Notes under the pieces: generated by a model
Told to the model about the DNA's origin: nothing
The model's database searches: none
Seen by the model: the letters and a program-made list of their open reading frames with translations, nothing else
Shown here: positions 1-64,000 of the stretch, piece by piece
Position numbering within the stretch: the first letter of the stretch is position 1
Layout: every line of letters starts with the position of its first letter
Made by a program: the position numbers and the translations under genes
NCBI GenBank assembly: GCA_000270325.1
Contig: BA000048.1
Span: 826,800-890,799, forward strand
Direction: 5' to 3'
DNA: 64,000 nt
From: Candidatus Caldarchaeum subterraneum
GTDB taxonomy: Archaea; Thermoproteota; Nitrososphaeria_A; Caldarchaeales; Caldarchaeaceae

Positions 1-2456
1 AGGGAGCGGCAGCTCAGGGCCAGCACAAGCTCATTGGCGATGAACATGAGGAAAAGCCTTGTTCTCGCGTGTTCCACCCCCTCGGGAACAGCTGCCACAT
101 AGCCTATGAGGTAGAGGGGCGTGGTCACAGCAACGGCTGTGACAAGCATGGCTACCACTTCTCTGTTGAAGACGGGCTCGTTCTTCGGTGTCGGTTTTCG
201 TTTCATGATGTCAGGGTCGGGTGGAGCAAAACCCAGCGCTATTGCAGGTAGCCCGTCGGTGGCGAGGTTGATGTAGAGTATGTGGACGGGGAGAAGCGGC
301 AAAGTGTCTTCACCCCTCAGCCCCAGCAGCTCCGCGATGAATAGAGCCACCGCCGTTATCACAATGACTTCTACGAGGTTTGCTTTGAGAAGATAGGTGA
401 GATATTTCCGGACGTTTCCATAAATCCATCGGCCAAGCTCCACGGCTTTCACGATTGTCGCGAAGTTGTCGTCTGCGAGCATGATGTCCGAGGCTTCTTT
501 CGCAACATCTGTACCGGTTATGCCCATCGAGACCCCTATGTCGGCTCTCTTCAGGGCGGGTGCATCGTTTACGCCGTCCCCTGTCATGGCGACGACGTAT
601 CCTTTCCTCTTCCATGCCTCAACAATCCTCAATTTATGAAGGGGTGAGATGCGTGCGTAGACGACCACGTGTTCAACTATGTTGTCCAACTCCTTGTCAG
701 AGAGCTTGTCGAGCTCCTCGCCTGTTAGAACCATGTCCCCCTCCTTCATTATGCCGACTTCACGTGCAACCGCCACAGCCGTGAGCTTGTGGTCTCCCGT
801 GACCATCACCGTCCTGATGCCTGCTTCATGGGCCTTCTTCACAGCGTCGTAGACCTCGGGCCTCGGCGGGTCCATCATCCCAACCAACCCCAAGAAAACA
901 AACCCCTTCTCCTCGAAATCATTATCTGCGTCAGGTTTATGGGCCAACGCCAGCACACGTAAACCCGAAGAGGCCATCTGCTCAGCAACAGAAAGAATCC
1001 TAGCTCTCGTCTGTTCGTCAAGACTATGCTTCTCTCCGTTATTGTAGACGATGTCGCACTTGGGTAGGACAACCTCGACCGCGCCCTTCATGTATCCTGC
1101 CACGTCGCCGCTCTGTGTTTTGTGGAAAGTTGTCATCATTTTCCGCTCTGAAGTGAATGGAATCTCATGGAGGCGTGGATGTGTTTTCCTCAGCGCTTCG
1201 AAATCCCAGCCAAGCCTCTTCGCCAGCAGAATCAAGGCCCCTTCTGTTGGGTCGCCTCTAACGGTCTCCCGTCCATTAACAATCTCGACCACGGCGTCGT
1301 TGCAGAGGACGCTCGTGTCCATGAGTAGTTTGAGGGTTGTCGAAGGTTTTTCCAACGTGTCTACGTCGATGAGCTGGTCGTCTACGTAGACTTTTCTGAC
1401 CGTCATTTGGTTGGTTGTGAGAGTACCTGTTTTGTCGAAGCAGATGACCTGTGTGGAGCCGAGTGTCTCCACCGCAGGCAGTCTTCTGACGAGGGCGTTT
1501 CTCCTAGCCATTATGCCTGTTCCGATGGCGAGGGTGCCTGTCACAATGCCGGGAAGGGCTTCGGGAACCACCGCCACAGCGAGAGCCACGGCGAAGAGCA
1601 GAACCTCGATTATGAAGTTGAGTGAAAAATCTCCCGACGCCAGCTCGCGGAAAAGCTCCACCGCGAAGATAACCACTATCGCGGCCGCGGCTATTACTGC
1701 GAACTTTTTTCCAATCTCATCCATTCTCCTCTCGAGAGGTGTTTTCTCCTCCTCTATCACAGTTGTAGCGGCCGCTATTTTGCCGAACTCTGTCCGCTGC
1801 CCGGTCGCCACCACGACGCCTTTTCCACGGCCGTATGTCACTATTGTACCGGCAAACGCCATGTTTACTCTGTCGCCCAGTGCAAGGTCCCGCGGCAGAG
1901 GGTCAATCTTTTTCTGCACAGGTGATGACTCACCCGTCAACGCGGCCTCGTTTGTCTGAAGGTTGATTGACTCAATCACACGGAGGTCCGCTGCAATTTT
2001 TGTTCCCGTTGTGAGGATGACGATGTCGCCTGGCACAAGCTCCTTGTAGGAGACTTCACGTTCTCTCCCATCTCTGACCACCGTGACAGACTGGGTCAGC
2101 ATTTTCTTGAGAGCTTCGAGGGTTTTCTCCGCCCGGTACTCCTGCGCAAACCCGACCACCGCGACAAAAAAGACGATGACCGCTATGACAAGCGAGTCAA
2201 CCCATTCGCCGAAAAAAGCCGAGATGACGATGGCTATGAGCAGTATCCCGATCAGTATGTTCGCGAATTGTTTGAGAAAGATTTTGATGGGCGAGGTTTT
2301 TTTCGGCGGCTCAAGCTCGTTGGGGCCAAATATCCTCAGCCGTCTCTGCGCCTCTTCGCTAGACAGCCCGTTAACAGGGTCTGTGCCAAGCCTCGCAACA
2401 ACCTCCTCCACCGACAAACTATGCCAGCTCACTTCCTCGACGACTGTCTGGGACAA
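1..2456 (-). CDS. Calcium-type P-type ATPase (P2A), C-terminus cut by window edge
   Basis: This is a cation pump of the inner membrane that couples ATP hydrolysis to cation export, most like the P2A (SERCA-like) calcium ATPases. Reading the minus strand I see the N-terminal cation-ATPase domain (SSEEAQRRLRIFGPNEL), the actuator motif TGES, a membrane motif VPEALPG in place of the more usual PEGLP, the phosphorylation motif DKTGT with its Asp near residue 341, and the hinge TGDGVNDAP. About 818 residues are visible, so the last membrane helices lie outside the window. An in-frame TAG sits 15 nt upstream of a TTG (2456), which I take as start; GTG at 2432 is the alternative. Ion specificity cannot be proved from sequence alone. 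Confidence 0.93.
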   Translation of the reverse strand, partial: MSQTVVEEVSWHSLSVEEVVARLGTDPVNGLSSEEAQRRLRIFGPNELEPPKKTSPIKIFLKQFANILIGILLIAIVISAFFGEWVDSLVIAVIVFFVAVVGFAQEYRAEKTLEALKKMLTQSVTVVRDGREREVSYKELVPGDIVILTTGTKIAADLRVIESINLQTNEAALTGESSPVQKKIDPLPRDLALGDRVNMAFAGTIVTYGRGKGVVVATGQRTEFGKIAAATTVIEEEKTPLERRMDEIGKKFAVIAAAAIVVIFAVELFRELASGDFSLNFIIEVLLFAVALAVAVVPEALPGIVTGTLAIGTGIMARRNALVRRLPAVETLGSTQVICFDKTGTLTTNQMTVRKVYVDDQLIDVDTLEKPSTTLKLLMDTSVLCNDAVVEIVNGRETVRGDPTEGALILLAKRLGWDFEALRKTHPRLHEIPFTSERKMMTTFHKTQSGDVAGYMKGAVEVVLPKCDIVYNNGEKHSLDEQTRARILSVAEQMASSGLRVLALAHKPDADNDFEEKGFVFLGLVGMMDPPRPEVYDAVKKAHEAGIRTVMVTGDHKLTAVAVAREVGIMKEGDMVLTGEELDKLSDKELDNIVEHVVVYARISPLHKLRIVEAWKRKGYVVAMTGDGVNDAPALKRADIGVSMGITGTDVAKEASDIMLADDNFATIVKAVELGRWIYGNVRKYLTYLLKANLVEVIVITAVALFIAELLGLRGEDTLPLLPVHILYINLATDGLPAIALGFAPPDPDIMKRKPTPKNEPVFNREVVAMLVTAVAVTTPLYLIGYVAAVPEGVEHARTRLFLMFIANELVLALSCRS

Positions 2457-2573
2457 GAGCTTCCGAAGTAACGGCTAAAGTATCTGGTTAAAGAATTTTA
2501 TTGGAAGACGCACTAGGCTTGGCGAAAAGCTGGGGAAATGGACTCATAAGCGGGGAAGGCAGGTTTACCAAAC

Positions 2574-2583
2574 CTTTATAATT
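2574..2583 (+). promoter_or_regulatory. TATA box of vapBC
   Basis: CTTTATAATT lies about 30 nt upstream of the vapB ATG at 2609 in an AT-rich gap. This spacing fits a nearly leaderless archaeal transcript. Confidence 0.5.
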
Positions 2584-2608
2584 TTGTTTACCTTTTGGGT
2601 ATACCGGA

Positions 2609-2836
2609 ATGTCTGTGGTTAGCGTCAAGGTCCCGCGATGGCTTAAGGAGAAGATGAAACAGTATGAGGATGTTGTGAACTGGCCAGAGGAGATCAGGAG
2701 GAGCATAATCAATAAGCTTGAGGAGTTGGAGAGGGAGAGGGCGGTTGAAGAGGCTATTGAGCTTCTTGAAAATGTGAGGCCAGCTCCCCGGGGCACTGCG
2801 GCGACGTTGGTGAAGGAGGACCGTGATAGCCATTGA
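2609..2836 (+). CDS. vapB: VapB-like antitoxin
   Basis: A 75-residue protein beginning MSVVSVKVPRWLKEKMKQY, typical of short ribbon-helix-helix/VapB-type antitoxins of archaea that bind DNA with the N-terminus and neutralise a PIN toxin with the charged C-terminal helix (rich in Glu/Arg from about residue 32). It overlaps the following PIN-domain gene by 14 nt, the usual antitoxin-first toxin-antitoxin layout. Antitoxin families are divergent, so the call rests mainly on size, the N-terminal pattern and linkage. The pair probably represses its own promoter (inference). Confidence 0.75.
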   Translation: MSVVSVKVPRWLKEKMKQYEDVVNWPEEIRRSIINKLEELERERAVEEAIELLENVRPAPRGTAATLVKEDRDSH

Positions 2837-3236
2837 CGCCTCAGCCCTAGCCTGCTTCTTGCTGAAAGAGGAGGGTTGGAGGGAGGTGGGTGAGGCGCTC
2901 AAAGAAGGAGCGTTATCCCCAGATTTGGTGTTAAAGGAGGTTTCCAACGCCATCTTGAAGAGATTTAGGCGTGGAGAAATGTCCAAAGAGGAAGTAGATG
3001 CGGCCCTCCAGGCTTTGAGTGCTTTGACTGGAAGGGCTTTGAAAGTTGAGGAAGAGACGAAATATGTTGAAGAGGCCATTAAGGTCGCTATGGATAGAGG
3101 TTTAACGGTTTTTGACGCAGTCTACATAGTCTTCTCAAAGGGCAAGAATCTGAGGCTTATGACCGCCGATGATAGGCAAGCCAAAGCAGCATCTGAAGAA
3201 GGGGTCGAGGTGAGATTAATACAAGCAAAACGCTAA
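2823..3236 (+). CDS. vapC: VapC PIN-domain toxin ribonuclease
   Basis: A 137-residue PIN-domain protein, predicted Mg2+-dependent endoribonuclease. The N-terminal acidic motif IAIDASALACFLLKEEGW gives the first Asp, a Glu (VLKEVSNAILK) follows near residue 40, and the C-terminal acidic pair lies in VFDAVYIVFSKG and LMTADDRQAK, so the four expected acidic positions appear intact. The GTG at 2823 overlaps the antitoxin gene. Length and motif order match VapC. The cellular RNA target is not predictable from sequence. Confidence 0.88.
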   Translation: MIAIDASALACFLLKEEGWREVGEALKEGALSPDLVLKEVSNAILKRFRRGEMSKEEVDAALQALSALTGRALKVEEETKYVEEAIKVAMDRGLTVFDAVYIVFSKGKNLRLMTADDRQAKAASEEGVEVRLIQAKR

Positions 3237-3374
3237 AGTCTGGGCTCAACCCGTTGAAAGGCCCGTGACTGCACTAAGAACAGTGGAATAGATTTTTTAC
3301 GTGGCTTTACGGTTTTTAGGCTGGTTAGCTTGGCTGTTTGGTTTTCGTAGCTGGTTGGTTGGCTGGTGTCGTTT

Positions 3375-4631
3375 ATGTCGTTGAGACGGGATTCTGTTTC
3401 GCTTTACCAGTTTAGGCGTTTGCTGGAGACTATCGAGAGGCTGGAGGGCCGGGGGACGGAGCTTGTCACCCTCTATGTTCCGCCTGACAAATCCATATCC
3501 GATGTCATCAACTATCTCAGGCAGGAGTATGCCACCGCGGCTAACATCAAGTCGAAGCAGACGCGTAAAAACGTCCAAGACGCCATCGAAAGCGCTATTC
3601 AGAGGCTGAAGCTCTTCGACAACCCGGGGCCGACGGGCCTCGTCATATTCAGCGGCGCAATTCCTCAGAACAGCGGCCAGACAAGCAAAATAGAGGTTTA
3701 CCATGTCATTCCACCCGAGCCGATAACCACCTTCCTCTACCGATGCGACAGCCGGTTCCACACCGAGCCGCTTAAAGAGCTTCTAAGGGAAAAAGCTGTC
3801 TACGGGGTGATTGTGATAGATAATGAGGAGGCCGCTGTCGCTGTGGTGAAGGGCCGCAGCATATCAGAGCTCAAAACATACACCTCAGGCGTCCCAGGAA
3901 AACATCACGCAGGCGGCCAGTCGGCGAGAAGGTTCGAGAGACTCCGCGAAATGACGCTCAACGACTTCTACAAACGCGTCGCCGAAAAAGCCAACGAAAT
4001 CTTCCTCCAATACCCGGAGCTAAAAGGAGTGATCCTGGCGGGCCCCGGTCCCACCAAGGAGGTTTTTGCACAAGGAGAGTATCTGCACTACTCACTCCGC
4101 GACAAAATACACATAGTGGACACATCGTATTCGGGTGAGAGCGGTGTGCGAGAAGCGGTGGCGAAGTCTGCTGATTTTCTGAAGGAGGTGAGGATGGTTG
4201 AGGAGCAGCGGCTTATTCAGCGGTTGATGTCGGAGGCTACACGGGCTGACGGCTTGGCGGTGTATGGTGAGAAGCAGGTTCGCGAAGCGCTTCGCAAAAA
4301 CATGGTTGAGCTTCTGCTCATCTCCGAGGACCTTGACAGGCTGGAGGTTAAGATAAAGTGTCAAAACTGCGGCTACGAGACCGTTTTCACGATAGATTCT
4401 GGAGAGCTTCAGACAGAGGTGCCGAAGAAGCTGGCGGAGAAATGTCCCGTCTGCCAGAACCAAACACTGGCCCTCGCTGAGACCACTCCGCTGATAGATA
4501 AGCTGATAGCGGAGGCGGAGAACATGGGGGTCCGTGTTGAGCTGATTTCGTCAGAGCATGAGGAGGGGGAGATGTTCAGGAAAGCCTTCGGCGGCGTGGC
4601 AGGGTTTCTGCGACACCGCGGAGGCTATTGA
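3375..4631 (+). CDS. prf1: Peptide chain release factor aRF1
   Basis: Archaeal class I release factor that recognises all three stop codons and triggers peptidyl-tRNA hydrolysis. Domain 1 carries the stop-decoding NIKS motif (about residue 57-60 from this start) and domain 2 carries the catalytic GGQ in KHHAGGQSARRF (about 180). The C-terminal domain keeps two CxxC pairs (CQNCG and CPVC), a zinc-binding minidomain. Total length of about 418 residues matches the family. I prefer ATG 3375 (MSLRRDSVSLYQF); an in-frame GTG at 3366 would add three residues. The next small gene begins immediately after its stop. Confidence 0.96.
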   Translation: MSLRRDSVSLYQFRRLLETIERLEGRGTELVTLYVPPDKSISDVINYLRQEYATAANIKSKQTRKNVQDAIESAIQRLKLFDNPGPTGLVIFSGAIPQNSGQTSKIEVYHVIPPEPITTFLYRCDSRFHTEPLKELLREKAVYGVIVIDNEEAAVAVVKGRSISELKTYTSGVPGKHHAGGQSARRFERLREMTLNDFYKRVAEKANEIFLQYPELKGVILAGPGPTKEVFAQGEYLHYSLRDKIHIVDTSYSGESGVREAVAKSADFLKEVRMVEEQRLIQRLMSEATRADGLAVYGEKQVREALRKNMVELLLISEDLDRLEVKIKCQNCGYETVFTIDSGELQTEVPKKLAEKCPVCQNQTLALAETTPLIDKLIAEAENMGVRVELISSEHEEGEMFRKAFGGVAGFLRHRGGY

Positions 4632-4632
4632 A

Positions 4633-4983
4633 TTGAGCGAGGAGAACTACCTCGCCGCGGGAGTTGACAAGGTGCGGCTGAAGCTGGTTCATGTCGCGAA
4701 GGCGGAGCCCGAAGCCCAGTTGGAGAGGGATGAGTTGGAGAAGTTTCCCCAGCTGTTGGAATCGTTGAGGCAGGCTAGAGACAGGGCGTCGGCTGCTGTT
4801 TACCCTCGGGAGTTTGAGGCCCTTAATCCATCTCCGGCGGTCGCGGTTCTCTCCAGAGATGATGCGGGAAAGTTTGTGGAGCTGATTAGGCGGAAAACGG
4901 GTGCCAGCCTCTATGAACGGGCCGTGAAAATCGCTGTCGAGGGCGATGTTTTCATAGTCGCCGTTGAGTATCACTGTGGATGA
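4633..4983 (+). CDS. Hypothetical protein downstream of aRF1
   Basis: An open frame of about 117 codons that starts (TTG, 4633) one base after the aRF1 stop, suggesting translational coupling. An ATG at 4558 would give 141 residues but lies deep inside prf1. The product is hydrophilic, Glu/Arg/Lys-rich in its first half (QLERDELEKFPQLLESLRQ, probably helical), with a mixed alpha/beta-looking C-terminal half. I do not recognise the family. Its 3' end overlaps the convergent aldolase gene by about 32 nt. Codon use looks like that of its neighbours. Confidence 0.6.
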   Translation: MSEENYLAAGVDKVRLKLVHVAKAEPEAQLERDELEKFPQLLESLRQARDRASAAVYPREFEALNPSPAVAVLSRDDAGKFVELIRRKTGASLYERAVKIAVEGDVFIVAVEYHCG

Positions 4984-5695
4984 TTTTGACCAGGGCCCTT
5001 GTGATGTCCGCGGGGTCGGGATGCTGGAAAATATTTCGCCCTATGGCGGCACCCGCTCCACCGACGGAAACACTATCCCTGACCATCTCCAGAACCTGCT
5101 GCTCCGACTCTATTTTCTCGCCACCGAGAACCACAACGGGGACGGGGCATGTCTCCACCACGTATCGGAAGCTGGCCGCGTCTCCCGTGTAAACGGTTTT
5201 AACAAAATCGCCGCCATACTCTGCCCCTATGCGGGCCATCTTCGCCACCTCTTCGGGCGAAGGCCTCGAGACGGGATACATTTCGGCGAGCACGGGCAAG
5301 CCATACTCGCGGCACGCCATGTTAACCGCCCAGAGAATATCCAGGTCTCGTTTCATGTTTTCGGAGCCGTAGCTCACGAAGACCTTCACCGCGTCAGCGC
5401 CCAGCGCAACCGCCGAGGCCACGCTTTTCTCAACGGTTGTAGGCGAGGTGTCCAGCAAAGTCAGTATCCAGCCGAGGTCTTTACGGGCGAGAGATGATGC
5501 ATAGTTTTTCATGATTCCATAGGTGGTCATCACAGCGTCGGCACCTGCTTCAACCACCTTCTCCAAAACCTCGAGCGGTTTTTCTACGCCTTTCACGGGG
5601 CCCATGAAGAAACCGTGGTCAATCGCGAAAATCAACGTCCGTCCATCGCCTCGGAAAATCCGTCCAAGCCTAATCCCATGTCCAGCCCCAAGCAT
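4952..5695 (-). CDS. Class I aldolase of the DhnA/archaeal FBA family
   Basis: A TIM-barrel Schiff-base aldolase of the family containing archaeal class I fructose-bisphosphate aldolase and the ADH synthase of shikimate synthesis. The start of the barrel is seen in LIFAIDHGFFMGPVKG, the likely Schiff-base Lys in GGDFVKTVYTGD, and the phosphate-binding C-terminal loop in GGAGAAIGRNIFQHPDP. A paralogue lies at 31849-32637 inside the shikimate operon. This copy is alone, so it may act in glycolysis/gluconeogenesis or supply the sugar precursor for the shikimate route (inference). I use ATG 5695; an in-frame ATG 45 nt upstream adds residues not typical for the family, and an AT-rich box lies about 30 nt before 5695. 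Confidence 0.85.
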   Translation of the reverse strand: MLGAGHGIRLGRIFRGDGRTLIFAIDHGFFMGPVKGVEKPLEVLEKVVEAGADAVMTTYGIMKNYASSLARKDLGWILTLLDTSPTTVEKSVASAVALGADAVKVFVSYGSENMKRDLDILWAVNMACREYGLPVLAEMYPVSRPSPEEVAKMARIGAEYGGDFVKTVYTGDAASFRYVVETCPVPVVVLGGEKIESEQQVLEMVRDSVSVGGAGAAIGRNIFQHPDPADITRALVKIIHSDTQRRL

Positions 5696-5762
5696 GAAAC
5701 ATAACCACTCTCGCCCCGTCTTATGTTTGTCTCGGAACATCTATAACCAACAGTAGCCAATT

Positions 5763-6899
5763 ATGTATGGTGTCATGTCGACGAGCTGCCGTCTCTGTGG
5801 CTCTCCAAAGACAGCGAGAACGCTCTCCGTGTGTGTAGAGTGTTTGAGGGAAAGAGAGGAGAAGGCTTTGCCCTATGCTCTTGATGCCCACAGGTCGAGT
5901 AGAAAAATGTTCGGGCTTCCGCCTGAGCCTCCGAGGACGGTGGGCGGGATTCCGTGCAGGCTGTGTGCCGCTGAATGTGTTATGGGAGATGGTGAGATTG
6001 GGTTCTGTGGTGTGAGGGGCAACCGTGGAGGCAGAATGTTTTCGCCCACATCACATGGGAAAGCTCTGCTACACTATTACCTCGACCCGCATGTAACCAA
6101 CTGCTGCAACGCCTACTTCTGCCCAGCCGGCACAGGCGCCGGCTACCCTAGATACGCGTGTAGAGAAGGGCCCGAGCATGGCTACTACAACTTGGCTCTC
6201 TTCTTCTACGGCTGCAGCCTCAACTGCCTCTTCTGCCAAAACTGGACACACAAGCTAATCAGCAGAGCACCCCAGACCTCGGTCGACGAGCTTGTCGAGC
6301 TCACACTCAACAACAAGCGGATATCTTGCTGGTGCTGGTTCGGCGGCTCACCGGAGCCTCAGCTCCCCTTCGCCGTCGAGGCTTCGCGGAGAATTGTGGA
6401 AACCAAGCCGAGCAACAGGGTTATGAGAATCTGCTATGAATGGAACGGGGACGGAAACCCCGCGCTTGTCAAGAAAGCTGTTGAAACTGTTGCGGAAAGC
6501 GGGGGCAACGTCAAATTCGACCTTAAAGCCTTCACACCAGCTGTCCACAAGGCTTTGACGGGACTTGACAACAGGCGCATACTGGAGAATTTTGAGATGG
6601 TTTACCGCGGGTTTTACGAGAGGAGGCCGGGTCTGCCTGTTCTAGGGGCCACGACTCTTCTCGTCCCCGGCTACGTTGACGCGGTGGAGGTTGAGATGAT
6701 AGCGCGGTTCATCGCTTCACTCGACGAAAACATCCCCTACAGCCTTCTGGTCTTCCACCCCGAGTTCATGATGGACGAGATGCCGATAACGCCTGGGAAA
6801 CAGGTGTGGGAATGCTACCGAGCCGCCACAAAACATCTCAGAAGAGTCAACATCGGAAACCTACATCTACTCGGCCTCGCAAAAAAGCCGTCGCAGTAA
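5763..6899 (+). CDS. Radical SAM protein, PflA/AmrS-like
   Basis: A 378-residue radical SAM enzyme of the COG1180 type (pyruvate formate-lyase-activase-like). An N-terminal cysteine-rich section has two CxxC units (CRLCG, CVECL), followed by CRLCAAECVMGDGEIGFCGV, a signature of the PflA-like group. The 4Fe-4S motif CxxxCxxC is CSLNCLFC near residue 150, and FGGSPEPQ provides the SAM-binding glycine segment. In archaea such proteins are often annotated as activases or as AmmeMemoRadiSam components; no partner gene lies nearby, so the substrate is unknown. ATG 5763 is followed by another in-frame ATG at 5775. Confidence 0.88.
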   Translation: MYGVMSTSCRLCGSPKTARTLSVCVECLREREEKALPYALDAHRSSRKMFGLPPEPPRTVGGIPCRLCAAECVMGDGEIGFCGVRGNRGGRMFSPTSHGKALLHYYLDPHVTNCCNAYFCPAGTGAGYPRYACREGPEHGYYNLALFFYGCSLNCLFCQNWTHKLISRAPQTSVDELVELTLNNKRISCWCWFGGSPEPQLPFAVEASRRIVETKPSNRVMRICYEWNGDGNPALVKKAVETVAESGGNVKFDLKAFTPAVHKALTGLDNRRILENFEMVYRGFYERRPGLPVLGATTLLVPGYVDAVEVEMIARFIASLDENIPYSLLVFHPEFMMDEMPITPGKQVWECYRAATKHLRRVNIGNLHLLGLAKKPSQ

Positions 6900-6926
6900 A
6901 ATTATGGCTCCTCACGTTTGTGATGG

Positions 6927-7625
6927 ATGCGGTTGCTGAAAGCTGTTCTGTTCGATTTTGATAATACGTTGGTTGACTCGGCTGCGGTTCTTCCGCTGGC
7001 TCGTCGGCGGGTCGCTGAGGAGATTGTGGCATATTACGGGAACTCACTGGACGTTGAGGAGGTTGCTCAGGTGGTTGCATGGGTTGAGCATGTTGCTGAG
7101 CGGCAGGGCCTTCTGGACCGGGACCTGATTTGGGAGCATGTGATACATAACCTCAAGGTGGACAGTCTACCCCCATCTGAAACCCTTCGCAGATGGAGCA
7201 ACATCTACTGGACAGAGTACGCGATGGGCCCTCTTTTCCCCGACACGGTGTCCGTGCTGGAGAATCTGGGGAGAAGATATGTCCTCGGCGTGGTTACGAA
7301 CACCGATGGAATGCCGGGGATGAAGATGCGGCGGCTCGAGAAAAGCGGTCTCCTCAAGTTTTTCAAAGCAGTCGTTATCGCGGGCGAAGATGTTCCCGAA
7401 ACAAAGCCCAGCCCGAGGCCCTTCCTGCACGCCGCCAAACTCCTCAACGTGAAACCCGAAGAATGCATAATGGTGGGAGACGACCCGATAAACGATGTCC
7501 TAGGCGCAAAGTCCGCGGGAATGTATTCGGTTCTCCTAGATAAACAAGGAGGCAAACCCTATCCAGTCAAACCCGACCACATAGTGAAAAGTCTAAGGGA
7601 GCTTTTGCCTTTGTTGGATGCGTGA
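6927..7625 (+). CDS. HAD-superfamily hydrolase
   Basis: A 232-residue haloacid dehalogenase-fold phosphatase. Motif I is FDFDNTLVDS at residues 9-18 (nucleophile Asp and acid/base Asp), motif II is VVTNTDG near 130, the motif III Lys lies in ETKPSPRPF, and motif IV is MVGDDPINDVLGAK. The alpha-helical cap after motif I places it in subfamily I (phosphoglycolate phosphatase / YjjG-like). The physiological substrate is not evident. It is transcribed towards metG, which begins about 45 nt after its stop. Confidence 0.9.
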   Translation: MRLLKAVLFDFDNTLVDSAAVLPLARRRVAEEIVAYYGNSLDVEEVAQVVAWVEHVAERQGLLDRDLIWEHVIHNLKVDSLPPSETLRRWSNIYWTEYAMGPLFPDTVSVLENLGRRYVLGVVTNTDGMPGMKMRRLEKSGLLKFFKAVVIAGEDVPETKPSPRPFLHAAKLLNVKPEECIMVGDDPINDVLGAKSAGMYSVLLDKQGGKPYPVKPDHIVKSLRELLPLLDA

Positions 7626-7634
7626 GTTGTGGAA

Positions 7635-7644
7635 AACTTTTTAC
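7635..7644 (+). promoter_or_regulatory. Probable TATA box of metG
   Basis: AACTTTTTAC lies about 27-30 nt upstream of GTG 7671. This is the spacing expected for a leaderless transcript starting at that GTG, and supports 7671 as the true metG start. Confidence 0.45.
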
Positions 7645-7670
7645 CCCGGCTGCTGCAGTGGTTTCAGCGG

Positions 7671-9354
7671 GTGAGATAAGCTAGAGAAGTGGGTTGTCTG
7701 CGGCGCATGGCCCTACATAAACACAGTCCCCCATCTCGGCACACTCATAGGCTCCGAGCTTTCGGCAGACGTTTTCGCACGCTACCTACGGGCCAAGGGT
7801 CACAGAGTTGTGTTTGTCAGCGGCTCGGATGAGCATGGCACACCCATCGAGGTTGAAGCGGCCAAGAGAGGCGTCGACCCCCGTGAGATAACCGACAAAA
7901 ACCACGCACTGGTTGTCGAGCTCTTCAACAAGTTTCACCTCTCCTTCGACAACTACACCCGAACACACAACCCAACACACATCGCCTTCTGCCAAAACTT
8001 CTTCATGAAAATCTACGAAAACGGCTACATCTACGAGCAGGACGTCAACCAGCTCTACTGCAAAAACTGTGGAAGATTTCTGCCCGACAGGTTTGTGACA
8101 GGTGTCTGCCCCTCATGCGGCTACCAACGTGCACGCGGAGACCAGTGCGAGGCCTGTGGCAAAGTCCTCGACCCACTGGACCTACTCGAGCCACGGTGCA
8201 GCATCTGCGGCGAAAAACCAGTAGTAGAATCGAGCAGGCACTGGTTCTTCGATTTGCCACAGTTCAGCGATAAGCTGAGAACATGGCTTACCACGAACAC
8301 CACCTTGTCCGAGAAGGTGAGGAACTTCAGCCTCAGCTGGATTAGGGAGGGGCTAAAGCCAAGGGCTGTTACCCGTGACAACCTCTGGGGCATACCTGCA
8401 CCCTTCCCCGGCGCGGGCAACAAAACCATCTACGTATGGTTTGAGGCTGTTCTCGGCTATCCGAGCGCAACGGTTGAATGGGCGGAGAAAAAAGGTGAAC
8501 CCGCGCTCTGGAGAGAGTTCTGGCTCAGCCCAGACACCAAGTCCGCCTACTTCATCGGCAAAGACAACATACCCTTCCACACAGTCATCCTCCCCGCCCT
8601 GCTCCTCGCAACACATGAGCCCTACATTCTCCCCCACATAGTATCGGCCACCGAATACCTCACTTTCGAGGGCAAAAAATTCTCCAAAAGCCTCGGCGTA
8701 GGAATATGGCTCGACCAAGCCATCGCTCTGCTCGAAGCAGACATCTGGCGATACTATCTCGTCAAGATAAGGCCCGAAACAGGTGATACAAACTTTAGCT
8801 ACGACGGGTTAATGGCGGTTGTTAACTCGGACCTCAACAACGACCTCGGCAACTTCATCCACCGCGTCCTCACCTTCATAAACAACAACTTCGACGCAAA
8901 AATCCCCCCAGCAACACATTTAACAGAAGAAGACAGGGAGATGCTGGCTGCGATAGAGAAGACATTCACAGAGGTGGACAGCCTCCTCTCGGAGGCGAGG
9001 GAGAAACAGGCCCTCGAAACAGTTATACAGCTCGCCCGTGAAGGAAACGTCTACTTCAACAGAAGGGAGCCATGGCGGCTTGTCAAGGCGAGGAAAGAGG
9101 AGGCCGCGACAGTTCTCTATGTGGCTGCACAGGTCTTGAAAGCTCTGGCCCTGCTTTTGGCCCCGTTCACGCCAGCGACCACACGCAGAATACTTGAGCT
9201 GATAGGCCAGGGAGAAGAAGCTGTAACATGGCTTGGTGAAAAACCATGGCACCTGCCAGCGGGAGCACCAATAGCCAAGCCAATACCCCTATTCGAGAAA
9301 CTCACCGAGGATAAGCTCAAAGCAATACGTGCAAACGCATCATCAGCCTACTGA
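7671..9354 (+). CDS. metG: Methionyl-tRNA synthetase, with a start-region frame problem
   Basis: Class I aminoacyl-tRNA synthetase charging tRNA-Met. The HIGH-type motif is PHLG in WPYINTVPHLG, the zinc knuckles are CKNCG..CPSCG and CEACG..CSICG, and the KMSKS-type loop is KFSKS. There is no C-terminal tRNA-binding dimer domain, as often in archaea. The frame containing the HIGH motif opens after a TGA at 7672-7674 and contains no ATG, GTG or TTG until 7810, which is already past the active-site motif. GTG at 7671 becomes in frame (MRKLEKWVVCGAW) if one base near 7677 is removed. I therefore give 7671 as probable start, with a one-base error or real frameshift between 7674 and 7680. Confidence 0.9.
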
Positions 9355-9611
9355 AAACCGAGCGTAACTTCTCCATCCCTCATCTCGATGACGAGTTTGG
9401 CCTTGCCGCGGCTTTGAGCCGCTATGCTTGAGGGAAGTGTTGCGCGGCCGTAACGGTCCAGCTTGAGAGAATGCTTGTCTCCAGCGTAGGTGACTTCTAT
9501 TGTCTTACCCTTACCCGCCAAGAGCGGAATGACCGCGGGAGGCAGTCTAATCTTGCCATACTTGGTCAGGGTAGGTGGAATCTCGGACTCGAGCCGCAGG
9601 AAAACCTTCAC
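9348..9611 (-). CDS. Small protein with two AbrB-like repeats (hypothetical)
   Basis: An 87-residue basic protein with an internal duplication: KYGKIRLPPAVIPLLAGKGK near residue 17 and RYGRATLPSSIAAQSRGKAK near 52, each followed by a short beta-like strand (TIEVTYAGD, LVIEMRDGE). The YGR/K..LP..I pattern resembles the swapped-hairpin AbrB/SpoVT fold, where two copies usually come from a dimer. Here both could sit in one chain. It may bind DNA (inference). It is convergent with metG and overlaps its 3' end by 7 nt; its start lies about 80 nt from the divergent biotin-ligase-like gene. Confidence 0.6.
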   Translation of the reverse strand: MKVFLRLESEIPPTLTKYGKIRLPPAVIPLLAGKGKTIEVTYAGDKHSLKLDRYGRATLPSSIAAQSRGKAKLVIEMRDGEVTLGFQ

Positions 9612-9691
9612 AAGATAATGTAGGTTTGCTCGGGGCTTTATGCTTTGCGGAGCTGTGGATAGCCTTTATTTGGGAGTTTGTGTAGGCGATT

Positions 9692-10411
9692 GTGTTGAGC
9701 TCTGTGTCGGCGAATGTGAGGGAGGTTGCTGAGGCGGTCTCGATTTTTGATGAGGCGAGGAATGTGGGGGCTTTGGACGAGGGCTTCACGGTTTTTACGA
9801 GGAGTGTCAAGTCGTCGGTTGGCAGGCTGAAGCCTGTGAAGTCTGGTGGCCTCTGGTTTGCTGTGCTTGTTTATCCACGGCAGAGTGCGACGACTTCTCC
9901 TCTGCTTATCCTGACCACGGCGTTGTCGGTTGTCGAGGGCGTGGCCAAGACAACGGGTCTCCAGCCTCTTCTCAGATGGCCCAACGAAGTGTCTCTCCAT
10001 GGCTCGGTGGTTGGAGCCGCCTCTGTTGAGATGGAGGTGGTCAACGACGCAATAGCAAGAGCTTTCGCGGGCGCAGGCATCTACGTCAACGCAAAACCCG
10101 GAGAACAGGATACCTCGATAGCCGAGCAGGCCGGCGGAGAAATCGACGACACACTTCTTCTCGAAAACATTCTACAATCCTTCACGAAAAATTACCAGCT
10201 CTATAAGGAGGGGTGGCGTGTGGAGCTTCTGGACAAGATAAGGGACATGATGGAGTATGTGAGGACAGTTGTATCGGTTAACCTGTCGCAGGGAACGCAG
10301 CTCATCGGGTTTCTCGAGGGCCTCGACGAGCTAGGACGACTAATTCTACGCGTCGACCAAGAGAGAATACCGCTGGCCCCCGCCGACGTCGAATCCATCA
10401 CACTCTTCTAG
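9692..10411 (+). CDS. Divergent biotin/lipoate protein ligase-like protein
   Basis: A 239-residue protein that follows the biotin protein ligase catalytic fold: a WFAVLVYP strand and RWPNEVSLHGSVVGAASVEME correspond to the KWPND...K.aGiLiE region of BirA. The usual nucleotide-binding GRGRxxxxW stretch is degraded (SVKSSVGRLKPVKSGGLW), and the Lys that normally follows the WPN motif is replaced by Ser/Val. The fold is supported but catalytic competence is doubtful. It could be a binding or regulatory relative. GTG 9692 is chosen from an AT-rich box (about 9662-9670) 25-30 nt upstream. Confidence 0.65.
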   Translation: MLSSVSANVREVAEAVSIFDEARNVGALDEGFTVFTRSVKSSVGRLKPVKSGGLWFAVLVYPRQSATTSPLLILTTALSVVEGVAKTTGLQPLLRWPNEVSLHGSVVGAASVEMEVVNDAIARAFAGAGIYVNAKPGEQDTSIAEQAGGEIDDTLLLENILQSFTKNYQLYKEGWRVELLDKIRDMMEYVRTVVSVNLSQGTQLIGFLEGLDELGRLILRVDQERIPLAPADVESITLF

Positions 10412-10445
10412 AAACCTTTTTCAACAGCTCTACCTAGGTTTTTGC

Positions 10446-11159
10446 ATGATTCAGCCGCAGCATTTGAAGACCCGTGAAATTGCTAAGCGTGTTGTGGCGG
10501 CAGGCGACCCCGCACGTGTTGTCCAGCTCTCCAAGATGCTTGAGAAGCCACGGCTCGTAAATGAGAACAGAGGATTCATTGCATATACGGGAAAGTATGA
10601 GGGCGAAGATGTCACCGTTATCTGCCACGGTGTCGGCGGACCTTCTTCGGCGATTGTTTTCGAGGAGACTGTTATGCTGGGCGCCAAGCTGATTATCAGG
10701 CTCGGCTCATGCGGCGCTTTTCTCAAAGGCATGAAAATCGGTGAAGCCGTTATCCCAACCGCCGCATCCTACATAGGTGGAACACTCCAGCAATACATCC
10801 CAGACACACACATCACACCCGTGCCGAGCTACGATGTCTTGACCACGTTGGTCGACGAGTTCAGGCGAAGCGGGTTGAAGACATATGTTGGACCTGTTTT
10901 CTCGAGCGACGCCTTCTATGCCGAGGACCCCAACTTCGTCGCAAAATGGAGCGGCCTCGGATACATAGCTGTGGAGATGGAGTGCGCAACCCTCTTCGGA
11001 CTCGGAATGCTCAGAAAATTCAAAACAGGCTCAGCCCTACTCATAAGCGACAACCTCGCAGAAATGACCCCCATGGTCGACGCGGAACAATTGAAAACCT
11101 ATGTCGAAAAAGCGGGACAAGCCACGCTATCGGCGGCCGTAAAAATTCCACTAGAATAA
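10446..11159 (+). CDS. Nucleoside phosphorylase (PNP/UDP family 1)
   Basis: A 237-residue member of the trimeric/hexameric nucleoside phosphorylase family (uridine or purine nucleoside phosphorylase), which splits a nucleoside with phosphate into base and (deoxy)ribose-1-phosphate. Visible signatures are the phosphate-binding VVAAGDPARV near residue 17, the HGVGGPSSAI loop, IRLGSCGAF near 80, and the base/ribose site AVEMECATLFGLG. The base specificity is not clear from sequence. It lies upstream of the nucleoside catabolism island and has a paralogue at 20582-21400. Confidence 0.88.
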   Translation: MIQPQHLKTREIAKRVVAAGDPARVVQLSKMLEKPRLVNENRGFIAYTGKYEGEDVTVICHGVGGPSSAIVFEETVMLGAKLIIRLGSCGAFLKGMKIGEAVIPTAASYIGGTLQQYIPDTHITPVPSYDVLTTLVDEFRRSGLKTYVGPVFSSDAFYAEDPNFVAKWSGLGYIAVEMECATLFGLGMLRKFKTGSALLISDNLAEMTPMVDAEQLKTYVEKAGQATLSAAVKIPLE

Positions 11160-11195
11160 TATTTCTAAACAGCTTCCCCAACATATAGAACGTGC

Positions 11196-11213
11196 GCTCG
11201 GTTTATTCCGAGC
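11196..11213 (+). other. Short perfect hairpin
   Basis: GCTCGG and CCGAGC form a 6-bp stem around TTTATT in the 100-nt gap after the nucleoside phosphorylase gene. It has no U-tract, so it may be an RNA 3'-end element or chance. Confidence 0.3.
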
Positions 11214-11260
11214 ATTTCGTCATGGACATGGCTTAATAATTCCTTTGAGGCGGCGTAGTC

Positions 11261-12082
11261 ATGCGTGCACAGCTCGCGGTCTCCAGCCTAATTATTTTCG
11301 GCATAATTCTTGTCGGGCTGGGGTTCGCGGGTCTGCCTTACGTAATCACCTATGACGAGACCGTGGCTATACAGACGTCAAGCGTGACGACTGTTGTCGA
11401 GACCGATGCCATAGTGCGGACAACGACGATGGAGCTGACGGAGGCTTTTGAGACCTCTGTCGTGTCAACCACCTTATCCACGGAGACGGCTGTGACAACA
11501 AACACCCTGAGACATGTGGCTGCCGAGGTCGTCAACCAAACTGTTACCGCTGAAGCCGCCTTGGTTACAGGCCCTATCACTGTACAGCCGTCGAGAACCC
11601 TTGAGCTGTCGTGGAAATCCAATAAAACCATTGACATATACATAGCGGTAGGCAGCTATCTCAACGCCTCCAGCTGGAGGCTGGTTGGAAGAGGCGTAGT
11701 CGGCAGCGCCGCCACCCCCTTCAATGATGAAGCTGAAATCTACGTGATCACCCGCACGGACGGTGCCGCGGCCTCTGTTTCGGTTACGGTTGTTGAGACT
11801 TGGCCCGAGACCACCACCGAAACCAAGACAAGCACACTGTCAACATCCCTCATCACCACCTTTACCTCAACACGTTATCTCACAAGCGAGACAACCTACA
11901 CCGCCAGCTACACCACCGAGAAGCCTGTCTACTATGTGACGACTCTGGTGACCACCGTGACCGAGACCCGTTACCCTGACCTAAGCTTCATGACGTTGAT
12001 GGGGAGCTTCATAATCTTCGTAGGCATCCTGTTCATGGTTCTGCTGTTGCGTACACTGGGAAAACCCGTGGAAAAACCATAG
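11261..12082 (+). CDS. Membrane-anchored Thr/Ser/Val-rich surface protein (hypothetical)
   Basis: A 273-residue protein with an N-terminal hydrophobic segment (about residues 6-30), a long extracellular-looking section extremely rich in Thr, Ser, Val and Glu (for example ETDAIVRTTTMELTEAFETS), and a C-terminal transmembrane helix (about 240-266) followed by a short basic tail. No enzymatic motif is visible. Such Thr-rich stalks are common in archaeal cell-surface proteins and may be glycosylated (inference). The similar Thr/Val-rich linker in the neighbouring substrate-binding protein suggests that both face the outside of the same cell envelope. Confidence 0.6.
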   Translation: MRAQLAVSSLIIFGIILVGLGFAGLPYVITYDETVAIQTSSVTTVVETDAIVRTTTMELTEAFETSVVSTTLSTETAVTTNTLRHVAAEVVNQTVTAEAALVTGPITVQPSRTLELSWKSNKTIDIYIAVGSYLNASSWRLVGRGVVGSAATPFNDEAEIYVITRTDGAAASVSVTVVETWPETTTETKTSTLSTSLITTFTSTRYLTSETTYTASYTTEKPVYYVTTLVTTVTETRYPDLSFMTLMGSFIIFVGILFMVLLLRTLGKPVEKP

Positions 12083-12099
12083 CAACAAATCATGCTTAT

Positions 12100-13110
12100 T
12101 CACTCTCTTACATAGGGTTTTCCGAGTGCTTTTGGGAATCGCCGCGTTGAGGGAAAGATGGCTAAGACGGCGACGGTCACTATGTAGGGAAGCATCATGA
12201 TGAAATGGAAGGGTACGGCTTCTTTTACCGAAGGAGTTACAACAACGGCGAAAGCGAGGCCTTCCGCGAACCCGAATATGAATGTGGCGGCCAGAGCAGT
12301 CAATGGGTTAAGCCCTGAGAAAACCACCGCAGCCAATGCTATGAACCCGCGTCCAGCCGTGATTTCTTTCACAAGTCCTCCGAACCATCCCAGAGGCATG
12401 AAGGCTCCGCCGACACCGGCTAGAAACCCGCCCACTATGCTTGCGAAGATTCTTACTCTGTAGACGCTGAGGCCTGCTACGTCTACTGATTCTGGTTTTT
12501 CCCCTGCGGCTCTCAACCTGATGCCCAGAAGTGTTTTGTTTAGGAGTAGGTATGCCGCGAAGGCGGCTGCTATGGCTGCTAGGGATATGGGGCTAACTGC
12601 CAGTTCTTCGCTAACCAGAGGTATGGAGATGCGCGGCACAACAAGTGTCCTGGGGAAGATGTGGATGCCGGGGAAAGCCCATATCGCCATGAGAAGATAC
12701 TGGAACAGGCCGATGGCTAAGATGTTGAGGCCCATTCCGGCGATTACCTGCTCAGCTCTTCCATAGACGTTTAGAAGCCCCAGAACCCCTCCTATCAACG
12801 CGCCGAAGACACCGCCCATCAGCAGGCCCAGCAACCCTGACTCAAACACCTCGGCCCAGAAAACACCCGCCACAGCCGAAATCAGAAATATCCCCTCGAT
12901 GCCTATGTTGATTTGCCCAGATTTCTCGTTGATGCATTCGCCGACGGCTGCGAAGGCGAGAGGCGTCAGAGCAAGCAGCGCGAACTCTATCAACCGTGTG
13001 GGCTTGAGGCCGAAAAAGGACATCGTATAGATCGTCACCGCGACAGCTACAAAGCCTATCAACAGCCAGAGAACCCTGAGACGATATGGCTTCACTGCGG
13101 CCCACCCCAT
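12100..13110 (-). CDS. BMP-family nucleoside ABC transporter permease (YufQ-like)
   Basis: A 336-residue polytopic permease of the branched-chain amino acid/ribose/nucleoside ABC group. It has about eight to ten hydrophobic helices and the family segments FAAVGECINEKSGQINIGIE (residues about 53-72) and GLNPLTALAATFIFG. It is the last gene of a three-gene minus-strand operon of binding protein, permease and permease, and overlaps the upstream permease by 19 nt. The two permeases probably form a heterodimer energised by the tandem ATPase encoded at 22261-23796. Nucleoside specificity is inferred from the gene neighbourhood and from the BMP-type binding protein. Confidence 0.88.
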   Translation of the reverse strand: MGWAAVKPYRLRVLWLLIGFVAVAVTIYTMSFFGLKPTRLIEFALLALTPLAFAAVGECINEKSGQINIGIEGIFLISAVAGVFWAEVFESGLLGLLMGGVFGALIGGVLGLLNVYGRAEQVIAGMGLNILAIGLFQYLLMAIWAFPGIHIFPRTLVVPRISIPLVSEELAVSPISLAAIAAAFAAYLLLNKTLLGIRLRAAGEKPESVDVAGLSVYRVRIFASIVGGFLAGVGGAFMPLGWFGGLVKEITAGRGFIALAAVVFSGLNPLTALAATFIFGFAEGLAFAVVVTPSVKEAVPFHFIMMLPYIVTVAVLAIFPSTRRFPKALGKPYVRE

Positions 13111-14168
13111 TTTTTTCTTGGAAAAATTTTCTTGATTAAATCAAGGGCCGCCGGTACTGCGAGAGCCAGTATGATTATGCCGTTTATGGCTCTTACGATT
13201 TCTGAGGCTACTCCTGCTTCAAACTCCATGAACCGGCCTCCGTGGAGTAGGCCGCCGTAGAAGATGCTTGCGAAGATTATCCCCACGGGATGGTTGCGGC
13301 CCACTAGAGCTACTCCTATGCCTTCGAACCCGAGGTTGATGAGGTTACCCATGGTGGCGAAGACTGTCCAGTGAGGAGGCCGCCCCAAAACTTGCGAAAC
13401 CCCGGCAAGTCCCGCGGCCAGCCCGCCCATGAAAAAACTCATCACAATCGTCTTTGAGATGTTTATTCCCGCGTATCGCGCAGCTTCTTGGTTATGGCCC
13501 ACAACCCGCAGCTCGTAGCCTAGAGTTGTTCGCCAGAGGAGGAAATAGGCTATGAGAGAAAAAGCTATCACGAGTATGAAGACCGTGGTCAAGGACGAGC
13601 CTATGACAAGGTACCGTGCTGTTTCCTGCGCTGGAATCGCTCTTTCGGCTCTCGCCGGGTCGGCTACATGATAGGTTATCAGGTATGTGACGAGCCAGAA
13701 GGCAATCCAGTTAAGCATTATTGTTGAGACAACTTCGTGGACTCCTCGGCTGATCTTTAGGAGGGCCGCGGGCAGGCTCCAAACCGCTCCAGCTAACATG
13801 CCAAAAACCGTGGCAAAGATTAGATGTATGATAGGTGGGAGGTTTAACGCTCCTCCGACAAAGGCCGCCCCAATTGCGCCAATGTACATTTGTCCCTCCG
13901 CGCCTATGTTAAACAATCCGGAGCGCACACCTATGGCGAAGGTGAGCGCCGTCATGATGAGTGGTGTGGCGAAGGCGAGTGTTTCGAGAAAACCTGAGAA
14001 ATCTCCAAAAGCTCCGAGGAAAAGGGCTCTGTAGGCTTTGACGAAATCATACCCATACGCCGCCATGAGTGCGGCGCCTCCAACGAGCCCCACCGCCACC
14101 GCGAGCATGGATTCGGCTAGCTTTTTTAGGGGTTTACGGATTTTTCTGGACAGGTTTTCCTGTATCAT
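13092..14168 (-). CDS. BMP-family nucleoside ABC transporter permease (YufP-like)
   Basis: A 358-residue integral membrane permease, partner of the following YufQ-like gene. Conserved features include TFAIGVRSGLFNIGAEGQMY (about 75-94), the cytoplasmic coupling region GINISKTIVMSFFMGGLAAG, and a C-terminal basic tail. It starts 24 nt after the stop of the substrate-binding protein gene and overlaps the next gene, so the three genes are very likely one transcript. The extended C-terminal half distinguishes the YufP type from YufQ. Confidence 0.88.
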   Translation of the reverse strand: MIQENLSRKIRKPLKKLAESMLAVAVGLVGGAALMAAYGYDFVKAYRALFLGAFGDFSGFLETLAFATPLIMTALTFAIGVRSGLFNIGAEGQMYIGAIGAAFVGGALNLPPIIHLIFATVFGMLAGAVWSLPAALLKISRGVHEVVSTIMLNWIAFWLVTYLITYHVADPARAERAIPAQETARYLVIGSSLTTVFILVIAFSLIAYFLLWRTTLGYELRVVGHNQEAARYAGINISKTIVMSFFMGGLAAGLAGVSQVLGRPPHWTVFATMGNLINLGFEGIGVALVGRNHPVGIIFASIFYGGLLHGGRFMEFEAGVASEIVRAINGIIILALAVPAALDLIKKIFPRKKWGGPQ

Positions 14169-14192
14169 GATGAAAAAAGGGGGGTAGGGTGT

Positions 14193-15680
14193 TTAGCCGA
14201 GAAGTTCACGCCATCTATCGACTTCTTCCTTGGTCAGCACCATGGGCACTTGGGCTTGCCCGCTTCTTATCTTGCTCTCCAGCTCCGTCAAACCATCCCA
14301 TATCCATGTCGGCAGATTTTGCCGCATCTCCGTCACCTTCTGACGGATTTCTTCTGGAGACATGGGTAGAACCTTCTTTCCGGTCAGCTTCTCCGCATCC
14401 ACACCCATTTTGATGAATTCATCCAAGTCTGCGAGGGTGCTCACCGAAATGCCTTCCATAGATAGGTTGCCAACCTTGGTGCCTATTCCGAGAACAAGGA
14501 CACCGTTTGTGTCGGCCACTACTTCTTTGAATTTCCCAATCACTGTTAGAAGCGCTGCGTAGTATACGCCTCTGTCCACACGCTTCATCATGCTGGCGAT
14601 GACGAAGCCGGGGTTAATCCAGTCCTGGTTGGCGTCTACACCTATCCAGTATGGCGGCCCGCTTTTGAGCTTTTTCTCGGTCGCTATCTCTTGGACAGCT
14701 TGATTGATTCCTAGACCGAGTGGCCCCGCGATGTTGTACACAGCTATTGCCTGTTGTTCATACATGGATTTAGCGGCCGCATATCCCTTGGTTATGTCGC
14801 TGAAAGTGCCCGTGTATGTCCAGAGCACGCGGCCCTTGTACCAGCACTGGCCGGCCTGTGGACAGTATAGGCCGTTTTCCCAGTTGGGCCCTGAACCATA
14901 TCTCCCATCCTCGCCTATGAGAGGTGCACGTCTACCGAAACGCTGTTCATACCATTTCAGACCCCAGTCACATCCCCATTTGTAGCCAATCTCGAACTTC
15001 CAGAGAACGGGTATCTCTATCCCGAAGACTCCTCCGATGTATGGATAGTTTCCTCCCTGCTCGTTGTAGTATGCCGCGAGCAGACAGCCGAGGGCGCCGA
15101 CCATGGCGCTGCCTTTATGTTCCTCATAGACGATGTCCAGCATGTTGGGTAAGGGTTTCCCTGTTTTCTGAACCGCTAGAGCCTGTGTAAAAGTATCTAT
15201 GCCTGCGAAGTTCTTGTCTGGGTATTTGGCTGCGACTTCGAGGAGTGCTTCGCTGAGGAGGAAGCCTACTCCTACGATTAGTTTGACATCGGGGTCGCGG
15301 GCTGCTGTCTCGAGGTTCGGGACATAGTCGGCCTCTGTTTTGCTTATCAGCTCAACCATCTGAACACCTAGGTCCTTCTCGGCCTCATCCCCGCCCTTGA
15401 AGGCCATGTCGTTGAAGGAGAGGTCGCCGCGGCCACCTATGTCAGAAACAACAGCTATCTTGATGGTTCCAGGTGAAATGGGGCGCTCGACCGTAACCGT
15501 CGATGTTACGACACGAGTAATTGTGATGGTTTGTGCGGAGCCGCCGACGGTGACGGTTGTCGTGACAGTTTCAACGGTTCTCTGCCCCGGCTGCGTCCAA
15601 CCAACAGCCCCAGCGACTATGGCGACAACAAGAAGAACAGCGAGAATAGATTCGGTCCTCGTCAAAGCTTTTCGATTCAT
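14193..15680 (-). CDS. BMP-family substrate-binding protein of nucleoside ABC transporter
   Basis: A 495-residue extracellular binding protein of the basic membrane protein (Med/BMP/PnrA) family, which binds nucleosides in characterised relatives. It has an N-terminal hydrophobic anchor (about residues 12-28, no lipobox Cys), then a Thr/Val-rich linker (VETVTTTVTVGGSAQTITIT), and then the periplasmic-binding fold beginning IKIAVVSDIGGRGDLSFNDM. The segment NWENGLYCPQAGQCWYKGRV with two Cys is a possible disulfide insertion. A TATA box 27 nt upstream of the ATG shows that this is the operon start. Confidence 0.9.
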   Translation of the reverse strand: MNRKALTRTESILAVLLVVAIVAGAVGWTQPGQRTVETVTTTVTVGGSAQTITITRVVTSTVTVERPISPGTIKIAVVSDIGGRGDLSFNDMAFKGGDEAEKDLGVQMVELISKTEADYVPNLETAARDPDVKLIVGVGFLLSEALLEVAAKYPDKNFAGIDTFTQALAVQKTGKPLPNMLDIVYEEHKGSAMVGALGCLLAAYYNEQGGNYPYIGGVFGIEIPVLWKFEIGYKWGCDWGLKWYEQRFGRRAPLIGEDGRYGSGPNWENGLYCPQAGQCWYKGRVLWTYTGTFSDITKGYAAAKSMYEQQAIAVYNIAGPLGLGINQAVQEIATEKKLKSGPPYWIGVDANQDWINPGFVIASMMKRVDRGVYYAALLTVIGKFKEVVADTNGVLVLGIGTKVGNLSMEGISVSTLADLDEFIKMGVDAEKLTGKKVLPMSPEEIRQKVTEMRQNLPTWIWDGLTELESKIRSGQAQVPMVLTKEEVDRWRELLG

Positions 15681-15701
15681 AATATTTCACAACCCTCGAA
15701 G

Positions 15702-15711
15702 TTATATAAAG
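15702..15711 (-). promoter_or_regulatory. TATA box of the nucleoside transporter operon
   Basis: On the minus strand CTTTATATAA is centred about 27 nt upstream of the binding-protein ATG (15680), implying a leaderless mRNA for the binding protein and both permeases. Confidence 0.6.
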
Positions 15712-15722
15712 TTTCTTAAAAT

Positions 15723-16562
15723 TCATCTTAGTTTTTTTACGACACTCATCAGCTTCTTTACTCGCTCCGGTTCTACGGGGTTCCAGAATTTTCCGTCTCG
15801 TCTCAGGTATGAGCCTACTATGGCGCCGTCGGCCACTTTCAGCAGGTTTTCGGCGTTATCCGCGTTTAGGCCGCTGCCTATCAAAACAGGTAACGAGGTG
15901 GCTTGTTTGGCTCTTACAACTTTTTCCAAAGGCGTCTCCGCCCCTGTCCTTGTTCCCGAAACTATGATGGCGTCTGCGTCGAAAAATTCTGCATCGGCCA
16001 CCTGCTCCTCGAACGGTCTATCACTTATGATAAAGTGGCTCCCATGCTTTACGTTAACGTCTGCGAAAACCCTCACATCATAGGCTCTTAGGTTTGCTCT
16101 GTATCTGAGGGCGCGGTGAGCTATGGCTTCCACGAAGCCTTCGTCAGCTATGTAAGCGTTGGCCCACTCGGCCGCTCGCACCCACTTGCCTCCAGAGGCG
16201 ACGCATGCTGCGATGGCGGGGATAACGCCGTTGGCTAGGCAGCATATACCCACAGGAAGCCCTGTGGTTTTCCTCACCTCACGAGCCATAACAGCCAAAA
16301 TGGAGCTGGTCTCATGCCCGATATCATCAGGCTTCAGGTATGGATAGTCACCGATGTTCTCCACCTGAAGACCGTCAACATCATTACTCTTCAGAACCTC
16401 GGCGTCACGGAGCCCATACTCGATAATGTCTTCAACAGACATTCCTGAGTAACGTGGAGCACCCGGCAAAGGAGGCAGATGAATCATGGCTATGATGGGT
16501 TTCGTGTTCTTGAAAATTTCTTTTAACGCGTCTGGTTTCATGGGTAGAAGAGGTGAAGGCAT
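15723..16562 (-). CDS. BtpA/SgcQ family TIM-barrel protein, copy 1
   Basis: A 279-residue member of the BtpA family, predicted TIM barrel, named after a cyanobacterial photosystem I biogenesis factor but widespread in non-photosynthetic microbes where its reaction is unknown. Signatures are IAMIHLPPLPGAPRYSGMSV near residue 23, VDGLQVENIGDYPY, FADVNVKHGSH, and GSGLNADNAENLL near the C-terminus, the last resembling a phosphate-binding loop. It sits between the nucleoside transporter operon and a PfkB kinase. A paralogue is at 21377-22198. A role in sugar-phosphate or nucleoside breakdown is inferred from context only. Confidence 0.85.
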   Translation of the reverse strand: MPSPLLPMKPDALKEIFKNTKPIIAMIHLPPLPGAPRYSGMSVEDIIEYGLRDAEVLKSNDVDGLQVENIGDYPYLKPDDIGHETSSILAVMAREVRKTTGLPVGICCLANGVIPAIAACVASGGKWVRAAEWANAYIADEGFVEAIAHRALRYRANLRAYDVRVFADVNVKHGSHFIISDRPFEEQVADAEFFDADAIIVSGTRTGAETPLEKVVRAKQATSLPVLIGSGLNADNAENLLKVADGAIVGSYLRRDGKFWNPVEPERVKKLMSVVKKLR

Positions 16563-16593
16563 GCGAATCCGCGGCTTTCTCGGTTTAAAAACT

Positions 16594-17460
16594 TTATAGA
16601 TGCTCCAGTCTGCCGCCGATGGTTTTGACGGCGAGGGCGCCTAATCGTGTGGCGAAAAGGCCGCACGTGGTTATCGGCGAACCCTTGAGCATCTCGTGGA
16701 GAAAACCGGCTATGAATGCGTCGCCTGCGCCTGTTCCGTCCACGGTTTCCACGGGTTCGGCGGGCAGCTTCACGACCTCGCCATCGGTCTTGGCTATCTC
16801 GCATCCCTCACCGCCTTTCTTGAAGACAACCATACAGCCCCACCGCCTCGACAAATCAGAAACAGAACCCACACCAAAATATCCTGAAACAACGCTGTAT
16901 TCTGCCGAGTTTAGGAAGACGCAGTCAACATGTTTGACTATGTTTTCCAGAAGAGATGGTTGGCTGGCTAGGGGTATGCACAAATCAAGTGTGACGGTGT
17001 TGTCCGCTTTCTCGAGAAATCTGAAAGCTGTTTCTCTTTGCGGGCCTTCGAGGAAGCTGTAGCCGGAGAAGTGTAGTATGGCTGTGTCGCTGAGGATGTT
17101 GGAGGAGAGATGTGTATGGCTGAGGTGCTTGTTTGCCCCTCGGTAAGCGAACATAGTGCGCTCTCCGTTTTTGCTCACAACTATGTAGGTTATGCCCGTG
17201 ATGTCGGCTGCGGTTTTCTGCACATGAGCGGTGTCCACTCCTGCGTCGGCTAATCCTTTCAAAAGCATTTCGCCCAAGGGGTCTACTCCCACACATCCAA
17301 CCATCACCACAGATGTTCCAAGCAAAGCCAGCGTATGCGCAACGTTAGCAGCTGAGCCACCGTGTCGGATGTATGCTCTCTCAGCCATGTCCTCATAACC
17401 CTCCACTGGAAACTTTTGATGAAAAGCAATAATGTCGAGGTTGATGTCGCCGAGGACCAT
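16594..17460 (-). CDS. PfkB-family sugar/nucleoside kinase
   Basis: A ribokinase-like kinase of about 288 residues. The start MVLGDINLDIIAF and HGGSAANVAHTLALLG (sugar-binding GG motif) are followed by the C-terminal catalytic motif DGTGAGDAFIAGFL with the base Asp. In archaea PfkB enzymes phosphorylate ribose, ribose-1-phosphate or nucleosides; which of these applies here is unknown. I choose ATG 17460 because an AT-rich box (17478-17487, minus) lies just upstream; a TTG at 17478 would add six basic residues. It is divergent from cytidine deaminase, consistent with coordinated control of nucleoside use. Confidence 0.87.
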   Translation of the reverse strand: MVLGDINLDIIAFHQKFPVEGYEDMAERAYIRHGGSAANVAHTLALLGTSVVMVGCVGVDPLGEMLLKGLADAGVDTAHVQKTAADITGITYIVVSKNGERTMFAYRGANKHLSHTHLSSNILSDTAILHFSGYSFLEGPQRETAFRFLEKADNTVTLDLCIPLASQPSLLENIVKHVDCVFLNSAEYSVVSGYFGVGSVSDLSRRWGCMVVFKKGGEGCEIAKTDGEVVKLPAEPVETVDGTGAGDAFIAGFLHEMLKGSPITTCGLFATRLGALAVKTIGGRLEHL

Positions 17461-17524
17461 GATCCTCCGCCGTCTCAATTTTTACAACTATGGGGTGGGG
17501 AGGTTTTTTAAACTTACCGCAACT

Positions 17525-17534
17525 GATATAATCA
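17525..17534 (+). promoter_or_regulatory. TATA box of the cdd-nucleoside hydrolase operon
   Basis: GATATAATCA lies 26 nt upstream of GTG 17556, the proposed cdd start. It sits in the 95-nt divergent gap with the PfkB kinase gene. Confidence 0.55.
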
Positions 17535-17555
17535 TCGTCTTCGGCAGACTGGGAT

Positions 17556-17954
17556 GTGAGGTATGCTGCGCTTTTGGAGTATGCGTTTAAGGCTTTGAAG
17601 AACTCGTATGCACCGTACTCTCGTTTTCGCGTCGGCGCCGCCTTGTTACTGGATGATGGTGAGGTTGTGACTGGATGCAACGTTGAGAACGCCAGCTACG
17701 GCCTCTCGATGTGTGCAGAGCGGACAGCTGTCTTCAAGGCAGTGTCACAGGGGGTGAAGAAATTTGACGCGATAGCAGTGGTCTCCAGCAAAGTTAACCC
17801 TGTGTATCCATGTGGAGCCTGTAGACAGGTTCTCCGAGAGTTTAACCCGCGTCTGACAGTTATCGTCGCTGGGCCGGGTAAGAGGCCTCTCACCACATCG
17901 CTGGATAAACTTTTGCCTAAGAGTTTTGGAAAAGAAAGCTTAAGGAGAAGATGA
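17556..17954 (+). CDS. cdd: Cytidine deaminase
   Basis: A 132-residue homotetrameric-type cytidine deaminase converting (deoxy)cytidine to (deoxy)uridine. The zinc site is complete: CAERTAVF (Cys plus the catalytic Glu) near residue 50 and PCGACRQVL near 86. YAPYSRFRVGAALLLDDG is the substrate-binding N-terminal motif. The GTG start fits the TATA spacing. It feeds uridine to the phosphorylases and hydrolase in this island. The nucleoside hydrolase gene begins 13 nt downstream. Confidence 0.95.
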   Translation: MRYAALLEYAFKALKNSYAPYSRFRVGAALLLDDGEVVTGCNVENASYGLSMCAERTAVFKAVSQGVKKFDAIAVVSSKVNPVYPCGACRQVLREFNPRLTVIVAGPGKRPLTTSLDKLLPKSFGKESLRRR

Positions 17955-17967
17955 AGGTGGCTTAGCT

Positions 17968-18903
17968 ATGCTGCGCCTGATAATTGATACTGACACTGCC
18001 GGTGATGATACGATTTCGCTGCTGATGGCCTTGAAATGGCCTGGCGTGCGGCTTGAGGCTGTGACCGTGGTCTGCGGAAACGTTGAGTTCTCTCAGCAAG
18101 TCGAAAATGCGCTCTACACCGTTGAGAAATTCGCGGACCACTATGTCCCTGTTTATCCGGGCTGTGACAGACCCTTTCTAAGAACCTGGAAATACGCTGA
18201 CTATGTCCATGGAAAAGACGGCATGGGTGAGAACTATTTCCCCAAAGCTCGTCAAAGACCAGAGAATAAGCATGCGGTGCAAGCCTTGCTGGAGCTGGTT
18301 AACTCGAGCCCCGGAGAATACACTATCATAGCGCAAGGCCCTCTCACAAACATCGCCACAGCCATCATGCTGGACAAAAACTTCGTTAAAAAAGTGAGAA
18401 GACTCTACATCATGGGCGGCTACGCGGATGGATACGGCAACGTGACCCCGGCGGCTGAGTACAACTTCTGGGTAGACCCTGAAGCTGCCAAGATAGTTCT
18501 ACACTCTGGGATAAACCCGTTTATCGTCGGATGGGACATCGCAGTCAAATACAGCGTGGTCGAGGAGGATATGCATCGTGAGATAGCTAAGTGGGGGACG
18601 CGGGAGGCTGATTTCTTCGTCAAGGTGAACAGGAAAGTGGTGGAGTTTGAGAAAAAGGTGATGGGTATTCCCGGTAGCACACATCCCGACACGATAACCA
18701 CGGCAATAGCGATAGAGCCTAGAATCGCGAGAAAGGTTGAGCGGCGGTATGTGGATGTGGAGACGCAGAGCGAGCTGACACGCGGCATGTCGGTGGTTGA
18801 CCACAGAGGAGTGCTGGGAAAAGAGCCGAACGCAGACGTATGCTACGAAGCCGACGCCCAGCTTTTCAGAGAAATGCTGTTCAAAATCCTGCGTGGCCGA
18901 TGA
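17968..18903 (+). CDS. Nucleoside hydrolase (IunH-like)
   Basis: A 311-residue inosine-uridine-type nucleoside N-ribohydrolase that releases base and free ribose. The calcium-binding N-terminal motif appears as DTDTAGDD (residues 7-14; DTDPGxDD in classic members, so an A/T variation is present). EYTIIAQGPLTNIA, MGGYADGYGNVTPAAEYNFW and the C-terminal HPDTITTAIA support the family. Free ribose would be phosphorylated by the ribokinase at 19650. It shares a strand and short spacing with cdd upstream and is followed after 55 nt by deoC, which has its own TATA box. Confidence 0.92.
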   Translation: MLRLIIDTDTAGDDTISLLMALKWPGVRLEAVTVVCGNVEFSQQVENALYTVEKFADHYVPVYPGCDRPFLRTWKYADYVHGKDGMGENYFPKARQRPENKHAVQALLELVNSSPGEYTIIAQGPLTNIATAIMLDKNFVKKVRRLYIMGGYADGYGNVTPAAEYNFWVDPEAAKIVLHSGINPFIVGWDIAVKYSVVEEDMHREIAKWGTREADFFVKVNRKVVEFEKKVMGIPGSTHPDTITTAIAIEPRIARKVERRYVDVETQSELTRGMSVVDHRGVLGKEPNADVCYEADAQLFREMLFKILRGR

Positions 18904-18929
18904 CAGCCTCCATCAAACCCTGCAATCAA

Positions 18930-18939
18930 TTTATTAAAC
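18930..18939 (+). promoter_or_regulatory. TATA box of deoC-rbsK
   Basis: TTTATTAAAC lies about 25 nt before the deoC ATG (18959), in the only sizeable gap of the nucleoside operon. Confidence 0.5.
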
Positions 18940-18958
18940 ATCGAGATAAACGCTCTTC

Positions 18959-19648
18959 ATGTCCAACATATCTGTCAAAGAGATTGCTTCGCGGATACAG
19001 CACACCAACGTCTCACCTGACGCGACGAAGAGAGATATCGAGAAGCTCTGCAGCGAGGCTGTTAAGTATGGGTTCAGCGCTGTTGTCATCAACCCTATCT
19101 GGGTCAAACATGCCTCAGAACTTCTGAAGGGGACAGGTGTCAAGGTCTGTGTAGCCTTAAACTATCCCATGGCGGGCTCCAAGCAGCTTACAAAAGCTGT
19201 GGAGATACGTGAAGCAATAGCGGACGGTTGCGAGGAGATAGACTTCATGATTAACGTGGGCTACCTCAAGTCTGGTATGGTTGACGAGTTTCGGAGAGAC
19301 GTGGAGATGGTTGTAGAGGCCGCTGACGGCAGAATAGTAAAGGCGATTCTCGAGACCGCTATTCTCTCTGAGGAAGAGGTTAGGCTCGCTGCGAAGATTT
19401 GCGAGGAGGCTGGAGTTAACTATGTCAAGAACTCGAGCGGCTGGGGGAAAGGAGGGCCTGCCACGGTGGAGATTGTCAAGCTTCTCCGCAGCTCCGTGAG
19501 CAAGAAGGTGGGGGTGAAAGCCTCAGGCGGCATTAGAGACTTCGCCACGGCGGTGAAGCTGGTCGAAGCCGGTGCAGACCTATTGGGAACAAGCAGAGGT
19601 GTCCAGATAGTAACCGGCGAAACAGGTTCGGGCGAGGTATCATATTGA
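18959..19648 (+). CDS. deoC: Deoxyribose-phosphate aldolase
   Basis: A 229-residue class I aldolase cleaving 2-deoxyribose-5-phosphate to glyceraldehyde-3-phosphate and acetaldehyde. The Schiff-base Lys is in VNYVKNSSGWGKGG near residue 157, and the second conserved Lys in VGVKASGGIRDF near 185. The acidic EEIDFMINVGYLKSG segment is also typical. It is followed by ribokinase with only one intergenic base, and together they drain the pentose products of nucleoside cleavage into central metabolism. Confidence 0.95.
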   Translation: MSNISVKEIASRIQHTNVSPDATKRDIEKLCSEAVKYGFSAVVINPIWVKHASELLKGTGVKVCVALNYPMAGSKQLTKAVEIREAIADGCEEIDFMINVGYLKSGMVDEFRRDVEMVVEAADGRIVKAILETAILSEEEVRLAAKICEEAGVNYVKNSSGWGKGGPATVEIVKLLRSSVSKKVGVKASGGIRDFATAVKLVEAGADLLGTSRGVQIVTGETGSGEVSY

Positions 19649-19649
19649 G

Positions 19650-20573
19650 ATGAGCGGGAAAGTAGGCGTCGTAGGCAGCTACAACACCGGTTTTGTCGTC
19701 TACGTGAAGCGCCTGCCCATCGAGGGCGAAACCCTCAAAGGCCACGGGTTCAGGATAGAACATGGCGGCAAGGGCTCCAACCAAGCCATACAAGCCGCAC
19801 GCCTAGGATGCCAAACATTCATCATCGCCCGTGTCGGGGCTGACATTTTCGGCGAAAGAGCGCTTAACAAATGGCGTGCCGAAAAAATCGACACAACGCA
19901 TGTCGTCGTTGACAGGGAAAACCCCACCGGCGCCGGTCTAGTGATAGTGGGGCCAGCAGGCAAAAACATGATAATTGTAGACCTCGGCGCAAACATGCAT
20001 CTGACAAAAACCGACGTCTCCAACGCTGCTGCAAGAATAAGGTCGGCCGACGTGGTTCTCACACAGCTTGAGATACCCTTCGAAACATCCCTTCACGCAC
20101 TGAGAACAGCGGAAGGCATGAAGATACTCAATCCAGCCCCGGCCCAACCAACACCGCCCGAGACGCTCAAAGGAATAAACATCATAACACCCAACGAAGT
20201 TGAGATGGCCGCTATGGCCGGCTACACACCCGGAGAAGACGCCGACTTGGAGAATGCAGCTAAAAAATATGCCAAGTATGTTGACAACGTTGTCGTGACA
20301 CTTGGAGAGAGAGGCGCCATGGTTGTTGACAAAAATGATGTGAAACATGTAAAGGCTCCGCGGGTCAACGCTGTGGACAGCACCGGGGCCGGAGACGCGT
20401 TCAACGGGGCCTTAGCCACTGCTCTTGCGCGGGGATACACTGTTTTGGAAGCGGTTGAGTATGCTTGCCATGCAGGTGCTTTTTTGGCGGCGAGGATTAG
20501 AGGCGGGGAGCTTGTAGAGGCTCTCCCCGAGGAGAGGGAGCTGGAGAAGTTTATTTCTGAGCATAGAGTTTAG
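19650..20573 (+). CDS. rbsK: Ribokinase
   Basis: A 307-residue PfkB-family ribokinase. The N-terminal substrate motif EHGGKGSNQAIQAARLG (about residue 34) and the C-terminal DSTGAGDAFNGALATAL with catalytic Asp closely follow characterised ribokinases. ILNPAPAQPTP and TPNEVEMAAMAG are also ribokinase-type. It phosphorylates ribose released by the nucleoside hydrolase upstream (inference from context). It starts one base after deoC and ends 8 nt before the next phosphorylase gene, so the genes are likely co-transcribed. Confidence 0.92.
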   Translation: MSGKVGVVGSYNTGFVVYVKRLPIEGETLKGHGFRIEHGGKGSNQAIQAARLGCQTFIIARVGADIFGERALNKWRAEKIDTTHVVVDRENPTGAGLVIVGPAGKNMIIVDLGANMHLTKTDVSNAAARIRSADVVLTQLEIPFETSLHALRTAEGMKILNPAPAQPTPPETLKGINIITPNEVEMAAMAGYTPGEDADLENAAKKYAKYVDNVVVTLGERGAMVVDKNDVKHVKAPRVNAVDSTGAGDAFNGALATALARGYTVLEAVEYACHAGAFLAARIRGGELVEALPEERELEKFISEHRV

Positions 20574-20581
20574 CCCTATGC

Positions 20582-21400
20582 ATGTCGGCTAAGGAGCCTC
20601 AGGTGGGTGAGGAGTTTTACCATGTCAGAGTGCGGAGAGGCGAGATTGCGCCGTATGTTTTGATGCCCGGCGACCCTGACCGTGTTCTGAAGATTGCACA
20701 GTTCTGGGATGAGGGTCGTGAAATATCTTTTCACAGGGAGTACAGGGTCTGGAACGGGAGAGTTGGAGAGGTTGGTATTGCCGCGTGTTCAACAGGCATA
20801 GGAGCTCCATCGACGGCGATAGCTGTTGAGGAGCTTGCGAGAGCGGGCTGCCACACCTTCATCAGAGTTGGAAGCTGCGGAGCCATACAACCTGGCATAG
20901 AGATAGGAGACCAGATAATCTCGGTTGCGGCTGTAAGGCTCGAGGGCACATCCCATCAATATGCGTTGCCCAGCTATCCTGCATACGCACATTATGAGGT
21001 TGTGCTCGCGTTGATAGAGGCCGCTGAAACATTAGGCGCAAGATATCATTTGGGTGTTACAGCGTCCACAGACAGCTTCTACCCTGGCCAAGGTAGGCCC
21101 GGCTACCGTGGATACTGGTGGAGCTACTCAAAAAACATCATAGACGATTTAAGGGCCATGAATGTGCTGAACATTGAGATGGAGGCCTCTGCGTTGTTCG
21201 TAATCGCGGGCCTGTATGGTTTGAGAAGTGGCGCAGTTTGCTCTGTTTTCGCCAACCGCGTGGATGACAAATTCGGTGTAAAAGGTGAGGAAACAACTTC
21301 AAAGATAGCCACAGAGGCTGTGAAGATTCTCGCCGAATGGGACGAGCGGAAAAAGAGGCATAGAAGAAATCATCTATCAGCTTCGCTTCTCAAGCTGTAA
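20582..21400 (+). CDS. Nucleoside phosphorylase, second copy
   Basis: A 272-residue PNP/UDP-family phosphorylase, more like uridine phosphorylase than the copy at 10446. It contains YVLMPGDPDRVLKIAQFWD near residue 24, CSTGIGAPSTAIAVEELA, IRVGSCGAIQPGIEIGD and NIEMEASALFVIAGLYG. A C-terminal basic tail (ERKKRHRRNH) is unusual. It ends the deoC-rbsK operon and its 3' end overlaps the convergent BtpA gene by 24 nt. The product sugar-1-phosphate needs a mutase or kinase that is not certain within the window. Confidence 0.92.
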   Translation: MSAKEPQVGEEFYHVRVRRGEIAPYVLMPGDPDRVLKIAQFWDEGREISFHREYRVWNGRVGEVGIAACSTGIGAPSTAIAVEELARAGCHTFIRVGSCGAIQPGIEIGDQIISVAAVRLEGTSHQYALPSYPAYAHYEVVLALIEAAETLGARYHLGVTASTDSFYPGQGRPGYRGYWWSYSKNIIDDLRAMNVLNIEMEASALFVIAGLYGLRSGAVCSVFANRVDDKFGVKGEETTSKIATEAVKILAEWDERKKRHRRNHLSASLLKL

Positions 21401-22198
21401 CCTCATTCTCCGCACAACATCCATAAATTTTCTCACACGCTCAACATCCACCGGGTTCAGCGTCTTACCCTCCTTCTTGAAATATGTTCCAACTATTGCT
21501 CCATCAGCCACATCTAGAAGTTTTCCAACGTTCTCCAAGTTCAGGCCGCTTCCTATGAAAACGGGCTTAGAGGCAATCTGCTTAACCTCCAAAACCCTCT
21601 CCAACGGAGTTTCTCCACCGGTTCTAAAACCAGAGACAACTATCGCGTCCGCACCAATTTCCTCAAGCCTTGCAACCTGATAATAAACAGGGGTATCGGA
21701 GACGAGAAAATGGCTTCCATGCTTCACCAATACATCGGCGAAAACCTTGACCCCGGGAGCCAGCTTATTCCTCAACCTCTCTGAAGCAGGTGCCGCGGAC
21801 TCGACATACCCCTCATCAGCCACGTAAGCGAGGTTGTACATGTTGGCTCTGACCCAGCTCGCTCCACAGGCGGCGGCCGCGGTGATAGATTCCGGAACAG
21901 CGTTGGCTAGGACAAAAACTCCGACAGGCAACCCCACCTCTTTACGGACCTCCCGCGCAATAACAGAGACAAGTGATACCGTCTCAGGACCAACCTCACC
22001 CTGCTTCATGAAAGGCTTGTCACCAAGGTTCTCCACCTGAATTCCATCCACACCGCCATCCCTAAGAGCAACAGCGTCTCTAAGAGCCAGCTCCAGAACA
22101 TCATCCACACTCCATTCTCCATAACCCGGCGAACCCGGCAAAGGCCGTAGATGAACCATGCCAATAACCGGCTTAAGACAACCAAACAACGCCATCAT
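21377..22198 (-). CDS. BtpA/SgcQ family TIM-barrel protein, copy 2
   Basis: A 273-residue BtpA-family protein, clearly paralogous to the one at 15723-16562: the same IGMVHLRPLPGSPGYGEWSV start, VDGIQVENLGDKPF, VFADVLVKHGSHFLVSDTPV and GSGLNLENVGKLLDVADGAI. Both end with an arginine/lysine-rich helix. The copies bracket the nucleoside-degrading genes. It is divergent from the transporter ATPase gene starting at 22261. The catalysed reaction is unknown for the family as far as I know. Confidence 0.85.
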   Translation of the reverse strand: MMALFGCLKPVIGMVHLRPLPGSPGYGEWSVDDVLELALRDAVALRDGGVDGIQVENLGDKPFMKQGEVGPETVSLVSVIAREVRKEVGLPVGVFVLANAVPESITAAAACGASWVRANMYNLAYVADEGYVESAAPASERLRNKLAPGVKVFADVLVKHGSHFLVSDTPVYYQVARLEEIGADAIVVSGFRTGGETPLERVLEVKQIASKPVFIGSGLNLENVGKLLDVADGAIVGTYFKKEGKTLNPVDVERVRKFMDVVRRMRLQLEKRS

Positions 22199-22226
22199 AC
22201 GTGCCGTGGCTTAGTTTGTTGTCATT

Positions 22227-22236
22227 GTTTATAAGC
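22227..22236 (+). promoter_or_regulatory. TATA box of nucleoside transporter ATPase gene
   Basis: GTTTATAAGC is centred about 28 nt upstream of ATG 22261. This decides the start in favour of 22261 over the in-frame GTG at 22201. Confidence 0.6.
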
Positions 22237-22260
22237 AAGCTGTCCAATGCGGATGAGGAA

Positions 22261-23796
22261 ATGGCTGGAGAAGTTCTTCTTGAAGCGAGGAAAGTGGTGA
22301 AAGGTTTTCCCGGTGTTTGGGAGCACCTTATTCTCGACCACATAGATTTCGATGTGCGGGCAGGCGAGGTTCATGCTCTGCTTGGAGAGAATGGGGCGGG
22401 CAAAACTGTTTTGGCAAACATTCTCTCAGGATTCTATACATTGTCCTCGGGAGAGTTGATTGTGAAAGGAAAGAATGTCAGATTCAAGTCGCCTGCAGAC
22501 GCTATACGACACGGCATCGGCATGGTTCATCAAGAATTCACCCTCGCCGCGCCTCTCACTGTTGTGGAAAATGTCGCTCTCACCCTGCGACGCAACAACC
22601 CATTATCCTATCCATTGAAGAAAATCGAGGAAAAAATCCGAGAGCTATCGCAGAGATACGGGCTGAAAGTTGAACCGCATGAAAAAGTCGAAAACCTTTC
22701 CCTCGGCGAGAGACAGAGAGTGGAGATAATCAAAGTCCTCTATTGGGAGCCGAGCATCCTGATTCTCGATGAACCGACCTCTGTGCTAACGTTGGAAGAA
22801 TCGAAAGAGCTTTTCCAGATTTTGAGAAAAATGGCTGAGGAAGGGAAAGGCATCGTCTTCATCACGCATAGGCTAGAGGAGATTATGGAGGTAGCGGATA
22901 GGGTCACTGTGCTCAGGCTTGGAAAGAAAATGGGAACTCTGAACGTGGCTGAAACGAGTCGCTCTGAGCTGTTGAAGCTGATGCTCGGAGAGTTGACACC
23001 GGTCAGCTACCAGCGTGCACCCGCCAAAGAAACGCGCAAACCTGTTCTACAAGTGGAGAACCTCACGGTATTGGATGACGATGGACGCGCGGCGGTAAAA
23101 AACGTGAATCTAGAGGTTGGAGAAGGTGAGATACTAGGTATAGCGGGTGTTTCGGGCAACGGTCAGAAAGAGCTTGTGGAGGCCTTGACGGGCCTCAGAA
23201 AAGTTGTTAGCGGAAAAATCGTGATAAACGGTGTAGACCTGACTAATGGTAGCCCCCGCCGTTTTGCTCAAACAGGCGTGAGACACATTCCCGAGGACCG
23301 GAGGAGAACAGGAGTCGTGGAGGAAATGGTCACAGCCGAGAACATCATGTTGAGAGAGTATCGTGAAAAACCTTTCTCAGTATTCGGGGTGATAAACAAA
23401 AGAGCTGTCACCGAGTTGGCCCAAAAACTCGTAGCATCCTTTGGTGTATTGACGCCCGACCTCTGGGACACCGAGGTTAGAATACTTTCGGGAGGAAACA
23501 TACAGCGCCTCATACTCGCGAGAGAATTGTGGAAAGAGCCGAAGCTGCTCATAGCATTTCATCCAACATATGGGCTTGACCTAAAAGCGATTAGCCAGAC
23601 CCATCGGCTTTTCATGAACCTTAAGGAAAAAGGCTCCGCTATACTTCTTGTCTCAGAGGACTTGGAGGAGATTTTCCTGCTTAGCGACAGAATCGCGGTT
23701 ATGTTTGACGGGGAGTTGGTCGGCGTGCTGAAATCTGACGAAGCAACAGTCGAGAGGGTCGGAAAAATGATGACCGGCGTAAAACACTTAACGTAA
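22261..23796 (+). CDS. Nucleoside ABC transporter tandem ATPase (YufO-like)
   Basis: A protein of about 511 residues with two fused ABC nucleotide-binding domains, as in RbsA/YufO. The first has Walker A GENGAGKT, signature LSLGERQR and Walker B ILILDEPTSVLT. The second has a degenerate Walker A (GVSGNGQKEL), signature LSGGNIQR and HPTYGLDLKA, a normal asymmetry for this family. It surely serves the BMP-type binding protein and permeases encoded at 12100-15680, yet lies about 6.5 kb away under its own promoter. The in-frame GTG at 22201 would add 20 residues upstream of the TATA-defined start. Confidence 0.92.
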   Translation: MAGEVLLEARKVVKGFPGVWEHLILDHIDFDVRAGEVHALLGENGAGKTVLANILSGFYTLSSGELIVKGKNVRFKSPADAIRHGIGMVHQEFTLAAPLTVVENVALTLRRNNPLSYPLKKIEEKIRELSQRYGLKVEPHEKVENLSLGERQRVEIIKVLYWEPSILILDEPTSVLTLEESKELFQILRKMAEEGKGIVFITHRLEEIMEVADRVTVLRLGKKMGTLNVAETSRSELLKLMLGELTPVSYQRAPAKETRKPVLQVENLTVLDDDGRAAVKNVNLEVGEGEILGIAGVSGNGQKELVEALTGLRKVVSGKIVINGVDLTNGSPRRFAQTGVRHIPEDRRRTGVVEEMVTAENIMLREYREKPFSVFGVINKRAVTELAQKLVASFGVLTPDLWDTEVRILSGGNIQRLILARELWKEPKLLIAFHPTYGLDLKAISQTHRLFMNLKEKGSAILLVSEDLEEIFLLSDRIAVMFDGELVGVLKSDEATVERVGKMMTGVKHLT

Positions 23797-23817
23797 AAAA
23801 GATATGAAGCTTTGAGA

Positions 23818-25200
23818 ATGCTTGGCGAAGCGGGTTTGTTTGACGATGTAACACATGAGATCTCGGAGTTTGTTCAGCTAGATGTTGACTTGGATGAGGA
23901 TGTTTTGGCTGAGGCTAAGCGGCGTGTTCTTGACAGCTTGGGGTGTTTCTTCGGCGCATGGGGTGAAGAGGCGGTGGTTGCTTCTCGGAGGGCTGTTCAA
24001 CGCTTTGCTCAGCGTGATGGCGGTGCTTCTGTCTGGGGTACAGCGGTCAAGACATCGCCCGAGTGGGCGGCTTTCGTCAACGGTGTTGGTGTAAGGGCTC
24101 TCGACTTCAACGACACCTACCTCTCCAAGGAGCCTCTCCATCCGAGTGATATGATACCCGCGGTGTTGGCGGCGGGTGAGGTTGTGGGTGCTGGTGGAAT
24201 GGATGTGCTCAAGGCTATTGTGACGGGGTATGAGGTGGGGTGTAGGCTATGTGATGCGGCGACGCTGCGGAAACGTGGCTGGGACCATGTCAACTTCACG
24301 ATGATAGGGGCTGTCGCAGGCGTTTCGAAGGTTATGAAGCTAAGCTTTGAGGAGACCGCTAACGCCGTTTCGCTCGCCGTGGTTCCCCACGCCGCCATGA
24401 GGCAGACACGTGCCGGCGAGCTCTCGATGTGGAAAGGCGCCGCAGCAGCAAACGCTTGCAGAAACGCTGTCTTCGCATGCCTACTTGCGTCAAGCGGCAT
24501 GACTGGGCCCTCGCAGCCATTCAATGGAGAGATGGGGTTCTTCAAACAGGTAGCGGGCACATCCTTCACCTTGAAAGGCCTCTCCGAGACGAAGCGGCCG
24601 CGTAAAATTCTCGAGACATACATCAAGTTTCACCCCGTCGAGTACCACGCCATGACAGCTGTTGACGCGGCTCTGAAAGCTCTTCAGAGAGCAGGCTCAG
24701 CCGAAAACATAGAGAAAGTAGTGGTTGAAACCTTCGAGGCGTCCTACACTATTCTCGCCAAAGACCCTGAGAAGTGGAGGCCATCTACACGTGAGACGGC
24801 TGACCACAGCCTCCCCTACATCGTGGCAGCCACTCTTCTCGACGGCGGAATCTGGCTCAACAGCTTCAGCAGAGAAAGGATATCGAGCCCTGATATAGCT
24901 GAGCTGATGAAACGCGTAGAGGTTGTGGAAAACCCTGAGCTAACCGCACGATATCCCATGGAGCTGCCCAACCGCATAATCCTCAAACTCCGAAACGGTG
25001 AAGAAATCGCCGTCGAAGAAGCCATTCCACGTGGACATTACAAAAACCCGATGACAAACGAGGAGGTGGAGAAAAAGTTTCACAGGCTTACTTCTCCACT
25101 GCTGGATGAGGGACGACGTCGCATGATAGTGGAGAAGGTCTGGAGCATGGAAAAACTGAAAAATATCTCCGACCTTATAGGAGCCGTGGTCTCTGTATGA
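23818..25200 (+). CDS. MmgE/PrpD family protein
   Basis: A protein of about 460 residues of the MmgE/PrpD fold (2-methylcitrate dehydratase, or cis-aconitate decarboxylase and related lyases). Signatures are LDSLGCFFGAWG near residue 40, RALDFNDTYLSKEPLHPSDM, and TADHSLPYIVAATLLDGG near residue 330. Its stop overlaps the ATG of a citrate-synthase gene, so the pair may make and dehydrate (methyl)citrate (inference). No PrpB lyase is nearby, so a full methylcitrate cycle is not shown. TTG at 23812 is two codons upstream of the chosen ATG. Confidence 0.88.
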   Translation: MLGEAGLFDDVTHEISEFVQLDVDLDEDVLAEAKRRVLDSLGCFFGAWGEEAVVASRRAVQRFAQRDGGASVWGTAVKTSPEWAAFVNGVGVRALDFNDTYLSKEPLHPSDMIPAVLAAGEVVGAGGMDVLKAIVTGYEVGCRLCDAATLRKRGWDHVNFTMIGAVAGVSKVMKLSFEETANAVSLAVVPHAAMRQTRAGELSMWKGAAAANACRNAVFACLLASSGMTGPSQPFNGEMGFFKQVAGTSFTLKGLSETKRPRKILETYIKFHPVEYHAMTAVDAALKALQRAGSAENIEKVVVETFEASYTILAKDPEKWRPSTRETADHSLPYIVAATLLDGGIWLNSFSRERISSPDIAELMKRVEVVENPELTARYPMELPNRIILKLRNGEEIAVEEAIPRGHYKNPMTNEEVEKKFHRLTSPLLDEGRRRMIVEKVWSMEKLKNISDLIGAVVSV

Positions 25201-26291
25201 TGCAGTATGTGCCTGGTCTCGAGGGAGTACCGGCTGTAGAGTCGCGGATATGCACAATAGATGTCGAAAATAGGAGGATAATTATCCGCGGCAAGAGTTT
25301 GGAGAAGATTGCTCAGGAACATAGCTTCGAGGAGGTGGCTCATCTACTCATACATGGACACCTGCCTGACGCCGACGAGTCCAAGCAGTTCACAAGATTG
25401 ATCGCCGTCGAAAGACGTGTGCCAAGCGCTGTCGTGGATGTTGTGAAAAGCCTCCCGGCGGAGACACATCCCATGGATGCTCTGCGGACAGGTGTATCGG
25501 CTCTCGCGCCCTTCGACCCCGACCTCGACGACACATCGCTTGAAGCAAACAAGAGGAAAGCGGCGAGGCTTGTGGCGAAAACTGGGCTACTTGTCGCCAA
25601 CCTCGACAACCTGCTAACACGGAGAACCTTCGCGGAGGCTGATGAGACAAGGGGCCATGCTGAGAACATTTTGCGATTGATTAGAGGAGGCGGTGTCGAA
25701 GACTGGATGATTAAGCCGTTTGAGATACTTTTCATTCTCTATGTTGAGCATGAGCTCGCGGCCTCGACTTTCACGGCTCGGGTGATTGCGTCGACGCTGG
25801 CTGACATGTATGGAGCGGTGGTGGGTGGGTTGGCTGCTTTGAAGGGCCCCTTGCATGGCGGTGCTAACGAGAAGGCGACGGAGATTTTCGAGTTTGACGT
25901 GGCCGGTGCGGAGAAATATGTGCGGGAGAGGCTTGAGCGTAAGGAGCGAATTATGGGCTTCGGGCATAGGGTGTATAGGCGCGGCATCGACCCGAGAGCC
26001 GAGTTGACCAAGCGTCTGCTGGAACAGGCTTGTGCAAAGGTTGGCGACGACCGTCTTTACCGTGTCGCTGAACATGTTGAGCGCTTGATGGAGAAGGAGA
26101 AGAGCCTTTATCCTAACCTCGATTTCTACGCCGCCGCACTCTACAAGCTCATGAAGATTCCGCCGCGGTTCTACACGCCGATTTTCGCGGCGTCAAGGGT
26201 AGCCGGCTGGGCGGCCCATGTCATCGAGCAGCAGGCAGAGAACAGATTGTTCAGGCCCCGCGCAATCTACAAGGGCCCTGTGGAGGATTAG
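25197..26291 (+). CDS. Citrate synthase / 2-methylcitrate synthase
   Basis: A 364-residue type II-like citrate synthase condensing acetyl-CoA (or propionyl-CoA) with oxaloacetate. The three catalytic positions are visible: His in VEHELAASTFTAR (about residue 185), His in GPLHGGANE (about 222) and the GFGHRVYRRGIDPRA loop, with Asp later in LYPNLDFYAAALY. The ATGA overlap with the MmgE/PrpD gene suggests a methylcitrate role, but sequence alone does not separate the two substrates. It ends 4 nt into the convergent trpS gene. Confidence 0.9.
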   Translation: MMQYVPGLEGVPAVESRICTIDVENRRIIIRGKSLEKIAQEHSFEEVAHLLIHGHLPDADESKQFTRLIAVERRVPSAVVDVVKSLPAETHPMDALRTGVSALAPFDPDLDDTSLEANKRKAARLVAKTGLLVANLDNLLTRRTFAEADETRGHAENILRLIRGGGVEDWMIKPFEILFILYVEHELAASTFTARVIASTLADMYGAVVGGLAALKGPLHGGANEKATEIFEFDVAGAEKYVRERLERKERIMGFGHRVYRRGIDPRAELTKRLLEQACAKVGDDRLYRVAEHVERLMEKEKSLYPNLDFYAAALYKLMKIPPRFYTPIFAASRVAGWAAHVIEQQAENRLFRPRAIYKGPVED

Positions 26292-27448
26292 CTGTCCTCG
26301 GGCCAGTTCTCCCACATACGCGATGCGAGACGTCCCTCGTGAGTGAAAAGCCTTAGCTTATCCTTCGCTTTTTCACGGGCCTCGCGGAAACGCGTCAAAA
26401 ACATCTGCACCTTCTCAATCAGAATCTCCTTCAGCTCACCTGTCAACAGCCTGCCCGAGACATACTCCTCCCTCAGCTGCTCCACCTTCCTGTCATCCTC
26501 CTCAAAAAAGTAGTAGAGCCACTGAAACGCCACGTCGATGTCAGGGTTTCCGCCGAGTTTACGATGCAGCTCTACAGTTGGCTGACCTCCTGAAAAGGCT
26601 TGCCAGATTTTTTTGCGGACTGTTTTGTCGTCGTCGGTGAGAAAGACCGCTGCCTCGGGCTGTGAAGCACTCATCTTCCCCGTGGGTCCCGTCAAAGGCA
26701 TCAGAAACCTGCTATGTATCGCCGCCGCCTTGTAGAAGCCCAGGCTCTCCGCGATATCTCTCTGGATACGCCAGTAGGGGTCCTGGTCGATAGCCGCTGG
26801 AATCAGGCATCTCCTTTTCTCGAACATTGTTGGCACTATTTGGATGGCGGGGAAAAACACCATCCCGATGTTGGTCTGCTCGTTGAAGCCGAAGACTGCA
26901 CGCACCCAGCTGAAGTTAATCTTTCTAGCCACTTTCAGGACGGGGCGGTACATCCGCGCCATGAACTCTGTGTTTCGGAAGATGAAGGTTTTGTCGGGGT
27001 CGAAGCCGACCGCGGCTATGTTGACCATGTTGTCGAGAGACCAGTAGGCCGTGTCCTCGAGTGTCAGCCCACGCGTCTCCTCGAGAAACTTCTCGTCATC
27101 GGTCATCTGGATGTAGACGTTTGCGCCGAATCTTTCCTGCAGCCATTTTGTGAAGAAGAAGGGGATGATGTGGCCGACATGCATGGGGCCGCTGGGGCCT
27201 CTGCCGGTGTAGAGATAGAATCCTCTGCCGGATTCATGGTCGTCGAGAACATGGCCGAGGTCTCTGTGGGAGAAGAAGACTCTGCGCCGCAGCATGTGAT
27301 TGCTCCCGCCAGCGGCTTTTTCCAGACGCTTCATCAACTCATCCGTGATAAGCTCTGTGCCAAACTCTCTGACAAGCCTCTCGTAGTTGACCGCGCCCTC
27401 AACCTCCCACGGCGTAACACGGAAACTCTCCCCACTATTCGCCAACAA
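26288..27448 (-). CDS. trpS: Tryptophanyl-tRNA synthetase
   Basis: A 386-residue archaeal/eukaryotic-type TrpRS. The class I HIGH motif is PMHVGHIIPF near residue 92, in the context GRGPSGPMHVGH, and the KMSKS equivalent is GKMSAS near 250. The N-terminal domain that precedes the catalytic core in archaeal TrpRS is present (about 70 residues). A 264-nt gap separates it from the next gene downstream on the plus strand; I see no RNA gene in that gap. trp biosynthesis genes are 31 kb away and not linked. Confidence 0.95.
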   Translation of the reverse strand: MLANSGESFRVTPWEVEGAVNYERLVREFGTELITDELMKRLEKAAGGSNHMLRRRVFFSHRDLGHVLDDHESGRGFYLYTGRGPSGPMHVGHIIPFFFTKWLQERFGANVYIQMTDDEKFLEETRGLTLEDTAYWSLDNMVNIAAVGFDPDKTFIFRNTEFMARMYRPVLKVARKINFSWVRAVFGFNEQTNIGMVFFPAIQIVPTMFEKRRCLIPAAIDQDPYWRIQRDIAESLGFYKAAAIHSRFLMPLTGPTGKMSASQPEAAVFLTDDDKTVRKKIWQAFSGGQPTVELHRKLGGNPDIDVAFQWLYYFFEEDDRKVEQLREEYVSGRLLTGELKEILIEKVQMFLTRFREAREKAKDKLRLFTHEGRLASRMWENWPEDS

Positions 27449-27712
27449 CCAACACCTCCAAAGAGACAGTCGGCTCAGCTAAGCAAAGGCATGCCCGGCT
27501 TACGCCAAAGACAACCACCAGCTGCCAACATTCAAGACACGAATAAACAACGTGTATAAAACCATTTCTGTCAGATATCCATCATCACAGGACAAGAGAC
27601 AGGGTTTGACACCAACGTGGATGTTTTTCCACTACGGAACAAACATGATGTTATCCATGTGGTCGCTTAGCGCGCCGGGCTTCAATTGGGCAGAAAAAGG
27701 TAATAGACTAAA

Positions 27713-28393
27713 TCAATCCAAAACCCAAACCCTATTCTTGTACAGGTTCAGGGTCTCCACAAGTTCTTCGGCTTTGCTTCTGAGCTTGTTCGCGAAAGGC
27801 CCTCTTAACATACCATCTTCGACGACGTATACTTCATCGCCTACGGCAGCTGCCTCTATAGGGTTGTGAGTGACATAAACCATGGGAATGTTGAGCGACC
27901 TGATGAGGCTCCAGAAGTTGACGCTGTTGGGGAAGTCCAGGGATGAGGTGGGCTCGTCCAGCAGCAGTAGCTCCGTTTTTCTCAGTAAGAGGATTGAGAG
28001 GGCAAGTATTTGAGCCTCGCCAGTGGAAAGCTTCTCCTTACGCAGAATCGGCTCTAGACGCATCTTCTCTATGACAGGCTGTGGGTCGGCTCTGAATATT
28101 TTTGCGAAGTAATGGATTGCGTCTCTGGGTTTGTAGGGGAGTTTGATCGGCTGCTGGGGCATGTAGCCAATTCTTCTCTCCGATGGTGGGAGATTGGTGA
28201 TGTCGCGGCCGTTCAGACGTATGACTCCTTTCCGAGGCTTTATGAAACCTGCTACGGTTTTTAGCAGGGTTGTTTTGCCGGTGCCGTTGCGCCCAAGTAT
28301 GATCGTTATTTTCGATGAAACAAATCTTTCTACGTTTATTCGGAAACCGTTTCTCTCAACTTCAAGCCCCTCTACCACAAGCAAGCTAGCCAC
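27713..28393 (-). CDS. Tungstate/molybdate ABC transporter ATPase
   Basis: A 226-residue ABC ATPase: Walker A GRNGTGKTT near residue 34, Q-loop GYMPQQ, a reduced signature LSTGEAQ in place of LSGGQ, Walker B LLLLDEPTSSLD and switch His in YVTHNP. There is no C-terminal mop/TOBE regulatory domain, unlike ModC or WtpC, so anion sensing may reside in the ModE-like protein encoded at 30003. It overlaps the permease gene by 8 nt, third in the binding protein-permease-ATPase order. Confidence 0.85.
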   Translation of the reverse strand: MASLLVVEGLEVERNGFRINVERFVSSKITIILGRNGTGKTTLLKTVAGFIKPRKGVIRLNGRDITNLPPSERRIGYMPQQPIKLPYKPRDAIHYFAKIFRADPQPVIEKMRLEPILRKEKLSTGEAQILALSILLLRKTELLLLDEPTSSLDFPNSVNFWSLIRSLNIPMVYVTHNPIEAAAVGDEVYVVEDGMLRGPFANKLRSKAEELVETLNLYKNRVWVLD

Positions 28394-29081
28394 CTCTCCA
28401 CGAGATAATGTATAGCAGGCCGCTGAAGACCATGCCCAGGGCTGCGACGATTACCGCGTATGGAACGGCTACTTCAGCTCCTCCTGTCTGGAAAAGCTCG
28501 AACATATAGACTCCTACTGTAGAAGGTGTATAGGACACAATCAGAAGCGCGCCAAGCTCCGAGAATGCTCTCAACCACATGAGCATGAACGAGACAGCCC
28601 AACCAAGCCCCATGGCCCGCATGTGTATCCAGATGTTGCGTAGCTCTCCCACGCCCAGCACGGAGAGAAACTCGTCAAGAGCCTTGACGGTGGCGGATAG
28701 CCCCGAAGCCACCGAGCCAACACCAAGCGGCAGCGAAACAATCATCATAGTAATTATGACTGCGAGCCACGTGTCAACTATGTTCAATGCCAAAAAAAGC
28801 GGCAGAACCATAAGCCCTATTGCAGTATGCGGTATAGCTGTCGCAAACATCAGAAAAGGCAAGACCACTGCGAGGCCCCTGGCGGAGACATAGAACCCCA
28901 GCAGGACAGCAAGAGGGAAAGCAAGCAAAGACGCTATAGAAGCTGCCAACGCTGTGTTGACGATTGATGTATAGGGATCTGGGGGAAGGGTTAGACGCTG
29001 GTAGAGAAGCGGCGGTAGAAAGAGAACCGCGACATACATTATGGCGGCTGCTAACACAATTATTTTCAAAGGATTTTTCAT
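28386..29081 (-). CDS. Tungstate/molybdate ABC transporter permease
   Basis: A 231-residue permease with six predicted helices and the binding-protein-dependent transport loop MRAMGLGWAVSFMLMWLRAF followed by SELGALLIVSY, which matches the EAA-type coupling loop of ModB/WtpB/TupB permeases. It starts 6 nt after the binding-protein gene and overlaps the ATPase gene, giving one operon. Substrate assignment depends on the binding protein and on the divergent ModE-like regulator. Confidence 0.88.
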   Translation of the reverse strand: MKNPLKIIVLAAAIMYVAVLFLPPLLYQRLTLPPDPYTSIVNTALAASIASLLAFPLAVLLGFYVSARGLAVVLPFLMFATAIPHTAIGLMVLPLFLALNIVDTWLAVIITMMIVSLPLGVGSVASGLSATVKALDEFLSVLGVGELRNIWIHMRAMGLGWAVSFMLMWLRAFSELGALLIVSYTPSTVGVYMFELFQTGGAEVAVPYAVIVAALGMVFSGLLYIISWRGG

Positions 29082-29087
29082 GGCTGC

Positions 29088-29936
29088 TCAGCCGGCTGCA
29101 CGTATGCCTGCGATTGACAGGTCAATTTGCTTCAACAGCTCAAGCAGATTATCGCCTCTTTCGCTGAAGCTAAAGGCTGCGGCTTCAAATCGTTTGACAA
29201 CTACATCTCCCCCCTTAAGCTTGGCCACTATCGTGATTGGCGGGTCATTCTCAAAATTCAGGTGAGGGGGCATTTCTATGATGTTGTATGTTTGACTGTA
29301 GTTTCGGACGATGATGAAGGGGGAGTGTGCAAATATGCAATCCACCCCACCGGCCTCGAGAAGTGTTCCCGCGCCGTCGAGGTTTGGCCTGAGGTAAAAC
29401 CTCCCCGACGCCGATATCTCAGAGAGCTCCATAACCAAAGTGTCTCCCGATTCTTGATAACGTATGTTCAGGCTTTGCTGTAGCTCGTCAATGAGCTCTG
29501 GAAAACGTTCGCTTGCAAGGAGATACAATGCCGCCAAAGCTCTGTAGCCTATGGGCGCCTGATTGGGGTCAGCCAACCCGATTTTCACGGTCTTCACTGC
29601 ATCGAGGCTGTTTATCCCTTTTTGACATACGAAAGTCAGTCTAAAGTATCCTAACGTCAATTCCTTCCGGTAGTTGAGGCCGTGCTTTAGCTCGCTGTCG
29701 ACTGTGAGGTAGAGGTCTGGGGTTCTTCCTGACTTGATGAGGTTGGCCGCTGCAACGCTGCCGTAGACCTGTATGTTTAATGGCTCGGTTGTAAGTGTGG
29801 ATAGAATGTCAGAGACTCTTCTTAAGGTTGGCGCGGAGTAAACAAGCGCAGCCTGCGGCTTTGTAAAAGCGGTGGCCAACAGGGTCAAAACAGTTATTGC
29901 CGCAGCCCATAGTAATATGAAATTTTTGCCCTTCAC
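29088..29936 (-). CDS. Tungstate/molybdate-binding protein (WtpA/ModA-like)
   Basis: A secreted oxyanion-binding protein. The family segment ADPNQAPIGYRALAALYLL (central) is characteristic of WtpA/ModA, and the N-terminus has a hydrophobic anchor (FILLWAAAITVLTLLATA). I prefer GTG 29936, which gives a compact MKGKNF signal sequence and sits about 28 nt from a strong TATA (TATATATAAAG on this strand). An ATG at 29975 would place the TATA inside the coding sequence. Tungstate is plausible for a thermophile with tungsten enzymes, but molybdate cannot be excluded. Confidence 0.83.
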   Translation of the reverse strand: MKGKNFILLWAAAITVLTLLATAFTKPQAALVYSAPTLRRVSDILSTLTTEPLNIQVYGSVAAANLIKSGRTPDLYLTVDSELKHGLNYRKELTLGYFRLTFVCQKGINSLDAVKTVKIGLADPNQAPIGYRALAALYLLASERFPELIDELQQSLNIRYQESGDTLVMELSEISASGRFYLRPNLDGAGTLLEAGGVDCIFAHSPFIIVRNYSQTYNIIEMPPHLNFENDPPITIVAKLKGGDVVVKRFEAAAFSFSERGDNLLELLKQIDLSIAGIRAAG

Positions 29937-29958
29937 ATCCCATTTCGCGGCCGAATTC

Positions 29959-29970
29959 TTTATATATTTT
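29959..29970. promoter_or_regulatory. Bidirectional TATA of the tungstate transporter / ModE intergenic region
   Basis: TTTATATATTTT reads as a TATA box on both strands. On minus it is spaced correctly for GTG 29936, and on plus it precedes the ModE-like gene by about 35 nt. Confidence 0.5.
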
Positions 29971-29982
29971 TGCATTCTGTTT

Positions 29983-30000
29983 CATATCGGTGCATATCGG
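29983..30000. promoter_or_regulatory. Direct repeat, candidate ModE operator
   Basis: CATATCGG occurs twice, separated by TG, immediately before the proposed modE start and within 40 nt of both promoters. A ModE-like autoregulator site is an attractive inference. The repeat is direct rather than the inverted arrangement of the bacterial ModE site. Confidence 0.35.
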
Positions 30001-30002
30001 CG

Positions 30003-30518
30003 TTGGTGACCGTAAATTTGGAGGGAAAAACCATAGAACTTGAGCCGGAGAGGTTTGAGCTTCTCGAGAACATAAACAGAGCATCTAGCATATCCTCTGC
30101 CTGTCTCCAGATGGGCATCAGCTATAGAACCGCCGTAAACTGGTTGAAGGATATTGAGAGAAAGGCTGGCGGCAAGCCTGTCCAATCCATCCGAGGGGGC
30201 AGAAACAAGGGATTGACACTTCTCACAGAGCTTGGACACAAGCTCCTCGAAGCATACTACTCCGCCCAATCAATCCACAGGCCAGGGTTCATCAAATCAT
30301 TCATAGAACTTAGACTCAGTGCTAGAAACATACTCACTGGGCATGTGAAGCATGTGACCGAAGGAGATGTGATAAGCATGGTGAGCGTCGACTTGGATGG
30401 CCATCAAGAGGTAAAATCCATTATAACAACCGATAGCCTAAAACGTCTCAAAATCTCTCCCGGCGACCCGGTGTTCATCATTCTGAAAGCCACTGAAACC
30501 CTCCTGATGAAGAGATAA
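30003..30518 (+). CDS. modE: ModE-like transcriptional regulator with mop domain
   Basis: A regulator of about 171 residues. The N-terminal winged helix of the LysR/ModE type (ISSACLQMGISYRTAVNWLK and GGRNKGLTLLTELGHKLLEAY) is followed by a C-terminal mop/TOBE molybdate-binding module (SARNILTGHVKHVTEGDVIS through GDPVFIILKATE). It is divergent from the tungstate/molybdate transporter operon, which it probably represses when the anion is bound. TTG 30003 or GTG 30006 are the likely starts; the frame also opens at 29970 but that overlaps the TATA. Confidence 0.88.
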   Translation: MVTVNLEGKTIELEPERFELLENINRASSISSACLQMGISYRTAVNWLKDIERKAGGKPVQSIRGGRNKGLTLLTELGHKLLEAYYSAQSIHRPGFIKSFIELRLSARNILTGHVKHVTEGDVISMVSVDLDGHQEVKSIITTDSLKRLKISPGDPVFIILKATETLLMKR

Positions 30519-30791
30519 AACAGTAAATCGACTCAGGCCACAGCCTCCATTTCACCGACCTGTTTTACACAAAAATCGATGTTTTTAGTCGGGCTGTTTA
30601 TCGCCTTTGGGAGAAGCTGGTCAAGACCGCCTTAGCTAAGCCTCAGGTGTCAAGATTGGTGGATATTCTACACGGATTATCCGATGACCAAGAAGGGAAG
30701 TCTCATGCATATGACCATGCATCAATTATAAATGTTGTTGGCTGCTCTTCTAAAAACACTAATAAGCCGAGCATAACGGTTTTTCCGCGGC

Positions 30792-31844
30792 ATGAAGACC
30801 TACAGCGTCGCGATTCTGGGGGCCACGGGGATGGTTGGCCAGCACTATATCAGGATGCTGTATCGTCATCCATGGTTTAGGATAACGGCTTTGACCGGGA
30901 AGGAGTCGGTTGGCAGAAAGTATGTTGAGGCTGTGAGGGGTGAGGCGCCTGAGCCTCCTAAGGAGATTGCGGAGATGGAGGTTTTGCCCACGGACCCGAA
31001 GAAGGTTGACGCCGATTTCGTGTTCAGTTGTTTGCCGACGGAGGCCGCGAGAGAGGCTGAGCCAAAATTCGCCGAAGCAGGGTTTCCGGTCTTCAGCGAC
31101 GCCGCAGCTTATAGAATGGAGGAGGACGTGCCCCTTATAGTTCCCGAAATCAACCACGACCATCTCAACATGGTTCACATCCAGAGAAAGAAACGGGGCT
31201 GGGAAGGCTACATCGTCACCACACCCAACTGCACAACGGTCGGGCTGGTGCTTCCTCTTCAGCCGCTGAAACAACATCTCGGCGTAAAGAAAGTGATTGT
31301 CACTACGATGCAGGCCGTCTCGGGAGCCGGCTACCCCGGTGTCGCATCCCTCTCCATACTGGGAAACGTCATCCCATACATCTCCGGTGAAGAGCGGAAA
31401 GTCGAGACAGAAACCGCGAAGATTCTCGGCCGCTACGGCGATGGCCGCTTCACCCACGACAGCGTCGAGGTTCACGCCACATGCACACGCGTTCCCACCC
31501 TGGATGGACACATGGAGTCAATCTATCTCGAGACGGCGAAGCCTGCAGACGAGGAAACCGTCGCGGAACTGTTGGCGGAGTATGTTTCTCTTCCGCAGGA
31601 GCTTAACCTTCCTACAGCGCCTGCGAGGCCCATCGTTGTACGCAGAGAGCTTGACAGGCCTCAGACAAGGATTGATGTTGACGCTGGCACGGTTCCCGGC
31701 ATGAGTGTGTCTGTTGGAAGAATCCGTGTGAACGGTGAGAAGGTGAGGTTTATCTCTCTGAGTCACAACCTTATCCGCGGCGCTGCTGGGGGCACGATTT
31801 TGACGGCTGAGCTGGCCCGTCACATGGGGTTGCTGGGTGAGTAG
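30792..31844 (+). CDS. asd: Aspartate-semialdehyde dehydrogenase
   Basis: A 350-residue archaeal-type ASA dehydrogenase. The NADP-binding start is LGATGMVGQHYIRML, the active-site Cys lies in TTPNCTTVGL (about residue 142), and the substrate region is VHATCTRVPTLDGHME. It is the first gene of the seven-gene aromatic operon, because aspartate semialdehyde is the precursor condensed by the next enzyme in the archaeal shikimate route. It also feeds Thr/Met/Lys synthesis. The 270-nt gap upstream contains no gene that I can support. Confidence 0.95.
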   Translation: MKTYSVAILGATGMVGQHYIRMLYRHPWFRITALTGKESVGRKYVEAVRGEAPEPPKEIAEMEVLPTDPKKVDADFVFSCLPTEAAREAEPKFAEAGFPVFSDAAAYRMEEDVPLIVPEINHDHLNMVHIQRKKRGWEGYIVTTPNCTTVGLVLPLQPLKQHLGVKKVIVTTMQAVSGAGYPGVASLSILGNVIPYISGEERKVETETAKILGRYGDGRFTHDSVEVHATCTRVPTLDGHMESIYLETAKPADEETVAELLAEYVSLPQELNLPTAPARPIVVRRELDRPQTRIDVDAGTVPGMSVSVGRIRVNGEKVRFISLSHNLIRGAAGGTILTAELARHMGLLGE

Positions 31845-31848
31845 CTGT

Positions 31849-32637
31849 ATGGTGTTCGGCAAGCAAGCCCGTTTGAGCAGGTTGTTGGAGAACGGCCGAA
31901 TGCTCTGCATACCTCTTGACCATGGAACATCTCTGGGCCCTGTCAAAGGCCTCGAGAACATCGAGGACCTTGTCTACAGGCTCGAGTCAGCCGGCGTAAC
32001 AGCCCTGCTCGCACACAAGGGCGTTTTCCGCTCCCTCAAAAGACCCTTGAAAACAGGAACCATTATGCACATGTCCGCCAGCACCCAGCTCAGCACACAT
32101 TACAACAGAAAGGTGTTGATAGCGTCTGTTGAAGAGGCTCTTCGCCTCGGCGTCGACGCTGTCTCAGTCCACATAAACATAGGCGGCGTCGACGATGACA
32201 TCATGCTTGAGCATCTAGGCCTTGTTGCCGATGCATGCGACGAGTGGCAGGTCCCCTTGATAGCGATGATGTATCCACGGGGCGAAAACATCAAAAACGC
32301 AAGCGACCCAGCTGTCATAAGCCATGTCGCGAGGGTTGGCGCCGAGCTTGGAGCAGACATAGTCAAGACACCTATGCCGTCGGCCAACGTGCAGGAGATT
32401 GAAGTGGTTACGCGTAGCTGTCCGGTGCCGGTGGTTGCAGCCGGTGGACCTAAGATGGAGAGGGACGAGGACGTGCTTCGGCTGGCTTATGCCTCGGTTG
32501 CAGGGGGATGTATGGGGATAACCTTCGGAAGAAACGTTTTCCAGCACAGGTCGCCCGAAAACATGGTTAAGGCCCTGCGCCGCATAGTAATCGAAGGACG
32601 CCGTGTAGAAGAAGCGTTACCGGTTCTTACGCCATGA
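31849..32637 (+). CDS. 2-amino-3,7-dideoxy-D-threo-hept-6-ulosonate (ADH) synthase
   Basis: A class I aldolase-fold enzyme that joins aspartate semialdehyde to a 6-deoxy-5-ketofructose phosphate to begin the archaeal aromatic pathway (MJ0400-like). Catalytic features are LCIPLDHGTSLGPVKG (Asp near residue 27), YPRGENIK, the Schiff-base Lys in GADIVKTPMPS and GITFGRNVFQH. Position between asd and DHQ synthase II supports the assignment over fructose-bisphosphate aldolase. ATG 31849 follows the asd stop by a few bases; GTG 31837 would overlap asd. Confidence 0.92.
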   Translation: MVFGKQARLSRLLENGRMLCIPLDHGTSLGPVKGLENIEDLVYRLESAGVTALLAHKGVFRSLKRPLKTGTIMHMSASTQLSTHYNRKVLIASVEEALRLGVDAVSVHINIGGVDDDIMLEHLGLVADACDEWQVPLIAMMYPRGENIKNASDPAVISHVARVGAELGADIVKTPMPSANVQEIEVVTRSCPVPVVAAGGPKMERDEDVLRLAYASVAGGCMGITFGRNVFQHRSPENMVKALRRIVIEGRRVEEALPVLTP

Positions 32638-33635
32638 AAAAGGTTGTAGTCAACGTAGAGGGCGATGAGACGCTTTTCAGAAAAGCCCTCTCACAAGGTG
32701 TTCAGAGCTTTTTGGCACAGTCGCCGCTGCAGGGCGTAGAAACCTATGTCCCTACTCAGGATGGTTACGTTAGACATGGAGAGAAGAAGGCGACGGTTCC
32801 ACGTGTGGTCATCAAGTCGCCTAAAGATTTGGAGCATGTGGCGGAGCTGGCTCGCTCAGGAGCAGACGAGGTTGTAATCGCGACAGGTGACTGGAAAATC
32901 ATCCCCGTGGAAAACCTTCTCGCTATGATTGAGGGCACGGGCTGCAGAATTCTGGCCGAGGTCTCCAACGTCTCCGAAGCCGAGATTTTCATCAACATCC
33001 TCGAGAAAGGCGTTAACGGCATCGTAGCGAAGCCCGCGAACGAGCAGGAGCTTCGGATACTGCTTGAGCTGGTGAAGAAGCCCGCGGAGATACCGCTTGT
33101 CGAGGCTGTTGTGGAGGAGGTGCGGCCTGTCGGAGTGGGAGACAGGGCCTGCGTAGACACGGTTACGATGATGGAGATTGGTGAAGGGCTGCTTGTCGGC
33201 AGCCATGCCTCCATGTTCTTCCTCATACACAACGAGGCGGTTGGCTCAAGCTTCACAAGCCCACGCCCCTTCAGGGTAAACGCCGGCGCCGTCCACAGCT
33301 ACGTCCTCATGCCCGACGGAAACACAAGATACCTATCAGAGCTCGAGGCAGGCGACCGCGTTCTCATCGTCTCGAGAACAGGCCGGACACGCATAGCCTC
33401 AATCGGCCGCGTAAAAATTGAGAGAAGACCACTCCGCCTCGTCAAAGCACGCTACAACGACATGGTGGGAGCAGTCACGGTCCAAGACGCGGAAACAATC
33501 CGCTTCATCACACCAAGCGGCGAACTCGTACCCGTGACCGAGCTGAAGAAAAACGACAAAATCCTCTGCCACATATCCCAAACACGTGGGCGACATTTTG
33601 GAATGGCTGTCGAGGAGACTGTTGTGGAGAAATGA
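32634..33635 (+). CDS. 3-dehydroquinate synthase II
   Basis: A 333-residue archaeal DHQ synthase (MJ1249 type), unrelated to bacterial AroB, that oxidatively deaminates and cyclises the ADH-synthase product with NAD. Recognisable segments are [20 protein letters not shown], the [20 protein letters not shown] region and [21 protein letters not shown] overlaps the preceding stop by 4 nt, and the gene is overlapped in the same way by aroD, so the operon is translationally coupled. Confidence 0.94.
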
Positions 33636-34324
33636 GCAAAACACGGATATGTGTCTCCGTCTACGGCGAGAATGAGGAAAATCTCTTGGCAAACATACGG
33701 CGTGGATTTGAGAAGGGCGCGGACCTTGCGGAAGTGCGTCTCGACCTCTCGGGATACAGCAGTGTGGAGAGCCTCGTTGCAAAGCTGAGACCCTTCACCG
33801 ATAGGCTTGTGCTGACTCTGCGTCCTGTGGGGGAGGGTGGCAAGTCGTCTCTGCCCGCCGAGCAGCGTGTAAAGATTCTCAGACGGCTTGCGGATATTGG
33901 GCCCGCCTACATCGACCTTGAGCTCTCGACGTTGAAGCAGCATCCAGCCGATGATTTCCGCGTCGCAGGCGTAAAGGTGATAGCTTCTTGGCACAGCTTT
34001 GAATCAACTCCCGACGATGGTTCGCTCAACAACTTTTGCGAAGAATGTTTGAAACAAGGGGATGTGGCAAAGGTCGTAACATTCTCCAACGGCCCACGTG
34101 ACAACATACGCGTCATCAGCCTTTACGCCAGGTATCCCTCAACTCGTCTCATCGCCTTCTGCATGGGTGAACAGGGATGGATAACACGTATTCTCTCTAT
34201 GGCGGCGGATGCTCCTATAGCTTATGCGGCTCTTGGAGATGCGAAGACCGCTCCGGGGCAGCTTACAGTGGAGGAGATGCTGGTGATGCGTGAAAACATC
34301 TTTAGAGGAGGGGGTGGAGGCTGA
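33632..34324 (+). CDS. aroD: 3-dehydroquinate dehydratase, type I
   Basis: A 230-residue type I dehydroquinase forming 3-dehydroshikimate through a Schiff base. It has EVRLDLSGY near residue 33, TLRPVGEGG and YIDLELS of the barrel, WHSFESTP with the catalytic His, and the Schiff-base Lys in DVAKVVTFSNGPRDN near residue 149. The end carries a G-rich tail (GGGGG) overlapping the aroE start. The GGAGG-rich stretch at its 3' end would act as ribosome-binding site for aroE. Confidence 0.92.
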   Translation: MSKTRICVSVYGENEENLLANIRRGFEKGADLAEVRLDLSGYSSVESLVAKLRPFTDRLVLTLRPVGEGGKSSLPAEQRVKILRRLADIGPAYIDLELSTLKQHPADDFRVAGVKVIASWHSFESTPDDGSLNNFCEECLKQGDVAKVVTFSNGPRDNIRVISLYARYPSTRLIAFCMGEQGWITRILSMAADAPIAYAALGDAKTAPGQLTVEEMLVMRENIFRGGGGG

Positions 34325-35163
34325 GGGCGGGTCTCCTCGGCGTCATCGGACACCCAATCGGCCACAGTGTCTCCCCTGCCATGATGAACGCGGCCCTCCA
34401 GAAACAGGGCATAGACAACATCCTCTACATAGCTGTTGACGTGCATCCCCGCGACCTCCGCGGCTTCGTCTCCTCAGCCCATCTCATGAACTTCATAGGC
34501 TTCAACGTCACCATTCCACACAAAGTATCCATCATCAAGCATCTCGATAGGCTGGACAGGTCTGCGGAGCTTGTTGAGGCTGTGAACGTGGTGAAGGTTG
34601 TGGGTGAGAGGCGGGTGGGCTTCAACACGGATGTGGCAGGTGTGTTGGCCTGTGTTCCCGAGCCCGTGAGCGGCAGAGCTGTTGTGCTGGGGGTGGGGGG
34701 TGCCGCGAGGGCCGCAGCCGTTGCACTACACCGTAAAGGATACGGTGAACTAGTTTTCGCGGGCCGGAGAAAATCCACCATGGACGAGTTTATGAGGTTT
34801 GCGCGGAGAAAAGGTTTGCCGACCCGTGTCGTGAAACTCGGGTCCAAGCCGTTTGCTGAAGCGGTTGAGAGAGCTGAGCTGCTTGTCAACGCGACACCAG
34901 TCGGCATGGCGCCAAACACCGATGCGTCACCTCTTTCAGCCAAGCTTCTCCACAAAAAATTGACCGTATTCGACATGGTTTACAACCCTGTTGAAACAAA
35001 GCTCCTCAAGATGGCGCGGGCCCATGGAGCCAGAGCCATCGGAGGCTTGGACATGCTCGTTGCACAGGGAGCCGAAGCCCTCAAGATATGGCTCGGCATA
35101 GAGGGCGACAGAAAAACCATGAAGAAAGCTGCTCTCCAAGCTCTTCAGAGGAGGAGAAGTTGA
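34321..35163 (+). CDS. aroE: Shikimate dehydrogenase, probable CTG start
   Basis: A 281-residue NADP-dependent shikimate dehydrogenase. LLGVIGHPIGHSVSPAMMN is the standard N-terminal substrate motif, NVTIPHK contains the catalytic Lys, AVNVVK and NTDVAGV follow, and VLGVGGAARAAAVAL is the Rossmann loop. The conserved N-terminus begins upstream of every ATG: from the in-frame TAG at 34303 to ATG 34381 there is no ATG, GTG or TTG. CTG 34321, overlapping the aroD TGA (CTGA) and preceded by GGAGG, yields MRAGLLGVIGHP, the expected family start. Confidence 0.92.
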   Translation: MRAGLLGVIGHPIGHSVSPAMMNAALQKQGIDNILYIAVDVHPRDLRGFVSSAHLMNFIGFNVTIPHKVSIIKHLDRLDRSAELVEAVNVVKVVGERRVGFNTDVAGVLACVPEPVSGRAVVLGVGGAARAAAVALHRKGYGELVFAGRRKSTMDEFMRFARRKGLPTRVVKLGSKPFAEAVERAELLVNATPVGMAPNTDASPLSAKLLHKKLTVFDMVYNPVETKLLKMARAHGARAIGGLDMLVAQGAEALKIWLGIEGDRKTMKKAALQALQRRRS

Positions 35164-36023
35164 AGGGCAGGGGAAGAGCCGGGGGAGCGGTATCAATCGT
35201 CAACGCAATCTCAACAGGCTTCGGCGCAGCACTGGGCATAGACCTTCAGACAGAGGCCGAGCTTGAAACAACCGATGAACCCCACATAAAGCTCAGCATC
35301 AACGGCGAAGACGCCGACCCCTCTCTCGCAAAAGCCGTCATCAAAGTCTTTTCACTCGCCCTCGACGTCAACGTAAACGGCGCAGTAATACGCACCTACT
35401 CCAACATACCTGTAGCGGTTGGGCTGAAAAGCTCCAGCTCAGCGGCCGTAGCTATTGCGAACGCTTTCCTCGACGCCTTGGGTGAAAAAATGTCTGCGGA
35501 TGAGATGTTGCGAAACGTTGCAGAAGCATCTATTTTGTCGGGGACCTCTATAACAGGTGCGCTGGATGACGCTGCGGCATGTATGCTCGGCGGCATAGTG
35601 GCCACAGACAACCATGGCAGAAAAATCCTCAAACATGTCCTTATCGAGGAAAAGCTCTACGCCGTCATCTACGTGCCGCCGGGAAAAACCTACACAGCCA
35701 GTTTCAGAAAAGAGCTCCTCACACCCATCAGAAACATAGCCGCAGCAGCCTTCACCCTCGCCCTCGAGGGCAAGCACTGGGAAGCCATGACAATAAACGG
35801 CCTCGCCCACTCGGCAGCCCTCGGCCTCCCCATAGAGCCCGCGGTAAACGCGCTAAGGGCGGGAGCGTGTGCGGCTGGGTTGTCTGGAACAGGGCCCGCG
35901 GTGGCCGCGATTGTTGCCGAGGAATGGGTTGACAACGTCGCAGATGTCTTCTCAGCCTATGAGGGAAAGATAGTTAAAACCTCGGTTAACAGGGGGAGGA
36001 CGGTTGACATCTGTCCATGTTGA
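35160..36023 (+). CDS. aroK: Shikimate kinase, archaeal GHMP type
   Basis: A 287-residue GHMP-superfamily shikimate kinase, non-homologous to bacterial AroK. It begins MKGRGRAGGAVSIVNAISTG, with the archaeal SK N-terminus. The GHMP ATP loop is PVAVGLKSSSSAAVAIANA near residue 83, and the C-terminal motif is GLSGTGPAVAAI near 243. TTG 35160 overlaps the aroE stop (TTGA) and removes a non-homologous 24-codon extension. Its 3' end overlaps aroA by 20 nt. Confidence 0.92.
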   Translation: MKGRGRAGGAVSIVNAISTGFGAALGIDLQTEAELETTDEPHIKLSINGEDADPSLAKAVIKVFSLALDVNVNGAVIRTYSNIPVAVGLKSSSSAAVAIANAFLDALGEKMSADEMLRNVAEASILSGTSITGALDDAAACMLGGIVATDNHGRKILKHVLIEEKLYAVIYVPPGKTYTASFRKELLTPIRNIAAAAFTLALEGKHWEAMTINGLAHSAALGLPIEPAVNALRAGACAAGLSGTGPAVAAIVAEEWVDNVADVFSAYEGKIVKTSVNRGRTVDICPC

Positions 36024-37293
36024 GCCGTCTCGGCTCAAGGGTGTTGTCGAGGCTCCGCCGAGCAAAAGCTACACACACCGCGTCTTCAGCCTCGCATCCC
36101 TCTGCACAGAAAAAACCACAATCCACACTCCGCTCATATCCAGAGACACACAGGCGACCATAAACGCGGCGAAAATGCTCGGCGCAGAAATCGTGGAAAA
36201 ACCCGGCGCCTACACAGCCCTGGGACGCAGACAATTCAAGACACCAGACAACATCATCGACGTCATGAACTCGGGAACCACTCTAAGAATATACACAGGC
36301 CTCGCAACACTTGTTGAGAAAGGCTACACAGTCTTGACAGGCGACGAAAGCATACGGAGAAGACCGATGGCTCAGCTGCTTGAAGCGCTGCATCAAATCG
36401 GTGCAGAATGCTGGTCAACACGCGGAAACGGGTCAGCACCCATCATAGTCAAGGGCGGAAACAGGATAACAGGCACGGCGAAAATCAAAGGCGACGAATC
36501 CTCACAATATGTGACCTCACTCCTTCTCACAGGACTCGCTGCACACGGCGACATCGAGATACAGGTGACAGAGGAGCTTGTCTCCAAACCCTATGTCGAC
36601 GCCACCGTTAAGATGGTTGAGGTTTTCGGCGGTGAGATACGGCGCAGAGGCTATGAATGGTTTAGGGTTTCTCCACAGGAGCTGCATGGTGTCGAGTTCA
36701 CCGTCCCCGGCGACTTCAGCTCGGCAGCCTTCATCATCGCGGCAGCCCACCTAACCCAAGGACACGTAACCATCAAAAACCTCTCGACACGGTATCCGCA
36801 GGCCGATGAAAAAATCGTCGAAATCATCAAGCTCTATGGCTCCGAAGCAACGTTTACGTCGGAGGGCCTTGTCGTGGAGGGTGGCAGGAACCATGCTGAT
36901 GCGGAGGTTGTGTTGAGGGATGCGCCTGACCTTTTGCCTGTCACGGCTGTTATCGCCGCCGTAAACGATGGCCAAACACGGATACACGGGGTCGCCCATG
37001 CAAGGTTGAAGGAAAGTGACAGGATTGCGTTGACGGCGGCTGAGCTGCGGAAGCTGGGTGTGGAGGTTGAGGAGTTGGCCGACGGGCTTCTTATCCACGG
37101 CAATCCACGCATCAAGGGAGGCGTCGCGGTCGACGGCCATGGCGACCATAGACTGTTCATGGCTTTCACGGTCCTCGGCCTCACCCTCGAAAAAGGCCTC
37201 ATCGTCAAAGGCGCCGAATCAGCTGACGTCTCATATCCAGCGTTTCTACAGGACCTATCAAAGCTGGGAGCAAAAATAAAGAAGACCGAGTAA
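36004..37293 (+). CDS. aroA: EPSP synthase (3-phosphoshikimate 1-carboxyvinyltransferase)
   Basis: A 429-residue EPSP synthase, the last enzyme of this operon. PPSKSYTHRVFSLASL holds the conserved Lys/Ser/Arg cluster, followed by MNSGTTLRIYTGLATL, TGDESIRRRPM, and KESDRIALTAAELRKLG plus DGHGDHRLFMAFTVLG at the C-terminus, all substrate-binding motifs. The TTG start overlaps aroK. Chorismate synthase is not found in the window, so the final step to chorismate must be encoded elsewhere. Confidence 0.96.
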   Translation: MTSVHVEPSRLKGVVEAPPSKSYTHRVFSLASLCTEKTTIHTPLISRDTQATINAAKMLGAEIVEKPGAYTALGRRQFKTPDNIIDVMNSGTTLRIYTGLATLVEKGYTVLTGDESIRRRPMAQLLEALHQIGAECWSTRGNGSAPIIVKGGNRITGTAKIKGDESSQYVTSLLLTGLAAHGDIEIQVTEELVSKPYVDATVKMVEVFGGEIRRRGYEWFRVSPQELHGVEFTVPGDFSSAAFIIAAAHLTQGHVTIKNLSTRYPQADEKIVEIIKLYGSEATFTSEGLVVEGGRNHADAEVVLRDAPDLLPVTAVIAAVNDGQTRIHGVAHARLKESDRIALTAAELRKLGVEVEELADGLLIHGNPRIKGGVAVDGHGDHRLFMAFTVLGLTLEKGLIVKGAESADVSYPAFLQDLSKLGAKIKKTE

Positions 37294-37309
37294 TCTTTGG
37301 ACATGAGGG

Positions 37310-37546
37310 ATGGTTATGCGGTTCAAGCTCTCGAGACAGACTCGTTTCATGCTCGAGTCTCTGGTTCTCGCAATCCTCTACACAGCCCTCCCCATCCTGC
37401 TACTCATCATACTCCAAACTTTCAGAAGCCTAACAGCCTTGAACCTCGTCATCTGGCTCGCCTTCACACTCGGCTGGACAGCCCTAATCACCTACATCTA
37501 CGTGAAGAAAGTTTCTAAAAGAGGTGGTTTGACGTTTCGGGGATAA
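37310..37546 (+). CDS. Small membrane protein (hypothetical)
   Basis: A 78-residue protein with two predicted transmembrane helices (about residues 14-36 and 42-63) and basic ends (MRFKLSRQTR, VKKVSKRGG). No family recognised. It follows aroA after 16 nt and could be the operon tail. Confidence 0.5.
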   Translation: MVMRFKLSRQTRFMLESLVLAILYTALPILLLIILQTFRSLTALNLVIWLAFTLGWTALITYIYVKKVSKRGGLTFRG

Positions 37547-37564
37547 GCTTTTTTCCAGCCGTTC

Positions 37565-38062
37565 ATGATTCAACCATGTATGAGGCCTACTTTCGCTGTG
37601 AGTTTTGAGAGCAGGCTTCAACGAGACAAAATGGCTTTTCTCCTAAAGCTGGAGCTTCTGGTCATCTCAGCCGCCGCCCTGTTTGCGCTTTTCCTCACCA
37701 ACCAGAGTCCGTGGCTGCGGCTGTTGTTCACCATCTCGACATGCTTGGCTCTCATCGTTGTTCTCAGGGACCGTTTGGAGAGAGCGGGGCGGAGGCTTAG
37801 ACGCGCTGTTGTCCGCTCTGTGAAGACACGTGGCGGAGAATGGTTCTTCTTCCTACCCATGGGCACACCCTTCTCCTTCAACGCAGAGGGCTACGAGGTT
37901 GTCGCCATCTCGGAAGACCTCAGAGTCGTGCGGTTCATGGACTGGAGACCATGGAAAATAGGACAACAGATTCTCATCCTCTCTGATGTGAAGGGACGGG
38001 TGCTGGCGGTGCGTGACATCCGCAAGCCTGTCAGGCTAGAGCTTGTTAAGAGGCTGGCGTGA
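37565..38062 (+). CDS. Membrane protein with basic linker (hypothetical)
   Basis: A 165-residue protein with two N-terminal hydrophobic helices (about 26-44 and 47-66), then an Arg-rich cytoplasmic linker (RDRLERAGRRLRRAVVRSVK) and a small soluble beta-rich domain ending the chain (FMDWRPWKIGQQILILSDVK). I recognise no family. It lies 18 nt after the preceding small membrane protein, and both could form one unit. Start ATG 37565; a later ATG at 37580 is possible. Confidence 0.55.
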   Translation: MIQPCMRPTFAVSFESRLQRDKMAFLLKLELLVISAAALFALFLTNQSPWLRLLFTISTCLALIVVLRDRLERAGRRLRRAVVRSVKTRGGEWFFFLPMGTPFSFNAEGYEVVAISEDLRVVRFMDWRPWKIGQQILILSDVKGRVLAVRDIRKPVRLELVKRLA

Positions 38063-38123
38063 CTCGGTGACTATGTAGCCTATATAGATAAAGCCTTTCA
38101 ACCAGTAAACTATGTAGAAACCC

Positions 38124-38864
38124 ATGACACAGAGAACACCCACCCTCGAACTAGTCCTCATAGCCGCAAACGCAGCACTCTACGCAGGCGTCGGATACCT
38201 GACATTTCTCGGAATCTTCGCACCAGTCGTGGGCACAGTCCGATTCTGGCCCGCGGTGGTCATCCCCGCTGTCTTTGCCGTCCTGTATTCGCCGAAAATA
38301 GGCGCTTTGGGCGCAGGCATAGGCATCTTCATCAGCGACATGTTGATACACGGTGACCCTGTTCTCAGCATCTCGGTCGGCGTTACATCCAACGTGGCGG
38401 GGTTCTACATACTCGGCGTTCTCGCCCGCAAGCTCGCATCCAGCCAGAGGGTGTCGGTGCTGCCGGTGCTGCTGCAGGCGGCTCCTCTTGCAGCTGCTTT
38501 GGCCGGTTCGTGGGCTGATATCTTCGGAGGATGGGAGACCGCCTCCATCTTCATCGGAGCCGGTGTTTTATCGCTGGTGATAAGCGTGGCCTACAGCTTT
38601 TACAGGCCAGGGTATGCGGGGCTTGTGGCCGCGTCTTCTACAGGTCTTATCATCGGCGCGGCTATGATTGGCATAGGTGTGTGGCTCTACAGCCAGTTCT
38701 TTTCGCTGCCAGCAGCCGCGGGAGGTGGACACGGGCTTCCGCTCTACGCCGCCGCGATATGGTTTCTCTGGACCTACTTGACCGAGATACCGTTTCTGAT
38801 GATATTGCTGCCGCCGCTCGTGGCCGCTGTCCGAAAAGCTGTGCCATCGGTCGCCCGTGAGTAG
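38124..38864 (+). CDS. ECF transporter S-component-like membrane protein
   Basis: A 246-residue protein with six to seven predicted helices. The pattern of the first helix followed by WPAVVIPAVFAVLYSPKIG and GIGIFISDMLIHG resembles substrate-specific (S) components of energy-coupling-factor vitamin transporters. Its stop overlaps the GTG start of pantoate kinase, which suggests a vitamin or CoA-precursor substrate (inference). An AT-rich TATATAGATAAAG lies about 35-45 nt upstream. No ECF ATPases or T component are in the window, so the energising module would be encoded elsewhere. Confidence 0.6.
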   Translation: MTQRTPTLELVLIAANAALYAGVGYLTFLGIFAPVVGTVRFWPAVVIPAVFAVLYSPKIGALGAGIGIFISDMLIHGDPVLSISVGVTSNVAGFYILGVLARKLASSQRVSVLPVLLQAAPLAAALAGSWADIFGGWETASIFIGAGVLSLVISVAYSFYRPGYAGLVAASSTGLIIGAAMIGIGVWLYSQFFSLPAAAGGGHGLPLYAAAIWFLWTYLTEIPFLMILLPPLVAAVRKAVPSVARE

Positions 38865-39784
38865 TGTTGCTGAAAGCGGTCTTCGAGGGCCCTACACCGT
38901 TATCTAGCATCTTCTCACCCAAGGTTCTCGACGGCGACAAGCTACGCAGCGACCCTGACACGATAGGGGCTCTTGGGGGAGGTTTCTCATTCTTCCCCGG
39001 TGTCAGAACTGTTGTGGAGATTGGGGAGGGTGATGGGCTGAGCATCGAGATAAACGGTGAGCCTGCGAGTTTTCCGCCCTCGGAGAAAGCTGTCGAGATG
39101 TTGCGGAAGGTGGCTGTGTTTGAGGGCCATGTCAAGGTAAGCCACAGCATACATGTGCCGATTGCGATGGGTTTCGGAACAAGCGCCGCGGCGGCGCTGG
39201 GAGTGTTGATGGCGCTCTCACGTCTCGTCGGCAGGCCGCTGACCCTCCGCGAAGCCTTGAAACACACACACCGCGTCGAGGTCCTCTGCAAAACAGGGCT
39301 AAACAGCGAGGCGGGATTTGGGCACACAGGTCTCGTCCTCGTGCTGAAGGAAGGCTCCCCAGACCATGCCGTCATCGACGAAATCCCACTCCCGCCCAAA
39401 ACCAAGCTAATCGCCGTGGCTGCGGAGAAAACCGAGACACCCGAGGCCATCGCCTCTGTGGAGAGGCTTCGGCAGCTTGAGCAAATCGGCGACAGATACA
39501 TGGACAGGATACTCCGCAACCCTACGCCAGAAAACTTTCTCAAACAAGCCCGAGCATTCGCATACGAAGCCGGCTTCATAGACAACACCGTTCACCAAAT
39601 CTTCGACACATTCGACAAACTCCCCACAATAGGCTACGCACAGAACATGGTCGGCAAAGCCGTCCACGCCATAGTCTACGAAGAAGATGCTGAAAAAATC
39701 GTCGAAACGCTGAAGAAAAAATTTCCCAACTACCCGGTATATGTTGGAGAAGCAGGGGCCTCGCTTCTCCTCAAAACAGAGTGA
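38864..39784 (+). CDS. Pantoate kinase (GHMP family)
   Basis: A 306-residue GHMP kinase of the archaeal pantoate kinase group, which phosphorylates pantoate in the archaeal route to CoA. It shows GALGGGFSFFPGVRTVVEI near residue 35, the ATP loop VPIAMGFGTSAAAALGVLMA near 100, and a C-terminal Gly motif (YVGEAGASLLLK). Phosphopantothenate synthetase, the usual partner enzyme, is not adjacent. GTG 38864 overlaps the preceding stop, tying it to the S-component-like gene. Other GHMP kinases are possible but fit less well. Confidence 0.82.
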   Translation: MLLKAVFEGPTPLSSIFSPKVLDGDKLRSDPDTIGALGGGFSFFPGVRTVVEIGEGDGLSIEINGEPASFPPSEKAVEMLRKVAVFEGHVKVSHSIHVPIAMGFGTSAAAALGVLMALSRLVGRPLTLREALKHTHRVEVLCKTGLNSEAGFGHTGLVLVLKEGSPDHAVIDEIPLPPKTKLIAVAAEKTETPEAIASVERLRQLEQIGDRYMDRILRNPTPENFLKQARAFAYEAGFIDNTVHQIFDTFDKLPTIGYAQNMVGKAVHAIVYEEDAEKIVETLKKKFPNYPVYVGEAGASLLLKTE

Positions 39785-39790
39785 ACCAGC

Positions 39791-40561
39791 CTATTTTTGG
39801 ACGAGTTCCTGCCAGGTTGTTTTTTTGAATCCCTTGATTTGGGAGAAAGTGTTCGAGGCGTCGAGTAAGGTTGCCGTCGTCTGTGCCGCGAGCGTTTCGA
39901 GAAGGTTTTTGCCTATTTGGAGCTTGAGCTTTTTACGTTTCTCCATTTCCTCGGAGAGGGGCCGCGGCTTCGAATACTGCCCTATTTCGCCGTCAAAATC
40001 CATACCTGCTACAACAATCTTCTCCACACCCAGTTCCTCGCACATGTAGACGGCTCTGTCGCCGTCGGTGAATCCGCCAAAGTTCTCCAAAACACCGATA
40101 GGCTCTGTCTGGGTTGTGCCGAGAACCCTGCCACGCATCAGCGGAACTAGCCGCCTTATCTTCTCTATGTTGTCTCCATGTGCATGCACCACCATGAAGC
40201 ATCCATTCTCAGCCGCTTTGACCAAGACATCGTCTCCACCGTCAAGGTCTGTAACAACTATCTTAGGCAAAATTCCCCATGTGAGAAAACATCTAACAGC
40301 GCCGTCCACAGCGATTGTGACCGCCCTCTCCGGGTCAAACACTTGAAGATATTGCTTGAGGTCGGTTTCCAGCGATGGTCCCGCGCCAAAAACCGCTGCA
40401 AAGGCTCCGCGGTGAAGAAGGTCTGAAAGCTCCTGCCTTGAAGCGCTCCATCCCTTCAGTAGGTTGGAGAGTGTTTCGGCGGCTATTCTGTCTTTTTCCT
40501 CATCGATTCCGAGAATTCTGCATATCTCGTGGTAATGTTTAAGCCATTCCGTTGTTTTCAA
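39791..40561 (-). CDS. mptE: 6-hydroxymethyl-7,8-dihydropterin pyrophosphokinase MptE
   Basis: A 256-residue DUF115-type pterin pyrophosphokinase (archaeal MptE), which activates hydroxymethyl-dihydropterin for tetrahydromethanopterin-type cofactor synthesis. The GAGPSLETDLKQYLQ loop near residue 54, AVDGAVRCFLTWGILPKIVVTDLDGGDD, and VVHAHGDNIEKIRRL are strong family signatures. It follows mptA on the same strand with a 23-nt overlap, so the first and later steps of the pterin branch are coupled. Confidence 0.92.
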   Translation of the reverse strand: MKTTEWLKHYHEICRILGIDEEKDRIAAETLSNLLKGWSASRQELSDLLHRGAFAAVFGAGPSLETDLKQYLQVFDPERAVTIAVDGAVRCFLTWGILPKIVVTDLDGGDDVLVKAAENGCFMVVHAHGDNIEKIRRLVPLMRGRVLGTTQTEPIGVLENFGGFTDGDRAVYMCEELGVEKIVVAGMDFDGEIGQYSKPRPLSEEMEKRKKLKLQIGKNLLETLAAQTTATLLDASNTFSQIKGFKKTTWQELVQK

Positions 40562-41432
40562 CTTGGCGTCTTATCTCGCCGAGTGTGGTTCGGAGACGTG
40601 ATTCCATGTTGTGGCGATGGATGCTCTCGAGAGATTTGACTCTGATGGATACTTGGTGGCTGTTGGGAAGTTTTGGAAACTGTTTGACGACGAGATACGC
40701 TGCGGTTCTCGCTACGTCTTCAACAAACCTTGGCCTCTGGATAGCTGACACAACCACTTCCGCCTCATCGAGACGTTTGAGCAGCTCGATGGTTCGGCTG
40801 CTAAAAGACTCTTTCAATATGTTTAGCAGCTGGCTTATTGTTACATTTCCGTCACTCTCCACAACTATCTCGGCGTAGGCTCTCTGTATGTGTGTAGGTA
40901 TCGGTTCTTTATGGCCATCACCGTTGAGATACACCTCGCGTATCACTTCCTTGGCGCATGGGCAGGCGGTTATGCCCACGCCCCTAACACCGACAAGATT
41001 CCGTAAAACAAGGCCGCCGTTAACCCTGTGCGCATAGGACTTGAACACCGCATCAAAATACTCCATCGACTCTGACTTGGTCACAGGAGTTCTCTCCACC
41101 TCAAAGAGACTCAGCCTCAGAACAGCCTTTGCACGTGTCGAGTAAACATGTTTTTCGAGAAGCGTTTTGACTATCTGCGCAGTTATTCCATAAACATCTC
41201 TATACTTCAGCCCAGAAATGCCCTGCTTCACTGCTTCATAGGTTCTGGATGCGTGTATGCCTCTCTGTGTTTGGGGTAGGTTGACCGCTGCCTCTACAAC
41301 GGGTGTAGAAGCGAGGCGATAACCCTCCAGAAACTCCTCATCAACGGGAAAAAGAACATCTGAAACAGCCACCCAATCAAGCTCAATAGGGGTGGCGGCC
41401 GGCTCTGATTGAACGTCACGGCTCAGCGTCAA
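40539..41432 (-). CDS. mptA: GTP cyclohydrolase MptA (FolE2 family)
   Basis: A 297-residue GTP cyclohydrolase IB family enzyme producing 7,8-dihydro-D-neopterin 2',3'-cyclic phosphate in archaea. LPQTQRGIHASR, VGVRGVGITACPCAK (metal-binding Cys and neighbouring residues) and SHQVSIRVKSLESIHRHN are diagnostic. Upstream of mptE, it opens the pterin operon. The same family also supplies 7-deazapurine and folate pathways in other organisms, and here the neighbour MptE favours methanopterin-type pterins. Confidence 0.94.
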   Translation of the reverse strand: MTLSRDVQSEPAATPIELDWVAVSDVLFPVDEEFLEGYRLASTPVVEAAVNLPQTQRGIHASRTYEAVKQGISGLKYRDVYGITAQIVKTLLEKHVYSTRAKAVLRLSLFEVERTPVTKSESMEYFDAVFKSYAHRVNGGLVLRNLVGVRGVGITACPCAKEVIREVYLNGDGHKEPIPTHIQRAYAEIVVESDGNVTISQLLNILKESFSSRTIELLKRLDEAEVVVSAIQRPRFVEDVARTAAYLVVKQFPKLPNSHQVSIRVKSLESIHRHNMESRLRTTLGEIRRQVENNGMA

Positions 41433-41515
41433 TTCAAGCCCTCCCCCTCTTTGGCCTATTTAAACTCGGCGCAAAAACACATTCTTAATATTCCGTTTCA
41501 CGGAGGGTTGTTGAG

Positions 41516-43270
41516 ATGCTTTTCCGCGAACTCGCTGACTTTTACGAGCGGCTTGAGGCTACGACGAAGAGGCTTGAGATGACGGATATTTTGGCGGAGC
41601 TTTTGTCCAAGACGCCGCCAGACATCATTGACAAGGTTGTTTACATGACTTTGGGGGAGATTTACCCGGCCTATCGTGGGCTGGAGCTGGGTGTCGCGGA
41701 GAAGCTTGCGCTGAGGGTGGTAAAGCAGGTTACTGGGGCTCATGAGAAAGAGGTAGATGAAGCATATGCGAGACACGGTGACGTGGGAAACGCCGCCATG
41801 GTGCTGCTGCGGAAGAAGCCGCAGACAACGCTTTTCGCACAGGAGCTGACGGTTCAAGATGTCTACACGGCTTTCGAGAAGATTGCGCGTTCAACGGGGC
41901 CCGGGGCGGTGGATGTTAAAATGTCTATCTTGGCTGGGTTGTTGGCGCAGGCGTCGCCGGTGGAGGCCAAGCACATTCTCCGTATGGTCACGGGCAACAT
42001 GAGGCTGGGTGTCGCGGACATGACTATTCTCGACGCCTTGGCCAAGGCGTTTGGCGGCGAGCGGGAGGTCTATGAGAGAGCATACAATCTGAGCAGCGAC
42101 ATCGGCCTCGTTGCCTTGACGGCGGCCAGAGAGGGGCCCGAGGGGGTTCGGAGATTCAGAGTAAGGGTTGGCATACCTGTTAGATGCATGCTGGCGGAGA
42201 GGCTTGCCAGCGCTGAGGAGATTCTCGAGAAAGTTGGTGGACGCGGGTTCGCAGAATACAAGTATGACGGTGAAAGGATGCAGATACACAAGTCTGGTCA
42301 AACTGTTGTCATCTTCTCACGTCGGCAGGAGAACATCACCAGCCAGTATCCCGATGTCGTCGAGATGGTGACGAGAGGTGTTTCGGCGAAAGAGGCCATA
42401 CTCGAGTGCGAAGCTGTTCCGCTTGACCCCGAGACAGGTGAAACACTTCCCTTCCAAGAACTCATGCATCGGAAGAGGAAGAAGGAGATAGAGAAGGCCG
42501 CCGAAGAATATCCAGTGGCCTTGTATTTCTTTGACATCCTCTACGTCGACGGCGAAGACCTCACCACTCAGCCTCTGCCTATCCGCAGGAAAAGGCTTGA
42601 GGAGATTGTTGTGGAGAGCGAGCGCATGAAGCTAAGCACGGGCAGGATGGTTGAGACACCTGAGGAGGTTGAGAAGTTTTTCGCCGAAGCTGTTGAGGCT
42701 GGCTGCGAAGGGTTGATGATAAAATCGGTTGATGAGGAGAGTGTTTACAGGGCTGGGGCCCGTGGATGGCAGTGGATTAAGCTGAAGCGTGATTATCGGA
42801 GCGAGATGATTGACACCGTCGACCTCGTCGTGGTCGGCGCCTTCCACGGACGCGGGAGACGAAAGGGCCGCTACGGCGCACTGCTAATGGCTGTCTATAA
42901 TCCGGAGAAGGATGTATTCCAGACGGTTTGTAAAGTTGGCTCAGGGTTCAAGGACGTGGACCTCGAAACATTGACAGAGAGGGTTAACAGGCTACGGCTC
43001 GACGCCAAGCATCCACGGGTAGAGGCCCTAATGGAGCCGGACATCTGGGTTCAGCCGAGTCTCGTCCTCGAGATAATAGGGGCCGAAGTAACGCTCAGCC
43101 CCGTGCATACATGTGCTTGGGATGTGGTCAAGCAGGGCTATGGGCTGGGGATTAGGTTTCCACGGTTCACGGGCAGGGTGCGAGACGACAAGAAGCCCGA
43201 GGACGCGACAACAGACAGCGAAATAGTCGAGATGTACCGGAGCCAGCTGAAGAAGATTGAGGCAGAGTGA
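41516..43270 (+). CDS. lig: ATP-dependent DNA ligase
   Basis: A 584-residue replicative archaeal DNA ligase I. The N-terminal helical DNA-binding domain covers about residues 1-220. The adenylated Lys is in EYKYDGERMQIHK at residue 249 (motif I), motif III is ALYFFDILYVDGED, motif IV EGLMIKS and motif V WIKLKRDY, followed by the OB domain with RFPRFTGRVRDDKKPEDATT near the end. Length matches thermophilic archaeal ligases. It is not in a recognisable operon; two small membrane proteins follow. Confidence 0.97.
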   Translation: MLFRELADFYERLEATTKRLEMTDILAELLSKTPPDIIDKVVYMTLGEIYPAYRGLELGVAEKLALRVVKQVTGAHEKEVDEAYARHGDVGNAAMVLLRKKPQTTLFAQELTVQDVYTAFEKIARSTGPGAVDVKMSILAGLLAQASPVEAKHILRMVTGNMRLGVADMTILDALAKAFGGEREVYERAYNLSSDIGLVALTAAREGPEGVRRFRVRVGIPVRCMLAERLASAEEILEKVGGRGFAEYKYDGERMQIHKSGQTVVIFSRRQENITSQYPDVVEMVTRGVSAKEAILECEAVPLDPETGETLPFQELMHRKRKKEIEKAAEEYPVALYFFDILYVDGEDLTTQPLPIRRKRLEEIVVESERMKLSTGRMVETPEEVEKFFAEAVEAGCEGLMIKSVDEESVYRAGARGWQWIKLKRDYRSEMIDTVDLVVVGAFHGRGRRKGRYGALLMAVYNPEKDVFQTVCKVGSGFKDVDLETLTERVNRLRLDAKHPRVEALMEPDIWVQPSLVLEIIGAEVTLSPVHTCAWDVVKQGYGLGIRFPRFTGRVRDDKKPEDATTDSEIVEMYRSQLKKIEAE

Positions 43271-43280
43271 GGTGGAGAAC

Positions 43281-43499
43281 ATGTTGTCGACACCACTAAT
43301 CCTAATCATCGTGTTTGTTTTGCTTGTTTTGATTATTCTCACAGCCGTCGTCGCTGCGGAGGGTGAGAGGACACGTGGAGAAGGTTTCGCATTCATCCTT
43401 ATAGGACCGTTGCCGATTCTTCTCCGTGGAAAACCTTGGATAGCTCTGGTTGCGGCGGCTCTGATAGTTTTTCTTCTGCTGGTGGTGATGCTGCGGTGA
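43281..43499 (+). CDS. DUF131/TIGR00304-like small membrane protein, copy 1
   Basis: A 72-residue protein with two hydrophobic helices flanking a short loop with FILIGPLPILLRGK, the IGPxPI signature of the archaeal DUF131 family (function unknown). It starts 10 nt after lig and overlaps the second copy. Confidence 0.68.
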   Translation: MLSTPLILIIVFVLLVLIILTAVVAAEGERTRGEGFAFILIGPLPILLRGKPWIALVAAALIVFLLLVVMLR

Positions 43500-43732
43500 A
43501 AGCTTTTCCCTTACTGTTTTTCATTCTCTTCGCGGCGATGCTCATTCTACCCTTTGCACTGGTCTACGCCGTGGGTGATGGTGCCCAGTTCAGGGGAATC
43601 GGGGTTTTCTTCATCGGCCCCATACCCATAATCCTCGACATCACGGACCCACGCAGCCTCTACACACTGCTAATACCCGTTCTGCTCATCTTCATCCTCC
43701 TGTTTCTCTCCAGGGCGGTTAAGCGTTCCTAG
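43496..43732 (+). CDS. DUF131/TIGR00304-like small membrane protein, copy 2
   Basis: A 78-residue paralogue of the preceding gene: two transmembrane helices around GVFFIGPIPIILD. Start GTG 43496 overlaps the first gene's stop (GTGA). The tandem arrangement suggests a heterodimer in the membrane (inference). Its 3' end overlaps the convergent TrmB-like gene by 4 nt. Confidence 0.66.
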   Translation: MKAFPLLFFILFAAMLILPFALVYAVGDGAQFRGIGVFFIGPIPIILDITDPRSLYTLLIPVLLIFILLFLSRAVKRS

Positions 43733-44520
43733 TTCTTTGATTGACGGGGCTTGAATGGTGTGCTTTCTCTCCAGAGGTATTCGAAATAGTTTTTCGCAAA
43801 CTTCGCCAAGCCGATGTGGTCGGACCATATGGCTATCATCGATTCATCGTCTTCGGCGAAGACGATTACGACCTCTCTGTTGTCGGAGATGATGCCTCCT
43901 CCGAACATCTGCTCTCTAACCCTCACCTCAGCCACCTCAGCCAAAACCTTGAGAAGAGACGGGTTAACGTTGTTTGATGCCATGACCTGCACTTTTCCGT
44001 CACGGGCCCTGACTGAGAGGATTAGTTTGCGCAGGTTCTCCGCTGTTTCCCTGCTAAGTGTTGGGGCTGCGACAAGCAGCTCATTTTCACAACGCAGCAC
44101 CACTTCACGTATTTTCTCGGCTATGCTTTCGCTGCCTCTCAGTATCCAGATGTCGGGCTTCTCCCTTACACCGCGTTTCTCATAAACAGGCATAAGCTCG
44201 CGGACAACAGTCTCAGAGAGCTGCCTCATGTTTTTCTCGATTTTTTTGACGAGGTTTTCGACGGCTGTGTCGGGTGACTTCGGAACATAGCGGGCCGGCC
44301 TACCTGACTGGGTCACTATGAATCCCTTCTCCTCCAGCGAGCCCAGAACCTCGTAGATTTTTGAGTAGGGTATCATCTTGAGGTCGCTTATCTCGCTCGC
44401 GGTCATAGGACCGTGTTCGACCAAGGCTATGTAAGCCCTGACCTCGTAATCCGTCAGCCCAAGGTCCTGTAGAGAGCGTCTAACTTTTTCGCTTACCGAA
44501 AAGCCTGGCTCATCGGACAT
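43729..44520 (-). CDS. TrmB-family transcriptional regulator
   Basis: A regulator of about 263 residues of the archaeal TrmB family. The N-terminal winged helix contains LGLTDYEVRAYIALVEHGPM near residue 20 and MIPYSKIYEVLGSLEEKGFI; a coiled linker (VENLVKKIEKNMRQLSETV) leads to a C-terminal PLD-like sensor domain (WILRGSESIAEKIREVVLRC). TrmB relatives sense sugars; no sugar transporter is adjacent. It starts inside the end of the queT-like gene (11-nt overlap), so the two are co-transcribed and the regulator may control that transporter. Confidence 0.86.
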   Translation of the reverse strand: MSDEPGFSVSEKVRRSLQDLGLTDYEVRAYIALVEHGPMTASEISDLKMIPYSKIYEVLGSLEEKGFIVTQSGRPARYVPKSPDTAVENLVKKIEKNMRQLSETVVRELMPVYEKRGVREKPDIWILRGSESIAEKIREVVLRCENELLVAAPTLSRETAENLRKLILSVRARDGKVQVMASNNVNPSLLKVLAEVAEVRVREQMFGGGIISDNREVVIVFAEDDESMIAIWSDHIGLAKFAKNYFEYLWRESTPFKPRQSKN

Positions 44521-45037
44521 ATCGGGCCTCAGCCGCGAGATACCTTGCAACCGCTTTTGTCAAGGGGTAGCCGATGACTATGATGCTGATAACCGAGCCG
44601 CCTAACACGCCGAGCCATGAGAAGACAATCCCCGGCACAACCACCCCCAGCACAGGTGTGGGAGGCACACCGATCAACACGTAGAGGTAGGAGCCTACGA
44701 TGAATGTGACCACAAGGGTTTGGAAAACAGCGACAAACATCCAAGAGCCTCGGAAGACAAAGTTGCGGGCCATTTTCCAGCCAACATAGGTCGCGACAAG
44801 GTTTGTTAACGTGCCTCCGAGAAGGTCTAGGGGGCCGAAGGGGCTGAACAGGTTGGCGATGAACGTGCCCACGGTGACACCGACGACGGCGGGCATCCCG
44901 AAAACGATGGCTAAAGGAAGAAGCGCGTCGGAAACTCTCACCTGAATAATCTCGAAGCTAATTCCAGGCAGAGCTATTACACCCGCGGCATAGAGGCCCG
45001 CGAAAACAATAGCGGCCGCCAAATCCCTCGACTTCAT
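44510..45037 (-). CDS. queT: QueT-family ECF S-component-like transporter
   Basis: A 175-residue membrane protein with five to six helices. FEIIQVRVSDALLPLAIVFG and GTFIANLFSPFGPLDLLGGT closely follow the QueT family, proposed to import queuosine precursors; in archaea this would serve archaeosine or related 7-deazaguanine salvage (inference). ATG 45037 is chosen from a TATA box 27 nt upstream. The TrmB-like regulator follows with overlap. Confidence 0.82.
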   Translation of the reverse strand: MKSRDLAAAIVFAGLYAAGVIALPGISFEIIQVRVSDALLPLAIVFGMPAVVGVTVGTFIANLFSPFGPLDLLGGTLTNLVATYVGWKMARNFVFRGSWMFVAVFQTLVVTFIVGSYLYVLIGVPPTPVLGVVVPGIVFSWLGVLGGSVISIIVIGYPLTKAVARYLAAEARYVR

Positions 45038-45060
45038 GCCCCATCTACGACACACTTAGG

Positions 45061-45069
45061 TTATATGTC
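45061..45069 (-). promoter_or_regulatory. TATA box of queT-trmB operon
   Basis: Minus strand ACATATAAC is about 27 nt before ATG 45037, consistent with a leaderless transcript. Confidence 0.5.
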
Positions 45070-45087
45070 TATATTTCGTTTTTTTTG

Positions 45088-46434
45088 TTAAAGCCTATAC
45101 CAGGTTCCGGAGACTTTCACATCCTTCATCGTAAACACGCGAACCATTCTGCTCAGCCGGCCGTTTTCCTCCTTCAGCACCGTCTCCACAACCCCGTCCA
45201 CGCTATCCATGACCATGGCGGTGACGTTCTGTGGATACGCCAAGTTGTTGTAGGCAACCCACAAGCTCACACCAGCGGCCTTTGACTTGGCCACGAGAAG
45301 GTTAAGCAGCTTCAACCCTGCTTCAACACCGTGGCTCTCCATCACCGGCGTAATAGAGTCGAGGATGAACCACTTGCGGGCGGTGGCCAATCTGGACAAT
45401 ACGCGTGTGAAGGCTATGTTGATTTCATTAGGCTCCGATGCAACATAGTGTCGGGTGTTATCTGAAGACGGGATAGATGTTAATAGAACCAATTTCCCCT
45501 CCTGCTCTAACCGTTCAACATCGCATCCTAGGCCAGCCAGCCTGCTGCGCAGCTCCTCCACCGTGTCATGTAGCGAGAGCATCACAACACCATCTCCCGC
45601 AGAAAGACGATGAGCAGAAAGACGCGCCAACAAAGTCGACCTACCACTCCCACTCGGGCCGACAACCGCCACAACACTCGGATACATTAAACCAATTTCT
45701 CTGTCGATGCCCTCTACACCAGTCAAAACAGTTTCACTCTCACCCCTTTTCCTTAAACCAGATACTCGTGTAACACCATAAACCCCAGCAACCGTTGCAA
45801 CAAGACTCATAATCGTCTCAACCGCAAAATATGCATCGTAAACCCCTTGGCTGAACAGCCCAGACAATACACCGCCCATAACATACAGAAACAAGACGCC
45901 GACCCCCGCATACATGAGCCCCGCCGCCCACAGAGGCACCGCGCTCCACATCCCCCAACCAAGCTCAAAACGCCCAACAACACCATAGACATATGAGCTA
46001 AGCATCCAGAACAAGAAACCCGCCACCAACAAATGATACGACAAAAGCACGTCAACCACAGTCCCCGACCTGAAAAACACCAAAGCAGCAACAAGAGGAA
46101 TAGCAAAGAGAACCAACACGCTCACCGATGCAAGGCGAAAGTAAACCTTACCCACCAGAGAAAAAACATGAAGCACAAAAGCAAGGGTCACAGCCACAAC
46201 AACCGAACCAACCAGGCTTGAGAGATAGATGAACACCTCAAAACCAACGCCCAAAAAATACACCACCACAGCCAACAAAAACAAAATAAACCACACGTAA
46301 ACAAACCGAGCAGAGTAAACCAGCAGACCACCAACATTAAACAGCCTACGAATACCCTCTACAGCAACCAACAATCCAAGCAGCACGATGAGCCGCGAGA
46401 GAAAAGGAAAAAGAACGTCCACAACCTCAACCAT
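45088..46434 (-). CDS. Membrane protein fused to KaiC/RecA-like ATPase domain with altered Walker A
   Basis: A 448-residue protein of unusual architecture. Residues about 1-220 hold six to seven hydrophobic helices with no recognised family. Residues about 230-448 form a KaiC/RecA-like domain: TGVEGIDREIGLM, a P-loop GPSGSGRST at 259-267, ITPVMES after the Walker B strand KWFILDS, and MVMDSVDGVVE. The P-loop Lys (GK[ST]) is replaced by Arg, encoded by AGG, so ATP hydrolysis may be weak or absent. A membrane-anchored sensor or signalling role is possible, but nothing in the neighbourhood (TrmB, QueT, HEPN/MNT) fixes it. A GTG at 46422 is an alternative start. Confidence 0.75.
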   Translation of the reverse strand: MVEVVDVLFPFLSRLIVLLGLLVAVEGIRRLFNVGGLLVYSARFVYVWFILFLLAVVVYFLGVGFEVFIYLSSLVGSVVVAVTLAFVLHVFSLVGKVYFRLASVSVLVLFAIPLVAALVFFRSGTVVDVLLSYHLLVAGFLFWMLSSYVYGVVGRFELGWGMWSAVPLWAAGLMYAGVGVLFLYVMGGVLSGLFSQGVYDAYFAVETIMSLVATVAGVYGVTRVSGLRKRGESETVLTGVEGIDREIGLMYPSVVAVVGPSGSGRSTLLARLSAHRLSAGDGVVMLSLHDTVEELRSRLAGLGCDVERLEQEGKLVLLTSIPSSDNTRHYVASEPNEINIAFTRVLSRLATARKWFILDSITPVMESHGVEAGLKLLNLLVAKSKAAGVSLWVAYNNLAYPQNVTAMVMDSVDGVVETVLKEENGRLSRMVRVFTMKDVKVSGTWYRL

Positions 46435-46535
46435 ACAATCCCATGATATATGTCTTCAAAAGGCATATCAGCCCAAATGCAGCAAAACATCCACACAAAA
46501 CATATCCACACACCACGGCCAGCAAACATAATTAC

Positions 46536-46961
46536 ATGGCTAAACACATACACACTGTGCATAGAGCCGAGGCCGAAAAGCTGCTCAGCAGGTCCAGAAA
46601 GTTCGCCGACGCCGCGGAATTCCATTTCATGAGAGGCGACTACGACCTCAGCGTCTTCAACATCGAACAGGCGCTCCAGCTTTTCCTAAAAGCCATGCTT
46701 CTAAAAAATGGAGTAGACTTTCCAAAAACCCACAGCGTCGGAAAACTATTCATCATATTAGGCGAGTGTCTGGGCAAAGAACAGCAGTTCACAGAATTCT
46801 CGGAGAAACATGCACTGGAGTTCGCCAGCCTCGAGGACGCATACATATCCTCGCGATACTTTCCCCGCGAGTTCACCAGAAAAGAGGCTGAGAGCCTAGG
46901 CACCTTTTTCTCCGAGGTGAAGAAGTTTGTCCAACAACATACTGGTGAGGGAGGCGCGTAG
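46536..46961 (+). CDS. HEPN-domain protein of a HEPN/MNT module
   Basis: A 141-residue four-helix HEPN protein. AEAEKLLSRSRKFADAAEFH opens the first helix, DYDLSVFNIEQALQLFLKAML is the signature second helix, and YISSRYFPREFTRKEA carries the aromatic SRY motif found in this HEPN subgroup. It overlaps the following nucleotidyltransferase by 35 nt, the classic HEPN/MNT toxin-antitoxin-like pair. A canonical RxxxxH ribonuclease motif is not obvious, so it might be an inactive variant. ATG 46536 is preferred over 46443. Confidence 0.82.
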   Translation: MAKHIHTVHRAEAEKLLSRSRKFADAAEFHFMRGDYDLSVFNIEQALQLFLKAMLLKNGVDFPKTHSVGKLFIILGECLGKEQQFTEFSEKHALEFASLEDAYISSRYFPREFTRKEAESLGTFFSEVKKFVQQHTGEGGA

Positions 46962-47247
46962 GAGACGGGAGATATTCCAAAACCTCCAGCACTATCTCCA
47001 GAAGATCAAGGAGGCTGTGAAGCAGCTGGATAACGAGGCTCGGCTGTATCTTTTCGGCTCAGCGGCCCGCGGAGACCACATATACGCAAGCGACGTCGAC
47101 ATCCTCATCGTCACGAAACTCCACCCAGCCCACGTCATAGCATATCTGAGGGAACTGGGGTTTGACGAGCCTTTCGAGTTCCATGTGGCATGGGGCGAAA
47201 GAGCGGAAATGTATCTGAAATCGGCGGACAAAATCGTGGAGCTTTAG
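46927..47247 (+). CDS. MNT-type minimal nucleotidyltransferase
   Basis: A 106-residue nucleotidyltransferase of the pol-beta superfamily. The motif YLFGSAARGDHIYASDVDIL (GS...DxD) near residue 41 contains the metal-binding Asp pair; a third acidic position may be in FEFHVAW. MNT partners of HEPN toxins can AMPylate or otherwise neutralise them in characterised systems. The overlap with the HEPN gene supports a functional pair. Confidence 0.85.
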   Translation: MSNNILVREARRRREIFQNLQHYLQKIKEAVKQLDNEARLYLFGSAARGDHIYASDVDILIVTKLHPAHVIAYLRELGFDEPFEFHVAWGERAEMYLKSADKIVEL

Positions 47248-47334
47248 CCCCAGGTAATACGGCTTCTTTCTACCCTTTCACCCTAAGTATCGTGAGGAAA
47301 CGGTTAAAAGCTCAGCCGAAACCTAGCCGCCGGT

Positions 47335-49029
47335 ATGGCGGTAATCCTCGAAACAACCAACCTCGAAACCAAACGCAAGCTCGTAACCAAGACAAGAAGC
47401 ATCTGCCCCGAATGCAACAGAATACTCGAAGCAGACGTCGTCGAAGAAGAAGGCAAGATAAAGATCTACAAGACATGTCCCAAGCACGGCGAGTTCGACG
47501 ACCTCTACTTCGGCGACGCCGAGATGTACTACCGATTCGCAAGATGGCTCCACGACGGAAAAGGAACAGGAAACCCCAACGTCGAGATGCCACGCTGCGC
47601 ATGCCCAGCCAACTGCGGACTCTGCAGCAGCCACCTAAGCCACACAGGCCTCTCCAACCTCGTCATCACCAACAGATGCGACCTCCACTGCTGGTACTGC
47701 TTCTTCTACGCAGAAAAAGCAGGATACATCTACGAGCCGACACTTGACCAGATACGTGAAATGGTCAAGCAGCTCAAAGCCGAGCGCCCCGTTCCAGGCA
47801 ACTCAGTCCAGATAACGGGCGGAGAACCATGCCTAAGAGACGACCTGCCAGAAATAATCCGAATCCTCAAGGAAGAAGGCGTTGACCACATCCAGCTCAA
47901 CACAAACGGCATACGTCTCGCCCACGACTTCGAGTTCTTCAAACGAGTCAAGGAAGCAGGCGTAAGCAACCTATACATGAGCTTCGACGGCGTCACACCC
48001 AGGACAAACCCGAAAAACCACTGGGAAGTGCCCAAGACACTGGAAAACGCACGCAAACTCGGAGTCGGTGTTGTCCTCGTCCCAACAGTCATCAAATCAG
48101 TCAACGACCACGAGCTCGGCGACATAATCCGCTTCGGCTTCCAAAACATCGACGTCGTAAGAGCCGTCAACTTCCAGCCCGTAAGCCTCACGGGCAGAAT
48201 GCCCAAAAAAGAGCGTGAAAAATACAGAATCACAATCCCAGACTGCATACACCGGATAGAGGAGCAGACAAACGGCGAAATCCCCAGCGACGCATGGTTC
48301 CCCGTACCAGCCTGCACACCCCTCACAAACTTCATCGAAGCACTAACAAGAAGAGCACAATACGAGCTCAGCATACACTTCGCATGCGGCGCAGGAACCT
48401 ACGTCTTCAAAGACCACGACAAACTCATCCCCATAACAAACTTCGTAGACGTCGAAGGCCTCATCAAATACCTCCAAGACAAAACAGAAGAAATAGAAGC
48501 AGGCAAAAACAGATTCTACATAGCACTCAAAGTCCTCGCCAACATCAACAAATACATCAACACAAACAAACAACCAACAGGACTAAACCTCAAACACATG
48601 CTATACAACATAATAATCAAACACGACTACCACAGCGTAGGCGACTGGCACCGCAGATCACTCTTCCTAGGAATGATGCACTTCCAAGATAAGTATAACC
48701 ATGACGAGGAACGGCTCAGAAGATGCGACATACACTACCTGACACCCGACATGAGAATCATTCCATTCTGCGCCTTCAACGTTATCCCCGAATGGTACAG
48801 AGACAGAATCCAGGCACAATACGGCATCCCGATAGCCGAATGGGAGAAGAGGACAGGCCGAAAGCTCAAGGACGACTTCTACAAACGCCAGCTCCCCTCC
48901 AAACAACAGACAGTGCCCATGGCCTCGACGAAAACAGCAGGCTTCGGCGGACTGAAAGAGATTCCGGTCATCCAAGGCGGCTCAGGAAAAGAAGAAAACT
49001 GCGGCCCCAGCTGCGGCTGCAGCCACTAA
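47335..49029 (+). CDS. tes: Tetraether lipid synthase-like radical SAM protein (Tes)
   Basis: A 564-residue radical SAM protein strongly resembling MJ0619/Tes, which joins archaeol chains to form GDGT membrane-spanning lipids. N-terminal cysteines ICPECNRIL and TCPKHG form the family's extra metal-binding module, CACPANCGLC supplies another cluster, and the radical SAM motif is CDLHCWYC at residues 115-122. QITGGEPCLRDD and QLNTNGIRLA are SAM-binding segments. A Cys-rich C-terminus (CGPSCGCSH) is present. An MJ0619-like role is well supported by these motifs; related family members can act on other substrates. Confidence 0.87.
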   Translation: MAVILETTNLETKRKLVTKTRSICPECNRILEADVVEEEGKIKIYKTCPKHGEFDDLYFGDAEMYYRFARWLHDGKGTGNPNVEMPRCACPANCGLCSSHLSHTGLSNLVITNRCDLHCWYCFFYAEKAGYIYEPTLDQIREMVKQLKAERPVPGNSVQITGGEPCLRDDLPEIIRILKEEGVDHIQLNTNGIRLAHDFEFFKRVKEAGVSNLYMSFDGVTPRTNPKNHWEVPKTLENARKLGVGVVLVPTVIKSVNDHELGDIIRFGFQNIDVVRAVNFQPVSLTGRMPKKEREKYRITIPDCIHRIEEQTNGEIPSDAWFPVPACTPLTNFIEALTRRAQYELSIHFACGAGTYVFKDHDKLIPITNFVDVEGLIKYLQDKTEEIEAGKNRFYIALKVLANINKYINTNKQPTGLNLKHMLYNIIIKHDYHSVGDWHRRSLFLGMMHFQDKYNHDEERLRRCDIHYLTPDMRIIPFCAFNVIPEWYRDRIQAQYGIPIAEWEKRTGRKLKDDFYKRQLPSKQQTVPMASTKTAGFGGLKEIPVIQGGSGKEENCGPSCGCSH

Positions 49030-49175
49030 ACCCTCTTTTTCCATCAAATAAAAAGCCATCCATTTTATCTGAAGTGTGCATGGTATATCTTCTGTTGCCT
49101 TCCTAGTAACGGCCAAAAATAGCTAGAGGAATTTCTTAGTGTTATATCGATTCGAAATTATGATCACTCGCGCTC

Positions 49176-50499
49176 CTATAGAATTTCTGGCCAGAGCTCT
49201 TGAATTAAATTGTAAACTGATGATACCCCTTTGCATTTTACGTCGAATCCGAACAAATCAAGTAATGAGGCCATATCCTTAGCTATCTCTTCTGGAACGT
49301 ATAATGTATCGAATTTCTTTAATTCAGTTGTTAATGTGTCGGACAGTATGTTGGGTACAGGATAAAATCCACGTAGTTGCACCGCTTCATCGTCCTCCTC
49401 TTCATCAATTTCTAATATTTCTTTTAAGTGTGCCGCTTCTTTAAAGGCTGAAGCAGATCTTACCGCGCCTTGAAGGTCGACCTCACCGTAAAAGCAACAA
49501 CCCTCGTTGATGCCTTTCTGGACATATGAAGACAGCAATGCTATCACTACAGCTAGATCAAATCCGTGGTCATATTGTTTGTGAGGAGATGAGCGCATAA
49601 GACAATCTATGTTGTAGGTGAGATTAGATACGTCGATGTTAGGAATGTTACGGATTGTGTCGATTAATTGTTCTATCCTTTGCCGGGGAAGATAAGGTGC
49701 CCGAACTCCACCGTGTTCACCCCATTTAGGTATTTCTACTCTAGCCTGTATTTCGGCAAATGCTCCTGTTGCGAAGCTGATGCCATTGGCTTTACCTACT
49801 ATGCCTTCTGCGTGTCGTGATGGGTATAGACCATTATTACCTATCTCTAGCACAAAAGGATCTAGCTTCGCTGGTCCAAAGCGGTTTTTTGGGACAAACA
49901 GAGGACGGAGTTTAAAGGCTCGTCGGAATTGAAGGACACAGTCAACATGATGTTCTAAGTCTTTTGGGCCAGCTATATCCCCTTTTTTAGTGACGTGAGA
50001 CGTCAGAAAAGTGGTTATTTTCCGGTTCTTTAAAGCTGTTGTGAATTTGTTTACTCTTGTATACATTTTTCTCGCGGCAGGCGACACCCCTCCTGCCTGA
50101 ACCGAATCTATAACCACCAATTTAATGCCAGAATACTCAGCAACACGTTTCTCACCTAGTATTATCCTAGACCATATTTCAAGTTCTCTTAAGTCGGGCA
50201 GAGGTTCTATGAGGAGATTTTCGCTCAGTGGCTCACTTATTCCCTCATTATACAATCTTTGAATAATAGACTTTAGATCTGATGGTGATTGTTCCGAAGT
50301 TAGATACAAAACTTTTCTTCCCTGTTCTGCGATATCACAGGCTAATTGTAATGCTAGCGTTGTTTTGCCTATTCCAGGTTCCCCCGCTAGCAGATATATG
50401 CCGCCCTCAACTATCTCAACGATTTTTTTGAAACCACCTGAGTTGATGAAGGTCTATCTGCCTAAGGTTAGACTCTCCAATATCACTGAGTCTAGGCAT
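49176..50499 (-). CDS. radA: RadA/Sms-like ATPase with Lon-type C-terminus; 5' frame disrupted
   Basis: A homologue of bacterial RadA/Sms, a branch-migration motor. Walker A is GEPGIGKTT, Walker B is IKLVVIDSVQ, the KNRFG motif occurs in VPKNRFGPA, and a Lon-like C-terminal domain shows DHGFDLAVVIALLSSY and FYGEVDLQGAVRSA. The zinc finger of bacterial RadA is missing. The Walker A frame is open only back to a TAG at about 50459 and has no start codon there. ATG 50499 (MPRLSDIGESNLRQI), with a TATA box about 27 nt upstream, is in a different frame, so a one-base indel or frameshift near 50455 is implied. Confidence 0.75.
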
Positions 50500-50658
50500 T
50501 CACATATACATTTGTCTCAAACCTATATATTCTTTACTAATTAAATGTGCGTTTGGTGACGAGGCCTGAGTTGTTAGATAGTTAAGCGCTCTGTCGGGCC
50601 TTATGGCCTTTCGCCTGAGAACATTCCTTGATAATTCTCTCCAACTAGGCCGGAATTC

Positions 50659-50943
50659 CTACTCAGAAAATTCTCTGCGTAGGAAGTGGTTCTTGACAGC
50701 TAGGTAGAACTTGTGACCGCTGAAGAGCGCCGTGAACCTGAGTATGCTGTCATTCAGCACTCTCTTTCTAAGGACTCGCTCTATATTATTCCCATATGAA
50801 AAGCCCTCGTTATGCAAGGTGTCCACAATCTTTCCCAGCTTGAAATAATTCTTCAACAAATCTTGTCCAGACCTTTTCAGACTTTGCATAAATGATCTTT
50901 GAGATGAGCTGCTAATACGGAACCGCAACCAATCCATTCTCAT
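50659..50943 (-). CDS. Hypothetical 94-residue protein
   Basis: A basic protein (MRMDWLRFRISSSSQ ... NHFLRREFSE) lying 20 nt downstream of the LAGLIDADG gene on the same strand. It is probably mostly alpha-helical and I recognise no family. It could be a remnant of a larger gene, since this segment has low coding character. Confidence 0.35.
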   Translation of the reverse strand: MRMDWLRFRISSSSQRSFMQSLKRSGQDLLKNYFKLGKIVDTLHNEGFSYGNNIERVLRKRVLNDSILRFTALFSGHKFYLAVKNHFLRREFSE

Positions 50944-50963
50944 TCATAAGACTTGTGTCTCAC

Positions 50964-52229
50964 CTACTTACCAGAGGTCTGTTTATCATTTAGAGTGTAG
51001 GTTAGCTGGGTAGGGGCGGTTTGGGCCTTTAGAGGTCTTCTATCCACCATGTTTGCCGTGTTCATTTCATGTTGGACTTTTTCGAAGAAAATCTTTGCAC
51101 GACATCGGCCAGTCTCGACGGATTTTTCGTAAAGTTCGTCTAGGTAATCCTTTATTTTTTGCGCTTCCACCCATCTAATTGGTCTACCGTTCGCCTGCTC
51201 AAGAAGTCTCAAAGCCCATATTCTGTAGACCTCTTTCATCGGATGAGGTAATGGACCAAGCCATCGTAAGACCTTCTGAACTTCCTCTCTTCGTCCTACT
51301 AGAAGTCGATAGGCTCTCTTTGTTGTTACATAGCGCCTACCGTATCTGTCCCTTGCTACATTACCCATGTCGCTGTAGAGAGTTTTTGATGGGACGTATC
51401 CGTACCTACGAAGAACGTCTTCGACCTCGCTAACGAGTATTTCGTTGGTGTTTGTAAGGATCACGACATCGAATTCTGTGGTTGGTTTATCGGTCTTCTC
51501 CTTGTTTCGTGCACTCCAGGTGATGTATCCTTCGCACGCCAGCATCATGGCTAGGTATGCCCGTAGTTCTTCGTCTGTTTTGATGAAGTCCGGTATCCTC
51601 ATAGAGTTTTTGGCCTCTACGAGGAATTGCCAGTCTTTGAGGTCGAATCTCATTATTAGCTGCCATTCGTAGTAGTCCTCGGTGTATTTTCGTGCTCCTA
51701 GGGATATTGTTCCATGGCCTTCGAAGAGTTTGGCAACTGTTTTTGCGAAGCCTTCGTATGGTGTGTTCAGTATCATTTCGACCATTGTCCTGCCCTTCAC
51801 CCGTACTGCAGCGTCTCCTTGCGCCAATGCAGCAGCCATAGCCATCTGTATCGTGTCCCTCGCCGGCTTCCTAGGTCCTCTGAGCGTTGCCCTGCGCACG
51901 GCCTCGGCCTGGTTTCGAAGCTTTACCCCTGCCTCTACCAGCCTGTTCCTCAGCGTCTCCTCGTCTATCTGATGCTCCGGCCCAAGCAGCCTGTTTATTG
52001 CTTCAGATACTTCTCTGTAGTTGTAGCAAGCCTCGTAGAGTATGACGGCTGCCCCCAGGTATGGCGGCGGATAGATGGCTCGTTTTCTACCAGTCTTCTT
52101 CGGCGGCGGTAGCCTTGCTCTTAGCTCGGCGTCTCTTTCCTCGACTTGTTGAAGGTCTTTCTCCAGCATCTCCATTAGCTTCGCAAACGCGTCTTTCCCA
52201 CCGTCTTCGCCACCCACCAAACCTTTCTC
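50964..52229 (-). CDS. LAGLIDADG-domain protein (putative homing endonuclease)
   Basis: About 421 residues from ATG 52229. The N-terminal third is charged and helical with a possible helix-turn-helix (PPPYLGAAVILYEACYNYREVSEAINR). A single LAGLIDADG-like helix follows in LAMMLACEGYITWSARN near residue 228, then the typical beta-rich DNA-binding half including VEDVLRRYGY and YRLLVGRREEVQKVLRWLG. With one motif it probably acts as a dimer, if active. It is free-standing; I see no flanking intein or intron-split host gene. A highly structured GC-rich segment lies just upstream. Confidence 0.72.
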   Translation of the reverse strand, partial: EKGLVGGEDGGKDAFAKLMEMLEKDLQQVEERDAELRARLPPPKKTGRKRAIYPPPYLGAAVILYEACYNYREVSEAINRLLGPEHQIDEETLRNRLVEAGVKLRNQAEAVRRATLRGPRKPARDTIQMAMAAALAQGDAAVRVKGRTMVEMILNTPYEGFAKTVAKLFEGHGTISLGARKYTEDYYEWQLIMRFDLKDWQFLVEAKNSMRIPDFIKTDEELRAYLAMMLACEGYITWSARNKEKTDKPTTEFDVVILTNTNEILVSEVEDVLRRYGYVPSKTLYSDMGNVARDRYGRRYVTTKRAYRLLVGRREEVQKVLRWLGPLPHPMKEVYRIWALRLLEQANGRPIRWVEAQKIKDYLDELYEKSVETGRCRAKIFFEKVQHEMNTANMVDRRPLKAQTAPTQLTYTLNDKQTSGK

Positions 52230-52261
52230 CATTTTTCTCCCATCACCTCCGGGGACCTCGT

Positions 52262-52504
52262 GGCCCCCCATTGAACTGAGGGGGGCTCCGCTTTGCGGCG
52301 GAATGTCTCCGGAGAGTGGGGCGGAGAGGTTTGGCGGGGCCCGGACAGCCTATACATGTCCGTGGCCATGCACAGGCTCCCCGGGGTCATCTGTGTGGCC
52401 CAGGCGGATGCTACAGGCAGCCACGGCTGCACGGGGCCACCTTGCCCAGCCAGCTCCCCACCGTACACCCGCCCATCGCTGCGGCGGGTCCCTGTTGAAA
52501 GGGA
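52262..52504. other. GC-rich, hairpin-rich segment (candidate structured RNA)
   Basis: A conspicuously GC-rich stretch with weak coding character on both strands. Stem-forming pairs are 52263-52269/52280-52286, CCGC-TTT-GCGG at 52288-52298, 52364-52375/52391-52400 (10 bp with a 2-nt bulge, with CCCCGGGG in its loop), 52417-52421/52426-52430, ACCCGCC/GGCGGGT at 52467-52473/52483-52489, and 52489-52493/52500-52504. In a thermophile of moderate GC this profile suggests a folded RNA. I do not find SRP or RNase P consensus. The first 40 codons of a minus ORF starting at 52654 may be coding. Confidence 0.45.
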
Positions 52505-52640
52505 AAGATGGTGGGTGGTTTTCAAGCTGGCTGGACTGGTTCTCCTCAAGCATTGTACGGAGGCCTTTTCCTCGTTTGCCCCCGCCCCTATCCACTCTTC
52601 ATAGTCTTCAAGCCTTTCCTCACATCTCTCATCCACCTCT

Positions 52641-53564
52641 CTATTGATCTTCAAGACAGCTCAGTCCCTGAAGTCTCTCCCTGAGTGCAATGGCAGCTTC
52701 GACAGCAGCCATCTTAATTTTCTTACCCCTTTCAGTCAAGAATAGTCGGCCATCTCTCTCCTCTATTAGACGCAGCCCTATTAGACGCTTCATCGCCCTT
52801 CTCGTCAGCTTAATTTTCTTGCCTTTATCCCCTATACCATACAATGTTTTCACATCACTCCACCTGATGAATTCGAGATGATCCTTTAGGCGCGGGTTGT
52901 TCCGTAGAATTTTTATGAGCTGCTTAGCTAATCGCAGGTCGTACACTCCCGAGTTTATTAGGTTCTTGACCGTGAGTTCTTGAGGAATTCTTTTCTCTTT
53001 GACTGGCTTAGCAGCCTGCTGAGCCCGAGTTAAATCTTCTCTCGAAGCTCTGCGACCCGTCTGTTCCTTCTGTTTAGCCGGTGACTGGTTGAGATGTTTA
53101 GAGGTGCCTTCAACCGAGTTTGTGGAGGGCAACATAACATAACCCGGCGCGGTACTCTGAATACGAGGTTGGATTACTACATTCTCTGCCAAAGTCCCTG
53201 CAGCGATGGCGTGTCTATGAACTTGTTGAGCCATCGAAACATCCAGAGGAAGTTCCTCTTTTTCGTCTCCTTCAATATATTGTTGCGGCTGCTCGTCTGC
53301 CATCTTCTGCAGCAAAACAACCAACCCTCCGAGCGGTGACAGGATAAGCGTGATAAACGTAGCCGCCTGCAGCGGTGACTGCAGAGCTCTTATAGCAGGA
53401 TCAGCAGGAGAGCTTAACGCGAAGAATGCTAGGGGCGAGGCTGCAGCCAGCAGAAAGGCTAATCCTCTGCATCGTCTATGTCTTCCGGCGAAATGTGCCA
53501 TAAACGTGTATGCTGCCAAAGTCACGTAACCAGCCATGAACACTGAGGCAACGAGGCTAATCAT
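52641..53564 (-). CDS. Membrane protein with C-terminal winged-helix domain (hypothetical)
   Basis: About 307 residues from ATG 53564. Three hydrophobic segments lie in the first 100 residues (one is SPLQAATFITLILSPLGG), followed by a long disordered Gln/Pro/Thr-rich linker (about 110-190). The soluble C-terminus resembles a winged helix-turn-helix (KLTRRAMKRLIGLRLIEERD, then FLTERGKKIKMAAVEAAIAL). The architecture suggests a membrane-tethered DNA-binding protein (inference). A GTG/ATG at 53657 would add 31 residues with poor context. It lies upstream of the structured segment and LAGLIDADG gene on the same strand. Confidence 0.55.
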   Translation of the reverse strand: MISLVASVFMAGYVTLAAYTFMAHFAGRHRRCRGLAFLLAAASPLAFFALSSPADPAIRALQSPLQAATFITLILSPLGGLVVLLQKMADEQPQQYIEGDEKEELPLDVSMAQQVHRHAIAAGTLAENVVIQPRIQSTAPGYVMLPSTNSVEGTSKHLNQSPAKQKEQTGRRASREDLTRAQQAAKPVKEKRIPQELTVKNLINSGVYDLRLAKQLIKILRNNPRLKDHLEFIRWSDVKTLYGIGDKGKKIKLTRRAMKRLIGLRLIEERDGRLFLTERGKKIKMAAVEAAIALRERLQGLSCLEDQ

Positions 53565-53753
53565 GCCCCGACGCAAGGAATAAAAAGAGGGAGAGCAAAA
53601 AACTATACGTCGGAAAAATCGTCCCAAAAAGCAGAGGAAAGCCAAAGTTGAGTCCAAAAAAATCCCAGACCCAAAATAGATAGGTGTAAAAAGAGAGGCA
53701 GACCCTCGAAGTTTGACGAGTTTCTATGGACGCTGCACCGTTCTGGAAATTTG

Positions 53754-54401
53754 ATGGTCATAAAGAAGATTTATGGGTCCTCGGATGAGAGTCCAGCTAA
53801 AAGCACGATTTATAACTATCTCAAGATGTTAGAAAAGGGACTTCCGGCGAAACGGTTCAGAATTCTCTGTAAAATTCCGCTCATAAAAAACATCCGGCTT
53901 AGGCCACTCTTCTTGAAAAAAGCCGGAGATAGCATTCTAGTATATGCGCCCGACAATTTTCTTGGAAAGGAATCTGCCGGAATCCTGCTGTGGATAGCAA
54001 TAATAATGTTATACGCCTTCACAGGCTATCTATCCTCCGATCCCCAGCTGATTACATATGCCCTGTTGTTCTACTTCGTGCTATCTGCAGGTGTCGCTAT
54101 TAGAATTCTGGCGAGTTATCTCTATTTACGCTCCAACGGAATTTACCGAAAGTGGGAGATAAAAGTAGCTGTGGATGGTAAAACCTCCGTAGAGGGGAGT
54201 TTCAACGGAAACATAACCCTAAAAGAAATAATGGAATGGGCGTTGGCGAAGATTTACTCATCCAGCGTATACAGGAAACCCGAGAACTATTTAATTTATT
54301 TTGGTAATAAACAGCTGAGCCCACAATTGCGGCTTTATCAGACAAACTTGCCGACACATTTAACATTTACCTTAACGAGAATTAAACGAACACAAAGTTG
54401 A
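53754..54401 (+). CDS. Hypothetical membrane protein
   Basis: A protein of about 215 residues with a basic N-terminal domain (KSTIYNYLKMLEKGLPAKRF), two central transmembrane helices (about 78-96 and 100-122), and a soluble C-terminal domain ending TFTLTRIKRTQS. No known family is recognised. It is divergent from the membrane/winged-helix gene and sits in the accessory region; its codon use is AT-richer than the chromosome's. Confidence 0.5.
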   Translation: MVIKKIYGSSDESPAKSTIYNYLKMLEKGLPAKRFRILCKIPLIKNIRLRPLFLKKAGDSILVYAPDNFLGKESAGILLWIAIIMLYAFTGYLSSDPQLITYALLFYFVLSAGVAIRILASYLYLRSNGIYRKWEIKVAVDGKTSVEGSFNGNITLKEIMEWALAKIYSSSVYRKPENYLIYFGNKQLSPQLRLYQTNLPTHLTFTLTRIKRTQS

Positions 54402-54534
54402 GAACATAATACGCTACTTAGAAAAATGCACACCAGAAGAGATATGGTTCTGGACCAGCAAATACCTAGGCCTAGTCATCAAACAAACAGAACCCAAAAA
54501 AGTAGTTGCAGCACTCGCAACGTTAGCGAAATAA
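54376..54534 (+). pseudogene. Start-less open frame, possible gene fragment
   Basis: A 52-codon open frame following a TAA at 54373 encodes VENIIRYLEKCTPEEIWFW and ends with EPKKVVAALATLAK. It reads like genuine protein but has no ATG, GTG or TTG start in frame. It overlaps the 3' end of the previous gene, so it may be the displaced end of a gene or need frameshifting. Confidence 0.3.
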
Positions 54535-55011
54535 ACGACCACGTAATAGCCCACCGAAAACCATCCCCATTACAGAGGTCTACGAATCCTTTGTTTAATT
54601 TTACGAAGCCCGATGTATGTAGTAATGTCGAGAGCAAAACAACTTTAGCTAACACTCCTCCTGCCAACAGCAGTCATTAACAAAAATATGATGCCGGTAA
54701 CTAGTGTTGGAATAACTAATTTACATTTGAACATATGGTCAAAATAATCAAGTCATAAATACCCGAACCTATCGCAAAGAAGTTCAGGAAAAAGGCGATG
54801 GAGCAATATGGGTCATGTACACATTCTCAGCAATAATCATGTACTTTGCCAGAGTAGGTGATCCTATATATCAACCTGGGTCCTTATGATAGGGAAAGCA
54901 CTAACGATACAATCGCTACACTATGGACATGGACGCCTTTGAATCCCAATGGCGTTAACCACGTTGATACCGCCGCTCGTTTTAAGAAAATTTTTAAATA
55001 TTCATGTTATC
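54535..55011. other. Gene-poor AT-rich stretch with remnants
   Basis: No complete gene is supported. Short open pieces in two frames around 54775-54890 (AKKFRKKAMEQYG, then VMYTFSAIIMYFARVGD in another frame) look like parts of one decayed gene. Confidence 0.35.
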
Positions 55012-55236
55012 ATGTATGTGTGTTTGAAGACTATTACGATTCGTGATGATATATATCTGGAGCTTGTTAAGCGTAAGCGGGATGGCGAGAGTTTTAGTGA
55101 CGTGATTGGGAGGCTTTTGAAGCGATCTAGAGTGAATATAGGCGAGTTTTTCGGATGTATGAAGGATAGTCCTCTACTAGAGGAGCTCGAGTCGTCAACT
55201 AGGCGTTTGAGAGAGATGGCTAGGTTTAGGACATGA
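55012..55236 (+). CDS. vapB: VapB-type antitoxin, DUF217-like
   Basis: A protein of about 74 residues beginning MYVCLKTITIRDDIYLELVK, with the family segment RKRDGESFSDVIGRLLKR typical of archaeal DUF217 antitoxins. It overlaps the next PIN gene by 4 nt (ATGA). An upstream ATG at 54949 is in a hydrophobic, unlikely extension. An AT-rich box (AATTTTTAAATA, about 54988-55000) lies close upstream. It may still be expressed although its toxin gene is frameshifted. Confidence 0.72.
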   Translation: MYVCLKTITIRDDIYLELVKRKRDGESFSDVIGRLLKRSRVNIGEFFGCMKDSPLLEELESSTRRLREMARFRT

Positions 55237-55578
55237 TACTGTTAGATACGTCATTTCTGATAGATTACTTTAGAGGAGTAGAGGCCACGAGAGATATTGT
55301 GGAGGGCCAGGAAGTGACTACGACAGTAATTACATACCATGAGATATCAACCGGGTTGAAGAATGCTAGAGCGAAGCGTGAAGAGTTATTCTTTAGGAGA
55401 TTCTTTGCATCCACTCCAATACTTACGGGCGGCGGAGGAGTCAAGTGAGATAGCCGCACGATTGTTGGCAAGTGGCAAAGAGGTAAACGCGTTAGACATA
55501 CTAATAGCTGGAATAGCGGTAGCCAACGGAATAGAAAAGATAGCGACACGAGATAAAGACTTCCTAGAAAAAAAGTAA
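55233..55578 (+). pseudogene. vapC: VapC PIN-domain toxin, frameshifted
   Basis: A PIN ribonuclease split over two frames. The first frame gives MILLDTSFLIDYFRGVEAT and runs to FFRRFFASTPIL before ending at a TGA at 55446-55448. The second, entered near 55425, gives YLRAAEESSEIAARLLASGK and ends with ALDILIAGIAVANG and IATRDKDFLEKK. Together they make a full-length VapC with its acidic residues. One extra base around 55415-55435, by mutation or sequencing error, explains the split. Confidence 0.78.
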
Positions 55579-55626
55579 CAGACATAGAAATAATAACATA
55601 CCAGAAATAAAATTGACCCCTGTAAC

Positions 55627-55657
55627 GCCTTGTGGCCTAATTCCCTTGGCTTCACAG
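55627..55657 (+). repeat. Dispersed repeat, diverged copy A
   Basis: GCCTTGTGGCCTAATTCCCT and following bases resemble the repeat copies at 57836 and 63745. This copy is the most diverged. Confidence 0.4.
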
Positions 55658-55760
55658 TCTCTTCTCCTGCTAGTCTTCCTGTGTCCTGGGTTTATGCTGG
55701 ATCCGGGAGCAGTTGTATATGAATGCTTTTGAGATTTGTGTTAGTCATTACCGTGATGTG

Positions 55761-56159
55761 CTAGTGCAGAGGTGTTTTGTGCCAGCTTTTAACGGCGCTC
55801 CTTAACTTCTTTTCTAAGCTTTTGGCGGCCGTCTCTAACGTCTCCTCAGTGTTTCTGTAAAGCTCGCCGAGAGTTGTGTCGCTAGAGAGTTGTTCCCTTA
55901 TGATTACTATCTGGAATGAATCTTCGTACATCCTCCATCCCCTTTCCTTGCACACCCTCCTGACAACACTCCTTAAAATCCTGTTTCTATACTCATTAGA
56001 ACCCTTTTCTATATAGAAATATGCAGTGATACCGTCCCCGCTTATTACTTCGAGGTAAGAAACCAAGCCCTCCCCCCTGAACACCGGGTAGGCATCTCTA
56101 ACAGCATCATGTAGCCTTCTAGCAATATTCCATGATAGCGGCCTAGGCTTACCACTCAT
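55761..56159 (-). CDS. Hypothetical 132-residue protein
   Basis: A basic alpha/beta-looking protein starting MSGKPRPLSWNIARRLHDAV, with a central beta-rich part (LEVISGDGITAYFYIEKGS) and a C-terminal coiled helix (EETLETAAKSLEKKLRSAVK). An ATG 24 nt upstream is a second start option. Unrecognised family; no operon partner. Confidence 0.5.
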   Translation of the reverse strand: MSGKPRPLSWNIARRLHDAVRDAYPVFRGEGLVSYLEVISGDGITAYFYIEKGSNEYRNRILRSVVRRVCKERGWRMYEDSFQIVIIREQLSSDTTLGELYRNTEETLETAAKSLEKKLRSAVKSWHKTPLH

Positions 56160-56312
56160 GCATACTCCACCCCCACGTCTCAAGCTATTATCTTTACCTT
56201 TAGTGATGCTGTAGTAGGGTCTGTTAAGCTGTTTTTATTTTTTCTTTATGGCGAGCGGGCACTGATGCGATGTGTGGCTAGGCTTAATTCTAAAGTCCGT
56301 TCAGGGCATGGT

Positions 56313-56675
56313 ATGAGCGGTTTTGTCTGTGGTTTGGATATCCATAAGTGGTTTTGTGAAGCTACTGTTGTTGACTGGTTCGGTAATGTAGTGGAGTCTA
56401 GGAGGATGTCTAGGGATGAGCTCTATTCCTTCCTATCTAGCATGTATGTCTCTCTAGTTGCTGTGGAGTCTTCTAGCTATGGCTATCCTATGTATGGGAG
56501 GCTTAGGGGTATGGGTTTGGAGGTGATAGCTGCCCATCCTAGGAAGGCTAGGTTGATTGCTGAGAATAGGCTTAAGGGCGATAGGAAGGATTCTAGGTGT
56601 CTGGCAGAGCTGGCTAGGCTTGGGGCCTTGCCTAGCTCATACATACCTGAGGGAGAGATAGCTAGGATGAGGTAG
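56313..56675 (+). pseudogene. IS110-family transposase, truncated
   Basis: The N-terminal DEDD catalytic domain of an IS110-family transposase. GFVCGLDIHKWFCEATVVD gives the first Asp, SLVAVESSSYGYPMY the Glu, GDRKDSRCLAELARLG the Asp pair, and the sequence ends YIPEGEIARMR. The C-terminal half (transposase 20 domain) is missing after a TAG at about 56673. It is therefore an inactive insertion remnant. Confidence 0.78.
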
Positions 56676-56755
56676 CTGGTTAGGAGAGGGGTCTTAGACC
56701 CTTGATTTATCTTTGAAAATCAAGTCTAATACGTGGTTTAGGTGTGGGACGGGAG

Positions 56756-57199
56756 ATGTCTAAGCTGTCGTCTATGTGGGTTCTCACGCTCCGTCTCTCA
56801 GTGGCTGGTTTCTGGCTGTTCTTCGCTAGCCAGAGATGGCTCAACAGGGGATGGGTTGAAGAGCTTTTTGTAGAGGCGGCGTCAGGAAACTACATCCCAT
56901 TCTACGGCAACCTGCTTAGAGAACTGTCTGCCTCGTGGGAGGTTTTGACGTTAACCATCACAGCTCTAGAGACCGCTGTGGGGGTTATGTTTTTGGTGGG
57001 GATTCATCCTAGGATTGCGGCAGTTATAGGTACATTCATAGCGGCGAACCTCTGGCTCACCTTCTCCTTCTGCGACTGTCTGTGGAACAGACAGGACCCT
57101 GCCCAAGTCTTCTGGTTTTACTACTCAGCATTACTACTCAACCTAGCTATACTAAGGGAGAAAAACCAGCCCTCAATAATCCGGCATAGAAGAAAGTAG
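56756..57199 (+). CDS. DoxX/DoxD-like membrane protein
   Basis: A 147-residue protein with four predicted helices. The WVLTLRLSVAGFWLFFASQR start, LETAVGVMFLVGIHPRIAAV and CLWNRQDPAQVFWFYY fit the DoxX/DoxD superfamily, whose archaeal members include thiosulfate:quinone oxidoreductase subunits. The family is broad, and the C-terminal Trp/Arg-containing loop favours a DoxD-like protein. It lies alone between an IS110 remnant and a pterin dehydratase gene, so its role is uncertain. Confidence 0.65.
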   Translation: MSKLSSMWVLTLRLSVAGFWLFFASQRWLNRGWVEELFVEAASGNYIPFYGNLLRELSASWEVLTLTITALETAVGVMFLVGIHPRIAAVIGTFIAANLWLTFSFCDCLWNRQDPAQVFWFYYSALLLNLAILREKNQPSIIRHRRK

Positions 57200-57214
57200 T
57201 AGCCCACCTTCAGA

Positions 57215-57445
57215 CTACCTCTCTTCAACGCTTTCGACGCCTTGCCAAGACATGCCTTCGTAGTCTTTCCTCAGACCCCTCACCTCTTTCCAAAGCTTGT
57301 TTTTGTTCTTCCTACTACTTTTCATCCCATATACATTGTTTTGAGGACTGCTAGGATCGGCCAATACGGGTGAACTAGGCGTAGGGGCCGTAGCCAAAAT
57401 AATCTGGTCTACAGTATTATCTCTGCTGTTTCGCTTTGAACTCAT
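57215..57445 (-). CDS. Small uncertain ORF
   Basis: A 76-codon frame beginning [20 protein letters not shown] and ending [20 protein letters not shown]. It overlaps the 3' end of the pterin dehydratase gene in a different frame. Composition is partly low-complexity; it may not be a gene. Confidence 0.25.
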
Positions 57446-57779
57446 CGTATATCTTATCCGTCTTAGCAGCCATGATGAAATCATTGCGGTGCAAACCCTT
57501 AATCTTATGCGTCCACCATGCCACTTTTACCCTTCCCCACTCTGTCATGATTACAGGATGGTGTCCCTCCTCCTCCACTATCTCTCCAACCTTATTCGTG
57601 AATGCTAAAGCTTCAACGAAATTGCTGAACCTGAAGCTCCGTTCTAATCTTTTGATACCGTCCTTCTCCACAACTTGCCAGTCCGGAACCTGAGAATGAA
57701 GTGCTGAGATCTCCTCATCAGTTAAGGTGGGTTCGTCGCCTCTACATGCTACGCATTTCATCTGGGCAAGCTTGGACAT
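57417..57779 (-). CDS. phhB: Pterin-4a-carbinolamine dehydratase
   Basis: A 120-residue pterin carbinolamine dehydratase-fold protein. EEEGHHPVI holds the conserved His pair, and [18 protein letters not shown] the active-site His/Asp region. An N-terminal 20-residue section with CVACRGDEP, a CxxC, precedes the domain. In archaea and many bacteria the enzyme may recycle pterins or help in molybdopterin-related chemistry. No aromatic hydroxylase is nearby. Confidence 0.88.
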
Positions 57780-57835
57780 GTAACAACCACCTCCATCCTA
57801 AGATCCTACTCAGAATAGTTAAGGATTTCGGACCT

Positions 57836-57870
57836 ATTGCCTTGTGGCTTAATTCATAGGCTTTTCTGTG
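57836..57870 (+). repeat. Dispersed repeat, copy B
   Basis: ATTGCCTTGTGGCTTAATTC plus 15 nt, sited 16 nt from the 3' end of the degraded IS6-like transposase. It differs at about two of 33 positions from copy C at 63745. Confidence 0.6.
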
Positions 57871-57885
57871 TTCTTGGGGGCACCG

Positions 57886-58551
57886 TCAACCAGGTATTAC
57901 GCCTCTTCCTTCCCATGGATTGAGTTTTAGGTTGTGTATGAGTGCTATCGCCGTTGCTATCTCCTCTATGCTCTTCACCGTCTTCGCGTTCACGTTGTTG
58001 TAGAACCTCTTAGTCCTATTCTTCAACTCCCTGAACCATCTCTCTATCCTATTCCTGTTACCGAAGGTCTCGTGTACGTATTCCAATCCAAGTCTCTTTA
58101 AAGCTCATGGATACTTTGTTGAACGTATGTTCAACGATATACCACCGTCCTCTATCAACGATTATCAATGGCTTGCCCTCGCATGCCTTTAGTACCCTCC
58201 TCATGAAAGCTAGTGCGTTAGGGATGGACCTGCCCCTAGAGGCATATACAGCTAATATCTCCTTAGACTCTACATCTATAGCCGACCATACGTAAGACCT
58301 ATGGCCATTAACCTTAACCACCGTCTCGTCCACAGCTACTATCCTCCTGGACTTCCTGGATGGGTTGAAGGGGGATGATACTCTATGAACCCAATCCCTA
58401 ACACTCTCCCTAGAAGCATAGACCAGTAGATACCTATCAGACACAAACCAGCATGATAGAGAACAACAGCATAAGCCTTCTCAAGAGGAGAATAATTATG
58501 AAACCTGAAGAGACTAGACACCCTCTCCACAAGGTAATCCAAGACATGCAT
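57886..58551 (-). mobile_element. IS6-like DDE transposase, degraded
   Basis: Three overlapping frames reconstruct one transposase. The N-terminal piece starts at 58551 (MHVLDYLVERVSSLFRFHNY, then EKAYAVVLYHAGLCL). The central piece carries the first Asp (RIVAVDETVVKVNG) and second Asp (LIIVDRGRWY). The C-terminal piece carries the Glu (NRNRIERWFRELKNRTKRFY). Frame changes near 58440 and 58090 disrupt the gene. The DDE spacing and the NRIERWFR region fit IS6-like/archaeal IS elements. Short repeats flank it at 57836 and 58561. Confidence 0.75.
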
Positions 58552-58560
58552 AAAAGAAAA

Positions 58561-58586
58561 AGGAAAAACAAGGCCAAAGACCTTAT
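58561..58586 (-). repeat. Repeat flanking the IS6-like element
   Basis: The minus strand reads ATAAGGTCTTTGGCCTTG and on to TCCT. It matches the plus strand at 63848-63873 with about four mismatches in 26, and may mark an element end. Confidence 0.45.
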
Positions 58587-58625
58587 CAAGAAAAGCTTAA
58601 GTAAAAGTTGACGACGTTTTTCGTT

Positions 58626-59684
58626 ATGGCGTCATGCATACAAAGAGCCATCTCAAAACTTGTCTTGCGAGAAAACTTAAACGATGAAATAATTAACTGT
58701 TTACTCGGCGAGATAAAAGATGGCAAGGCAACTGATGCACAGATAGGCGGGTTCTTAGTAGCTCTAACATCTAAAGGCCCTACACCTGATGAGATTGCTT
58801 CGATAGCCTTAACGATGAGGAAGCTTGCAATCCCTGTCAGGCCTGGCCAACCAAAAGTCATAGACACTTGCGGTACTGGTGGCGGATTGCATACGTATAA
58901 CGTAAGCACAGCTAGTTCGCTCCTTTCATCATCTGTGGTGCCCGTATGTAAGCATGGTAGCCGCTCGATTTCTGGAAAGTCCGGTAGCGCCGATGTGCAA
59001 GAGGCTTTAGGCATCAACATACACATGACTGGGAGAGGGGTTGAGGAGATGATTAAACGAGTCAACTATGGCTTCATGTATGCACCGTACTACCATCCTA
59101 TAATGGGTAGGGTAGTCAAACCAGAGTTTGAACTTGGAATAAAAACAATATTCTATACAATAATCGGGCCTTTGATAAGCCCTGCGGACATCAAAAGACA
59201 TTTGCTTGGAGTGTTCAAGAAGGAATACGTGCAGCCTGTAGCCGAGATACTAGCAAAAATAGGATACGAACATGCATTAGTGGTTCATGGACTGGACGGG
59301 TTTGACGAAATATCAATAACAGGCGAAACTCTAGTGGCTGAGGTAGTTAATGGAAAGGTAAAGGATACATACAAGATAACACCTTCAGAATTGGGACTAC
59401 CTACATCACCATTAGACAGGATAATCGAGAACAACCCTCCTGACGTAAATGCACAGATAATTAAGCGTCTCTTCAACGGTGAGGAAAAGGGGCCTAGGCT
59501 TGACCTTCTACTGGCTAACTCTGCTGGTCACCTTTACGTTGGAGACGTCGTGAGGAGTCTTAAAGATGGCGTGGAGCTGGCAAAGCAGATAATAGAAGAG
59601 GGAAAGGCCAGGGAGCATTTAGACGAGGTAGTAGTGTCCTCCGAAGAGATAGCGGCTCAGTATCCAGTGGAGCAACGCCTTTAA
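58626..59684 (+). CDS. trpD: Anthranilate phosphoribosyltransferase
   Basis: A 352-residue enzyme joining anthranilate to PRPP. VIDTCGTGGGLHTYNVSTAS near residue 80 is the PRPP-binding GTGGD-like motif, and KHGSRSISGKSGSADVQEAL the anthranilate-site motif. The ATG at 58626 is preferred over TTG 58608. It opens a trpD-trpC-trpF run. Anthranilate synthase (trpE/trpG) is not in the window, although trpD requires its product. Confidence 0.95.
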   Translation: MASCIQRAISKLVLRENLNDEIINCLLGEIKDGKATDAQIGGFLVALTSKGPTPDEIASIALTMRKLAIPVRPGQPKVIDTCGTGGGLHTYNVSTASSLLSSSVVPVCKHGSRSISGKSGSADVQEALGINIHMTGRGVEEMIKRVNYGFMYAPYYHPIMGRVVKPEFELGIKTIFYTIIGPLISPADIKRHLLGVFKKEYVQPVAEILAKIGYEHALVVHGLDGFDEISITGETLVAEVVNGKVKDTYKITPSELGLPTSPLDRIIENNPPDVNAQIIKRLFNGEEKGPRLDLLLANSAGHLYVGDVVRSLKDGVELAKQIIEEGKAREHLDEVVVSSEEIAAQYPVEQRL

Positions 59685-59706
59685 ATCCTGAAACCAGCAA
59701 TCAAGC

Positions 59707-60405
59707 ATGACAAAACGATTCCTAAATTCACTAAAGGCTGCCAAGGGAAATAGGATAATTGCGGAAGTTAAGACATATTCTCCATCTTATGGTGACCTAC
59801 TAAGGGGTAGAAACCCTATCGAAATAGCCTTGGCTTATGAGAGAGCTGGAGCAGCCGCATTATCGTACATTACCGAGAGAGAAAACTATAGGGGCAACAT
59901 GCTGATATTACGCGAGTTATGTAGGTCTATCAGATTACCTGTGTTAAGAAAAGACTTTATCCACAGTAAATTTGATGTGGAGAAGACAGCTGAAGCAGAT
60001 GCTTCAGCCATACTATTAATAACTCAGTTTCTCAAATCGAAAACATTGGAGCTTGCCGATGTGGCGTTGGAGCATGACATAGAGCCTGTGGTTGAAGTAC
60101 ATTCAGAGAGAGACCTGACATATATAGGGGGATATAGGGGAATAATAGGAATAAATAACAAAGACATCTCCAAGCTGGAGACAGATGAAGGAGGTGTAAA
60201 GCTTACTGCTAGGCTGGCACCACGAATTAGGGAGCTGCATGGAAGAGATATATTCATAATTAGTGAGAGTGGAATAAGCAATCTAAACGACTTAAGTATT
60301 GCCCTAAAACACGCAGACGCTGCGCTGATAGGTACAGCATTCATGCTGTCTGACAACCCTGAAGAACTGGTCAGATTGTTTGTTCAAGCTAAATTTGGTG
60401 ACTAG
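59707..60405 (+). CDS. trpC: Indole-3-glycerol phosphate synthase
   Basis: A 232-residue TIM barrel. IIAEVKTYSPSYGDLLRG opens the barrel with the catalytic Lys, LPVLRKDFIHSKFDVEKTA has the second Lys, and EPVVEVHSERDL, GINNKDISKLET and IISESGISNLNDL complete the set of conserved loops. It starts 22 nt after trpD and ends just before trpF, making a compact operon. Confidence 0.95.
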   Translation: MTKRFLNSLKAAKGNRIIAEVKTYSPSYGDLLRGRNPIEIALAYERAGAAALSYITERENYRGNMLILRELCRSIRLPVLRKDFIHSKFDVEKTAEADASAILLITQFLKSKTLELADVALEHDIEPVVEVHSERDLTYIGGYRGIIGINNKDISKLETDEGGVKLTARLAPRIRELHGRDIFIISESGISNLNDLSIALKHADAALIGTAFMLSDNPEELVRLFVQAKFGD

Positions 60406-60406
60406 C

Positions 60407-61030
60407 TTGCTGGTTAAAGTCTGCTGTAACACAGACGTTGAGGAAATCAAAGCATCGCAAATAGCTGATCTTATAGGAGTTGTCACTATGTCGTCGCATA
60501 AGAAAGCTGTAAGCCTTAAACGTGTTCGAGAACTTATGAAACACTCTGAAAAACCTGTTGTATTGGTTTCTGATTCGATGAAACTCCAAGACTGGATCGA
60601 GATAATATTGCTGGAACCCCCCGCTATACAAATACATGGCGATATACCACTACCGGACTTCAAAAAGATACAGTCTATTTACGGTGGCTTAGTAATAAAA
60701 TCCATTACCGTACCTACCATAAGTAGCGATCCATTGCGCGACGCAGAGAAAATTTTACATAAAATAAAGCTTTATGAAGCTGATTATTACCTGCTAGATA
60801 GCGGTAAAGCTAGCGGAAAGCTACACGATATAAGAATAAGCAGGATAGTGGCTTCAAGACACCCTGTTATGCTAGCTGGGGGGCTGACACCTGAGAATGT
60901 AGTAGAAGTAATTCGTTTCGTGAGACCTATAGGTGTTGATGCTTCAAGCGGTTTAGAGATAAACGGAAGGAAATCACAGGAGAAAATAAAGAGATTTGTA
61001 GAAGCTGTCAAAAGCTCCTCCTCGTATTAA
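60407..61030 (+). CDS. trpF: Phosphoribosylanthranilate isomerase
   Basis: A 207-residue TIM barrel converting PRA to CdRP. The catalytic Cys lies in LVKVCCNTDVEEI (usually KICG; here a second Cys replaces Gly), the catalytic Asp in YYLLDSGKASGK, and the phosphate loop in VMLAGGLTPENV with VDASSGLE. The sequence is diverged but complete. TTG 60407 gives an ordinary N-terminus right after the trpC stop; GTG 60398 would overlap trpC. Confidence 0.88.
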   Translation: MLVKVCCNTDVEEIKASQIADLIGVVTMSSHKKAVSLKRVRELMKHSEKPVVLVSDSMKLQDWIEIILLEPPAIQIHGDIPLPDFKKIQSIYGGLVIKSITVPTISSDPLRDAEKILHKIKLYEADYYLLDSGKASGKLHDIRISRIVASRHPVMLAGGLTPENVVEVIRFVRPIGVDASSGLEINGRKSQEKIKRFVEAVKSSSSY

Positions 61031-61410
61031 CTATCACGTCCCTAGAGATAGTTTCCGGAGAAACATCTCTACTCTCCTCTGATCCCCGTCGCCTGATAGT
61101 ATCTTGTGAAGAAGTTTGGGAACAGGTTTAGGTTCTTTATTCCCTTTAAATACGCCCCCTTATCCGGCCACTATCCAAGTGGAAAGGGACAAGGTTTGAA
61201 GTCTTTTGTAATGTTGATTTAGTGGTTAGGTATGGGATAGGCCTCTCATCGAGCATGTACTCTCACAATTTCCGAGCCCTGTGAGGTAGATATGAGCTAG
61301 TCAAGACAAGAATTATCCATTATCGCTGGTCTCCTTAAAAAGCCGAGAGAAGGGAGAAGAGCTCTTCGGTAATGGTTTTATTTTCATAGCTGTATTTATT
61401 ATCGAGGCTA
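61031..61410. other. 380-nt gap before trpB
   Basis: No gene is evident. An AT-rich promoter (61376-61385) lies at the end, and I see no leader peptide or stem that would clearly mark an attenuator. Confidence 0.5.
61376..61385 (+). promoter_or_regulatory. TATA-like element of trpB
   Basis: GTTTTATTTT is about 30 nt upstream of the trpB ATG (61411), arguing that trpB has its own promoter. Confidence 0.4.
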
Positions 61411-62688
61411 ATGTCCGGATCGGCAGGATTGGTTGATAGCTGGTATAATATATTGCCTGATTTGCCTAGACCTGTTCCTCCTCCTATCGATCCATTTGAG
61501 GATGAATGGTCGCATGTGGAGTTGCTGAACAGAATCTTCCCCAGCGTTCTGCTTGACCAAGAATTTACAGCTGAGAGATACATAGAGGTACCTGATGAGG
61601 TTAAGAGGATCTACGCATCCATAGGCAGACCTACTCCGCTTAGGCAGGCTGTTAATCTTGAGAAAATGCTCTCCACCCCCGCTAGGATTTACTTTAAACG
61701 GGAAGACCTAAGCCCGACCGGGAGCCATAAGACTAATACCGCCGTAGCTCAGGCCTATTATGCTAAGTCTGAGGGGGTTAGAGAGCTGGTTACCGAGACT
61801 GGAGCAGGCCAGTGGGGTTCTTCACTTGCCTTAGCCTGTAGCTTGTATGGTATAAAGTGCAAGGTCTTCATGACGAGAAGCAGCTATGAACATAAGCCGT
61901 ATAGGCGGGTTTTGATGCAGATGCTCGGGGCTGAAGTAATTCCAAGCCCAAGCAGCGTAACCGAGACCGGGAGGAGAGTCTTATCCAGCAACCCTAACCA
62001 CGTAGGCTCTCTCGGAGTAGCCATATCAGAGGCTCTCGAGGTTGTTTTGAAGAGCCCAGAATCAAGATACGCGATAGGCAGTGTCATGAACTTCGTCATG
62101 ATACACCAATCAGTCATAGGGCTTGAAGCCATATGGCAACTAGAGGAGATAGGGGTTACGCCAGATATTGTCATCGGATGTGTGGGAGGAGGTAGCAATT
62201 TCTGCGGCCTGACATTCCCAATGATAGGCCTTAAGAGTAGGGGCGAGGGTTATAGAGAGACACGCTTCATAGCTGTTGAATCTCTGGCAGCTCCCAAACT
62301 GACCAGAGGAGAATACAGATACGACTACCCAGACACCGCATGCATACTTCCACTAATGAAAATGTATTCAATAGGCAAGGATTACGTGCCCCCACCTATC
62401 CATGCAGCTGGCCTTAGATACCACGCAGCAGCACCCACGCTTTCCCTCCTGGTCAAGGAAGGGCTAGTTGAGCCGCGTGCGTATGGGCAGGACGAGGTCC
62501 TTGAAGCGGCTATGATGTTTGCTAAGGCTGAGGGAATAGTCGTGGCTCCCGAAACAGCTCACGCGGTAAAATGCGTGATTGACGAAGCTATTAAATGTAG
62601 GGAGACGGGTGAGAAACTAAACATACTTTTTTGTCTAAGTGGCCATGGGTTATTGGACTTATCATCCTACGAGGGGATTACTGCTTAA
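61411..62688 (+). CDS. trpB: Tryptophan synthase beta chain, TrpB2 type
   Basis: A 425-residue PLP enzyme making tryptophan from indole and serine. GRPTPLRQAVNLEKML leads to REDLSPTGSHKTNTAVAQA with the PLP Lys; ETGAGQWGSSLALACSLYG follows, and VGGGSNFCGLTFPM binds the PLP phosphate. The length and extended N-terminus (DLPRPVPPPIDPFEDEW) identify the TrpB2 branch, which often works without TrpA. This agrees with trpA being on the opposite strand here rather than downstream in an operon. Confidence 0.95.
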   Translation: MSGSAGLVDSWYNILPDLPRPVPPPIDPFEDEWSHVELLNRIFPSVLLDQEFTAERYIEVPDEVKRIYASIGRPTPLRQAVNLEKMLSTPARIYFKREDLSPTGSHKTNTAVAQAYYAKSEGVRELVTETGAGQWGSSLALACSLYGIKCKVFMTRSSYEHKPYRRVLMQMLGAEVIPSPSSVTETGRRVLSSNPNHVGSLGVAISEALEVVLKSPESRYAIGSVMNFVMIHQSVIGLEAIWQLEEIGVTPDIVIGCVGGGSNFCGLTFPMIGLKSRGEGYRETRFIAVESLAAPKLTRGEYRYDYPDTACILPLMKMYSIGKDYVPPPIHAAGLRYHAAAPTLSLLVKEGLVEPRAYGQDEVLEAAMMFAKAEGIVVAPETAHAVKCVIDEAIKCRETGEKLNILFCLSGHGLLDLSSYEGITA

Positions 62689-63454
62689 GGGCCTTTAGGA
62701 TTGGGTTTAACAAGTTGGTTAGATTACCCCGCCAGTTATCGTTATCAATAATGCTTGCTACCGCGCTTCCTATAACTACACCACTTATCCCTCCATCAAC
62801 GTACTGCCTAACCTGTTCTGCCGTCCTTACTGCAAACCCGCCTATTATTGGGACATCATTCAACAACCCCTTGATTATTGCTATGTTTCTTCTTACAGCT
62901 ATAGGGAGAGCGACCCCTGTAGAAGCCATGAGACCCATATAGATGAATGAAGGCTCTCTATCCACTAACCCCGCTATCATCCTGTGTGGAAAAGAGCTGC
63001 TTACAAAATACACCTTCTCAAACTGATACTGGTCGGATAGCTTATCATAGCTGCTCAGCTTCTCTGGATACTCAATGAGAAGGTCTGGGAACAAAACAGC
63101 CCGCACACCCGTTTCTGACAATTCTCTAAAGAATTTCTCAACCCCTATCTTTTGTGCTAGCTCAAAGTAGGTGAGCAGAAACTGGTTCTCAATCTTTATC
63201 TCTTTAAGAAGCCCTAACGCTTCTCCGTAGCCAAACCCATTAGAAAGCACAGTTTTATGCGTTCTTCTTATTACTGGGCCATCATACTTGGGTGCCTCAT
63301 ACGGTATCCCGAACTCAAGCAAATCAACCCCCATCCGCATCAACTCATCAACTATTTCAAGCATCTCGTCCCGTGACGGATAACCAAGGGTTAGATATAT
63401 CGTTAGAGACTTATTTGCAGCTATCTCGGATAGCCTAGCCAAATCCCACTCCAC
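62678..63454 (-). CDS. trpA: Tryptophan synthase alpha chain
   Basis: A 258-residue TIM barrel cleaving indole-3-glycerol phosphate. The region LLEFGIPYEAPKYDGPVIRR keeps both catalytic acids (Glu and Asp), and PIIGGFAVRTAEQVRQYV and GVVIGSAVASIID form the phosphate site. Other segments are diverged (for example YVSSSFPHRM). It converges on trpB with an 11-nt tail overlap, so it has its own promoter upstream of 63454. Confidence 0.92.
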   Translation of the reverse strand: MEWDLARLSEIAANKSLTIYLTLGYPSRDEMLEIVDELMRMGVDLLEFGIPYEAPKYDGPVIRRTHKTVLSNGFGYGEALGLLKEIKIENQFLLTYFELAQKIGVEKFFRELSETGVRAVLFPDLLIEYPEKLSSYDKLSDQYQFEKVYFVSSSFPHRMIAGLVDREPSFIYMGLMASTGVALPIAVRRNIAIIKGLLNDVPIIGGFAVRTAEQVRQYVDGGISGVVIGSAVASIIDNDNWRGNLTNLLNPILKALKQ

Positions 63455-63744
63455 CTCTACACGCTGCTGTATTCAATTTGGCGTTATATACCTTCACTCA
63501 AATACATCCGTTACGGACCCTGAGGCATTAGGTTTCTCTTCGCCTCGGAGAAAACTGCCCCAATCACCTTAAGGATGATAGTTCAGATGTGATATTGACT
63601 TTGTATAATACCGGTCGACGGGAGTTAGGAAGTAGACCATAGGCTTTACCATTTGTAGGTATACACCATTAAAACCCGGCAAACATCCAGACAAAACCAG
63701 ACTCGACACCAAAAGAGCCTAAAATGATAAAGCCATAAAGCACT

Positions 63745-63780
63745 TATTGCCTTGTGGCTTATTTCACAGGCTTTTCCCGG
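63745..63780 (+). repeat. Dispersed repeat, copy C
   Basis: ATTGCCTTGTGGCTTATTTC plus 16 nt, nearly identical to copy B. It marks a further IS-related boundary in the gene-free end of the window (63455-63934 has no supported gene). Confidence 0.6.
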
Positions 63781-63847
63781 CTCCTGAGCCTATCCTCCGG
63801 CTTTGTGTTGGTGCTTCTCGGGTTCTGATGGTGGTTGCTTATAAAGA

Positions 63848-63873
63848 GTAAGGCCTATGGCCTTCTTTTTCCT
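63848..63873 (+). repeat. Repeat matching 58561-58586 (opposite strand)
   Basis: GTAAGGCCTATGGCCTTC and on to TCCT, about 22 of 26 matching the sequence flanking the IS6-like element. It may be the left edge of another copy continuing outside the window. Confidence 0.45.
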
Positions 63874-63934
63874 CGTATTTTGTATGGGCTATTGGAGGGG
63901 TGTTGATGGGAGGCTTATAAGGAGGGGTTCGATT

Positions 63935-64000
63935 ATGTTTGTGAGAGGTTACTCTGATGAGCTTCAAGAGAAACAGATTTCCGAAAAACACAATACAACC
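63935..64000 (+). CDS. Open frame running off the window edge (uncertain)
   Basis: ATG 63935 opens a frame of 22 codons to the end (MFVRGYSDELQEKQISEKHN). GGAGGGG lies 9 nt upstream. Too short to identify; another frame beginning at ATG 63958 is equally open. Confidence 0.2.
   Translation, partial: MFVRGYSDELQEKQISEKHNTT

Follow-up and report, generated by a model that had tools for sequence, protein, structure and literature searches.

Inactivated KaiC domains are a known theme among archaeal signalling modules, as summarized in PMC5847659, which cites Makarova et al. 2017. In the iKaiC proteins (MEDS, PF14417; DUF835, PF05763) and in DUF7504 (PF24336), a degenerate KaiC/RecA domain is fused to sensory or regulatory parts. 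The KaiC homologue ArlH (FlaH), a soluble single-domain protein, acts through partners and binds ATP with no hydrolysis (PMC8978795). The same behaviour towards ATP was reported for the K133R form of human RAD51, a protein of RecA fold (PMC10681713, PMC3155514). In the CI domain of KaiC, E77 is the general base and E78 the Mg ligand, and the phosphates are held by K52 together with K224 and R226 of the neighbouring subunit (PMC2777353).

The window (the whole stretch of 64,000 nucleotides that was analysed) comes from the thermophilic archaeon Candidatus Caldarchaeum subterraneum (G000), whose genome consists of one contig (1,680,938 bases). A preliminary description of the window had reported a gene for hydrophobic membrane helices joined to a KaiC-like domain, with Arg instead of Lys in the P-loop. 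Both features were recovered at this locus: the open reading frame, seven predicted helices, a PF06745 match and the substituted P-loop are listed in Table 1. The protein, called 7TM-KaiC below, has the degenerate KaiC domain in common with the iKaiC and DUF7504 proteins and differs from them in its fusion to seven membrane helices. It has in common with cyanobacterial and archaeal KaiC (PF06745) the fold, the position of the P-loop and the Walker B Asp-Ser, but it has a single KaiC domain, a membrane fusion and replacements at all five ATPase residues. On our best reading, it would be a new form of the 'inactivated KaiC' theme, in which a receptor-like 7TM part has as its output domain a KaiC that no longer hydrolyses ATP. 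No paper on a 7TM fusion with complete loss of the KaiC ATPase residues was found in the literature that was searched.

Table 1. Position in the window of the 7TM-KaiC gene, its parts and the neighbouring genes
Feature	Position	Strand	Evidence or remark
7TM-KaiC gene, 448 aa	45088..46434	(-)	ORF; full-length homologues in G003, G002 and G005
Seven membrane helices, residues 2-226, predicted N-out/C-in	45757..46431	(-)	AlphaFold2, positive-inside count, hydropathy
KaiC/RecA-fold domain, residues 234-448	45091..45735	(-)	PF06745 and Foldseek
P-loop GPSGSGRST, residues 259-267	45634..45660	(-)	Arg265 where Lys is expected
Arg265 codon AGG	45640-45642	(-)	Arg also in G003 and G002; G005 has Lys
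His289-Asp290, at position of KaiC catalytic pair E77-E78	45565..45570	(-)	phmmer alignment to KaiC, domain alignment
Walker B Asp359-Ser360	45355..45360	(-)	Alignment; invariant across the 7TM family
Thr435-Met-Lys437, at position of KaiC trans-acting K224-x-R226	45124..45132	(-)	Domain alignment
QueT-like transporter subunit, directly downstream	44510..45055	(-)	PF06177, E 2.1e-29
TrmB-type regulator, downstream of QueT	43729..44550	(-)	PF01978, E 1.9e-24
Divergent HEPN/MNT pair	46443..47247	(+)	

The KaiC half belongs to the KaiC family by both sequence and fold. PF06745 matched residues 237-443 (E 7.5e-19) with 68.5 bits for a curated cut-off of 26.6. In the AlphaFold2 model, the RecA/KaiC domain was mostly above pLDDT 90. 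Foldseek searches with the model of this half gave target TM-scores of about 0.8 and E-values of about 1e-11 with KaiC-like structures; the top matches were SSO2452 (2w0m, E 1.8e-11), PH0284, KaiC and FlaH (4yds, E 1.1e-9). The more specific models did not apply. The protein scored below the cut-offs of DUF7504 (18.7 vs 27 bits) and of the NCBIfam ArlH model (19 vs 215 bits), and it was matched by neither DUF835 nor MEDS, so that DUF835 membership was discarded. DUF7504 and MEDS models do match relatives in the clade of its KaiC domain. As in iKaiC proteins, catalytic residues are lost and the domain is fused to a further part, here a membrane half that is presumably sensory.

For the membrane half, AlphaFold2 (25-row alignment) modelled seven long helices at residues 2-32, 37-60, 65-94, 96-123, 129-157, 166-191 and 196-226, and the hydropathy scan also gave seven segments. 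The pLDDT of this half in the model of the whole protein was 45-76, and the helix count is therefore better supported than the helix packing. The N-out/C-in topology places nine loop Lys or Arg residues on the inner side for one on the outer side, which predicts a cytoplasmic KaiC domain. The predicted helix number and orientation are those of a 7TM receptor. The preliminary description knew of no family with this exact architecture, and this held in the searched libraries: Pfam had no match to the first 230 residues and NCBIfam no model for the membrane half. A model of the helices alone was poor (pLDDT 51) and Foldseek found nothing better than E 1.8 for the bundle; since a fold match was absent, no ligand is suggested.

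Only four members of the 7TM family are known, from four of the eight genomes of the taxonomic family. The three relatives of the window protein are from a sister species (G003, 84% identity), a divergent congener (G002, 24% overall and 35% over the KaiC half) and archaeon HR01, which belongs to another genus (G005, 26%, same architecture). A search of the contigs of the genomes returned the same three. Whole-protein and membrane-half profiles, applied to the order (44 genomes) and to 300-398 phylum genomes, found no further full-length relatives; the membrane-half profile, run across 300 phylum genomes, gave the same four proteins only.

The P-loop reads GPSGSGRST in G003 and GSAGSGRTT in G002; it is normal in G005 (GGSGSGKST). 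The homologues are thus not all of the GKT type, and the Arg found in G003 and G002 rules out a sequencing error. The Arg codons are AGG in the window, AGG in G003 and CGA in G002; Arg was therefore retained through synonymous turnover. Lys was probably ancestral at this position. Outside this family, a P-loop Arg was seen in L072 (GDPGSGRE) and L075 (GDPGSNRT), two KaiC proteins with a winged-helix-type N-terminus. On a tree computed with the P-loop columns excluded, three changes were required to explain the P-loop Arg. A single clade of the Arg rows was rejected by the AU test (p 0.0035), for which the Arg rows had been picked after viewing an earlier tree and in which the tree has long branches. 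From the sequences, we read the P-loop Arg as having arisen more than once, and do not insist on the number three.

The other catalytic positions are changed as well. At the positions of K52, E77, E78, K224 and R226, the domain alignment gave R265, H289, D290, T435 and K437 in the window protein, R, D, Q, W and T in G002, and K, D, Y, K and P in G005. None of the five KaiC residues is left in G000, G003 and G002, and two are left in G005; of 50 further KaiC domains, sampled by similarity to the query, 34 have four or five of them. Where an active KaiC ATPase/kinase has a P-loop Lys, a Glu pair and a trans-acting Lys-x-Arg, the window protein has R, H-D and T-x-K. All four 7TM members retain three glycines of the P-loop (G259, G262 and G264), the Ser/Thr that follows the Lys or Arg, and the Walker B Asp; Glu and Trp positions are also invariant. 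The proposal of a membrane-anchored pseudo-ATPase or ATP sensor, made in the preliminary description, gains support from this comparison, in which the glycines and the Walker B Asp persist although the catalytic residues are replaced. Between G000 and G003, dN/dS was 0.25 in the KaiC part of the gene, 0.68 in the membrane part and 0.05-0.11 in the neighbours QueT, TrmB and MNT. By this measure, purifying selection acts on the KaiC half. The rapid evolution of the membrane half might be that of a ligand sensor, or could reflect weak or relaxed constraint.

The wider clade of the KaiC domain is made up of degenerate, sensor-fused KaiC domains of Thermoproteota, largely sensor/membrane-KaiC fusions. 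On the tree without the P-loop columns, the four 7TM rows are monophyletic (100/98) and lie within a group that contains the winged-helix-type proteins (96/97). Relatives of the KaiC domain with other N-termini comprise a winged-helix-type group, whose assignment is weak (HVO_A0114, E 0.0024), an ectodomain-like group, mostly with 1-3 membrane segments, and the multi-helix protein L079. These uncharacterized winged-helix-type and ectodomain-TM-KaiC proteins (L072-L085, L122-L137), the nearest KaiC domains by the tree, have lost the Glu pair like the window protein. They differ from the 7TM family in their N-termini and because most of them adjoin a single-domain KaiC. Two sensor-fused KaiC domains (L134 and L135, both in G391) have Thr or Ser instead of the P-loop Lys (GESGSGTTT, SDSGAGSTT). 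At L005 (G051) and L082 (G079), a divergent pair of KaiC-like genes was observed; in one the P-loop is wholly destroyed (NDPESDAST), and in the other a normal P-loop (GPPGVGKS) precedes a further P-loop domain.

In 15 of 20 loci of the wider clade (L153-L170), which span eight family-level groups and are partly non-independent since several come from sister genomes, a single-domain KaiC gene directly adjoins the gene of a degenerate sensor-fused or winged-helix-type KaiC. The pairs are mostly convergent (tail-to-tail), with touching stops. Genomes of about 2 Mb contain up to seven KaiC-like matches, so abutting pairs should rarely arise by chance. The adjacent single-domain KaiCs cluster together, and the cluster includes a Caldarchaeum KaiC (C1:175830-176561) and its orthologues in G003, G002 and G005. 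This partner-type KaiC is thus found in all four genomes with a 7TM protein. The co-occurrence is not strict: G007 has a 58% identical KaiC and no 7TM protein. The P-loop of the Caldarchaeum KaiC is normal (GSPGSGKTT), and its catalytic pair reads D-E rather than E-E. In the 7TM family, no KaiC gene adjoins the 7TM-KaiC gene.

We favour, with moderate confidence, a membrane sensor of seven helices whose output domain, in the cytoplasm, is a KaiC-type pseudo-ATPase. The KaiC domain would most likely still bind nucleotide, given its glycine-rich loop, Ser266, the Walker B Asp and an Arg for the Lys. It would be unable to hydrolyse the nucleotide or to complete the active site of a neighbouring subunit, because the equivalents of E77, E78 and K224/R226 are all gone. 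Binding without turnover is plausible by analogy since RAD51 K133R and ArlH both bind ATP and do not hydrolyse it; the proposed action through partners is also that of ArlH. The domain would then serve as an interaction module dependent on the ATP state, and a stimulus sensed by the membrane half would alter its docking onto a partner. The likeliest partner may be the soluble Caldarchaeum KaiC described above, which keeps most catalytic residues and is of the type found beside related receptors in other Thermoproteota. By analogy with these pairs, we infer that the dead KaiC domain may work on this protein. A more general proposal is put forward only tentatively: a widespread, undescribed design in Thermoproteota would pair a sensor carrying a degenerate KaiC with a soluble KaiC ATPase in a mixed RecA-type assembly, the sensor controlling turnover. 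The sensor would be an ectodomain, a multi-helix membrane part or a winged-helix-type part, and the window protein would be one branch and an extreme case, having lost every catalytic residue and having its partner encoded elsewhere. A membrane protein with a dead KaiC, in a clade mostly located beside soluble KaiC genes, offers a concrete and testable route of input. The P-loop change from Lys to Arg, which recurs in nature, is also made experimentally in RAD51 to keep that protein bound to ATP, and 7TM-KaiC may therefore offer an evolved ATP-locked KaiC to set against the engineered ones.

The nucleotide pocket might also be empty, the KaiC domain being a purely structural scaffold for protein interaction on a membrane anchor. 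We consider this unlikely. P-loops are fully destroyed in some KaiC-like relatives (NDPESDAST, GESGSGTTT, SDSGAGSTT), and loss of binding therefore probably occurs in this protein group; all four members of the 7TM family, however, retain the three glycines, the Ser/Thr and the Walker B Asp, and the Lys was only changed to another basic residue. It appears less probable still that the domain is a slow but active ATPase or kinase, in which Arg265 would do the work of the Lys and His289/Asp290 would supply the general base. Related single-domain KaiCs often have D-E for E-E, which indicates that the first Glu can vary, and the related winged-helix-type KaiCs with a P-loop Arg keep K224. Against this, the window protein departs from KaiC at all five catalytic positions together, RAD51 K133R fails to hydrolyse ATP (PMC10681713), and E318D, the CII counterpart, renders KaiC arrhythmic (PMC2777353).

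The pseudo-ATPase reading was also weighed against a decaying gene with no selected function. The dN/dS of the membrane half, the restriction to half of the family genomes and a gene neighbourhood conserved only as far as the sister species are in keeping with decay. Full-length open frames in four divergent genomes, the dN/dS of the KaiC half, an Arg retained through codon change and the invariant Asp-Ser, Glu and Trp positions argue against it, and on this sequence evidence decay is already disfavoured and appears improbable. The order 7TM-KaiC, QueT, TrmB is retained in G003, and QueT adjacency is absent in G002 and G005. An operon with QueT and TrmB was not relied on as a functional unit; among the relatives checked, only the sister species has it. 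By reading of the sequences, the neighbours are an RNase J-type protein and an MFS-type transporter in G002, and a hydantoinase-like enzyme and a MarC-like protein in G005. The coupling to the HEPN/MNT pair suggested in the preliminary description can be dismissed as highly improbable: the start codons are merely 8 bases apart in the window, but this proximity is not conserved, as most of HEPN is missing in G003, where the internal loss of about 337 bp leaves an in-frame stub beside an intact MNT and an intact 7TM-KaiC (L031:1420-1905 vs window 46420-47260), and the pair is absent beside the G002 and G005 homologues, whose neighbours are unrelated. Beyond the HEPN/MNT pair from 7TM-KaiC, the window encodes a tetraether lipid synthase Tes (47335-49029, (+) strand; NF045702, 731 bits). 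A RadA/Sms-like protein, of a mainly bacterial family, is encoded in this archaeon at 49176-50309 of the window ((-) strand; TIGR00416, E 1.2e-21, below the cut-off).

Follow-up and report, generated by a model that had tools for sequence, protein, structure and literature searches.

We analysed a stretch of 64,000 nucleotides from Candidatus Caldarchaeum subterraneum (the window), corresponding to bases 826800-890799 of its single-contig genome of 1,680,938 bases. The segment at 52255-52510, which a sequence-only reading had singled out as a cluster of GC-rich hairpins, lies between two genes of the minus strand, a membrane/winged-helix gene (53657-52641) and a LAGLIDADG homing-endonuclease-like gene (52232-50964). 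Comparison with three relatives (genomes G018, G005 and G049) delimits a longer conserved unit, whose 3' end falls inside the LAGLIDADG coding region, within its first codons. The features of the locus are listed below by window position, with stems named P2 to P7.

53751 to 54401, plus strand: divergent gene for a small membrane protein, a neighbour in G018 too (blastp cluster c9: G000, G018)
52641 to 53657, minus strand: upstream gene with N-terminal membrane-like segments and a C-terminal winged-helix-like part (by eye), co-occurring with the RNA
52207 to 52588, minus strand: whole conserved RNA, predicted to be structured, 382 nt here and 398, 404 and 390 nt in the three relatives (blastn, four-genome alignment and RNAalifold)
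52577 to 52588, minus strand: invariant 5' block GGGGCGGGGGCA, identical in all four genomes, with alternative partners in the folds (the domain 2 loop or the start of P5)
52444 to 52536, minus strand: domain 1, with the long stem P2 (12 bp), P2c and hairpins P2d and P2e (P2 to P2e hand-aligned, 11 columns with both-sided changes; same fold in separate minimum free energy (MFE) predictions, except P2d in G049)
52332 to 52447, minus strand: domain 2, with stem P3a, its highly conserved internal loop and hairpin P4 (pair counts and covariance model R1)
52207 to 52341, minus strand: domain 3, the long helix P5 with hairpins P6 and P7, whose 3' strand comprises the Shine-Dalgarno (SD) sequence, the start codon and the first LAGLIDADG codons (pair listing in four genomes; P6 with both-sided changes)
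52244 to 52250, minus strand: SD-like GGAGGTG (sequence, and base-pair probabilities in four genomes)
50964 to 52232, minus strand: protein with a helix-turn-helix (HTH) and two LAGLIDADG motifs, 422 aa if translated from 52232, the likely start
50659 to 50943, minus strand: 94-aa ORF following the LAGLIDADG gene, with a 262-aa relative in G003 and a 101-aa one in G018 (blastp cluster c4 and ORF lists)

The segment at 52255-52510 has a GC content of 67.6%, against 51.4% for the whole window, and no other 256-base stretch of the window folds more strongly. Its MFE is -131.8 kcal/mol on the minus strand and -127.6 on the plus strand, while nearly all of the 256-nt tiles taken from both strands (n=996; mean -71.6, SD 14.6) fold more weakly, the sole tiles in its range being the overlapping ones at 52225 (-129.5 and -123.6). 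The GC-rich, strongly folding segment of the sequence-only reading was thus borne out, as part of a conserved unit longer than it had noted. Over the whole element, MFE z-scores from 100 dinucleotide shuffles in the four genomes were, for the minus (sense) strand, -5.2, -5.7, -3.2 and -4.9, and for the opposite strand -3.9, -3.1, -1.9 and -5.9.

We further investigated whether the base pairs are under selection. RNAalifold, given a MAFFT alignment of the four genomes, reached -260.4 kcal/mol on the sense strand against -186.7 (SD 7.3) for column shuffles that preserve gaps and conservation (z -10.1), and -233.9 against -183.2 (SD 7.7) on the antisense strand (z -6.6), with 0 of 100 shuffles attaining the observed value in either case. 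MFE predictions made separately for each genome gave the same three domains, except for P2d in G049 and the interior of P3 in G005. In domain 2, standard pairs fill 136 of 143 cells (95.1%); the 7 unpaired cells lie in G005 (3) and G049 (4), and there is one additional gap cell. Both-sided changes affect 11 of its 36 pairs, compared with 5.6 in shuffles (0 of 500 as high) and 0-1 in slid controls. In domain 1, P6 and P7, which were aligned by hand, 162 of 163 cells are paired and 13 of 41 columns show both-sided changes; one of the cells, P2e column 1 of G005, uses a base that also belongs to P2d and ought not to be counted, and the counts lean towards the structure because domain 1 and P6 were aligned to conserved anchors. 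Stem P2, in the alignment of which G005 was partly placed past a 1x1 mismatch and G018 past a bulge, provides an example, as GUCCAGCCAGCU/AGCUGGCUGGGC becomes GUCCAUGCAGGC/GCCUGCAUGGGC in G049. Compensatory changes in homologues therefore exceed the controls, as expected for a structured RNA under selection, and we consider on this comparative evidence that a conserved structured RNA is almost certainly real. This supports the sequence-only reading, which had seen the footprint of a folded RNA and had proposed covariation among homologues as a check. Of the stems it had described, ACCCGCC/GGCGGGT corresponds to helix P2e, which is conserved and displays both-sided changes. Its 10-bp stem with a CCCCGGGG loop (GGCCACACAG with CUGUG..UGGCC, minus strand) can form in the window genome, but by eye the CACAG/CUGUG part is broken in the other three; the bases involved belong to the supported stem P4.

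The fold reaches into the start of the LAGLIDADG gene. Domain 3 is predicted to bury codons 2-8 along with the SD and the start codon. The final 51 nt of the element, which are ungapped in all four genomes and hold the SD, the start codon and codons 2-9, are predicted in each of them to pair with the 5' strand of domain 3, so that the SD and the start codon would sit in a conserved helix, as in leaders that occlude the ribosome-binding site. At 37 C the SD has, in the four genomes, a predicted pairing probability of 0.70-0.91, and at 70 C one of 0.64-0.86. The pair listing for P5 was drawn from individual MFEs; this helix is more irregular in G005, where SD pairing is 0.55 at 80 C, and G049 has changes in both the gene start and the 5' strand of domain 3 with which it pairs. 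Codon usage is also constrained in this region: at residues identical in three genomes, the same codon is used at 8 of 9 positions in codons 2-10 and at 101 of 224 elsewhere (Fisher p 0.011), with codons 2-8 the same in 7 of 7 cases.

The protein encoded downstream resembles homing endonucleases. An alternative start at ATG 52271, giving a 435-aa ORF, precedes the SD and was rejected for that reason; it was this 435-aa ORF that matched Pfam PF14528 (LAGLIDADG_3) with an E of 4.2e-5. An AlphaFold2 model (6 sequences; mean pLDDT 72.8, pTM 0.63) displays two LAGLIDADG repeats and matches I-Tsp061I (TMt 0.70), E-DreI (Z 16.7) and PI-PfuI (Z 15.8) in the PDB, as well as I-DmoI, the maturase bI3 (among the Foldseek matches) and WhiA (VIA Z 13.7). 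A Z of 8 or more was obtained for 188 of 1000 aligned chains, with LAGLIDADG enzymes in the top rows. An acid ends each motif: D140 is invariant in six sequences, and the second motif has E234 here and an acid in the relatives too. The two-repeat fold and both acidic positions are shared with the archaeal intron and intein homing endonucleases I-Tsp061I, I-DmoI and PI-PfuI, from which the window protein differs in being free-standing, with an N-terminal helix-turn-helix-like part and an adjoining structured RNA; no intron or intein was seen. WhiA, a LAGLIDADG-type transcription factor, likewise joins a LAGLIDADG fold to a helix-turn-helix. In contrast to WhiA, the window protein keeps both motif acids and its gene is patchily distributed, and an endonuclease therefore fits better than a core regulator.

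Similarity to the segment was detected by blastn in only 4 of 398 genomes of the phylum, the window genome included, with DNA identities over the segment of 90% (G018), 78% (G005) and 70% (G049). In all four carriers the LAGLIDADG gene lies directly 3' of the RNA. The covariance model R1, covering domain 2, matched the same four of the 398 genomes and 3 of the 44 genomes of the class; because R1 was built from these four sequences, its matches on them are by construction. The family sample is thus four sequences, mostly from one order, one of them on a probably misbinned contig. This last copy, in a genome nominally of another class, sits on a 6.3-kb contig (L029, G049 contig 26) together with an end of tes (tetraether synthase, NF045702) that is 70% identical to the tes of the window, whereas the genome's own tes, on another contig, is 52% identical to it, which is typical for its class. 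From these sequences, the module contig was probably misbinned, or else transferred.

The LAGLIDADG protein itself was found in 9 of 398 genomes of the phylum at E up to 0.001, of which five are close relatives. The fifth of these, G003, lacks the RNA, the N-terminal part of the LAGLIDADG gene and the winged-helix gene. Searches of viral contigs returned 0 further homologues by DNA pattern, by protein or by profile; those of plasmids and phages returned 0 and one 39-nt chance match by DNA, and 0 and 0 by protein. More distant HTH-LAGLIDADG relatives occur in G035, G138, G337 and G330; by eye, no GC-rich leader was seen upstream of the distant genes L014, L020 and L022, while L015 starts at a contig end. 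G138 encodes four such relatives (L015, L020, L022 and L023; 24-28% identity), which suggests, from sequence, a multicopy family of free-standing LAGLIDADG proteins in Thermoproteota. Among the five close genomes, the LAGLIDADG gene is broken in two: in G049, where the RNA is intact, by two changes of frame and an in-frame stop, and in G003 by a stop, a frame change and the lack of its N-terminus. Such breakage is as expected for a decaying gene of the homing type. With a patchy module and broken genes, the sequence-only suggestion of a mobile-element RNA may hold.

We give an even chance to the interpretation that the element is a cis-acting leader occluding translation initiation of the endonuclease, the first two domains of which would sense a ligand, perhaps the protein itself. 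An RNA of ~380 nt would be made from the minus strand, probably inside an operon mRNA running from the membrane/winged-helix gene to the LAGLIDADG gene. According to the computed pairing, the upstream strand of the 3' domain would clamp the SD region, the start codon and codons 2-8, so that little of the LAGLIDADG homing-endonuclease-like protein would be translated. The conserved loops of domains 1 and 2 are far more than a simple hairpin would have, and these two domains could serve as a receptor by which the 3' domain is released or locked. As LAGLIDADG folds are able to bind structured RNA, maturases being an example, the most probable ligand would be the LAGLIDADG protein itself, in a form of autogenous control.

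Several observations speak for such a leader: the sense-strand alifold signal, the covariation in domain 2 and in P2, P6 and P7, the constant position 5' of the gene, the predicted pairing of the SD and first codons in all four genomes, the codon conservation there, the fold match to the maturase bI3, and a precedent in phages, for which PMC3014915 describes structures occluding the ribosome-binding site on the I-TevI, mobE and segB messages. The likeness to these phage leaders lies in an SD and/or an endonuclease gene start held in an RNA helix, here by prediction; the window RNA differs in its size (~380 nt), its three domains with conserved loops, its archaeal host and its nuclease, a LAGLIDADG rather than a GIY-YIG or HNH protein. 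Against it, a sample of four sequences, mostly from one order, is thin, and a multi-domain RNA of 380 nt exceeds what translational occlusion needs. The intact RNA beside the broken gene of G049 is also not something a pure leader would require, although the decay may be recent. The irregularity of P5 in G005, and a P5 listing that comes from individual MFEs, weigh against the leader as well. If the leader is real, it would represent an unusually elaborate control of a homing-type endonuclease.

The main rival, although unlikely, is a LAGLIDADG-associated noncoding RNA that would be processed from the 5' region and would act in trans, joining the LAGLIDADG protein in a ribonucleoprotein much as HEARO/omega RNA joins IscB. 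The anatomy is similar: PMC9755519 places HEARO, also a structured RNA, in the 5' UTR of an endonuclease gene, immediately upstream of the coding region. RNA and gene occur together in all four carriers, and the RNA is intact where the gene is broken (G049). When each of the three relatives is compared with the window genome, DNA conservation is also higher in domain 2 than in the coding region (94.3 versus 87.5%, 89.2 versus 81.1% and 75.5 versus 71.6%, gapped columns left out). However, HEARO (RF02033) gave no match at the gathering score, none at E up to 10 in this segment and none at E up to 2 in the three relatives. A variable 5' segment like the HEARO guide was not found, the first 12 nt being identical in all four genomes, and the protein is LAGLIDADG by Pfam and fold, a nuclease fold unrelated to the RuvC/HNH of IscB. 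Moreover, the 3' strand of the RNA lies inside the coding region, which cis action fits at least as well. The fuller proposal, that the RNA is released as an obligate partner, forms a ribonucleoprotein with the HTH-LAGLIDADG protein and directs or licenses DNA cutting or spread of the module, would make it a counterpart of HEARO/IscB arisen independently in thermophilic archaea; we hold this to be unlikely. If true, it would constitute a new RNA-nuclease system. Large structured RNAs tied to nuclease genes have proved to be regulators, ribozymes or guide RNAs, and we know of no RNA associated with the LAGLIDADG nuclease class outside introns.

It is improbable that the structure acts as DNA, for instance as an origin or as a recombination or homing target site, a reading close to the replication site that the sequence-only reading had envisaged. 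The sequence is compatible with it: the antisense structure is conserved too (z -6.6), and the locus is patchy and mobile-looking. Yet the signal is stronger on the sense strand, the SD and start codon are predicted to pair and the codons there are conserved, and domain 2 contains 13 G-U against 2 A-C cells on the sense strand, a count that leans towards that strand because the structure was derived on it. The stronger fold and covariation on the sense strand, together with the pairing of the ribosome-binding site, favour RNA over a DNA replication site.

A self-acting ribozyme or an intron relic, with the LAGLIDADG protein as its maturase, appears very improbable. LAGLIDADG genes often lie inside introns, and the fold matches include I-Tsp061I and I-DmoI, which are archaeal intron endonucleases, as well as the maturase bI3. 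But no intron (group I or group II) or ribozyme family of Rfam matched within 52150-52700 at E up to 10. The element is flanked by two separate ORFs, no split gene was noticed, and the predicted fold takes in the start of the gene; the intron remnant proposed from sequence alone is not supported. At the gathering score, no Rfam family matched anywhere in the window. Within 52150-52700 the top-ranking match, at E 0.68, was to SAM-Chlorobi on the plus strand, with 17.9 bits where the gathering score is 35, and the single match in the loci of the three relatives at E up to 2 was HOTTIP_3 (E 0.9); both were taken as chance. SRP RNA and RNase P, considered on account of their motifs, were dropped for want of an Rfam match. 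The covariance-model check proposed by the sequence-only reading therefore pointed to no known family at the level of the window or of the segment. Literature searches returned no publication on this RNA, and the HEARO/IscB titles they gave were without a LAGLIDADG RNA. The RNA is thus previously uncatalogued, with no Rfam family and none in the literature searched, its novelty being only as good as these searches, and that literature contains little on the RNA biology of the archaeal order in which it is found.

A coding role for the element, be it as an N-terminal extension of the LAGLIDADG protein or otherwise, can practically be set aside: although frame 0 is open through it in 3 of 4 genomes, a stop interrupts it in the window genome, no frame is open in all four with the same content, indels between genomes are not multiples of three, and the distances of conserved blocks to the gene frame differ modulo 3 between genomes. 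The lack of convincing coding seen from sequence alone thus agrees with the comparison of the four genomes. The open frames of 585-630 aa in the relatives were dismissed as a product of a stop-poor, GC-rich leader with no conserved frame.

All five close copies of the LAGLIDADG gene lie near the 3' end of tes. The module is absent from the tes 3' flank in 13 other genomes of the order, where the content of the flank is variable. In the window, tes occupies 47335-49029, and the region downstream of this core gene varies across the order in the manner of an integration hotspot (13 genomes besides the five with the module). The upstream gene (52641-53657) had no Pfam match; among the 44 genomes of the class its relatives are in the RNA carriers G018 and G005, and a relative clusters in G049 as well. 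The 94-aa ORF appears to be a shortened relative of the 262-aa protein of G003 (L030 3199-3987), which has a C-terminal zinc-ribbon-like pattern by eye. An ORF at 49176-50309 resembles RadA/Sms-like ATPases, covering only profile positions 127-414 of TIGR00416 at a score well below the cut-off, and also matches a PHROG of unknown function. On the other side of the module, 54949-55578 holds a gene for a VapB antitoxin and, after it, a PIN-domain toxin gene that is divided between two frames. The N-terminal part of an IS110-family transposase, apparently a fragment, is found at 56265-56675 (PF01548, E 8.5e-9), and an ORF related to it lies near the module in G005.
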